Below are positions 1 through 32,570 of a DNA stretch of 32,570 nucleotides, piece by piece. The stretch spans positions 1-32,570 of the forward strand of contig JAKQKE010000191.1 of NCBI GenBank assembly GCA_029560805.1, read 5' to 3'. Each line of letters opens with the position of its first letter. Within the stretch, counting starts at the first letter, position 1. The translations under genes were made by a program, and so were the position numbers. The stretch is from Spirochaetota bacterium. GTDB lineage: Bacteria; Spirochaetota; Spirochaetia; Treponematales; UBA12059. The notes below the pieces were generated by a model that did no database searches, was not told the origin of the DNA, and saw nothing but the letters and a program-made list of their open reading frames with translations.

Positions 1-1
1 G

Positions 2-124
2 GTCATCGGCGAGGCCGACGGGCTGCGGCTGGACCTGTTCAAGGCCAGAGCCGAGCGCTTCCTGACGGCTACATACGGCGAGCGCCTGGCGCCGTACTTC
101 GCCCTGATGGACGAATCGCGCTAA
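2..124 (+). CDS. C-terminal end of an unidentified protein (partial)
   Basis: An open frame enters from the left edge and ends at a TAA at 122-124. The visible tail is 40 residues, ending in ALMDESR, with a mixed charged/hydrophobic pattern that looks like a soluble alpha-helical end. I do not recognise the family and cannot assign a function from this fragment. Codon use (GCC, GAC, CGC, CTG) matches the rest of the window, so it is probably a true gene end. Its stop overlaps the stop of the convergent transporter gene: the bases CTAA at 121-124 hold TAA on plus and TAG on minus. Confidence 0.55.
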   Translation, partial: VIGEADGLRLDLFKARAERFLTATYGERLAPYFALMDESR

Positions 125-1524
125 GCCTCCTCGGCCTCCTCGGCCTCCTCGTAGCGCCTCAGCACCAGGTAGCCGGCCAGCGTCAACGCGGCCGCGGCCG
201 CCCCGGACAGCCTGATGCCGAGCGAGCGCTCCGCGCTCCTGCCGAGTAGCAGGAACGACGGGAAGGCCAGGTTGGCCGTCGAGACGGCCAGCTTCATCGC
301 GAAGCTGTTCACGCCGAAGTAGGCGCCCTCGATGCTCGAGCCGGTCCTGGCCGAGTGCGCCCGGGCCGCGTCGGCTACCATCGCGGTCGGCAGTATGCCA
401 AAGGCCGCCGAGGCCGCGGACTGGCCTACGGCGATGACGACGGCCCAGGCGAGTACCGGCACGGACGGCGCCAGGCCGACCAGCGGTATCACGCAGAACA
501 CGAAGACCTGGGCCACGAAGCCGAGCGATAGGACGCGCTTCTTGCCGAGGCGGCCAGCAGCCCTCATCACGGCGGGGTACCAGAGGAAACTGAGGCCGAA
601 GATGGCGACCGAGAGGGTGAAGGCCTGCGACTCGGGCAGCCCCATCAGCGCGCCGACGTAGTAGGCTATGCCTATCTCCAGGAAGGTATTCGCCGTGTAA
701 TAGAGGAAGCTCGCGCCGACCAGCACCCTGAAGGGGCGATCGCGCAGGGCTTCCCGGATCGCGCCGAAGGCGGGAGCGTCGGAGACGCCGCCCGAGGCGT
801 ACTTCCGCTCGTTAATGGCGAAGACCGGCACGAGCATGGCTATCACCGCAACCGCGCCGAGCAGGCCGGTCGCGGTCCTGAACGCTGCCAGCGGCGTCGT
901 GCCGCCGGCGACGAGCGCGTCCTTGATCGCGTAGACGGCGTTACCCGACGCGAAACCGACCGCCCAGGTTACCGAGGTCAGGGCCGCGAGTAGGAGGCGA
1001 TCCTTGGAGTCGGCGCCGAGTTCGGCTATGAGCGCGTTGTACGGCATCACGTACATCGTCAGGAAGACCGTGCCCAAGAGGGCCGTGCCGAACAGCCAGG
1101 CCACGTTGAGACCGGAGACGCCGGCTACCGGCGGCCAGAACTGGGCCAGGGCCATCGCGACGGCCGGGACGGCGCCGATGGCCATGAAGGTGCGCCGGCG
1201 GCCGAGGCGCGAGCGCGAGCGGTCGGACAGACCGGCTATCAGCGGGTCGTTCACGCCGTCGAAGAGGCGGGCGGCGAAGGCGGCCAGCCCGACGACGGTC
1301 AGGAGCCCGAGCAGGGCGCCGCGCGGCACGAAAGCCGGGATGCCTTCGCCGCCGTTCTCCGGGGGCACGTAGAAATACGCGAGCAGGTTATTGGCCAGGA
1401 AGGTCGTCAGGCTCCAGCCGAGCTGGCCCACCGAGAACACGAGCTTGAGCGCCAGGCTCATGCGCGGCCGAGGGATGGCCGTCGCGGGGCCGGCCTCGAC
1501 CATCGGCGAGGTATCGTCTCTCAT
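121..1524 (-). CDS. GPH-family sugar:cation symporter (MFS_2, melibiose-permease-like)
   Basis: This is a 467-residue integral membrane protein with about 12 hydrophobic segments. The GPH/MFS_2 hallmark after the second segments is visible: an 'ARLFDGVNDPLIAGLSDRSRSRLGRRR' type loop (D-G-x-x-D-P-x-x-G-x-x-x-D). This family imports glycosides or sugars with H+ or Na+. A longer in-frame start exists upstream, but the ATG at 1522-1524 is preferred because GGAGG precedes it. It also overlaps the stop of the GH1 gene by ATGA, which implies translational coupling. The pair would import a beta-glucoside and hydrolyse it inside the cell. The C-terminus is a short acidic repeat (EEA three times, from a 9-bp triplicated DNA unit at 125-151). 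The substrate is not readable from sequence. Confidence 0.88.
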   Translation of the reverse strand: MRDDTSPMVEAGPATAIPRPRMSLALKLVFSVGQLGWSLTTFLANNLLAYFYVPPENGGEGIPAFVPRGALLGLLTVVGLAAFAARLFDGVNDPLIAGLSDRSRSRLGRRRTFMAIGAVPAVAMALAQFWPPVAGVSGLNVAWLFGTALLGTVFLTMYVMPYNALIAELGADSKDRLLLAALTSVTWAVGFASGNAVYAIKDALVAGGTTPLAAFRTATGLLGAVAVIAMLVPVFAINERKYASGGVSDAPAFGAIREALRDRPFRVLVGASFLYYTANTFLEIGIAYYVGALMGLPESQAFTLSVAIFGLSFLWYPAVMRAAGRLGKKRVLSLGFVAQVFVFCVIPLVGLAPSVPVLAWAVVIAVGQSAASAAFGILPTAMVADAARAHSARTGSSIEGAYFGVNSFAMKLAVSTANLAFPSFLLLGRSAERSLGIRLSGAAAAALTLAGYLVLRRYEEAEEAEEA

Positions 1525-2924
1525 GTGTCCTCCGATCCGGTTTCGAGTACTCTCGACGACGCGTCGAGTACTCTCGACGCGATGAGCCCGGCGTACCAGC
1601 GGCCCGAGTCCTTCACGGTACGGGCCTGCGTGCCGTAGTCGACGTGTACCAGGCCGAAGCGCTTGGCGTTGCCCTCGGCCCACTCGAAGTTGTCGGTCAG
1701 GCTCCAGACGAAGGCGCCGCGCAGGTCCGATCCGGCCTCGATGGCCGAGCGCATCGCGGCGAGCGCGTCGCGCAGGTAGCGGACGCGCCTCGTGTCGCCG
1801 ACCCTGGCCCGGCCCGTAGCCGCGTCCGTCTCGACCGAGTCGCTCCAGGCCGAGCCGAACTCGGTGACGATGACCGGCGGGTTCCCGTAGCGGCCGCGCA
1901 GCTCGGCCAGGATCTCGACGAGCCCCCGGTGGTAGACCTCCCAGCCCATCGCGGTCCTATCGTCGCTCTCGGGCAGCTCGCGCGGCTCCTTGCCGGTCAC
2001 GTCCGCCCGGATGAACGGCACGAGCGGAGCGTTGCGCGCCTTTTCCCGACTGTAGTAGTTCAGGCCGACGAAATCGAGCGGCGTCGAGATGGTTTCGAAG
2101 TCGCCGTCCCTGACAGGCGGCCTGAGTAGCCCCCTCGTCACGAGGGCGGGATAGCGCCCGAGCAGGATTGGGTCGAAGCTGACGCCGTTCATGAACGCGT
2201 TGGCTCGGGCGGCGGCCTTCTCGTCCGCCTCGGTATCGCGTAGGGGATGCACCGGCGTCCAGCTGAGGGCTATGCCGACCCGGGCGCCGGCGGCCTCCGA
2301 GCGTATGGCGGAGACGGCCCGGCCATGGGCCAGTAGCTGATGATGGACGACCTGAAGGTAGGCCAGGGGACTCTTGACGCCCGGTGCGTGGGTACCGAAG
2401 AGGTGGCCAAAACACGCGTACTCGAAGGGCTCGTTGATGGTGATCCAATCCTTGACCCGGTCGCCGAGCGCGCGAGCGACGATACCGGCGTAGTCCTCGA
2501 AGCGGGCGGCCGTATCGCGGTCCCTGAAGCCGCCCGAGTCGCGCTGGAGCGCCAAGGGCAGATCCCAGTGGAACAGCGTCGGGAAGGGCCGCACGTCCCG
2601 CTCCAGGAGGCCGTCGACGAGGCGCGAGTAGAAGTCCAGGCCCGCCCGATTCGGTTCACCGCGGCCGTCCGGCTGGATCCGCGGCCACGATACGGAGAAG
2701 CGATACGCGTCGAGCCCGAGCTCGCCGGCTATGGCGACATCGTCGGCCCATCTGGCGTAATGGTCGCAGGCTGTCGCGGCATCGGAACGCAGGCGCTCCC
2801 GGCCCGGCCTCGCTATGAAGGCGTCCCAGACGGACGGGCCGCGGCCGTCGCGGTCGAGGCTTCCCTCGATCTGGAACGCCGACGATGAAGCCCCGAACAA
2901 AAAGCCGTCACTGAACCGATCCAT
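1521..2924 (-). CDS. Glycoside hydrolase family 1 beta-glycosidase
   Basis: A 467-residue cytoplasmic GH1 enzyme (beta-glucosidase type). Typical landmarks are present in order: an N-terminal FLFGASSSAFQIEG, the FSVSWPRIQPDG strand, TLFHWDLP, the acid/base motif TINEP with Glu165, GLNYYSRE near 288, and the nucleophile segment VTEFG with Glu355. GH1 enzymes normally read TENG here, so Asn is replaced by Phe356 while the Glu is kept. The C-terminal WSLTDNFEWAEG and FGLVHVDY motifs of the aglycone and glycone sites are intact. The ATG at 2924 has GAGGAG 9 nt upstream. The last 20 residues carry a duplicated SRVLDAS/SRVLETG unit, beyond the usual GH1 end. It lies in an operon with the downstream symporter (ATGA overlap) and is probably repressed by the adjacent TetR protein. 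Confidence 0.93.
   Translation of the reverse strand: MDRFSDGFLFGASSSAFQIEGSLDRDGRGPSVWDAFIARPGRERLRSDAATACDHYARWADDVAIAGELGLDAYRFSVSWPRIQPDGRGEPNRAGLDFYSRLVDGLLERDVRPFPTLFHWDLPLALQRDSGGFRDRDTAARFEDYAGIVARALGDRVKDWITINEPFEYACFGHLFGTHAPGVKSPLAYLQVVHHQLLAHGRAVSAIRSEAAGARVGIALSWTPVHPLRDTEADEKAAARANAFMNGVSFDPILLGRYPALVTRGLLRPPVRDGDFETISTPLDFVGLNYYSREKARNAPLVPFIRADVTGKEPRELPESDDRTAMGWEVYHRGLVEILAELRGRYGNPPVIVTEFGSAWSDSVETDAATGRARVGDTRRVRYLRDALAAMRSAIEAGSDLRGAFVWSLTDNFEWAEGNAKRFGLVHVDYGTQARTVKDSGRWYAGLIASRVLDASSRVLETGSEDT
1543..1579. repeat. Two 16-bp direct repeats with 21-bp period at the GH1 3' end
   Basis: TCGAGTACTCTCGACG occurs at 1543-1558 and again at 1564-1579, exactly 21 bp (7 codons, two helical turns) apart. 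The core GAGTACTC is itself palindromic. It encodes the duplicated SRVLxxS/T segment at the end of the GH1 protein and lies 20-55 bp upstream of the symporter ATG. It could be a simple in-frame duplication or a DNA-binding site; the sequence does not decide. Confidence 0.6.
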
Positions 2925-2956
2925 ACGCCGATACTCCTCGTCATCAAGCTGACGCT

Positions 2957-2985
2957 AGGCTACCATGCGTTGACTGACCAGTCAA
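2957..2985 (-). promoter_or_regulatory. Promoter and TetR-type operator of the GH1-symporter operon
   Basis: The palindrome TTGACTGACCAGTCAA at 2970-2985 has perfect 7-bp arms around a 2-bp centre, the geometry of a TetR-family operator. Read on the minus strand, its first six bases are a near-consensus -35 (TTGACT, 2985-2980). After 17 bp comes a weak -10 (TAGCCT, 2962-2957). The operator thus covers the -35 and half the spacer, as expected for simple repression. It sits in the 75-bp gap between the tetR stop (3000) and the GH1 start (2924). Promoter and operator are inferred from sequence only. Confidence 0.75.
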
Positions 2986-2999
2986 TCATCAGAATGAGG

Positions 3000-3635
3000 C
3001 TATCGTAGCATGGCGACGACGGCGTCGGTCATACGGTCGGGAGCGGCCTCGGCCAGCCCCGTGCCGACGAACAGCTCGAGCTTGGCGCGTTCGAGCCCGC
3101 TGGCGCGGCTCTTCATCAGCTGGGCGGCCAGCGCGTCGAGGAGGTAGGCGGCCGCGCCGTCGTCGATCCCCTGGTCGATCTCGCCGGAAGCCTTGCCACG
3201 GGCGACGACGCGGCGCCATCGCTCGGTCGAGTCGCGCTCGAGCGGCAGGATGGCGTCGGCGAAGCGGGCGTTCTCGACGAGCGATAGGGACAGCCAGAGC
3301 GATATGAGTTCGGGCTCGGCGCTCGCCTCGTCCCAGGCGCTCCTGAAGACGGTGCGGACCGTCGCGGCGAAGCCTGCCCCTTCGTCGTCCGACGCCGCGA
3401 AGCGCTCGGCCTGCAGGCTCATGCCCCGGGCGATGACCGCGCGGATCATATCGTCCTTGGTCGGGAAATAGCTGAACATGGAGCCATGGGAGACGCCGGC
3501 CTCGGCGGCGACGTCCGCCATTCTCGCGCCGCCGATGCCGTCGCGGCCGAGCACGCGCGAGGCGGCCCGGAGGATGCGCTCGCGCTTCTCCGAGGGAATG
3601 TTCTCGAAGGTGGCGGTATGATACCGGATTGCCAT
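3000..3635 (-). CDS. TetR/AcrR-family transcriptional regulator
   Basis: A 211-residue protein with a canonical N-terminal TetR helix-turn-helix, visible as SEKRERILRAASRVLGRDG then MADVAAEAGVSHGSMFSYFPTKDDMIRAVI (about residues 14-63). This is followed by a divergent all-helical ligand-binding domain. The family binds palindromic operators and is released by a small ligand. The first gene downstream on the same strand is the GH1 glycosidase, behind a perfect palindrome, so this protein probably represses that operon. An earlier TTG start is in frame, but the ATG at 3633-3635 gives the usual length. No Shine-Dalgarno precedes the ATG. Instead a -10-like GATACT ends 6 nt upstream, so the message may be leaderless. 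The inducer is unknown; a glycoside or its product is a guess. Confidence 0.92.
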   Translation of the reverse strand: MAIRYHTATFENIPSEKRERILRAASRVLGRDGIGGARMADVAAEAGVSHGSMFSYFPTKDDMIRAVIARGMSLQAERFAASDDEGAGFAATVRTVFRSAWDEASAEPELISLWLSLSLVENARFADAILPLERDSTERWRRVVARGKASGEIDQGIDDGAAAYLLDALAAQLMKSRASGLERAKLELFVGTGLAEAAPDRMTDAVVAMLR

Positions 3636-3641
3636 GGGGCG

Positions 3642-3671
3642 AGTATCGTCGCAAGCGGCCTGAGCGGTCAA
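3642..3671 (-). promoter_or_regulatory. Candidate leaderless promoter of tetR
   Basis: On the minus strand, TTGACC (3671-3666), an 18-bp spacer and GATACT (3647-3642) are followed after 6 nt by the ATG at 3635. Transcription would begin at or next to the start codon. This agrees with the missing ribosome-binding site. Confidence 0.6.
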
Positions 3672-3754
3672 GGCGCGGTCAGTGTTACGAACCTTATTGG
3701 TGGATACGCGTAAGGACTTGGTGCTATAGTCGCTAACCAATCAGAGAGGTAGCG

Positions 3755-4447
3755 ATGGAACGGATGCGAGCGGCCGGGATCGACGGCGGGGCTGTCGAAT
3801 TCAGGGAGGTATGCTGGAGCTGCCGCAGGCCCAAGGCGCTGTGTCTGTGTCCGTCCGAGCCGCCGATGCCTACGCGGACCCGCGTCGTCCTCCTCATGCA
3901 CCCGATGGAATGGAAGCATGAGAAGTGCACGACCGGCAGGCTGACCTGCCTGAACCTACGGAACAGCGAGATCATACCGGGCCTACGCTTCGGGGACGAT
4001 CCACGGTACCGGGCCCTGGTCGACGACCCGGCCAACTTCCCCGTGTTGCTCTACCCCGGCAAGGACGCTTTCGACCTATCCTCGGGCGGCTTCCCCGCGG
4101 CCGAGCTGGGCGACCGCCGCCTGGTCGTGTTCCTGATCGACTCGACCTGGGCCTGCGCCAAGGCCATACTCCGCGAGAGCCCCTGCCTCCGCGCCCTACC
4201 CTGCGTCAAGTTCACGCCCACCGTCCCAAGCCGCTACGTCATTAAACGCCAGCCCGACCCCCTGTGCCTGTCGACGATAGAGGCGACGCACGAGCTGCTC
4301 CTGGCGCTGGAAAACGCCGGGCTCGACGCGTACCCCGACAAGGAGCGCCTGCTGCGGTCGTTCTTCGCGATGCGCGACTACCAGCTCGAGCGCATAGCCG
4401 ACGACCGTAACCCGCGGCGCAAGAAGAAGTGGGACCGCCCTAGCTGA
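3755..4447 (+). CDS. tapT: DTW-domain tRNA-uridine aminocarboxypropyltransferase
   Basis: A 230-residue protein of the DTW (TapT/TuaA/DTWD) family, which transfers the 3-amino-3-carboxypropyl group of S-adenosylmethionine to a tRNA uridine (acp3U). The family signature is the 'D-S/T-W' segment, here DSTWACAKAIL (about residues 128-138). The N-terminus has the Cys-rich motif CWSCRRPKALCLC (about residues 20-32) seen in many members, probably a metal site. A central block containing LLMHPMEWKHEKCTTGRL is also typical. The ATG at 3755 has GAGAGGT upstream and a possible -10 TATAGT at 3725-3730. The last 8 bp overlap the end of the convergent ABC exporter gene. The basic C-terminus (NPRRKKKWDR) would suit RNA contact. 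The symbol is by family membership; the exact modified position is not shown. Confidence 0.87.
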   Translation: MERMRAAGIDGGAVEFREVCWSCRRPKALCLCPSEPPMPTRTRVVLLMHPMEWKHEKCTTGRLTCLNLRNSEIIPGLRFGDDPRYRALVDDPANFPVLLYPGKDAFDLSSGGFPAAELGDRRLVVFLIDSTWACAKAILRESPCLRALPCVKFTPTVPSRYVIKRQPDPLCLSTIEATHELLLALENAGLDAYPDKERLLRSFFAMRDYQLERIADDRNPRRKKKWDRPS

Positions 4448-6170
4448 CGAGGAGGCTCTCCACCTGCGCGTCATACAGGCGCTTGTAGACGCCGCCGGCG
4501 GCCACCAGGTCGTCGTGCCGGCCCTGTTCGACGACACCGTCCTCGGTCAGCACGAGTATGCGCGCGGCGTGGCGTATCGTCGCCAGGCGGTGCGCGATGA
4601 TGAACGTGGTGCGGCCTCGGGACAGCCGGTCGAGCGACTCGCGTATGGCCAGCTCGCTCATCGTGTCGAGCGAGCTCGTCGCCTCGTCGAGTATCAGGAT
4701 AGGCGGATCCTTGAGGAACATGCGGGCTATCGAGATGCGCTGCTTCTGGCCGCCTGACAGCTTGACGCCGCGCTCGCCGACCAGCGTATCCAGGCCCAGG
4801 GGGAGGGAGCGTATGAATTCGAGCGCGTTGGCCGCGGCCGCGGCGGCCTCGACCTCCTCGTCGCTCGCGCCCAGGCGGCCGTAGGCGATGTTGTCCCGGA
4901 CGCTGCCGGAGAACAGGAACACGTCCTGCTGCACGAGGCCGACCGCCTGCCTGAGCGAGGCTATCGTCGCCTCCCGTACGTCCAGCCCGTCGACCGTGAT
5001 CGAGCCCTCCTCGATGTCGTAGAAGCGTGGTATCAGCGAGCAGAGCGTCGTCTTACCCGCGCCAGAAGGGCCGACAATCGCGACCGTCTCGCCGGCTGCC
5101 ACGCGCAGATCGACGCGTTCCAGCACCCGCTCGAGGCCGTCGCCGTAGCGGAAGCTCACCTCCCGGAACTCGACGTCGCCGCGGACGCTCGCCAGCTCTA
5201 TCGCGCCGGGGGCGTCGACGATGGTCGGCTTCGTGTCGACTATCTCGAGGAAGCGCCCGAAGCCGGCCGCGCCCTCCTGGAACTGCTCCATCGAGCGCAC
5301 GAGCACCTCGATGGGCTGGAAGAAGCGCGCCACGTAGAGCGCGAAGGCCACGTAGGCGCCGACGCTGACGGAGCCGCGCCAGGCGGCATAGCCGCCGGCG
5401 ACGAGCACGATGACCAGCCCGAGGTTGGACAGGAACGACACGCCGGTGTTGAACACGCCGATATGGAAGACCGACTCTATCCTCGAGCTCCTGAACGTGG
5501 CGTTGCCGTCGTCGAAACGGGCGCGCTCGTAGTCCTCGTTGCCGAAGGCCCGCACGACGCGCACGCCCGAGACGCTCTCCTCGATGTGCTCGTTGATGAC
5601 GGCCATCGTCTCCTTGTTGCGGCGGAACGCGCGGCGGAAGCGCGCGCGGAAGGTAGACGAGAACAGGACCTGGGCCGGCACGATCGCGAAGACCACGAGC
5701 GCCAGGCGCCAGTCTATGGCGAGCATCACGACGAGCGAGCCTATGAGCCTCACGCCGGCCATGATCAGGTCCTCGGGCAGGTGGTGCGATATCTCGGCCA
5801 AGTCGAACAGGTCGCCGACGATGCGCGACATGATCTGGCCGGTCTTCGTATCGTCGAAAAAGCGCGTGTCGAGGGTATGCAGGTGGCGGTAGATGTCGCG
5901 CCGGAGGTCGTGCTGGATGTTCACGCCGAGCACGTGGCCGTAGTAGCCGAGGATGAACTCGAGCCCGGCGCGGACGGCGTACAGCGCTACGAGCAACAGG
6001 CCGAAGCGCGCGAGGCCGGCCATGTCGCCGGCCGGTACGATCACGTCGACGACGCGCCGCGTGGCCGCCGGGAAGACGAGATCGGCCAGCCCGAGCCCCA
6101 GGGCGCAGGCCAGGTCGAGGGCCAGGAGGCCCAGATAGGGCTTGTAGTACGGGAGGAAACGCTTGAGCAT
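4440..6170 (-). CDS. ABC exporter, fused membrane and ATPase domains (type IV / MsbA-like)
   Basis: A 576-residue half-transporter that would act as a dimer in the inner membrane. The N-terminal ~310 residues hold six hydrophobic segments of an ABC_membrane domain. The C-terminal nucleotide-binding domain has Walker A GPSGAGKTT (367-375), a Q-loop near VQQDVFLF, the signature LSGGQKQR (471-478), Walker B ILILDEATSSLD (491-502) and the H-loop IIAHR. All catalytic residues appear intact, so it should hydrolyse ATP. The substrate (lipid, drug or peptide) cannot be read. It stands alone: divergent from the LuxR-type gene with 47 bp between, and convergent with tapT with an 8-bp overlap. No Shine-Dalgarno is seen; a TACCAT hexamer lies 8 nt upstream of the ATG. 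Confidence 0.93.
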   Translation of the reverse strand: MLKRFLPYYKPYLGLLALDLACALGLGLADLVFPAATRRVVDVIVPAGDMAGLARFGLLLVALYAVRAGLEFILGYYGHVLGVNIQHDLRRDIYRHLHTLDTRFFDDTKTGQIMSRIVGDLFDLAEISHHLPEDLIMAGVRLIGSLVVMLAIDWRLALVVFAIVPAQVLFSSTFRARFRRAFRRNKETMAVINEHIEESVSGVRVVRAFGNEDYERARFDDGNATFRSSRIESVFHIGVFNTGVSFLSNLGLVIVLVAGGYAAWRGSVSVGAYVAFALYVARFFQPIEVLVRSMEQFQEGAAGFGRFLEIVDTKPTIVDAPGAIELASVRGDVEFREVSFRYGDGLERVLERVDLRVAAGETVAIVGPSGAGKTTLCSLIPRFYDIEEGSITVDGLDVREATIASLRQAVGLVQQDVFLFSGSVRDNIAYGRLGASDEEVEAAAAAANALEFIRSLPLGLDTLVGERGVKLSGGQKQRISIARMFLKDPPILILDEATSSLDTMSELAIRESLDRLSRGRTTFIIAHRLATIRHAARILVLTEDGVVEQGRHDDLVAAGGVYKRLYDAQVESLLVS

Positions 6171-6204
6171 GATACGACATGGTAGCGGTTCGGGAGCCTT
6201 CGTG

Positions 6205-6210
6205 TATACT
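6205..6210 (+). promoter_or_regulatory. -10 element TATACT placed for a leaderless start
   Basis: TATACT at 6205-6210 is 5/6 to the -10 consensus and is separated from the ATG at 6218 by only 7 nt. No convincing -35 lies 16-18 bp upstream (GTAGCG at 6182-6187). The same arrangement precedes several other genes in this window. Confidence 0.55.
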
Positions 6211-6217
6211 GGAACGC

Positions 6218-7120
6218 ATGATTCTATCTGAACCGTCCGCCCCGACGGCCGACGACCTGCGCGAGCGCGAGAAGGAGCTGGACTTCTTCTATTCGCTCGC
6301 GGCGCTCCTGTCCAAGCCGGGCCTCGACGCCGACGAGGCGGCCGCAGGCTGCGCGCGGCTCTTCGCGGCGGCGATGGGCCGGCCCGAGGCGGCCCGCGTG
6401 GTCGTCAGGCTCGGCGATCGGACGGCGACGTACGCTGGCGAGGGCGCGCCGTCCGACTCGCCCGACTCGTCCGACTCGCACGACTCCGACGGCCCTTCGC
6501 CCGATGCCATGGCGGCACTCGCCGGCTCGCGCCTCGCCTGCGGCGTCGAGGCGAGCTACCCGGGCGGGGAGCAAGCGTTCTCCGAGCGCGAGCGCTCGCT
6601 GTGCTCGTCGACGGCGGCCCTCCTGGCCGTGGCCGCCGAGCGCCTGGAAGCCGACGAGCGGGAGCGCCTCGGCCGTTCGGAGCTGGAGCGGAAGAATGCC
6701 GCCCTGTCCGAGCTCCTATCGAGGATCGAGCTCGAGAAGGCCGGTATCAGGTCCGCGATGCGCTCCGCGTTCGAAGAGCGCGTCTCGCCACTCGTGGCCG
6801 GGCTCGCCGGCGTCGCGGCGGCTTCGGGCAGGCGGGAGGAGGCGGCCAGGCTCGAGGCCAGGATACGCAGGGAGCTCGATGTGATGCTGTCCCGCGGCGC
6901 GCCCCTGGCCGACGATCCACGCATGCGACTGAGCGTACGAGAGCTCGAGGTATGCGACCTCGTCGCCTCGGGGCTGTCGAGCAAGGAGATAGCCGAGCTG
7001 CTATCGATAGCCGCTTCGACTGTCGAACGCCACCGACACAACGCTAGGCGCAAGCTCGGCATGCCGGCCAGGGAGGGTAGCCTCTCGACGGCGATAGCGC
7101 GCAACGATAGAGACTTGTAG
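6218..7120 (+). CDS. LuxR-type transcriptional regulator with GAF-like N-terminus
   Basis: A 300-residue one-component regulator. Residues ~12-140 look like a divergent GAF-type sensor domain. It is interrupted by a low-complexity Ser/Asp run around residues 79-92 (SDSPDSSDSHDSDG). Residues ~140-225 are a charged coiled coil. The C-terminus (236-285) is a clear LuxR/GerE helix-turn-helix: LSVRELEVCDLVASGLSSKEIAELL, then STVERHRHNARRKLG. No receiver domain or membrane segment is seen. The ATG at 6218 is chosen over an upstream in-frame start because it follows TATACT by 7 nt. The gene is divergent from the ABC exporter with 47 bp between, so it may control that gene, but this is only positional inference. 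Confidence 0.85.
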   Translation: MILSEPSAPTADDLREREKELDFFYSLAALLSKPGLDADEAAAGCARLFAAAMGRPEAARVVVRLGDRTATYAGEGAPSDSPDSSDSHDSDGPSPDAMAALAGSRLACGVEASYPGGEQAFSERERSLCSSTAALLAVAAERLEADERERLGRSELERKNAALSELLSRIELEKAGIRSAMRSAFEERVSPLVAGLAGVAAASGRREEAARLEARIRRELDVMLSRGAPLADDPRMRLSVRELEVCDLVASGLSSKEIAELLSIAASTVERHRHNARRKLGMPAREGSLSTAIARNDRDL

Positions 7121-7184
7121 CATTATATACAAGTTATATACTCGTTATACCAATCTTGCCCCTCGTCTGATTCAGTCGTATTCT
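7113..7184 (+). promoter_or_regulatory. AT-rich promoter region with inverted repeat before the Rnk-like gene
   Basis: This stretch is strikingly AT-rich against its surroundings. ACTTGTA (7113-7119) and TACAAGT (7128-7134) form a 7-bp inverted repeat that overlaps the LuxR-gene stop. Two promoter candidates are seen: TTGTAG (7115-7120), 16 bp, TATACT (7137-7142); and TTGCCC (7156-7161), 17 bp, TATTCT (7179-7184). The repeat has no U-tract, so I prefer an operator to a terminator. The 15-mer at 7128-7142 resembles one before the chemoreceptor gene. Confidence 0.5.
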
Positions 7185-7234
7185 CTACCTGAACCGATAC
7201 CTATCGTTTCCATCACCTCCCCCGGAGCATCACC

Positions 7235-7630
7235 GTGAACGACACATGCATCCTCCTCGGGCTTCCGGACTATCGGAAGCTATCCGGCGTCGTCGCGGCC
7301 ATGAAGGCCAATCGACGACTGCGCGACCTCCACCTGAAGCGCCTCGAGAACGAGCTGTCGACGGCCGACGTCGTCGAGCCCGATGACCTGCCCGGCGACG
7401 TGGTCTCGATCGGCTCCTCGGCCACGGTCATCGACGTCGACACGGGAGAGCGCTTCACCACCAGGCTCGTCTTCCCCGCCGAGCTCGACGGCACGAGCGC
7501 CACCGCGAGCGTCCTGTCCCCGCTCGGTGTGGCCATCATCGGCGAGCGGGTCGGCGCGAACGTCTCCTGCGTCTCGCCGTCCGGCACCAAACGCTTCGTC
7601 GTGGAGGCGGTCGCCCGAGCGGAGCGATGA
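7235..7630 (+). CDS. Rnk/GreA-C-terminal-domain-like RNA polymerase-binding protein
   Basis: A 131-residue protein with the layout of Rnk (regulator of nucleoside diphosphate kinase), a Gre-factor relative. It has a short helical N-terminus (~1-45) and a GreA/GreB C-terminal FKBP-like domain. Supporting features are DVVSIGSSATVIDVDTGERFTTRLVFPAE and the typical block SVLSPLGVAIIGERVGANV (about residues 88-106). Family members bind the RNA polymerase secondary channel region, and Rnk lacks the transcript-cleavage coiled coil. The N-terminal helix here seems too short for a GreA finger. The start is GTG at 7235, with GGAG 8 nt upstream. The stop overlaps the next ATG (ATGA), so it is co-translated with an unknown protein. 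Direct role is inferred from family only. Confidence 0.75.
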   Translation: MNDTCILLGLPDYRKLSGVVAAMKANRRLRDLHLKRLENELSTADVVEPDDLPGDVVSIGSSATVIDVDTGERFTTRLVFPAELDGTSATASVLSPLGVAIIGERVGANVSCVSPSGTKRFVVEAVARAER

Positions 7631-8595
7631 GCCGAGCGCTCCCCTCGCGCCACTTCGGCGTCGCCGAGGCGGCGAGCGAGGACGCCTTGGCCGCCCTGCG
7701 CGCCGAGGTGCCCGACGCCTACACCATAGTCCGTTCCCGCTTCGAGGCCGTCGACGGCATGAGGGCCGCGCTCGAGCGCTTGCCCCCGACGGCGGCAGCC
7801 AGCCGGCTCGGCTCGGAGCCGAGGACGGAGGATTCGCTGATCGCGGAGCTACTACGCGGCGACAGGGGCGACCGCCTGCTCTACCTGCCCTCTCGGGCCG
7901 TGTTCAGGCGCTCGGTCGTCGCGGCCGAAGCCCAGGCGCTGGCCGCCCTGGCCCGGGCCTGCGCCGGGGCCGGCATCCGCGGGGAACGCCTCGCCGCAGC
8001 TCAGGAGCTAGCCACGAGGGCCGTGCTGGCGCTGATGGCTGAGGACGCCTACCTGGACATCCTCGACGGCTCGGCGCCGGAGGACGCCAGGCGCTCGGCC
8101 GCCTCTCGGCTCATATCGCTCTGGGACTCCGACCTGGACGGCGGCCTCGACGACTCGACGGAGGCCCTCGTGGCCGTCTGGACCTCCCGCAAGTCATGTC
8201 GGCCGGTGTTCGGCACGCTCCTCGGCTCGAGCGAGCTCGTCGGCCTCTCCATGAGCCTCGACGGGCGCTGGTTCGCCTTCGCCGGCGATCGCTTCTCCGA
8301 CCCGGGCGTCTATCAGGCGCTAGCTGAATTCCTGTTCGGCCTGAGCCACGAGGAACTCGTGGCCTGCACGGCGCATATCGACGCGAACGGCCCCCAGGAC
8401 GCGGCGGGGATCGACGCCCTGTTCGGCGGGGTCCGCGAGTACCCCGAACCGGCGAGCGCCGACCCGCGCGACCTATACCGCTTCTACGAGGCCAGGCGCC
8501 AGGCGGCCAAACGCCGCGAGGCCTCCGGGGCCGCGGGTCCCAGGTCGACACTCGAGGGCGAGTATCTGCTCTGGGCGATAGGTAGGCGCGCGTAA
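7627..8595 (+). CDS. Hypothetical protein coupled to the Rnk-like gene
   Basis: A 322-residue protein of no family I recognise. No signal peptide or membrane span is seen. It is rich in Ala, Leu and Arg and looks largely helical, with a central block of long amphipathic helices (about 95-160). A more beta-like segment follows around 195-225 (VGLSMSLDGRWFAFAGDRFSDPG). A basic stretch near 285-300 (RRQAAKRREA) precedes the end. Codon use matches its neighbours and it begins inside the stop of the Rnk-like gene (ATGA). It is therefore a real gene and probably functions with that protein, perhaps at RNA polymerase or in stress control; this last point is inference from coupling alone. Confidence 0.75.
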   Translation: MSRALPSRHFGVAEAASEDALAALRAEVPDAYTIVRSRFEAVDGMRAALERLPPTAAASRLGSEPRTEDSLIAELLRGDRGDRLLYLPSRAVFRRSVVAAEAQALAALARACAGAGIRGERLAAAQELATRAVLALMAEDAYLDILDGSAPEDARRSAASRLISLWDSDLDGGLDDSTEALVAVWTSRKSCRPVFGTLLGSSELVGLSMSLDGRWFAFAGDRFSDPGVYQALAEFLFGLSHEELVACTAHIDANGPQDAAGIDALFGGVREYPEPASADPRDLYRFYEARRQAAKRREASGAAGPRSTLEGEYLLWAIGRRA

Positions 8596-8639
8596 GGACA
8601 GGCCGGGCTAGCCTTGGGCCGCGCCTTCCCCTGCTCTAT

Positions 8640-8669
8640 TTGACAATCTGCCCGCCCGCTCGGTATTTT
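8640..8669 (+). promoter_or_regulatory. Promoter of trxA
   Basis: A consensus -35 TTGACA (8640-8645), an 18-bp spacer and TATTTT (8664-8669) lie 75 bp before the thioredoxin ATG. This is the best -35 in the window. A leader of about 65-70 nt with AAGGAG before the ATG would result. Confidence 0.65.
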
Positions 8670-8743
8670 GATCGCTATAACCTACGAACTATCGCGCGCG
8701 CCTACGCGACGCCCGATGCGTTCGAGCGACCGAAGGAGCCCCT

Positions 8744-9067
8744 ATGAGCGCAGGAATAGAGTTGACCTCCAAGAATTTCACGGCCGAGGTCGAGCAGTCG
8801 ACGATACCGGTACTCGTCGACTTCTGGGCCGAGTGGTGCATGCCGTGCCGGATGATAGGCCCGCACATCGACGACCTGGCCAAGACCTACGCCGGTCGGC
8901 TCAAGGTCGGCAAGGTCAACGTCGACAACGAGGCCGAGCTCGCCGGCAAGTTCAACATCATTTCGATCCCTACCTTGATGGTCTTCAAGGACGGCAAGGT
9001 CGTGCGCCAGCAGCCTGGCGCCCTGCCCAAGCAGGCCATCGAGAAGCTGTTCGCCGATCAGCTCTGA
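8744..9067 (+). CDS. trxA: Thioredoxin with WCMPC active site
   Basis: A 107-residue cytosolic thioredoxin that reduces protein disulfides by dithiol exchange. The fold landmarks are present: VLVDFWAEWC, the active site C-M-P-C (about residues 32-35), the buried DDLAKTY helix, VNVDNE, and the cis-proline loop ISIPTLMVFKDGK. The active site differs from the canonical CGPC by Gly to Met, which in related proteins is expected to alter redox potential. The ATG at 8744 has AGGAG 5 nt upstream. It appears monocistronic, with its own promoter and a hairpin just after the stop. No thioredoxin reductase gene is in the window. Confidence 0.93.
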   Translation: MSAGIELTSKNFTAEVEQSTIPVLVDFWAEWCMPCRMIGPHIDDLAKTYAGRLKVGKVNVDNEAELAGKFNIISIPTLMVFKDGKVVRQQPGALPKQAIEKLFADQL

Positions 9068-9480
9068 TCGTCCGTCGGGCTGCGGCCCGCGGACGCGCCG
9101 CGCCTTCGCCGAAGGAGAGAGTTTCTTCCGACAGTAACTTGATTCTTTTTCCGGCCCATGGTAGCGTGCCCTCATGGTTTCAGGACGATCAGTTCCAACC
9201 TACTCCCCTTCCCCCTCCCACCAGTATTTTTATAGCCGTTATACCGCATAGGGCTCCATCGCGGCGCGGCCGGGCGGGGAGCCCGTAGGGTTCCCGGCCG
9301 CCGCCCCGCGAGCTCCGCTTCGCGAGCGATGCTCCGATAGCCGCGCCGCTATCGACGACGGGGCGCCCCCGGTTGTATCCTTCCGTCGCGGGCGCCGTCG
9401 CGATCGGGGGCCAGGGCAAACCGAACGACGACTATATTAGGTACGATCACGGCCGGCCCAGCCGGCGGAAGGTAGACATC
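9068..9480. other. 413-bp intergenic region between trxA and aroF
   Basis: No gene is supported here. It begins with a strong hairpin at 9069-9095 and a small one at 9103-9115. A pyrimidine-rich and relatively AT-rich stretch follows (about 9120-9250), then a GC-rich block with several imperfect dyads. One dyad is a 7-bp stem CGATAGC/GCTATCG at 9335-9354. A -10-like TATATT lies at 9433-9438, followed by the aroF ribosome-binding site. I see no riboswitch, T-box or leader peptide that I can name. Confidence 0.6.
9069..9095 (+). terminator. Hairpin directly after trxA, without U-tract
   Basis: CGTCCG, one bulged T, CGGGC, a TGCG loop, GCCCG and CGGACG form an 11-bp stem starting 2 nt after the trxA stop. 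No run of T follows directly (the nearest is GTTTCTT about 25 nt later). It could stabilise the mRNA end or act as a weak terminator. Confidence 0.45.
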
Positions 9481-10311
9481 ATGAAGGATCTGAAGCTGAC
9501 CGGAGTCCGGCCCGACGGGGCGAGGACCGTGGTCGAGGTCGGCGGCATACGCATAGGCGACGGCTTCACCGTCATCGCGGGACCATGCGCCGTGGAGTCC
9601 GAGGACCAGCTCCTGCGCACGGCCGTAGCGATCAAGGAAGCGGGAGCGACGATGCTCCGCGGCGGCGCCTTCAAGCCGCGCACCTCGCCGTACGCGTTCC
9701 AGGGACTCGGCCTCAAGGGGCTCAAGATCCTGGACAAGGCGAGGCGCGAGACGGGCCTGCCCATCGTCACCGAGGTGATAGACACCCGCGACGTCAGCTG
9801 GGTCGGCGAATACGCCGACGTGCTCCAGATCGGCGCCAGGAACATGCAGAATTTCTCGCTGCTGCGCGAGGCGGGCAAGTCCGGCCGGCCGATACTCCTC
9901 AAGCGCGGCATGTACTCGACCCTCGAGGAATGGCTTAACTGCGCCGAGTACATCCTGGCCGAGGGCAACCCGGACGTCATCCTCTGCGAACGGGGCATCC
10001 GCAGCTTCGAAACCTATACGCGCAATACCCTCGACCTGTCCATCGTTCCGTCGGTCAAGGCGACGAGCCATCTGCCGATCATAGTCGACCCGTCGCACGG
10101 CACCGGCGTGCTCGGCCTGATCGAACCGATGAGCCTGGCCGCCGTCGCCGCGGGGGCCGACGGGCTCGAGATAGAAGTGCATATCGATCCGCCCACGGCC
10201 CTGAGCGATAAGGCTCAGCAGCTGTCGCCCGAGGCCTTCAAGCGGCTGATGCGCAAGATAGCGACGATGCGGCGGACGATGGACGAGCTGGCCGCGGAGG
10301 ACGGGCGATGA
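9481..10311 (+). CDS. aroF: 3-deoxy-7-phosphoheptulonate synthase (type I-beta, AroF/KDOPS-like)
   Basis: A 276-residue DAHP synthase that condenses phosphoenolpyruvate with erythrose 4-phosphate, the first step of the shikimate pathway. The I-beta signature is clear: IAGPCAVES, then LRGGAFKPRTSPYAFQGLG, IGARNMQNF, LLKRGM and DPSHGTG. No N-terminal ferredoxin-like or chorismate-mutase regulatory domain precedes the barrel, so the allosteric control known for other I-beta enzymes is not visible. The ATG at 9481 is chosen because GGAAGG lies before it; an in-frame start further upstream would add non-conserved residues. It is the first gene of a five-gene operon, and its TGA overlaps the aroB ATG. 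Nineteen Ile codons are used here: 12 ATC, 7 ATA, no ATT. Confidence 0.95.
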   Translation: MKDLKLTGVRPDGARTVVEVGGIRIGDGFTVIAGPCAVESEDQLLRTAVAIKEAGATMLRGGAFKPRTSPYAFQGLGLKGLKILDKARRETGLPIVTEVIDTRDVSWVGEYADVLQIGARNMQNFSLLREAGKSGRPILLKRGMYSTLEEWLNCAEYILAEGNPDVILCERGIRSFETYTRNTLDLSIVPSVKATSHLPIIVDPSHGTGVLGLIEPMSLAAVAAGADGLEIEVHIDPPTALSDKAQQLSPEAFKRLMRKIATMRRTMDELAAEDGR

Positions 10312-11348
10312 CCGCGCCGGAGATACGCTTCGGCCCCGCCGTCGGCCTCGGCTCGCTCGCCGAGCCGGCGACGACGGTCGTCGTCGCGGACGCCCTGACC
10401 TCCGGCCTCATGCCGCCCGGCTTCGACCCCGGGCGCGTCGTGATCGTGGAGCGCGGCGAGTCGGCCAAGAGCCTATCGTCGCTCGAGGCCGTGTACGCGC
10501 GCTTCCTGGAGCTGGGCGTCGAGCGCGACTGGACCGTGGTCGGGCTCGGCGGCGGCAGCGTCTCGGACCTGGCGGGCCTGGCCGCGTCCACCTGGATGCG
10601 CGGCGTCGACTTCGGTTTCGTGCCGACGACGCTGCTCGCGATGGTCGACGCCTCGGTCGGCGGCAAGAACGGCGTCGACTTCCGCGGTTACAAGAACCTG
10701 ATAGGCTGCTTCTCCCAGCCGCGCTTCGTGCTCGTCGACACGAGCCTGCTCGACGGGCTGCCTGACGACGAGCTGGCCCGCGGCTTCGTCGAGGCCATCA
10801 AGCACGGCGTCATCGCAGGCGGCGAGCACTACGCCGCCGTGGGGCGGGCGGTCGACCGACGCGGCCGGATCAGGCGCGGGGAGCTCGGCGAGGTCGTCAG
10901 GCTGTCGGTCGAGCTCAAGTCGGCCTTCGTCGAAGCCGACGCGCTCGAGCTCGGCGAGCGGCGCAAGCTGAACCTCGGACACAGCTTCGGGCACGGCGTC
11001 GAGTCGGTCACCGGGTTGCCCCACGGAGCGGCCGTCGCCGCCGGTCTGGCGACGGCGCTCAGGCTGGCCGTCGAGCTCGGCGGCTCCAGCGACGACGCCG
11101 ACGAGGTCATCGGCCTCCTCGAGCGGCTCGGCCTGCCGACCGGGCTCGAGGCCGCCAGGCGCTCCTCGGTCGAGAGCCGCGACCTGTCGCCGTCGAGCTT
11201 CCGCGAGGCCGTGGCCGAAGCGCTCGGCGCCGATAAGAAGCTGTCGGGCGGCTTGATGCGCTTCGCGCTGCCGCTCGCGATCGGGAACGTGGAGATGCAC
11301 GCCATACCGCTCGAGGAACTCAGGGCGTTCGCCAGGAGGGCGCCGTGA
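10308..11348 (+). CDS. aroB: 3-dehydroquinate synthase
   Basis: A 346-residue NAD- and divalent-metal-dependent enzyme that cyclises DAHP to 3-dehydroquinate, the second shikimate step. Landmarks are the NAD-binding block GLGGGSVSDLAGLAASTWMRG, then VPTTLLAMVDASVGGKNGVDF, KNLIGCFSQP, the metal-binding Glu in ARGFVEAIKHG, and the His cluster in LNLGHSFGHGVE and PHGAAVAAGL. All appear intact. It starts with an ATG inside the aroF stop (ATGA), with GGAGG 7 nt upstream, and overlaps aroC by GTGA. The C-terminal ~120 residues are the usual helical metal-binding domain. Confidence 0.95.
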   Translation: MTAPEIRFGPAVGLGSLAEPATTVVVADALTSGLMPPGFDPGRVVIVERGESAKSLSSLEAVYARFLELGVERDWTVVGLGGGSVSDLAGLAASTWMRGVDFGFVPTTLLAMVDASVGGKNGVDFRGYKNLIGCFSQPRFVLVDTSLLDGLPDDELARGFVEAIKHGVIAGGEHYAAVGRAVDRRGRIRRGELGEVVRLSVELKSAFVEADALELGERRKLNLGHSFGHGVESVTGLPHGAAVAAGLATALRLAVELGGSSDDADEVIGLLERLGLPTGLEAARRSSVESRDLSPSSFREAVAEALGADKKLSGGLMRFALPLAIGNVEMHAIPLEELRAFARRAP

Positions 11349-12355
11349 ACGCGATCGGTACCCTGTTCCGCGTCCAGCTCTTCGGAGAGTCCCACGGGCC
11401 GGCCGTCGGCGTGGTCGTCGACGGGATCCCGGCCGGCCTGTCGCTCGGCCCGGCCGACTTCGAGCCGGACCTGGAGAGGCGTAGGGCCGGCGCGCCCGGC
11501 ACGACGCCACGAGCCGAGCCCGACATCCCGGAGCTGCTGTCCGGCGTCTACCAGGGCAGGACGACCGGCACGCCGCTCTGCGCGATCTTCAGGAACGCCG
11601 ACGCGAGGCCCGCCGACTACGACCGCTTCTCGGACATGCCGAGGCCCGGCCACGCCGACCTGGTCTCGAGGATACGCTACTCGGGCTACGCCGACCCACG
11701 GGGCTCGGGACACTTCTCGGGCAGGCTGACGCTCGCCCTCGTCGCTGCCGGCGTCGTGGCCAAGAAGGCCCTGCCCGGCGTATCGTTCGGCGCGCGCGTC
11801 ATCGAAGCCGACGGCCGGGTCGACATCGACGCCGCGATAGCCGAGGCCGCGGCCGACGGCGACTCGGTCGGCGCCGTCGTCGAGCTACGCGCGTCCGGGC
11901 TACGGGCCGGCCTCGGCGAACCATTCTTCGGCGCGCTGGAGTCGCTGGCCGCGGCGGCCCTGTTCGCGGTGCCCGGCGTACGCGGCGTAGAATTCGGCGA
12001 CGGCTTCGCCGCGGCCCGCATGCGAGGCTCCGAGCATAACGACCCCATCGTCGCCCCGGACGGGGCCATGTCCAAGAACGGCTCAGGCGGCGTCAACGGC
12101 GGCATATCGAACGGCAACGAGCTGGTCGTCCGCGTCGCGATGAAGCCGGCCTCGACCATAGCCAAGCCTCAGCGCACCTGGAACTTCGCTACGGGAGCCA
12201 TGGACGAGTTGTCGGCGCCGGGCAGGCACGACGCCTGTATCGCGCTCCGCGGCGCCGTGGCCCTCGAGGCGGCCCTCGCCGTCGTCCTGGCCGACCTCGA
12301 GCTCCAGGCGCTCGCCCGAGGAGCCTCGCTACCGAACGGAGGAATACCATCATGA
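11345..12355 (+). CDS. aroC: Chorismate synthase
   Basis: A 336-residue enzyme that makes chorismate from EPSP using reduced FMN, the last common step of the pathway. The opening FGESHGPAVGVVVDGIPAG is diagnostic. The FMN/substrate segments RPGHADL, RGSGHFSGRLT, FGDGFAAARMRGSEHND, NGGISNGNELV and GRHDACIALRG follow. It is slightly shorter than typical ~360-residue enzymes. The start is GTG at 11345, overlapping the aroB TGA, with AGGAGG 5 nt before it. The stop overlaps pheA by ATGA. Confidence 0.95.
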   Translation: MNAIGTLFRVQLFGESHGPAVGVVVDGIPAGLSLGPADFEPDLERRRAGAPGTTPRAEPDIPELLSGVYQGRTTGTPLCAIFRNADARPADYDRFSDMPRPGHADLVSRIRYSGYADPRGSGHFSGRLTLALVAAGVVAKKALPGVSFGARVIEADGRVDIDAAIAEAAADGDSVGAVVELRASGLRAGLGEPFFGALESLAAAALFAVPGVRGVEFGDGFAAARMRGSEHNDPIVAPDGAMSKNGSGGVNGGISNGNELVVRVAMKPASTIAKPQRTWNFATGAMDELSAPGRHDACIALRGAVALEAALAVVLADLELQALARGASLPNGGIPS

Positions 12356-13509
12356 CCCTCGAATCGCTCAGGCGGGACATAGACCGCATCGACGCCCGCA
12401 TCCTGTCCCTGCTCGACGAGAGGCTCGAGAAAGGCCTCTTGACGCGCCGCCACAAGAGCGGCTCGCTCGACTCCGGCCGCGAGGCGGAGGTGCTCGGGCG
12501 CGTGTCCGCCCGCTCGCGCTGCCTGGCGGACGAGGCCTTCACCACGGGGCTGTATCGACGCATCATGGACGAGAGCAAGGCCATCCAGGACCGAAGGCTC
12601 TCGCTGATAGGCTTCCAGGGTATGCACGGCGCCTACGGCGAGGCGGCGGCGAGAGCCTGGGCCCCCGAGGCGGCGACCATGCCTTTCGGGGAGTTCTCCC
12701 AGGTCTTCGACGCCGTGCTGGCCGGCGACGTCGACTACGGCATCGTACCGGTCGAGAACACCCTCGGCGGCGTCGTCGGCCAGGTCAACTCGATACTGGT
12801 GACGACCGAGCTGCGCGTCGCCGGCGCCGTCGACATGGCCGTCAGCCACTGCCTGCTGGCGCCGCCCGGGGCCGACCACCGCGAGCTGCGCACGGTCTAC
12901 TCCCACGGCCAGGCCCTGTCGCAGTGCCGGCGCTTCATCGAGCGCAACGGCCTCGAGGGCGTCGACTGGTTCGACACCGCAGGCGCCGCCCGCATGATAG
13001 CCGAGGAACGTCCGAAGGGCGCGGCGGCCATAGCCAGCCGCTTCGCCGCCGAACTCTACGGGCTCGAGATCATCAAGGACGGCATCCAGGACTCGCCGAA
13101 CAATCGCACGCGCTTCTTCGTGCTCGCCAAGGAGGCTCGCCAAGCCACGAACGGACCGGCCGACGGCGACCACGGCAGAGCCGGCGACGACGGCAGAGCC
13201 GGCGACCACGGCAAAGCCGGCGACCACGGCAGAGCCGGCGACGATGGCAGAGCCGGCGACAAGTGCTCGGCCGTCTTCTTCGCCGACGACAAGGCCGGAG
13301 CCCTGTTCGCCGTGCTCGAGGTGTTCGCCGAAGCGGGCATCAACCTGACGCGCATCGAGTCGGTACCGACCGAGCCCGGCGACTACGCCATCTTCATCGA
13401 CTTCGCTGGCTCCGACCGCGACGAAGCGGTGATCAAGGCGCTCGACCGCGCCGGCGGCCTGTCGCGAGGCTTCAGGTTGCTCGGCTGCTACGCCGAGAGG
13501 AGGCTGTAG
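12352..13509 (+). CDS. pheA: Bifunctional chorismate mutase / prephenate dehydratase (P-protein)
   Basis: A 385-residue protein making phenylpyruvate from chorismate. Residues 1-80 are an AroQ-type mutase (LRRDIDRIDARILSLLDERL, RRHKSG). Residues ~83-265 are the dehydratase (GFQGMHGAYGEAAA, VPVENTLGGVV, YSHGQALSQC, and NRTRFFVL with the catalytic TRF). The C-terminal ~305-385 is an ACT domain (KAGALFAVLEVFAEAGINLTRIES). Two oddities are visible. The phenylalanine-binding ESRP motif reads ESVP. Residues 272-301, just before the ACT domain, are five 6-residue repeats (GDHGRA type) coded by an 18-bp tandem repeat. Both may affect feedback inhibition. The ATG follows GGAGG 9 nt away and overlaps aroC. 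Confidence 0.94.
   Translation: MTLESLRRDIDRIDARILSLLDERLEKGLLTRRHKSGSLDSGREAEVLGRVSARSRCLADEAFTTGLYRRIMDESKAIQDRRLSLIGFQGMHGAYGEAAARAWAPEAATMPFGEFSQVFDAVLAGDVDYGIVPVENTLGGVVGQVNSILVTTELRVAGAVDMAVSHCLLAPPGADHRELRTVYSHGQALSQCRRFIERNGLEGVDWFDTAGAARMIAEERPKGAAAIASRFAAELYGLEIIKDGIQDSPNNRTRFFVLAKEARQATNGPADGDHGRAGDDGRAGDHGKAGDHGRAGDDGRAGDKCSAVFFADDKAGALFAVLEVFAEAGINLTRIESVPTEPGDYAIFIDFAGSDRDEAVIKALDRAGGLSRGFRLLGCYAERRL
13165..13260 (+). repeat. 18-bp tandem repeat (5 copies plus 6 bp) inside pheA
   Basis: Units starting GGCGACCACGGC or GGCGACGACGGC lie at 13165, 13183, 13201, 13219 and 13237, with a partial copy (GGCGAC) at 13255. Each codes for G-D-H/D-G-R/K-A. The copies differ by one or two bases, which suggests some age. 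The repeat stays in frame and forms a hydrophilic linker between the catalytic and ACT domains. Confidence 0.93.
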
Positions 13510-13510
13510 C

Positions 13511-14368
13511 GTGCGCGTCGCGATACTCGGCGCCGGCAAGATGGGCGCCTGGCTGATACGTTCCCTCGCGGCCGCCGGCCACGAGCTGGCGGCCTACGAC
13601 CCGTCACCCGGTCGCCTGGGGGCGGCGACCGCCGGCGTCGTCGGCTCGGCCACCGGGAAGCCCGTCGAGGCCGCCGACGACGTCCGCGCCCTGGCGGCCT
13701 TCGGGCCGGAGCTGCTCGTCAACTGCGCGCCGCTCGGCCTGACGACGGAGGCCTTCGACGCCGTGACGCCCCATCTGGACGAGGCCTGCGCGCTGTCCGA
13801 CATAGCCTCGGTCAAGACCGGCCTCGCGTCATGGTACGCCTCGTCGGGCCGGCCCTTCTCGTCGTCCCACCCGATGTTCGGCCCGACCTACGCCGACGGC
13901 TCGAACCTGAGCGAGCAGAGCGCGGTGATCATCGCCGAGTCGAGCGACGACGGCAAAGCCTTCTGGAAGTCGTTCTACGGATCCTTCGGCATCCGGGTCT
14001 TCGAGGAGAGCTTCGACGGGCACGACCGGACGGTCGCCTACTCGCTGGGCACGCCCTTCGCCTCGACGATGGTCTTCGCCGCCTGCATGAAGCGCCTCGA
14101 CGCGCCCGGCACCAACTTCCGCAAGCACCTGGACATCGCGCGCGGCCTACTCGCTGAGGACGACCGCCTGCTCGCCGAGATCATGTTCAACCCGTACACG
14201 ATACGGCGCCTGGAGCTGATCAACTCCCAGCTGGCCTACCTGACCCATATCATCAAGGACCGCGACCACGAGGAGATGGGCAAGTTCCTGGACAAGCTGC
14301 GAGGCAACCTCGGCGAGGCTCCCGACGGCCCGGCCGGGTACGCCGCCGCGCCGCCGACTAGGCCCTGA
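13511..14368 (+). CDS. tyrA: Prephenate dehydrogenase
   Basis: A 285-residue NAD(P)-dependent enzyme that oxidatively decarboxylates prephenate toward tyrosine. The N-terminal Rossmann motif is AILGAGKMGAWLIRSLAAAGH. The family landmarks DIASVKTGL and SSHPMFGPTYA are visible, followed by a helical dimerisation domain (about 160-270). No ACT domain is attached. The start is GTG at 13511, one base after the pheA stop, with GAGGAGG about 8 nt before it. It is the last gene of the plus-strand aro operon and converges on aroA; the two ends overlap by 11 bp. I place it as prephenate rather than arogenate dehydrogenase by family, which the sequence does not prove. Confidence 0.9.
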   Translation: MRVAILGAGKMGAWLIRSLAAAGHELAAYDPSPGRLGAATAGVVGSATGKPVEAADDVRALAAFGPELLVNCAPLGLTTEAFDAVTPHLDEACALSDIASVKTGLASWYASSGRPFSSSHPMFGPTYADGSNLSEQSAVIIAESSDDGKAFWKSFYGSFGIRVFEESFDGHDRTVAYSLGTPFASTMVFAACMKRLDAPGTNFRKHLDIARGLLAEDDRLLAEIMFNPYTIRRLELINSQLAYLTHIIKDRDHEEMGKFLDKLRGNLGEAPDGPAGYAAAPPTRP

Positions 14369-15611
14369 TCGAGTCGAGCGCCCCGTAGAAGCCCGGCCAG
14401 CTCTTGGACACGCACTCGGCGGCGTCGATGGCCACCGGGCCCGAGCCGGCGAGGGCGGCCACGGCGGCGGCCATCGCTATACGGTGGTCGCCTCGCGACG
14501 ATACCGTCCCGGCGCCCAGGCGGCCGTCGCCCAGGCCGACCACGGTCAGCTCGTCGCCGCTCGCCGCCACCTCGAGCCCGAGCCGGCCGAACTCCTCCGA
14601 CAGCGCGGCGGCCCGGTCGCTCTCCTTGCCGCGCAGCCTGGCGGCCCCGGTCAGCCGGCTCGTCCCTCGGCAACGCGAGGCCAGGGCGACGAGCGGCGGG
14701 AACAGGTCGGGGCAATCGGTCGCGTCGAAGTCGAAGCCGAGGAGGGCGCCGCCGCCGACCCGATAGCCCCCGGGTACGCGCTCGAGCTCTGCCCCGGCCG
14801 CCTCGAGCGCCGTGACGATGGCGCGGTCAGGCTGGCTCGAGCCATGCCTCAGCCCGACCACCTCGAGGTCGCCGCGGCCGGCGACGGCTCCGGCGACCAG
14901 CATGAAGGCAGCGCCGCTCCAGTCCCCCTCGACCTCGTACTCGGCCGCCCGGTACGGCGTTCCGGCTATCCGTATCTCGGTCCCGTCGCGCTCGGCCTCG
15001 GCGCCGAAGGCGCGCATCACCTCGAAGGTCAGCTCGACGTAGCCTCCGCTCGCGAGCCGCTCGACCGACACCGTCGACTCACCGCCGGCCATGGCCAGGG
15101 CCATCACGAGTCCGGTGACGAACTGCGAGCTCGCCGAGCCGTCGACCCGTACGCGGCCCGGCCGGAGCGGCCCGCGCAGCCTGACCGGCGGCAGCCCGCC
15201 GCTCGTCGAGCAGCGCACGCCGAGGGCCTCGAGGGCGTCGGCGACCATCGCAACCGAGCGCGAGGCCAGGGAGCCCTCGGCCCGCAGCTCCACGTCGACC
15301 GGCAGCAGGGCCGCGATAGCCGAGAACATGCGCAGGCACAGGCCCGACTCGCCGCAGGAGGCGACGACGATTCCGGGGGCGGCCGAAAGGCCGCCCCGCA
15401 CGACGACCCGGTCGTCGTAGCGCGTGACCGAGGCGCCGAGGGCCTCGGCTACGCGGTAGGCGGCGATCGCGTCGGCGCAGAGGCTCGGGTTCGTTATGGT
15501 CGAGACCCCGTCGGCCATGGCGGCGCAGGCTACGGCGCGCTGCATGGCGCTCTTGGACGGCGGGGCGACGACGCGCCCGGCCACCATGGACGGGCTAACG
15601 GAGCGCTTCAC
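14358..15611 (-). CDS. aroA: 3-phosphoshikimate 1-carboxyvinyltransferase (EPSP synthase)
   Basis: A 417-residue enzyme transferring enolpyruvyl from PEP to shikimate 3-phosphate, the sixth shikimate step. Visible landmarks are VAPPSKSAMQRAVA, DGSASSQFVTGLVMA, the catalytic region EGDWSGAAFML, LRGKESDR and GDHRIAMA. The PEP-site loop that reads LGNAGTAMRPL in E. coli is CGESGLCLRMF here. The Arg is kept but the Pro after it is absent, a divergent subclass whose inhibitor response cannot be predicted by eye. The start is GTG at 15611, because it retains the first strand and has GGAGG 6 nt before it; the alternative ATG at 15587 would cut the N-terminus. It overlaps aroK by 17 bp. Confidence 0.93.
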   Translation of the reverse strand: MKRSVSPSMVAGRVVAPPSKSAMQRAVACAAMADGVSTITNPSLCADAIAAYRVAEALGASVTRYDDRVVVRGGLSAAPGIVVASCGESGLCLRMFSAIAALLPVDVELRAEGSLASRSVAMVADALEALGVRCSTSGGLPPVRLRGPLRPGRVRVDGSASSQFVTGLVMALAMAGGESTVSVERLASGGYVELTFEVMRAFGAEAERDGTEIRIAGTPYRAAEYEVEGDWSGAAFMLVAGAVAGRGDLEVVGLRHGSSQPDRAIVTALEAAGAELERVPGGYRVGGGALLGFDFDATDCPDLFPPLVALASRCRGTSRLTGAARLRGKESDRAAALSEEFGRLGLEVAASGDELTVVGLGDGRLGAGTVSSRGDHRIAMAAAVAALAGSGPVAIDAAECVSKSWPGFYGALDSIRA

Positions 15612-16125
15612 GGATGGCCTCCGCCAGCATGGCCGGGCGCATGCCGTCCGACTGGACGGCTATCGCGGCGCATTCATCGTACCAGGCCCTCCTGCGCTCA
15701 TAGAGACGACGGAGCCCAGCCTCGACATCGCCGGACAGGAGCGGCCGGCCTGAACCGAGACTTCGGGCAGCGGCCGCCGCCGGATCCACCTTGATCCAGA
15801 CGGTGACGAAGCGCTCACGAAGGACGGAACGGTTCTCGGGTAGCTCGACGGTGCCGCCGCCGGTGGCCAGCACCACGGGCTCGCCAGCGGCGACGCCAGC
15901 GGCAACGTGCTCGAGGGCCACGCGCTCCCGCCGCCGGAAGCCGTCCTCTCCCTCGTCCTCGAACAGGGCCGGGATCGACCGCCCGGCTTCCCGTTCGACG
16001 CGCTCGTCCAGGTCGACGAAGGGCATGCCGAGCAAGTCGGCCAGGAGGACACCGGAACTGGTCTTGCCGGAGGCCGGCAGGCCCACGAGGGCGACGCCAA
16101 GCTCCCGATACGATCGTTTCTCCAT
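15595..16125 (-). CDS. aroK: Shikimate kinase
   Basis: A 176-residue kinase phosphorylating the 3-hydroxyl of shikimate, the fifth pathway step. Walker A is GLPASGKTSSG (about 15-25), preceded by ELGVALV. The shikimate-binding DLDERVEREAGRSI follows, then FRRRERVALE, the GGG loop LATGGGTVE (about 91-99), and the lid Arg region GSGRPLL. The ATG at 16123-16125 is preferred over longer upstream frames, which would add Arg/Pro-rich non-conserved residues. No Shine-Dalgarno is present; TAAGAT ends 5 nt before the ATG, suggesting a leaderless message. It is cotranscribed with aroA (17-bp overlap). Confidence 0.93.
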   Translation of the reverse strand: MEKRSYRELGVALVGLPASGKTSSGVLLADLLGMPFVDLDERVEREAGRSIPALFEDEGEDGFRRRERVALEHVAAGVAAGEPVVLATGGGTVELPENRSVLRERFVTVWIKVDPAAAAARSLGSGRPLLSGDVEAGLRRLYERRRAWYDECAAIAVQSDGMRPAMLAEAIREALR

Positions 16126-16130
16126 GCCGC

Positions 16131-16136
16131 ATCTTA
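16131..16136 (-). promoter_or_regulatory. -10-like TAAGAT before aroK
   Basis: On the minus strand TAAGAT is followed by 5 nt and the aroK ATG. It lies in the 49-bp gap after the lipoprotein gene. The -35 is not convincing. Confidence 0.4.
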
Positions 16137-16174
16137 TCCGGCGCGAGTCCCGTCGGTCTAGGCCGTGCCCCGGC

Positions 16175-17209
16175 TCAAGGCGCGTAGACCTCGTCGGCAT
16201 TGGCGGAGCCGAGCGAAGCGCCCTTGGTCGGAACGACGTGCCAGTCGGCGCCCGAGTCGCTGTCGCCCGACGACGATGAGCGGCAGACGCTGCGGGTGCT
16301 CGTCGTGCCCGCCGACCTGGCGCAGTCCTCCGGCCTGGGCGGATCGGAACCGACCCAGGCTCCTGCCGCGACGACCGCCGCGACCCGGTCGCGCAGGGCC
16401 GCAGACCCGAAGCCGCCGTAGGCGGTATCGGAATCGGCGAAACGCTCGCTGTAGGGCACCGCGTCGAGCATGGCGCCATGAGGCGACGAACAGAGGGCGA
16501 CCACGCCGTTCTTGCCGGGCAGGGCGCCGTCGCCGCCGCGGCACCAGAGGTCCCAGGCTGAAGCGCTCGCGTCGAGGCCAGCCGACTCGTCCTTGGCCGT
16601 CGACTCGTCGACCTCGCCGGCCACGCCCTGAGGCTTCAGGTGCAGCACGACGTAGTCTCCGGCGGCCACGGCGAGCGGCGGGAACACGTAGCGGCAGGCG
16701 TAGTCCATCGGCGAGCCGACGAAGAAGGCCAGACCGGCGCAGTCGCCGCCCCGCGCCACGTAGAACTCGACCGCGTCCGGGTGGGTCGCCGAGCCCTCGG
16801 TAACGAGCTCGTTGATCAGCATGGCCGGTGGGTCCGGATTGTGGCCCCAGTACGGCAGCGCGAAGCCGGACAGGTTGCCCGCCGCGTCGGCGACGACGCC
16901 GGACACCGAGTAGGCCACGCCCGGCGCCTGGGCGCCGTCGAGCAGCACCCTGACTGAACGGCCGTCTTCGCCCAAGGCGACCGACGCCACCGCCGGCCCT
17001 GGATACGAGACGAAGCCGGGTTCGGCCCCGGCGATGTCCTCGTCGAAGCCGATCGATACTTCGGACGGGCCGATGGGCCCCCAGGACGCCACGGCCGGCG
17101 GCCGGAGGTCGTCGGCCGAGAACCGTTCCAGCGCCGGCTCCGGTACGCACGAGGCCAGGAACGACAGCCCGGCGACGGCGCCCGCGACGCGATGCGCGAT
17201 ATGAACCAT
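16175..17209 (-). CDS. Lipoprotein with Ig-like and lamin-tail (LTD) domains
   Basis: A 344-residue exported protein. The N-terminus MVHIAHRVAGAVAGLSFLASC has a basic/hydrophobic signal and a lipobox (LASC), so it should be lipid-anchored after cleavage. Residues ~35-115 resemble a bacterial Ig-like domain of the SbsA type (VSIGFDEDIAG ... GVAYSVSGVVADAAGN). From ~120 the segment PPAMLINELVTEGS followed by HPDAVEFYVARGG and ending VPTKGASLGSAN matches a lamin-tail domain, here with a long Ser/Asp-rich insertion. Six or more cysteines suggest disulfides. The ATG at 17209 has GGGAGG 6 nt upstream. Function is unknown; LTD domains often occur in surface nucleases or adhesins, but no nuclease motif is seen. 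Confidence 0.72.
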   Translation of the reverse strand: MVHIAHRVAGAVAGLSFLASCVPEPALERFSADDLRPPAVASWGPIGPSEVSIGFDEDIAGAEPGFVSYPGPAVASVALGEDGRSVRVLLDGAQAPGVAYSVSGVVADAAGNLSGFALPYWGHNPDPPAMLINELVTEGSATHPDAVEFYVARGGDCAGLAFFVGSPMDYACRYVFPPLAVAAGDYVVLHLKPQGVAGEVDESTAKDESAGLDASASAWDLWCRGGDGALPGKNGVVALCSSPHGAMLDAVPYSERFADSDTAYGGFGSAALRDRVAAVVAAGAWVGSDPPRPEDCARSAGTTSTRSVCRSSSSGDSDSGADWHVVPTKGASLGSANADEVYAP

Positions 17210-17294
17210 AATGATCCTCCCGTCGACCATCTACGCCGTAAGGATCGCCCGCGCTTGCATCCAGTATCGAATTGTCTGATAGTCATAGCGGTCG

Positions 17295-17313
17295 CTTGTA
17301 CAAGTCATATGCT
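17295..17313 (+). promoter_or_regulatory. Palindrome and -10-like box before the chemoreceptor gene
   Basis: CTTGTACAAG at 17295-17304 is a perfect 10-bp palindrome. It runs into TACAAGTCATATGCT (17299-17313), which ends in a -10-like TATGCT (17308-17313). The 15-mer matches 13 of 15 bases of the one at 7128-7142, which also ends in a -10 box. A shared operator is possible. Confidence 0.4.
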
Positions 17314-17325
17314 ATCGACGATAGG

Positions 17326-19545
17326 ATGGCCATGAGAACGATCAAGAGCAAGATGCTCGTCTATCTGATGAGTTCCGCCTTCATAGTGATCTCGGCGGGG
17401 CTCGCCTTCCTCGGATACCGTATCGTCGGCCTGCTCAACGACTACGCCTACCAGGCGGCGGCCCAGCATGCCCGAGAAGGCGCGGCCCTCGTCGAGGATA
17501 GCTTCAAGCCCGCGGGCGAGACGCTCAGGGTGACGGCCCGCCTCCTCGAGGTACTCAAGGCCGAGGGTCGGACCGACCGCGAGCTGCTCCAGCCGGTCTT
17601 CCTCGAGACGCTGCGCCTGCACGAATCCCTCGTCGCGCTATGGGTTCTGTTCGAGCCGGACGCCTGGGACGGACGCGACGCGGAGTTCGCGAACACAGGC
17701 GGCTACGACGAGCTCGGCAACTACGCCGTCTGGGCCCATCGCGACGGCTCCGGCGAGACCGTGGTCTCCATTGACGCCTGGGGATCGGATAGCTACGAGG
17801 AGGACTACTACGCAGGCCCGATGGCCGCCGGAGGCCTCTGGTACTCCGAGCCCTACGACGAGGAGCTGGAGGACGGCGTGTCCGTCTCCATGATGACCCT
17901 CGCCGCGCCCATCCGCGGGCCCGCTGGCGAGGCCATGGGCGTCGTCGGCATGGACTTCCCGATATCCTTCCTGAACGGCATCCTCGAGACGGTCGACGAG
18001 CGGAGCGGCGGCTACTCGTCGCTGGCCACCTACGAGGGGCTGATCCTGGCGGACACCCTGTTCGACGCGTCCGGCTCGTATCTTTCGGACGCCCAGTCGG
18101 CCGACACGGTCTCGGCGGCCTCCGCCATGCTATCGGGCGACGAGTCGGCGGTTCCCTTCGTCGAGGCGGAGCTGCGCGGCGACAGGACCCTGCAGATGCT
18201 CGCCTCGGTCTCGGTCGGCGAGGGACTCGCGCCGTGGCTGTACATCGTATCCATCTCCAAGGCCCTGATCCTGAAGACACCCGCCCAGGTCAGCGTCTTC
18301 CTGCTCATCGTGCTGGTATCCGTGCTACTCGTGGAGGGGGCGCTGATCGTAGCCATCTCGGGCAGGATCAGCCGGCCGCTGGTCGAGCTACGCAACACCT
18401 TCGAGATAATAGCGACGGGCGACCTACGCCCGGAGCTACACATCCGTAACCGCGACGAGACGGGCCAGCTGGCCAGCGGTTTCAACAAGCTGACCCTCAC
18501 CCTGAGCGAGCTGCTCGGCGGGCTCAAGGGCGACGTCGGCCGGCTGGCCGACAGCGCCACCACGCTCGTCGAGGAGATGCGCAGGACCGGCGGCTCCTTC
18601 GACGACACCGAGGCAGCGATACGCAGCGTCACCGAGCGCGGCGACGACGTCGCCCGGGCCATCGAGAAGGCGAACGCGTCGGTCAGGCGCATCGTCGCGA
18701 GCATACGCAGCCTCGAGCGAAGCTCCAAGGCCGAGTCGGCCATGATCCAGGAGTCGGTTTCGGCGATAGAAGCCATGCTGGCCAGGATAGAGAAGGTGAC
18801 CGACAGCGTCATCAAGGCCAACGAGTACTACGGCGCGCTCAACGAGACCTCCGGCGTCGGGGCCACCCTGCTCGCCGACGTCATCCAGAAGATCAAGCTG
18901 GTCTACGGCCAGTCCGAGACCCTCCTGGAGACGAACAGCATCATCGCCGGCATCGCCGCCGAGACGAACCTCCTGGCGATGAACGCCGCCATCGAGGCGG
19001 CCCACGCCGGCGAGTCGGGCAAGGGCTTCGCGGTCGTGGCGGACGAGATACGCAAGCTGTCGGCGAGCACGAGCGAGCAGTCGAAGAGCATCAAGGGAAT
19101 GCTCGCCGAGGTGGCCGGCACGATAGGCGATATTGCCGAGTCGTCCCGCGAGGCGGGGTCGAACTTCGACGGCATACGCGACCTGATACGCACGGTCACG
19201 AGGCTCGAGGAGGAGATCAGGCAGGCGATGGAGGAGCAGAACGCCGGCTCCAACCGCATCCTATCGTCCCTCGACTCGATGAAACAGGCGTCCAGGGCGA
19301 TGGATGGCGAGGCCGAGGCCGTCGCCGACATAGCGGGCCAGATATCGCTCGAGACCGAGGCCCTGACCCGCTACTCGACGAATATCCAGGAGAGCATCTC
19401 GGGCGTCGGGACCTGCGCGGCCAGCATCCGCCAGGCGGTGGCCAAGGCCGAGGAGCTGACGACGATGAACAAGGCGAGCATCGACCGCATGGACGAGCGG
19501 CTCGGGGTGTTCAGGCTCAAGGGCGAAGCGGACGAGCCGGCCTAG
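17326..19545 (+). CDS. Methyl-accepting chemotaxis protein (dCache-type)
   Basis: A 739-residue transmembrane chemoreceptor. TM1 is at about 9-38. A ~280-residue extracytoplasmic domain with dCache-like features follows (WDGRDAEFANTGGYDELGNY, then VVGMDFPISFL). TM2 is at about 320-343 and HAMP at about 344-395 (SGRISRPLVELRNTFEIIATGDL). A long helical signalling domain has the conserved tip ETNLLAMNAAIEAAHAGESGKGFAVVADEIRKLS (546-579). It should relay a ligand signal to CheA/CheW at the pole. No C-terminal CheR-docking pentapeptide is obvious. Starts at 17326 or 17332 (ATG GCC ATG) are equally possible, and no strong Shine-Dalgarno is seen. Its stop shares CTAG with the convergent GH18-like gene. 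Confidence 0.94.
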   Translation: MAMRTIKSKMLVYLMSSAFIVISAGLAFLGYRIVGLLNDYAYQAAAQHAREGAALVEDSFKPAGETLRVTARLLEVLKAEGRTDRELLQPVFLETLRLHESLVALWVLFEPDAWDGRDAEFANTGGYDELGNYAVWAHRDGSGETVVSIDAWGSDSYEEDYYAGPMAAGGLWYSEPYDEELEDGVSVSMMTLAAPIRGPAGEAMGVVGMDFPISFLNGILETVDERSGGYSSLATYEGLILADTLFDASGSYLSDAQSADTVSAASAMLSGDESAVPFVEAELRGDRTLQMLASVSVGEGLAPWLYIVSISKALILKTPAQVSVFLLIVLVSVLLVEGALIVAISGRISRPLVELRNTFEIIATGDLRPELHIRNRDETGQLASGFNKLTLTLSELLGGLKGDVGRLADSATTLVEEMRRTGGSFDDTEAAIRSVTERGDDVARAIEKANASVRRIVASIRSLERSSKAESAMIQESVSAIEAMLARIEKVTDSVIKANEYYGALNETSGVGATLLADVIQKIKLVYGQSETLLETNSIIAGIAAETNLLAMNAAIEAAHAGESGKGFAVVADEIRKLSASTSEQSKSIKGMLAEVAGTIGDIAESSREAGSNFDGIRDLIRTVTRLEEEIRQAMEEQNAGSNRILSSLDSMKQASRAMDGEAEAVADIAGQISLETEALTRYSTNIQESISGVGTCAASIRQAVAKAEELTTMNKASIDRMDERLGVFRLKGEADEPA

Positions 19546-20531
19546 TCTCGGCCCACGCCCTTCCATACGGCCGGGTCCTCCTGGCCGAGGCGCCAGAACG
19601 CTACCGCCCGGACGCCCGAGTCGCGGTAGAGCCGCATCCGCTCGAGCAGGGATTCGGCGTCGTCGTAGTACACGTCGACGTTGACCGTCTCCTGGTACCG
19701 GACGCGCGGGATGCCGCTCTCGCGGAAGAACACGCCGATGCCCTTTTCCGCAATCAGCTCCTCGACCGCCGAGTACTTGAGCGCCCGGTTCGTACGCCGG
19801 TCTCCCCAGGCCCGGCCGTAGAACGGCAGCCCCATCACGAGCCGATCGACCGGCACGACGGAACGGGCATAGGCGGCCACGGACCGGCACCAGTCCATGG
19901 AAGCCACCGGCCCCGGCTCGCTCGTGCTCCAGTGCTCGTCGTAGGCCATCACGACGATACGGTCGGCGACGGCCGCTAGCCTGGCGTAGCCGAGCGCGTC
20001 TCCGGCTGCGGACAGCCTGGCCGGGACCGCGACGCTCAGGATCCTGGGGCCGAGGCCCGCCTTGAGCTGCCCGAGGAAGGTCACGAAGTTATCGCGGTCT
20101 CTGACCGGTATCGCCTCGAAGTCTATCTGCACGCCGTCGAAGGGCTCGGCCGCCGCGACGATGGCGTCGACGAGGGCCGCCCGTATCGGGAAGGCCGGGT
20201 CGAGGCAGAAGTGCGTCAGCGAGTAGCTGCCTATCTCGGCCACCACGAGGTGTTTCCGCCCAGGGAACGACGATACCGACGCGGCCGGCGGCACCCCGAC
20301 GAGCTCGCCGTACGCGTTGATCTCCGCGCTGAATAGGCACAGGTCGGTAATAGGCAGGCCGGCGCCGAGGAAACGCTCCTCGCCGCGCATCAGATAGGCC
20401 CAGACCTCGCGGAAGGCTACCCCACCGGGCTCCGCTCCTCCGGCCAGGGGCTGGGCGCCCGCCGCGACCGCCGACAGGCCGAGAGCGCAGAGGGCCAGCG
20501 CGCGGAGCCCCGTGGCGATCGATCCCCTCAC
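19542..20531 (-). CDS. Secreted GH18-family-like glycosidase (YaaH/chitinase superfamily)
   Basis: A 329-residue protein with an N-terminal signal peptide (hydrophobic run LRALALCALGLSAVAAGAQ, cut near AGA-QP), so it is likely periplasmic or secreted. The GH18 barrel is shown by FDGVQIDFEAIP (catalytic Glu139), then VVMAYDEHW, VMGLPFYGRAW and the final VAFWRLGQED. The catalytic motif reads DxxQxDxE instead of DxxDxDxE; the Asp next to Glu and the Glu are kept, as in spore-germination YaaH-like enzymes that act on peptidoglycan-type sugars. The start is GTG at 20531, 7 nt after the stop of the upstream gene; the longer frame would have no signal peptide at its N-terminus. It is co-oriented with the coiled-coil protein. 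Confidence 0.82.
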   Translation of the reverse strand: MRGSIATGLRALALCALGLSAVAAGAQPLAGGAEPGGVAFREVWAYLMRGEERFLGAGLPITDLCLFSAEINAYGELVGVPPAASVSSFPGRKHLVVAEIGSYSLTHFCLDPAFPIRAALVDAIVAAAEPFDGVQIDFEAIPVRDRDNFVTFLGQLKAGLGPRILSVAVPARLSAAGDALGYARLAAVADRIVVMAYDEHWSTSEPGPVASMDWCRSVAAYARSVVPVDRLVMGLPFYGRAWGDRRTNRALKYSAVEELIAEKGIGVFFRESGIPRVRYQETVNVDVYYDDAESLLERMRLYRDSGVRAVAFWRLGQEDPAVWKGVGRD

Positions 20532-20538
20532 GGCCGCC

Positions 20539-22368
20539 CTACTCGGCCCAGGCGGAGAAGTCGGAGAACGAACCGCCGGCGCCGAGGGTCCGTAGCGACA
20601 CGGTGGCGCCCGAGTCACGGCCGAAGAAGGTCTTGTAGACGATGCGCAGGACGCCATCGACGGAGACGGCGATGAATTCGGCAGCGGGGTCGTAGAGTAC
20701 CTCGACCGTGCGCCAAGCCTCGATGCCGTCGGACAGTTCCGCGTCGAACATGCGCTCCATCACCACGTCGTCGTCAGATCGGTACAGTTGCAGGTAGGTG
20801 GCGTCGTCGCCGCGGGCCGCCCGGTCGCGCGTGAACCACACGAGAAGGCTCCGCCCCTCGCCGTAGCCGTGGCGCTTCTTCACGTCCTCGACATAGAGGT
20901 GCAGACCGACGCCGACCCAGCCGTCGCCGGTCGAGCGCGCCTTGAAGCGGTACAGCGTGGCGGCCTGGCCCTGGGCCAGCGGCATCTCCAGCCGGGAGAA
21001 GTACTGCTTCGGGTCGGTCTGGCTCGCGACCTGGCCGGCTAGCTTCCAGGCCCCCATCCGCGCCGCCGAGCCGTCGAAGCCCGAGCGCAGCGATCTGGTA
21101 AAGCGAGACGAGTCGATGGCCCAGCCGGACAGGTAGCCGCCGGACGGCGCCGGCCTCGCTACGGTGGACGGCCCAGGCGTCGCGGCCGGGACCGGAGCTG
21201 CTACGATGGCTCCGCTCGCCTTGGCGTCGGCCAGGGCCCGCTCGAGCTCGGCCTTCGTTTCATCGAGGATGCGCTCGGTGGCCAGGCGCATCGCGTCGGA
21301 GGCGTCGCGCGTGGCGACCGCCGCGTCCCTCGTCGCTACGGCCGCGTCGCGCTCGGCGCTCAGCTCGGCCACCCTCGCCTCCAGGGCGGCTATCGTCGCG
21401 GCCGAGGCCTCACCGCCGTCGTCACGAACGGGGGCGGCCGTGGGCGCTACGGTTGCGACGGGCGCCGCCCGCTCGGTCGACTCGTAGAGCGTCGACTCGG
21501 CCTCGGCCAGCGCGGCCCTCGCCTCGGCGAGCTCGGAGTCGAGCGAGGCGATGCGCGCGTCCAGCTCGGCGACGCTCGCGTCCCGTTCGACGAGCAGGGC
21601 GTCCTTCTCGGCCAGCGACGCGTCTTTTTCAGCTATCGTCGCGTCCTTCTCCGCGAGCGAGGCGTCCTTCTCGGATAGCAACGCGTCTTTCTCGGCCAGT
21701 AGCGCGTCCTTCTCGATCAGCGCGGCACCGAGCGCGTCGTCGTCCAGCTCGACGAGGGCCAGGCGGGCCTCGGCGTCGGCCAACCTGGCGCCCTCTTCGG
21801 CTAATTGGGCCCCGATGGCGTCCAATCGGGCGTCCGCATCGGCCAATTCGGCTTCCTTGGCGGCCAGCTCGGCTTCAAGCCGCTCTAGCTCCGACTCCAG
21901 CTCTCCCGTGCGCAGTCTATAGTACTCGGCCTCGTCGGCCGCCTGGGCGAGCGCTAGGTTTTCGGCGCGTAGCTCGTTGATCTCCTCGTAGAGGGAGTCG
22001 CGCTCGGCGAGTAGCCGCATGATCTCCGCCATGAGCGCTTCCTCGGCCTCGCCGGCTTCGGCTATCGGCTCCACGGCCGGTTCGGCTATCGGCTCGGCTA
22101 TCGGCTCGGCCCCCGCCTCGGGTACAGGCTCCGCGGCCGGCTCCGGCACGGCGTCCGTGGCCAGCGACTCGAGAGCCTCGTCCCCCGTAGGGGCCTCGTC
22201 GCCGGCATCATCGCCCGTATCGTCGGGGCTCAGGCCGAAGATATCGTAGGCGCTCTGGACGGAAGCCTCTCCGCCAGAACCTGAGTCCTGAGCCCACACG
22301 ACCCCGAGGGCGACGATGCCGAAGGCGGCGATGCCCAGGGCGAGGATATACGAACGACGATTGCGCAT
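20539..22368 (-). CDS. Secreted coiled-coil protein with C-terminal LamG-like domain
   Basis: A 609-residue protein of no named family. Residues 1-27 form a signal peptide (ILALGIAAFGIVALGVVWAQ). Residues ~45-108 are acidic and carry PEPAAEP/IAEPIAEP repeats, likely an extended spacer. Residues ~110-320 are a long coiled coil with at least eight exact heptads of the EKDALLA/EKDASLA type (about 218-273). A second helical part follows around 325-390. The last ~200 residues (from about 405) look like a jelly-roll, concanavalin/LamG-like domain (YRFKARSTGDGWVGVGLHLYVEDV ... VLYDPAAEFIAVSVDG). The ATG has GAGAGGAG upstream. It precedes the GH18-like gene by 7 nt, suggesting a joint cell-envelope role. 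Confidence 0.72.
   Translation of the reverse strand: MRNRRSYILALGIAAFGIVALGVVWAQDSGSGGEASVQSAYDIFGLSPDDTGDDAGDEAPTGDEALESLATDAVPEPAAEPVPEAGAEPIAEPIAEPAVEPIAEAGEAEEALMAEIMRLLAERDSLYEEINELRAENLALAQAADEAEYYRLRTGELESELERLEAELAAKEAELADADARLDAIGAQLAEEGARLADAEARLALVELDDDALGAALIEKDALLAEKDALLSEKDASLAEKDATIAEKDASLAEKDALLVERDASVAELDARIASLDSELAEARAALAEAESTLYESTERAAPVATVAPTAAPVRDDGGEASAATIAALEARVAELSAERDAAVATRDAAVATRDASDAMRLATERILDETKAELERALADAKASGAIVAAPVPAATPGPSTVARPAPSGGYLSGWAIDSSRFTRSLRSGFDGSAARMGAWKLAGQVASQTDPKQYFSRLEMPLAQGQAATLYRFKARSTGDGWVGVGLHLYVEDVKKRHGYGEGRSLLVWFTRDRAARGDDATYLQLYRSDDDVVMERMFDAELSDGIEAWRTVEVLYDPAAEFIAVSVDGVLRIVYKTFFGRDSGATVSLRTLGAGGSFSDFSAWAE
21550..21717 (-). repeat. 21-bp heptad-encoding tandem repeats
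   Basis: About eight consecutive 21-bp units within the coiled-coil gene each encode a heptad of the E-K/R/L-D-A-x-x-A type. Third-position differences between units show that they are not a recent perfect duplication. They form a regular, strongly charged coiled coil. The limits are approximate. Confidence 0.7.
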
Positions 22369-22588
22369 GAGTCGGCTCCTCTCGGGACGGGCGGACCCTC
22401 GCGGGATGCCCCTGCTTCAGTATCGGCCTGGAACGCCCCGTCGTTTAGCCGCTATCCTAGGTTCCGGGACCGCTACCTCGGGGACCGCTTCATCGGGTAC
22501 CGCCTGCGGATAATCGACGAGATACGGACTGAAGGGGGCATCGCCCAGATCGAGCGTCCATGGTAGGATGGCGGGCGGAGGACGGAAC
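22369..22588. other. 220-bp intergenic region before rpiB
   Basis: Divergent promoter region. It contains imperfect direct repeats of GGGACCGCT (about 22466 and 22481, with a degenerate third copy GGTACCGCC near 22496). A -10-like TAGGAT lies at 22563-22568 before rpiB. No gene is supported here; short open frames lack ribosome-binding sites and conserved features. Confidence 0.5.
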
Positions 22589-23017
22589 ATGAACATCCTG
22601 ATAGCCAACGACCACGGCGCGGTCGAGCTCAAGACGGCCATCGTCGCAGCCCTCGCCGCCAAGGGGCACCGGGTCGAGAACCTCGGCGTCGACACGGGTG
22701 ACTCGGTGGATTATCCGGACATGGCGAAGCTGGCGGCCGAGCGATACCTGGCCGGCGGCTTCGACTTCGGCATCCTGTGCTGCGGCTCCGGCATTGGCAT
22801 CTCGATAGCCGCGAACAAGGTCGACGGCATACGCTGCGCCCAGGTCTTCGACCTGTACACCGCCGAGATGTGCAAGCGCCACAACGACGCCAACTTCATC
22901 GCGTTCGGCGGCCGAGTCGAGTACGCCGTGCCGGTCGTCGACATGATAGAGCGCTACATGGCTACCGAGTTCGAGGGCGGACGCCACCGGAGGCGCGTCG
23001 ACAAGCTGTGCCGCTAG
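22589..23017 (+). CDS. rpiB: Ribose 5-phosphate isomerase B / LacAB family sugar-phosphate isomerase
   Basis: A 142-residue enzyme interconverting ribose 5-phosphate and ribulose 5-phosphate in the non-oxidative pentose phosphate pathway. Landmarks are the start IANDHGAVELK (canonical DHGG or DHAG), the catalytic Cys in LCCGSGIGISIAANK, RCAQVFDLYTAEMCKRHNDAN and IAFGGR. An upstream in-frame ATG at 22568 is less likely, because GGAGG sits 7 nt before 22589. Other family members act on galactose 6-phosphate or allose 6-phosphate, so the substrate is not certain. Its stop lies in the first copy of a 13-bp tandem repeat. Confidence 0.92.
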   Translation: MNILIANDHGAVELKTAIVAALAAKGHRVENLGVDTGDSVDYPDMAKLAAERYLAGGFDFGILCCGSGIGISIAANKVDGIRCAQVFDLYTAEMCKRHNDANFIAFGGRVEYAVPVVDMIERYMATEFEGGRHRRRVDKLCR

Positions 23018-23062
23018 GCTGAGCCGCTAGGCCGAGCCGCTAGGCCGAGCCGCTAGGCCGAG
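23011..23062. repeat. 13-bp tandem repeat (4 copies) spanning the rpiB/gntR stop codons
   Basis: CCGCTAGGCYGAG is repeated at 23011, 23024, 23037 and 23050; only the first copy differs (CTGAG). Each copy has CTAG, a stop on both strands. The rpiB TAG (23015-23017) lies in copy 1, and the minus-strand gntR TAG (23053-23055) lies in copy 4. Thirteen is not a multiple of three, so the array is non-coding spacer between the convergent genes. Confidence 0.95.
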
Positions 23063-23721
23063 AAGCCCGGGTACCTCGCCGTGAGCTCGCGGAGCACGAT
23101 GTCGAGGGTTCCCTGTACGTGGGCCCTGGCCACGCGCTCCGCCTCGCCGGCGTCGCGGTCGGCTATGGCAGCGAGCAGGGCCGCGTGCTGCTCGTCGACC
23201 AGCCTGTCGGCTTCGGCGGAGAATACGACCGGCACGCTGAGGTCCCAGTAATTCATCTTGGTCTGCGCGTGCAGCGCGGCCAGCGTCCCGTTGCCCGACG
23301 CCTCGAGTATCAGCCCATGGAAGGCGTCGTTCAGCGCGTGGAGCCTGCCCGGCTCGCGGTCGCCTTCGAGCATCGCGGAGGCCAGCTCGCGCAGCGACGC
23401 GAGCTGCCTCTCGTCACGCCGCTGGCTGGCCAGCCGGGCCGCGTAGCCCTCGATGGCCACGCGGCACTCGAGCCTTGAGCGCACTTCCCCGGGCTCGTTC
23501 TCGCGTACCACCCAGCCCCGCTCGCGCCTCACGAAGCCTTCCTGCTCCAGCCGCAGGAGGGCCTCGCGCACCGGCGTCCGCGAGACGTCGAGCCTGACGG
23601 CCAGCTCGCTCTCGACGAGGCGGACGTTCGGCCTGAGCTCGGCGCTCACGATGGCGTCTCGGATGCGGGCGTAGACCGCGTCGGTCAAGGCCCCGGGGCC
23701 GGATCGGTTCGATGGTCGCAT
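23053..23721 (-). CDS. GntR-family regulator, FadR (FCD) subfamily
   Basis: A 222-residue regulator. The N-terminal winged helix-turn-helix is typical (DAVYARIRDAIVSAELRPNVRLVESELAVRLDVSRTPVREALLRLEQEGFV, about residues 12-62). The C-terminal FCD-type helical domain (about 75-205) has the metal/ligand-binding pattern with NDAFHGLI and the late His in DEQHAALL. Such proteins often control sugar-acid or organic-acid catabolism. The ATG at 23721 is used: TATACT ends 8 nt upstream and no Shine-Dalgarno is present. It is divergent from the GH43-like gene with 102 bp between, which makes that gene a likely target. Confidence 0.9.
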   Translation of the reverse strand: MRPSNRSGPGALTDAVYARIRDAIVSAELRPNVRLVESELAVRLDVSRTPVREALLRLEQEGFVRRERGWVVRENEPGEVRSRLECRVAIEGYAARLASQRRDERQLASLRELASAMLEGDREPGRLHALNDAFHGLILEASGNGTLAALHAQTKMNYWDLSVPVVFSAEADRLVDEQHAALLAAIADRDAGEAERVARAHVQGTLDIVLRELTARYPGFSA

Positions 23722-23729
23722 GGTCACGC

Positions 23730-23735
23730 AGTATA
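23730..23735 (-). promoter_or_regulatory. -10 TATACT for gntR (leaderless arrangement)
   Basis: Minus-strand TATACT is followed by 8 nt and the ATG at 23721. The -35 is weak (TAGCGC or GTAGCG at 17-18 bp). Confidence 0.5.
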
Positions 23736-23788
23736 CCAACCGCGGCCCAGCCGCGCTACGGCGTCAAGGCGGCGTCGTCGGGCGGAGC

Positions 23789-23817
23789 TTGCGCTCGCCT
23801 ATGGGCGGCGCTATGCT
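23789..23817 (+). promoter_or_regulatory. Leaderless promoter of the GH43-like gene
   Basis: TTGCGC (23789-23794), a 17-bp spacer and TATGCT (23812-23817) are followed after 6 nt by the ATG at 23824. No ribosome-binding site exists between them. Confidence 0.6.
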
Positions 23818-23823
23818 TTCGGG

Positions 23824-24774
23824 ATGACCATAAACGATTTCATAGCGTTGGACTGGGCCGAGACCGAGGGCCCGCTCATCGAACCGCCGCCCTTCTCGCC
23901 GGTCGTCGCCGACCCGAGCTTCCTGTTCCCCGAGGAGACCCCGGGCGGCGACTGGGAACTGTTCGCCCACTCGGCCTGGGGCGTGCGCCGCTACTCGTCA
24001 GCCGACGGGCTATCGTGGCGCAGGCGCCGCCTCGTCGTGGCTAACGCGATGCGGCCCTTCGTCCGCGCCATCGGCGGCGGGTTTCTCCTCTACGTCGAGC
24101 GATACCGTCCGCTCGCCCTGCCCCTGACTGCCTTGCCCGGCCGGCGGCGGTGGAGTTCGGCCATAGCGGTTTCGGCCTCTACCGACCTCGACTCCTGGTC
24201 GACGCCCAGAACCCTGCTCGAGCCCACCCTGGACTGGATGCGCGACGAACGGCTCGGCGAGTCTGTGTCGAACCCCTGCCTGACGAACGACGGAGACGAG
24301 TGGCGCCTGTACTTCTCCGCGTCGCTGGCCTGGATAGAGGACTGCGGCTTCTGCGAGCCCAGGACCATAGGCCTGGCCGTCGGGCCGTCGCCGACCGGAC
24401 CCTTCGAGCCGACGCGGGAGCCGGTCATCGAGCCGGCCCCCGGGGACCTCGCCGCGGGCTCGATCAAGGCCATACGGGTGGACGACGGCTGGATAGGGCT
24501 TCAGAACCGCCTCTACGTTGACGCCGAAGGCCGCTCGCGCTCGGCCATCTTCGCGCTGCGCTCCGAAGACGGACGCTCCTGGCTGCCGGCGATGGACGAG
24601 CCGCTCCTGGCGCCGAAGCCGGGCTGGGCCTCGTCCCACGTCTACGCCTGCGACTGTCGTTTCCGCGAGGCCGACGGACTGTGGTACCTGTACTTCAACG
24701 CGCGCGACGGCTGGAGGATACGCGACGGCCGAGAGCGCATAGGCCGCGTCGTCGGCAAACCGCGCGAGGCCTAA
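23824..24774 (+). CDS. GH43/GH32-like five-bladed beta-propeller protein
   Basis: A 316-residue cytoplasmic protein with the repeat pattern of furanosidase-type propellers. Blade motifs are ADPSFLFPEETPGGDWELFAHSAWGVRRYSSADGLSW, SNPCLTNDGDEWRLYFSAS, GSIKAIRVDDGWIGLQNRLY, SAIFALRSEDGRSWLP and FREADGLWYLYFNARDGWRI. The D-P-S-F segment would carry the first catalytic Asp of GH43-type enzymes. A general acid/base Glu is not assigned with certainty. Similar proteins include glycosidases and phosphorylases, so the reaction is open. No signal peptide is seen. It has a leaderless-type promoter and is divergent from the GntR regulator. Its TAA overlaps the A-tract of the minus-strand terminator. Confidence 0.68.
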   Translation: MTINDFIALDWAETEGPLIEPPPFSPVVADPSFLFPEETPGGDWELFAHSAWGVRRYSSADGLSWRRRRLVVANAMRPFVRAIGGGFLLYVERYRPLALPLTALPGRRRWSSAIAVSASTDLDSWSTPRTLLEPTLDWMRDERLGESVSNPCLTNDGDEWRLYFSASLAWIEDCGFCEPRTIGLAVGPSPTGPFEPTREPVIEPAPGDLAAGSIKAIRVDDGWIGLQNRLYVDAEGRSRSAIFALRSEDGRSWLPAMDEPLLAPKPGWASSHVYACDCRFREADGLWYLYFNARDGWRIRDGRERIGRVVGKPREA

Positions 24775-24807
24775 AAAAACGCCGGCCGGGAAGCGTTCCC
24801 GGCCGGC
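24773..24807 (-). terminator. Intrinsic terminator of the flavoprotein gene
   Basis: GCCGGCCGGGAA (24781-24792), loop GCG, TTCCCGGCCGGC (24796-24807) form a perfect 12-bp stem. On the minus strand it is followed by G and seven T (A-tract at 24773-24779 on plus). It lies 22 bp after the stop of the minus-strand gene ending at 24829. On plus only a weak TTCGGTC follows, so it is mainly a minus-strand terminator. Confidence 0.93.
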
Positions 24808-24828
24808 TTCGGTCATATAGCCAGACGA

Positions 24829-26790
24829 TTACTTCGACGAAGCGGCGCTGGCGCCGGCTATCCGGCCGAAGACCATGATGTCGGCGATGGCGTTGCCGCC
24901 GAGGCGGTTACCGGCGTGGATACCGCCGGTGACCTCGCCGGCGGCGTAGAAGCCGGGGATGGCCTTGCCGGACGCATCGAGGACGCGGGCGGACGCGTCG
25001 ATCGCGAGGCCGCCCATCGTGTGATGGACCGACGGCGAACGGATCGTCGCGTAGAACGGCGGCTTGACCAGCGGAGCGCCGAAGTTGCGCTTGCCGAAAT
25101 CGGGGTCGGTTCCGGAGGCGATATAGCCGTTATACTTGGCTATCTCCGCCTGGAGGCTACCCGCGGGCATGCCGAGCTGCTCCTCGAGGCCGGCCAGGGT
25201 GTCGGCCTTGTACACGTCGTGGTTCCTGATCAGGGTGTCGACGTCGTCGCCCCAGCCGTTCTTCGAACCTGGCTGCGGATTGCCGGCCGAGTCCTGGTCG
25301 CAGATGATATAGAAGATACCGTCGGTCTGCTTGAGGGCAGCGGAGGCGAGCACGTCACGCTCGGCGTACTCGTTGACGAAGCGCTTACCCTGCTTGTTGA
25401 CGAAGACCTGAGTCTCGGCGCTACCCCAGAGCCCTCCGGAGAGGGCGCCGGAGACCGGGTGGGACGAGGGCATCAGCTGGATGAAGCCCATGCCGACCAG
25501 TTTGGCGCCGGCCTTCTCGCCCATGACGATGCCGTCGCCGGTGGCGTCGGCCGTATTGGTCGTCGGCATCGATAGCGGCATGGACGGCCAGTACGTGTTG
25601 TACTTGGCGCGCATCTCGGGATTGGCCCCGAAGCCGCCCGTGGCCATCACGACGCCCTTGGACGCCCGGAGTACGACCGGCGCGCCGTCGGCCTTGGTAG
25701 CCTTGACGCCGACGACCCGGCCTTTCTCGACGAGGAGTTCCTCGGCCTTGGTCTCCAGCATGATCTCCACGCCGAGCTTGGCCGCGGTCTCCGACAGGAC
25801 GGTCACGTAGCCGGTGCCCACCGGCTTGGTATTGCTGTGGGTGCGCGGCCACAGGGCGCCGAGCACGGTGCCGATGCCGTCGTTGAACTTGAGCCCGAGC
25901 GACTCGAGCCACTCGATGGCCTTGGGAGAACCCTCGGCGAGGGTCCGGACGAGAGCCAGCTCGCCATGGATCTCCTGGCCCTTGAGGTCGACGCGCTTGC
26001 CGCCTATGTAACTATGGTACATGTGCAGCTCGACCGAGTCGAACAGGACGTCGGAGCCCGAGGCGAGGTAATCGCGGATCTGGCCTTTGAGGGTGGCCAC
26101 GACCGGGGCGAACTCGCCGAAATCAGCTTCCTTCGCGTCGAGGATGGACTTGAGGTCGCCGATCAGCGGCGCGGTCATCTTGACGGCCTTCTGACGGGCC
26201 GGGTCGACGGCGTTCTGCACGCCGCCCGAGCGGATGGTGTTGCCGCCGAGGGCCGCGGCCTTCTCGATCAGCACGACCTTGGCTCCGGACTGGGCCGCGG
26301 ACACGGCCGCCGCCAGGCCGGCGCCGCCGCCGCCGACGATGACGACGTCGGCGCTCTTCTCGATCCTGGCTCCCTTGGCTGCCTTCGCGCCCTTCTTGGC
26401 CTTGAGGGCCTCGACATCGCCGCCGGCCTGCTTGACGCAGTCGGCCACGGCCGACAAGACGGCCTCGCTCGAGTGGGTGGCGCCCGAGACCGTGTCGACG
26501 GCCAGGGTCTGTCCCTTGACGATGGCGGCCGGGATGCCCTCCAGGGCGGGATCGGACAGGCCGGGAGTCTCGCCGTGTTCGCCGACCGTTATCGAGACGA
26601 TCTTGGTGGCGCTAAAGGTGACGCTGACCTCGACGTCGCCGAAGTTGCCCTGACCGACCGCCGTATAGGTGCCCGGCGTATAGGCCGCCGTTCCAGCGGA
26701 ATCGGTGGTACCGCAGCCGACCAGCGCGGCCGCCGCGATACCGACGCACGCGAGGCCTACGATGAGGCCCCTGAACGCGTTGTTCTTCAT
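24829..26790 (-). CDS. Exported FMN/FAD reductase lipoprotein (fumarate/urocanate reductase family)
   Basis: A 653-residue lipoprotein. The signal ends in a lipobox LVGC (Cys26). Residues ~35-125 are an FMN_bind domain with DTVSGATHSS; Thr105 is the expected site for covalent FMN added by ApbE. After a Lys/Ala-rich linker (~128-145) comes a FAD-binding reductase: VVIVGGGGAGLAAAVSAA (149-166), SGGVQNA, the catalytic-domain segment GKRFVNEYAERDVLAS (with the family's active-site Arg), VHHTMGGLAID, and GEVTGGIHAGNRLGGNAI. The active-site His and Arg residues of fumarate reductases appear kept. This family reduces fumarate, urocanate, acrylate or similar acceptors outside the cytoplasm; the substrate is not readable. 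AAGGAG precedes the ATG. Neither a cytochrome partner nor apbE is nearby. Confidence 0.88.
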   Translation of the reverse strand: MKNNAFRGLIVGLACVGIAAAALVGCGTTDSAGTAAYTPGTYTAVGQGNFGDVEVSVTFSATKIVSITVGEHGETPGLSDPALEGIPAAIVKGQTLAVDTVSGATHSSEAVLSAVADCVKQAGGDVEALKAKKGAKAAKGARIEKSADVVIVGGGGAGLAAAVSAAQSGAKVVLIEKAAALGGNTIRSGGVQNAVDPARQKAVKMTAPLIGDLKSILDAKEADFGEFAPVVATLKGQIRDYLASGSDVLFDSVELHMYHSYIGGKRVDLKGQEIHGELALVRTLAEGSPKAIEWLESLGLKFNDGIGTVLGALWPRTHSNTKPVGTGYVTVLSETAAKLGVEIMLETKAEELLVEKGRVVGVKATKADGAPVVLRASKGVVMATGGFGANPEMRAKYNTYWPSMPLSMPTTNTADATGDGIVMGEKAGAKLVGMGFIQLMPSSHPVSGALSGGLWGSAETQVFVNKQGKRFVNEYAERDVLASAALKQTDGIFYIICDQDSAGNPQPGSKNGWGDDVDTLIRNHDVYKADTLAGLEEQLGMPAGSLQAEIAKYNGYIASGTDPDFGKRNFGAPLVKPPFYATIRSPSVHHTMGGLAIDASARVLDASGKAIPGFYAAGEVTGGIHAGNRLGGNAIADIMVFGRIAGASAASSK

Positions 26791-26829
26791 TTCCGTTCGC
26801 TCCTTGCGGCTCATTCGTCCGCGAGCAGG

Positions 26830-26860
26830 AGCCTAAAGCCTCAAGCGGCTTGAAGGTCAA
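26830..26860 (-). promoter_or_regulatory. Promoter with MerR-like dyad before the flavoprotein gene
   Basis: Minus-strand TTGACC (26860-26855) can pair with TAGGCT (26835-26830) at a 19-bp spacing, or with TTTAGG (26837-26832) at 17 bp. The spacer holds the dyad TCAAGCGGCTTGA (26841-26853). A long 19-bp spacer with an internal dyad is the mark of MerR-activated promoters, and a MerR-family gene lies just upstream. Confidence 0.5.
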
Positions 26861-26898
26861 TAGATAAAGCATTAAGTATCGATATCGCGTTTACGGAA

Positions 26899-27720
26899 TC
26901 ATACCGGGATATAGAGCGCGTAGAGGTAGCGCGCCGAGCCTCCCGCGCCGTCCACCTCGAGGAGGTGTCCGATGGCCGGCCCCGTGGCCTCATACCCGGC
27001 AGCCCGGAAGGCGTCCACGATGGGGGACAGCTCGCCGGGCCTCATGTCGCGCGGATCGTCGCGATAGAAGGCGGTACGGACGCAGCGCCGATCCTCGAGG
27101 GTCAGGATATCCATGCCGGCGGCGCGGGCCGACCCGACGATGGCCCGGGAGCCGGGCTGATCGTCGCCCAGACCGAAACCCCAGGAGACGTGATACTCGC
27201 CCACTCCCGAGAAGGCCTCGCCAGGCACGTACAGCGCGAAGGTGGCGAACGGTAGCCGCTCGGTCCATCGCTTGGATAGCTCCAGCCTGGCGGAGTCGCC
27301 GACGAAGGAGCCACGCTCTATCGTAAAGATATAGCTGGCCGCGGCCAGGACGTCGGGCTCGAAGCGTCCGACCTCCAGGCGGGCCCTGGAACAGGCGCGG
27401 CCGTACCGGGCCAGTTCGTCGCGCAGGGCCGCCGCCCGCCTAGCCTCCTCGTCCAGCTCGGCCAGACGCCTGGCCAGGAGCCCGTCGTTGGCCTCGGGGT
27501 CCGCGGCGCCTATCATCGCCTTGGCGTCGTCCACCGAGAAGCCGAAGCTGCGATAGCGCCGGGCCATCAGGAAACGGCACGAATCCTCCGCGGAATAGAG
27601 GCGGTAGCTATTGTCCGAGTCCTTCTCCGGCTCGGTGATGCCCCGTTCCTCCCAGAAGCGCAGCGCCGACGCGTTCGCGCCGACGAGACCGGACAACTCG
27701 CCTATTCTCAGCTTCTTCAT
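26899..27720 (-). CDS. MerR-family regulator with C-terminal effector domain
   Basis: A 273-residue regulator. Residues 1-70 are a MerR winged helix-turn-helix (KLRIGELSGLVGANASALRFWEERGI, then SYRLYSAEDSCRFLMARRYRSFGFSVDDAKAMI). A coiled-coil dimer helix follows at ~85-118. From ~125 a ~145-residue domain resembles the BmrR/GyrI-like effector fold (AASYIFTIERGSFVG ... ARYLYALYIPV), which binds hydrophobic or cationic ligands in relatives. No metal-binding Cys pair is seen. No Shine-Dalgarno is present; TAGAAT ends 8 nt before the ATG. It lies between the flavoprotein gene (same strand, 108 bp downstream) and the divergent FAD-protein gene (83 bp), and may control either. Confidence 0.85.
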   Translation of the reverse strand: MKKLRIGELSGLVGANASALRFWEERGITEPEKDSDNSYRLYSAEDSCRFLMARRYRSFGFSVDDAKAMIGAADPEANDGLLARRLAELDEEARRAAALRDELARYGRACSRARLEVGRFEPDVLAAASYIFTIERGSFVGDSARLELSKRWTERLPFATFALYVPGEAFSGVGEYHVSWGFGLGDDQPGSRAIVGSARAAGMDILTLEDRRCVRTAFYRDDPRDMRPGELSPIVDAFRAAGYEATGPAIGHLLEVDGAGGSARYLYALYIPV

Positions 27721-27803
27721 TGATCGCGATTCTACGACAAAAGTGCTCGGATTTGAAGTCTTCCGAGCGAGCATCGCGAATCGCGTTCGTGTATACTGGA
27801 GCC
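27721..27803. promoter_or_regulatory. Divergent promoter region merR / FAD protein
   Basis: Minus -10 TAGAAT (27734-27729), with a possible -35 TTCAAA (27757-27752), lies 8 nt from the merR ATG. Plus -10 TATACT (27792-27797) lies 6 nt from the ATG at 27804. Between them GCTCGGA (27745-27751) and TCCGAGC (27762-27768) form 7-bp arms around a 10-nt centre. A second inverted pair, CGCGATTC (27725-27732) and GAATCGCG (27778-27785), brackets the region. These are candidate regulator sites. Confidence 0.5.
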
Positions 27804-29447
27804 ATGAAGCTCTATCGCATCCATAACGTGTACTGCCCGCTCGACCACGACGAGCGCTACCTCCGCGAGCGCGCGGCCAAGGAGCTCGGCGTCCGCCCGG
27901 GCCACCTCGCGGCCTTCGGGATCGAGCGCCGCTCGATCGACGCGCGCGACAAGCGCGCCGTCCGCTTCGTCTATACGCTCACCGCGGGGCTCGAGTCGCC
28001 GTCCCGCAGCCTCGGGGCCAAGGCCGCCGAGTTGGCGCCTGCCGAACCATACCGCTTCCCGGCGCCGTCCACCGAGCCGTCGGGAAAAGAAGGGCACCGA
28101 CCGATCATAGTCGGAGCGGGTCCGGCCGGCCTCTTCTGCGCGCTCATGCTCGCCGAGGCCGGCTATCGGCCCATCGTCATCGAGCGCGGCGACGCGGTCG
28201 ATAAACGCGGCCTGGCCGTATCGTCGTTCTGGAACGGGGGCGAGCTCGACCCGGAGTCGAACATGCAGTTCGGCGAGGGCGGCGCCGGCACCTACTCGGA
28301 CGGCAAACTGACGACCTCGAGCGGCGACGGGTCCGGCCGCGCCGCCCAGGTCCTCGATGAGCTCGTGGCCGCGGGTGCGCCCGAGTCGATACGGTTTGAC
28401 GGCAAGCCCCATATCGGCACCGACACGCTGGTCGAGGTGGTCAAGGGCCTGCGCCGCAAGATAGAGTCGCTCGGTGGCGAGATCCGCTTCAGGACCCGGG
28501 TCGAGGCCCTGGCGATCGAGGCCGGCCGCGCGCGCGGCGTCGTCTTGACCGACGGGGGCCGTATCGACGCGGGCGCCGTCGTGCTGGCCATCGGCCACTC
28601 GTCGCGCGATACCTTCGCGTCGCTCGCCGCCCAGGGCGTGCCGATGGAGCGCAAGCCCTTCGCCATGGGCCTGCGCATCGAGCACCCTCAGGAAATGATA
28701 TCGCGCTCGCAGTACGGCGATGCCTGGGACCATCCGGCCCTCGGCGCCGCCGACTACAAGCTGACCCACCGCGCCTCCGACGGGCGGAGCGTCTACACGT
28801 TCTGCATGTGCCCCGGCGGCTACGTGGTCGACGCCAGTTCGGAGCCTGGCCTATCCGCCTGCAACGGCATGAGCGACTACGCCCGCGATGCGCCGAACGC
28901 GAACGCCGCGATCGTCGTATCGGTGCGCCCCGACGACTTCGAAGGCTCGGGCCCCCTGGCCGGCGTCGAGTACCAGCGGCGCTGGGAACGGCTGGCCTGG
29001 GAGGCCGCGCGCGAGGCGTCGGGCTCCCCTTCGGCCGGCCATCGCGGGAGGTCCGCCCTGCCGGTCCAGGCCCTCGGCGACTTCATGGCGGGCCGGGCGT
29101 CGGCCTGCCTGGGCGGCGTGACGCCATCCGTCCGCGGCTCCTACGCGCTGGCGGAGCTAAGCGCCTGCCTACCGCCCTTCGTCGCGTCGGGCATACGGGA
29201 GGCCGTGCCCGCCTTCGATCGCAGGCTGTCCGGCTTCGGCAGGACCGACGCGGCGCTCTGCGGCGTCGAGACGCGCACCTCGTCGCCCGTCCGCGTAACC
29301 AGGGACGACTCCCTGCAGTCGTCGCTACGCGGGCTGTTCCCCTGCGGCGAGGGAGCCGGCTACGCCGGCGGCATCATGTCGGCGGCCGTCGACGGCGTAC
29401 GGGTGGCCGAGGCCATATCGCTTTCAAGCGCGGCGCTTTTAGGCTAG
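27804..29447 (+). CDS. FAD-dependent oxidoreductase of the COG2509 type
   Basis: A 547-residue cytoplasmic flavoprotein. An N-terminal ~95-residue domain of the kind found in this family precedes the FAD-binding Rossmann motif IIVGAGPAGLFCALMLAEAGYRPIVIERG (about 98-126). Further landmarks are SNMQFGEGGAGTYSDGKLTT, AIGHSSRDTF, VTPSVRGSY, TRTSSPVRVTRD and the final FPCGEGAGYAGGIMSAAVDG. The family is widespread but its substrate is unknown; the members are annotated only as uncharacterised FAD-dependent dehydrogenases. The ATG at 27804 follows TATACT by 6 nt, with no usable Shine-Dalgarno (GGAG is only 2 nt from ATG). The next gene starts 11 nt after the stop, so it is likely cotranscribed with the cyclase-ATPase. 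Confidence 0.87.
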   Translation: MKLYRIHNVYCPLDHDERYLRERAAKELGVRPGHLAAFGIERRSIDARDKRAVRFVYTLTAGLESPSRSLGAKAAELAPAEPYRFPAPSTEPSGKEGHRPIIVGAGPAGLFCALMLAEAGYRPIVIERGDAVDKRGLAVSSFWNGGELDPESNMQFGEGGAGTYSDGKLTTSSGDGSGRAAQVLDELVAAGAPESIRFDGKPHIGTDTLVEVVKGLRRKIESLGGEIRFRTRVEALAIEAGRARGVVLTDGGRIDAGAVVLAIGHSSRDTFASLAAQGVPMERKPFAMGLRIEHPQEMISRSQYGDAWDHPALGAADYKLTHRASDGRSVYTFCMCPGGYVVDASSEPGLSACNGMSDYARDAPNANAAIVVSVRPDDFEGSGPLAGVEYQRRWERLAWEAAREASGSPSAGHRGRSALPVQALGDFMAGRASACLGGVTPSVRGSYALAELSACLPPFVASGIREAVPAFDRRLSGFGRTDAALCGVETRTSSPVRVTRDDSLQSSLRGLFPCGEGAGYAGGIMSAAVDGVRVAEAISLSSAALLG

Positions 29448-29458
29448 AGTATCGGGCC

Positions 29459-32400
29459 ATGGCCAAGATCAGCTCCATAAAATCGGGCGAGCGCAGGAAC
29501 GCGACCATACTCTTCGCCGATCTCCAGGGCTTCACCGCGCTGTCGGAGCGCATGGATCCCGAGGAGATGGACGCGCTGATGACCAGGGTCTTCGGCGCCT
29601 TCGAGGAGATCATCGTCTCGCGGGGCGGCGTCGTGGAGAAGTACATAGGCGACGCCCTCGTCGCGGTCTTCGGCGTACCGGAGCTGCACGAGGACGACCC
29701 GCAGCGCGCGCTCGAGTCGGCGCTCGCCTTCCTCGAACGGAACCGCGCGCTCGAGGGCGAGCTCGCGCCGCGCGGGGCGACGCTGTCGTTCAGGATCGGC
29801 GTCCACTCCGGCCTCATAGCTACCGGCGACCGCGGCTCGTTCAAGGTGGTCACCGGGCACCCGATGGCCATAGCCCAGCGCCTCCAAACCGCCGCCGAGC
29901 CGGACCGGGTGCTCGTCTCGGACGCGGTCAAGGAGCGCTGCGAGGCCGACTTCGACTTCGAGGGGCCGCTCCGGCTAGCGGTCAAGGGCGCGAGCGACGA
30001 GCTCGTCGCCTGGCGCCTCGTCGGCCAGGCCCAGGAAGGCTCGCGCGACCAGGGGCCCTTCGTCGGCCGGCGCGACGAGCTCGAGGAGCTGCTCAGGCTC
30101 TACGTACGGCACGACCCGCGCGCGACGTCGGGCATGTACCTGGTCGGCGAAGCCGGCATAGGCAAGAGCCGCCTGGCCCACGCGCTCATGGAACGGGTGC
30201 GCCGCTTCCCGGAGTTCGGCTCGCCGGTGCTGTCGGCCAAGGCGCAGCGCTTCAGGCCGCTACGCTACGCCGTCGTCGTCGACCTGGTGCTCGACTACCT
30301 GGGCGTCGACTTCCAGTCGAGCCCCGAGGCCATAGCCTCGGCCCTGGCCGCGCAGCCCGGGGTCGAGCGGGCCCACGCCGAGCTGTTCGCCTCGCTCCTA
30401 TCGCCGGACGCCCCCGACGCCCGGCTCAGGGACTCGGAGATCGTGCTGGCGCTGTTCTCGATCTTCTCGGCGCTGATGGGGCGCTACGAGCGCGCCGTCT
30501 ATCCGGCCTTCCTGTTCATCGACAACGCCCAGGCGATGGACCGGCAATCGACGGAGTTCATCGCGTACTACCTGAAATCCGCCCCGTGCCGGCCCTTCGC
30601 GCTGCTGGCCGGGCGGGAGCACGGCCAGTCGATGCGCGACGCGTTCCCCGAGCTCAAGGCGCTGCGCCTCTACCCGCTCGCCCGCGACGAGGCGGCCGCG
30701 CTCGCCTCGGCCTACTGGCCGCAGGTACCCGAGCGCCTGCTCGAGGCAGTGCTAGCCCAGGCCGGGGGCAACCCGCTGTTCATCCGGGAGTACGCGCTGT
30801 TCGCCCGCAAGCACCGCGACCTGTCCAGCCTGCCCGGCACGATCCAGAACATGTTCATAGCGAGCCTCGAGCGCTTCGAGCCGGCCGCGCGCGAGCTGGC
30901 CACGGCCTGTTCGGTGTTCCTGCTGAACTTCGACACCGAGGAGGCCGCGCGCGTCTATGAGGCGGCCGGCGGCGATCCGACCACGGTGCCCGCCTCGCTC
31001 GAGGCCCTGTGCGCCGACGGCGTTCTCGTCCAGTCGGGCGAGCGCTTCGCCTTCTCGCTCGACGTGCTCAGAAAGGCCCTGTACGCGACCATCCTCAACC
31101 ATAACAAGCGCATTTTGCACGGCGTCGTAGCCGATATCATGCTGTCCTACCCGTCCAGAAACCGCTTCAGGCTGATCCGCCACCTGATGAAGGCCGAACG
31201 CTGGCTCGAGGCGGCCGACGTGATACGCTCGGATCCGGATCGCAACTACGGCTACGAGTACCTATCCATCATCGACGCGCTGTACAAGCGCCTGGCCAAG
31301 ACCGATCCCGACGCCGCCGTGCAGCTCCTGATTACCAAGAGCGCGCTCAACTTCAACGCCGGCAAGATCGACGAGGCCGAGGAGGACCTGAAGCGCGTGA
31401 TGCGTATCGCGGTCAACGAGCGCAACCCTCTGTGCATGGGCTTCGCCTACCACATGATCTGCGCCCACAACGTGATGGCCTCGTCGTTCCAGAAGGCCCG
31501 CTTCACCGGCCAGAAGGCCCTGCACTACTACCGCCGATCCGGCCTGGCCGCCAGGAGCGTGCAGAACGTCGTGCGCCACGTGGCGCTATCGGAGATCCAG
31601 CGCGGCAACTTCGAGGAGGCCCGCCAGATGGTCGAGAGCACCGCCTCGATCCCGGGCCGCGACGAATTCGAGTACGCGAGCGCCCTGGCGGAGGAGCGCC
31701 TGTACTCCGGCGACTATCGGGGCGCGCTCGCTGCCATCGAGGCGGTCGGAGACCGAAACGACGGCAGCTACGGCGCCGTGGCCCGCTTCTTCGGCAACGA
31801 CCTCAGGCTCAAGGTGCTCTGGCAACTCTGCGACTTCCGGGCCCTCGGGCCGGCGGCCAGGGCGCTGCTCGACTCGGGCGGCCTGAGCGACGCGATCGTC
31901 TCGCAGGCCCACGCGATGCTCGCCGCCTCGGCCACCCTGTACGGCGACGCCAAGGCCGCGCGCGAGTCCTTCATGCAGGCCGAGTACTACGCCGACAAGG
32001 CGCGCAACGACTACGACCGCCTCGAGTCGTCCAGGACCCTCGCCCTGTGCCACTTCGTGGCCGGCAACGCTCGCAAGGCCGAGACCGCCGCCAGGGAGGC
32101 CCTGATCCTCGGGCTCAGGCACTCGTGCTACTACCCTACCTTCACCGCGCTCATGCTGCTCGTGCAGATAGCCTCGGCCCGAGGCGACGACGACGAGGCC
32201 GGCTTCTTCCTGGCCGAGGCGTCGTACTTCTTCTCCACCGGTTTCCTCTTGTCGAATAAAGACGCGATCATATACTACTATTATGCTGGCGCCAGCGCGG
32301 CCGACGAGTCGTCGGCCCGTAGCCGCGGGATAGCCAGGCGCCTCCTCGAGGAGGAGAAGGCCAGGATAGGCGACCCCGAGCTCGTCGCCAACTTCCTGGC

Positions 32401-32461
32401 TTCGCGCGGCTTCGGGGAGATCGAAGCCGCGCTCGACGGCGTACGGGGGGACGGGCCATGA
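29459..32461 (+). CDS. Class III nucleotidyl cyclase-AAA ATPase-TPR signalling protein
   Basis: A 1000-residue soluble protein. Residues ~12-180 are a class III cyclase domain: metal Asp21 in LFADLQGFTALSERM, then KYIGDALVAVFG with Lys61 and Asp65. The transition-state motif, usually VNxAxRL, reads MAIAQRL (136-142): Asn is replaced by Ala137 and Arg141 is kept. From ~197 (GPFVGRRDELEELL) an AAA/STAND-type ATPase follows, with Walker A GEAGIGKSRL (about 230) and Walker B FLFIDNAQ (about 352). From ~600 to the end are helical TPR-like repeats (KSALNFNAGKIDEAEEDLKRV, ASATLYGDAKAARESFMQAEYYADKA). The ATG at 29459 is used; a longer in-frame extension runs through the FAD gene in another frame and is not real. 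It overlaps the next gene by ATGA. Confidence 0.87.
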   Translation: MAKISSIKSGERRNATILFADLQGFTALSERMDPEEMDALMTRVFGAFEEIIVSRGGVVEKYIGDALVAVFGVPELHEDDPQRALESALAFLERNRALEGELAPRGATLSFRIGVHSGLIATGDRGSFKVVTGHPMAIAQRLQTAAEPDRVLVSDAVKERCEADFDFEGPLRLAVKGASDELVAWRLVGQAQEGSRDQGPFVGRRDELEELLRLYVRHDPRATSGMYLVGEAGIGKSRLAHALMERVRRFPEFGSPVLSAKAQRFRPLRYAVVVDLVLDYLGVDFQSSPEAIASALAAQPGVERAHAELFASLLSPDAPDARLRDSEIVLALFSIFSALMGRYERAVYPAFLFIDNAQAMDRQSTEFIAYYLKSAPCRPFALLAGREHGQSMRDAFPELKALRLYPLARDEAAALASAYWPQVPERLLEAVLAQAGGNPLFIREYALFARKHRDLSSLPGTIQNMFIASLERFEPAARELATACSVFLLNFDTEEAARVYEAAGGDPTTVPASLEALCADGVLVQSGERFAFSLDVLRKALYATILNHNKRILHGVVADIMLSYPSRNRFRLIRHLMKAERWLEAADVIRSDPDRNYGYEYLSIIDALYKRLAKTDPDAAVQLLITKSALNFNAGKIDEAEEDLKRVMRIAVNERNPLCMGFAYHMICAHNVMASSFQKARFTGQKALHYYRRSGLAARSVQNVVRHVALSEIQRGNFEEARQMVESTASIPGRDEFEYASALAEERLYSGDYRGALAAIEAVGDRNDGSYGAVARFFGNDLRLKVLWQLCDFRALGPAARALLDSGGLSDAIVSQAHAMLAASATLYGDAKAARESFMQAEYYADKARNDYDRLESSRTLALCHFVAGNARKAETAAREALILGLRHSCYYPTFTALMLLVQIASARGDDDEAGFFLAEASYFFSTGFLLSNKDAIIYYYYAGASAADESSARSRGIARRLLEEEKARIGDPELVANFLASRGFGEIEAALDGVRGDGP

Positions 32462-32570
32462 ACGGCGGATCGGACATAGTCGGACTACTACGGGGCATGC
32501 CGTTCATCGGCGAGCTCGACGACGAGGCGCTGTCAGCCATCGCGTCGACCGCATCGCTCGTGAGCGCCGC
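32458..32570 (+). CDS. Start of a probable cyclic-nucleotide-binding-domain protein (partial)
   Basis: Only 37 codons are visible before the window ends. The ATG overlaps the TGA of the cyclase gene. The residues IVGLLRGMPFIGELDDEALSAIASTASLV match the opening helices of a CRP-type cyclic-nucleotide-binding domain, which typically reads 'LL+xxPxFxxLxxxxLxxlAxxxxxx'. If correct, it is a cAMP/cGMP effector co-translated with a cyclase-type protein. The phosphate-binding cassette lies outside the window, so the call stays provisional. Confidence 0.6.
   Translation, partial: MNGGSDIVGLLRGMPFIGELDDEALSAIASTASLVSA

Follow-up and report, generated by a model that had tools for sequence, protein, structure and literature searches.

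The 16-bp palindrome TTGACTGACCAGTCAA (positions 2970–2985, an exact match to which no strand is assigned; TTGACTGGTCAGTCAA on the minus strand), found between a tetR gene and the gene of a GH1 beta-glucosidase-type enzyme in an uncultured spirochaete lineage, very probably serves as the sole operator for the TetR repressor encoded next to it, which would occlude the −35 element of the GH1 promoter until an inducer releases it. All positions refer to the window, the whole 32,570-nucleotide stretch of DNA that was analysed. A TetR dimer seated on 2970–2985 would cover the −35 element and keep sigma-70 RNA polymerase from using the GH1 promoter, so that neither the GH1 beta-glucosidase nor the GPH symporter encoded by the next gene in the operon is made. 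The inducer, probably a beta-glycoside or its cleavage product, would enter the C-terminal pocket and free the repressor, which itself would be made from its own promoter, where this palindrome is missing. This predicted regulator–operator pair is testable and adds one more TetR protein next to sugar-hydrolysis genes, and such a dedicated single-site repressor, given its distinctive operator, could be put to use as an orthogonal switch. The case is well supported, but this kind of gene control is known and ordinary, and the general view is unchanged.

Gene layout and the GH1 promoter

The three genes of the locus, tetR, GH1 and the GPH symporter, are all located on the minus strand. The gene tetR (3000–3635) encodes a 211-aa TetR-family regulator, the predicted operator binder, with a TetR_N domain (PF00440, E 7e-13) whose score of 48.5 bits exceeds the cut-off of 24. 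The first gene of the predicted regulated unit (1521–2924) encodes the GH1 enzyme (PF00232, E 3e-137; TIGR03356, 521.8 bits, above the cut-off of 478.5) and is preceded by a ribosome-binding-like GAGGAG 5′ of its ATG. NEP and TE(F/N)G are the catalytic motifs of GH1 beta-glucosidases, and NEP and TEFG are present in this enzyme in all four genomes compared below. Since its catalytic domain (Pfam residues 2–450) starts directly at the beginning of the protein, the enzyme is probably cytoplasmic, acting on sugars brought in by the symporter. The latter, a GPH-type sugar symporter (MFS_2; 121–1524; PF13347, E 3e-44; TIGR00792 score under the cut-off), starts with an ATG that overlaps the GH1 stop codon as ATGA.

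A palindrome with 7-bp arms between tetR and GH1 had been reported in a preliminary description, and the 16-mer is indeed located exactly at 2970–2985, 14 bp past the tetR stop codon and 45 bp upstream of the GH1 start. The promoter hexamers given there, TTGACT and TAGCCT spaced by 17 bp, were recovered on the minus strand at 2985–2980 (−35) and 2962–2957 (−10), the interval 2957–2985 originally assigned to the palindrome spanning the region from −35 to −10. On the minus strand TTGACT is the left arm of the palindrome. The −10 hexamer is poor (3/6) and is absent from the output of the sigma-70 consensus scan; it is preceded by TG, as in an extended −10. The arrangement TTGACT-17-TANNCT with this TG is kept in 4/4 genomes, as is the ATG before the −10; both the sequence and this promoter geometry are directly observed.

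Because the palindrome overlaps the −35 hexamer, we infer repression rather than activation by the bound TetR. That the protein binds the palindrome and activates, or does both, is quite unlikely: some TetR-family proteins do activate, structures of the LuxR and HapR type are among the structural matches listed for this regulator, and the GH1 −10 is weak, but a palindrome overlapping the −35 with 17-bp spacing in 4/4 genomes occupies the classic occlusion position, activators normally binding upstream of the −35. The promoter of tetR itself (TTGACC-18-GATACT, 3642–3671, minus strand), found by the scan and conserved in 4/4 genomes, has no operator-like palindrome nearby in the palindrome check, which suggests that tetR is steadily expressed and acts as a simple off-switch; the idea that tetR regulates itself via this palindrome was rejected on this ground.

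In dinucleotide shuffles of the 78-bp segment 2925–3002, such a palindrome (7-bp arms, centre of 0–2 bases) arose in 38 of 3000 cases, so that by its shape alone it is unlikely without being extreme, and it is conservation that carries the case. No other place in the window matches the 16-mer with three or fewer mismatches, its own reverse strand aside; shuffled windows contain a mean of 0.05 matching places. The palindrome can also pair as a 7-bp stem, and for that reason a hairpin in the RNA, for instance one terminating tetR, was considered. It is almost certainly not the explanation, and was rejected, since there is no T run and no terminator was called, the folding z is −0.18, and two of the four genomes break an outer pair without compensation.

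Conservation and occurrence of the palindrome

A search with TetR in 96 genomes, its own included, returned a close orthologue in three other genomes of the same genus (91, 72 and 67% identical), the next best match being at 35%. The GH1 gene follows tetR in 4/4 of these genomes. The GPH symporter is adjacent in three of the four, following in G003 and G007, while in G004 the transporter does not adjoin GH1. The earlier claim that TetR represses both uptake and hydrolysis of a beta-glycoside is partly supported, with uptake under such control in three of the four genomes, and the repression itself would follow from the overlap with the −35.

Across the four genomes, which belong to one genus and two of which are close to each other, the block GATTGACTGGTCAGTC is invariant in 16/16 columns, compared with 9/59 of the other intergenic columns, several of these being −10 positions (Fisher p 2e-10, with columns that are not independent and a block picked after it had been seen). 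This block comprises 14 of the 16 operator bases together with the two bases before the operator on the minus strand, and is the second-longest invariant run in the ~2.2 kb aligned, the longest being 20 bases within tetR. The right arm ends in two variable bases (AA, AT, GA, AA); a perfect 7+7 palindrome is found in two of the four genomes, and the other two keep 6/7 arm pairs. The region of the recognition helix in TetR is nearly invariant.

The simplest objection to an operator is that only the −35 of a promoter is conserved and that the palindrome formed by chance. TTGACT is a good −35, and the shape does arise in the shuffles at the rate given above. However, the eight bases following TTGACT show no variation in 4/4 genomes either, whereas most of the spacer beyond them has diverged, and only 42 of 223 four-fold sites of the genes on either side stay unchanged across the same genomes, so that close kinship does not explain these eight bases. 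Conservation of the promoter alone is highly improbable and was rejected on the evidence of the invariant block and of the four-fold sites. The −35 and the remaining half of the palindrome are conserved to the same degree, and the sequence is therefore better read as an operator than as a promoter alone.

Each of the four genomes has exactly one exact copy of the 14-mer TTGACTGGTCAGTC, at the tetR–GH1 locus. The tetR orthologue (67–91%), the GH1 orthologue and this exact 14-mer are found together in G000, G003, G004 and G007, that is, in four of the eight congeneric genomes; this co-occurrence, like the conservation, is directly observed. The four other congeners, three of them incomplete assemblies (64–87%), have neither a GH1 orthologue (best 47%) nor a close tetR, and contain one 14-mer place each with one mismatch; the reversed control pattern has two places over the eight genomes. 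Among 291 genomes of the order, a perfect palindrome with the centre left free is found in two, both times at the tetR–GH1 locus. The genome-wide search proposed at the outset revealed no other place with fewer than three mismatches to the 16-mer in the 3.3-Mb genome itself, the reverse strand being the same place, and two more places with two mismatches when the centre is left free. At 16 loci among the imperfect matches, neither TetR nor GH1 nor the transporter has a relative within ~1.5 kb. Among the papers listed for the 16-mer and shorter cores, none deals, judging by its title, with bacterial regulation.

The pairing of this TetR with the palindrome is a prediction, and the site could in principle belong to another, global regulator, with tetR nearby by chance. 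Such a regulator would have many sites, yet there is one exact 14-mer per genome, and only in genomes with this tetR and GH1; this alternative is very unlikely and was rejected because the site is nearly absent elsewhere. Conservation, co-occurrence in 4/8 congeners and rarity elsewhere thus strongly support the original proposal that the neighbouring TetR uses the palindrome as its operator at the GH1 promoter.

The regulator and its possible ligand

The AlphaFold2 model of the tetR product (pLDDT 86.8) has an all-helical fold with a C-terminal ligand/dimer domain. The structural matches listed (best 50) have Z scores of 15.6–18.1 over 176–192 residues and are mostly named as TetR-family regulators, with FadR and many others within 2–3 Z units of each other at the top. 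With so many near-equal matches the fold gives no indication of the ligand. None of the matches listed is named GusR, which does not exclude GusR. We can speculate that TetR senses the aglycone freed by GH1, for example an aromatic compound, and not a sugar, since many members of the TetR family have aromatic or hydrophobic ligands; the chance of this is slim, but if true, aglycone sensing would make the switch report which glycoside is being cleaved.

The nearest paralogous TetRs (28–36% identical; 15 loci, L036–L044 and L048–L053) have no like palindrome nearby, and the motif cannot therefore be transferred from a related regulator. The 20 neighbour proteins of these paralogues that were scanned include a solute-binding protein with an ABC permease. 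At four of the loci (L040, L041, L042 and L049), TetR is found near an ORF of 770–795 aa and a class III aminotransferase, the FGGY sugar-kinase region of the ORF having been scanned at L041 and L049 and the aminotransferase at L040 and L042. Of six actinobacterial TetR matches (L086–L091), three (L086–L088) were checked for neighbours like those of BgrT, a group discussed below, and no glycosidase was found among their eight neighbour proteins. No viral relative was found.

Comparison with known systems

The gus/uid operon of E. coli, with its regulator GusR (UidR), has the same order of TetR-family repressor, glycosidase and GPH symporter in one direction, the repressor gene lying directly upstream, and in the MG1655 coordinates the symporter start overlaps the glycosidase stop by four bases, as here. 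The E. coli enzyme is a beta-glucuronidase, which we take to belong to family GH2, whereas the enzyme here belongs to GH1. No match to the palindrome with fewer than five mismatches is present in the uidR–uidA gap, and pairwise blastp of GusR against this TetR gives no alignment at E 10; orthology with GusR was rejected in view of the GH1 enzyme and the missing blastp match. According to a passage of one source, GusR/UidR is induced by a glycoside that binds the repressor, and has two operators, O1 and O2 (PMC9881133), compared with the single operator predicted here. The mode of action may nevertheless be like that of GusR/UidR, repression by occlusion of the −35 being the best-supported reading.

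By function, the closest known system appears to be BgrT, likened here by description only: a passage of PMC4746261 presents predicted TetR-family local regulators in Bifidobacterium and other taxa, which adjoin beta-glucosidases and MFS transporters and have palindromic sites. These predicted sites are 18–22 nt long, versus 16 bp here, and that passage names Actinobacteria, Rhizobiales and Pseudomonadales as lineages, spirochaetes not being among them (PMC4746261). TetR control of a GH1/GPH pair had been called less usual than control by LacI, which holds, yet TetR control of a glycosidase with a transporter is well precedented by GusR/UidR and the predicted BgrT. Among the literature matches listed, no paper on TetR with a beta-glucosidase in spirochaetes was found.

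RutR of E. coli, also of the TetR family, has a box described in part of one source as a ~16-bp palindrome (PMC10891134). It aligns with this TetR in blastp (31% over 77 residues), whereas GusR, the other regulator tried, does not, and its structure matches the TetR model with Z 16.4 over 189 residues at 3.7 Å, a value with which many TetR proteins tie. The rutR–rutA gap contains a 12/16 match to the operator, and 36 of 2000 shuffles are as good. As portrayed in a section of PMC6790063, RutR controls pyrimidine genes, has many sites and senses uracil; there is no sign that it shares a function with this TetR.

Two further features of the surroundings were observed. A gene for a DTW-domain protein (3755–4447) is divergent from tetR, and is beside tetR also in G003 and G004. 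In G007 it is ~2 kb off, the intervening stretch (L047:3720–5774), seen in this genome only, containing a second TetR-like stretch and, by eye, further small genes and leaving the tetR–GH1 pair and the operator intact. Farther along the window, 10308–14368 is an aromatic amino acid gene cluster that includes 3-dehydroquinate synthase, chorismate synthase, chorismate mutase/prephenate dehydratase and prephenate dehydrogenase.
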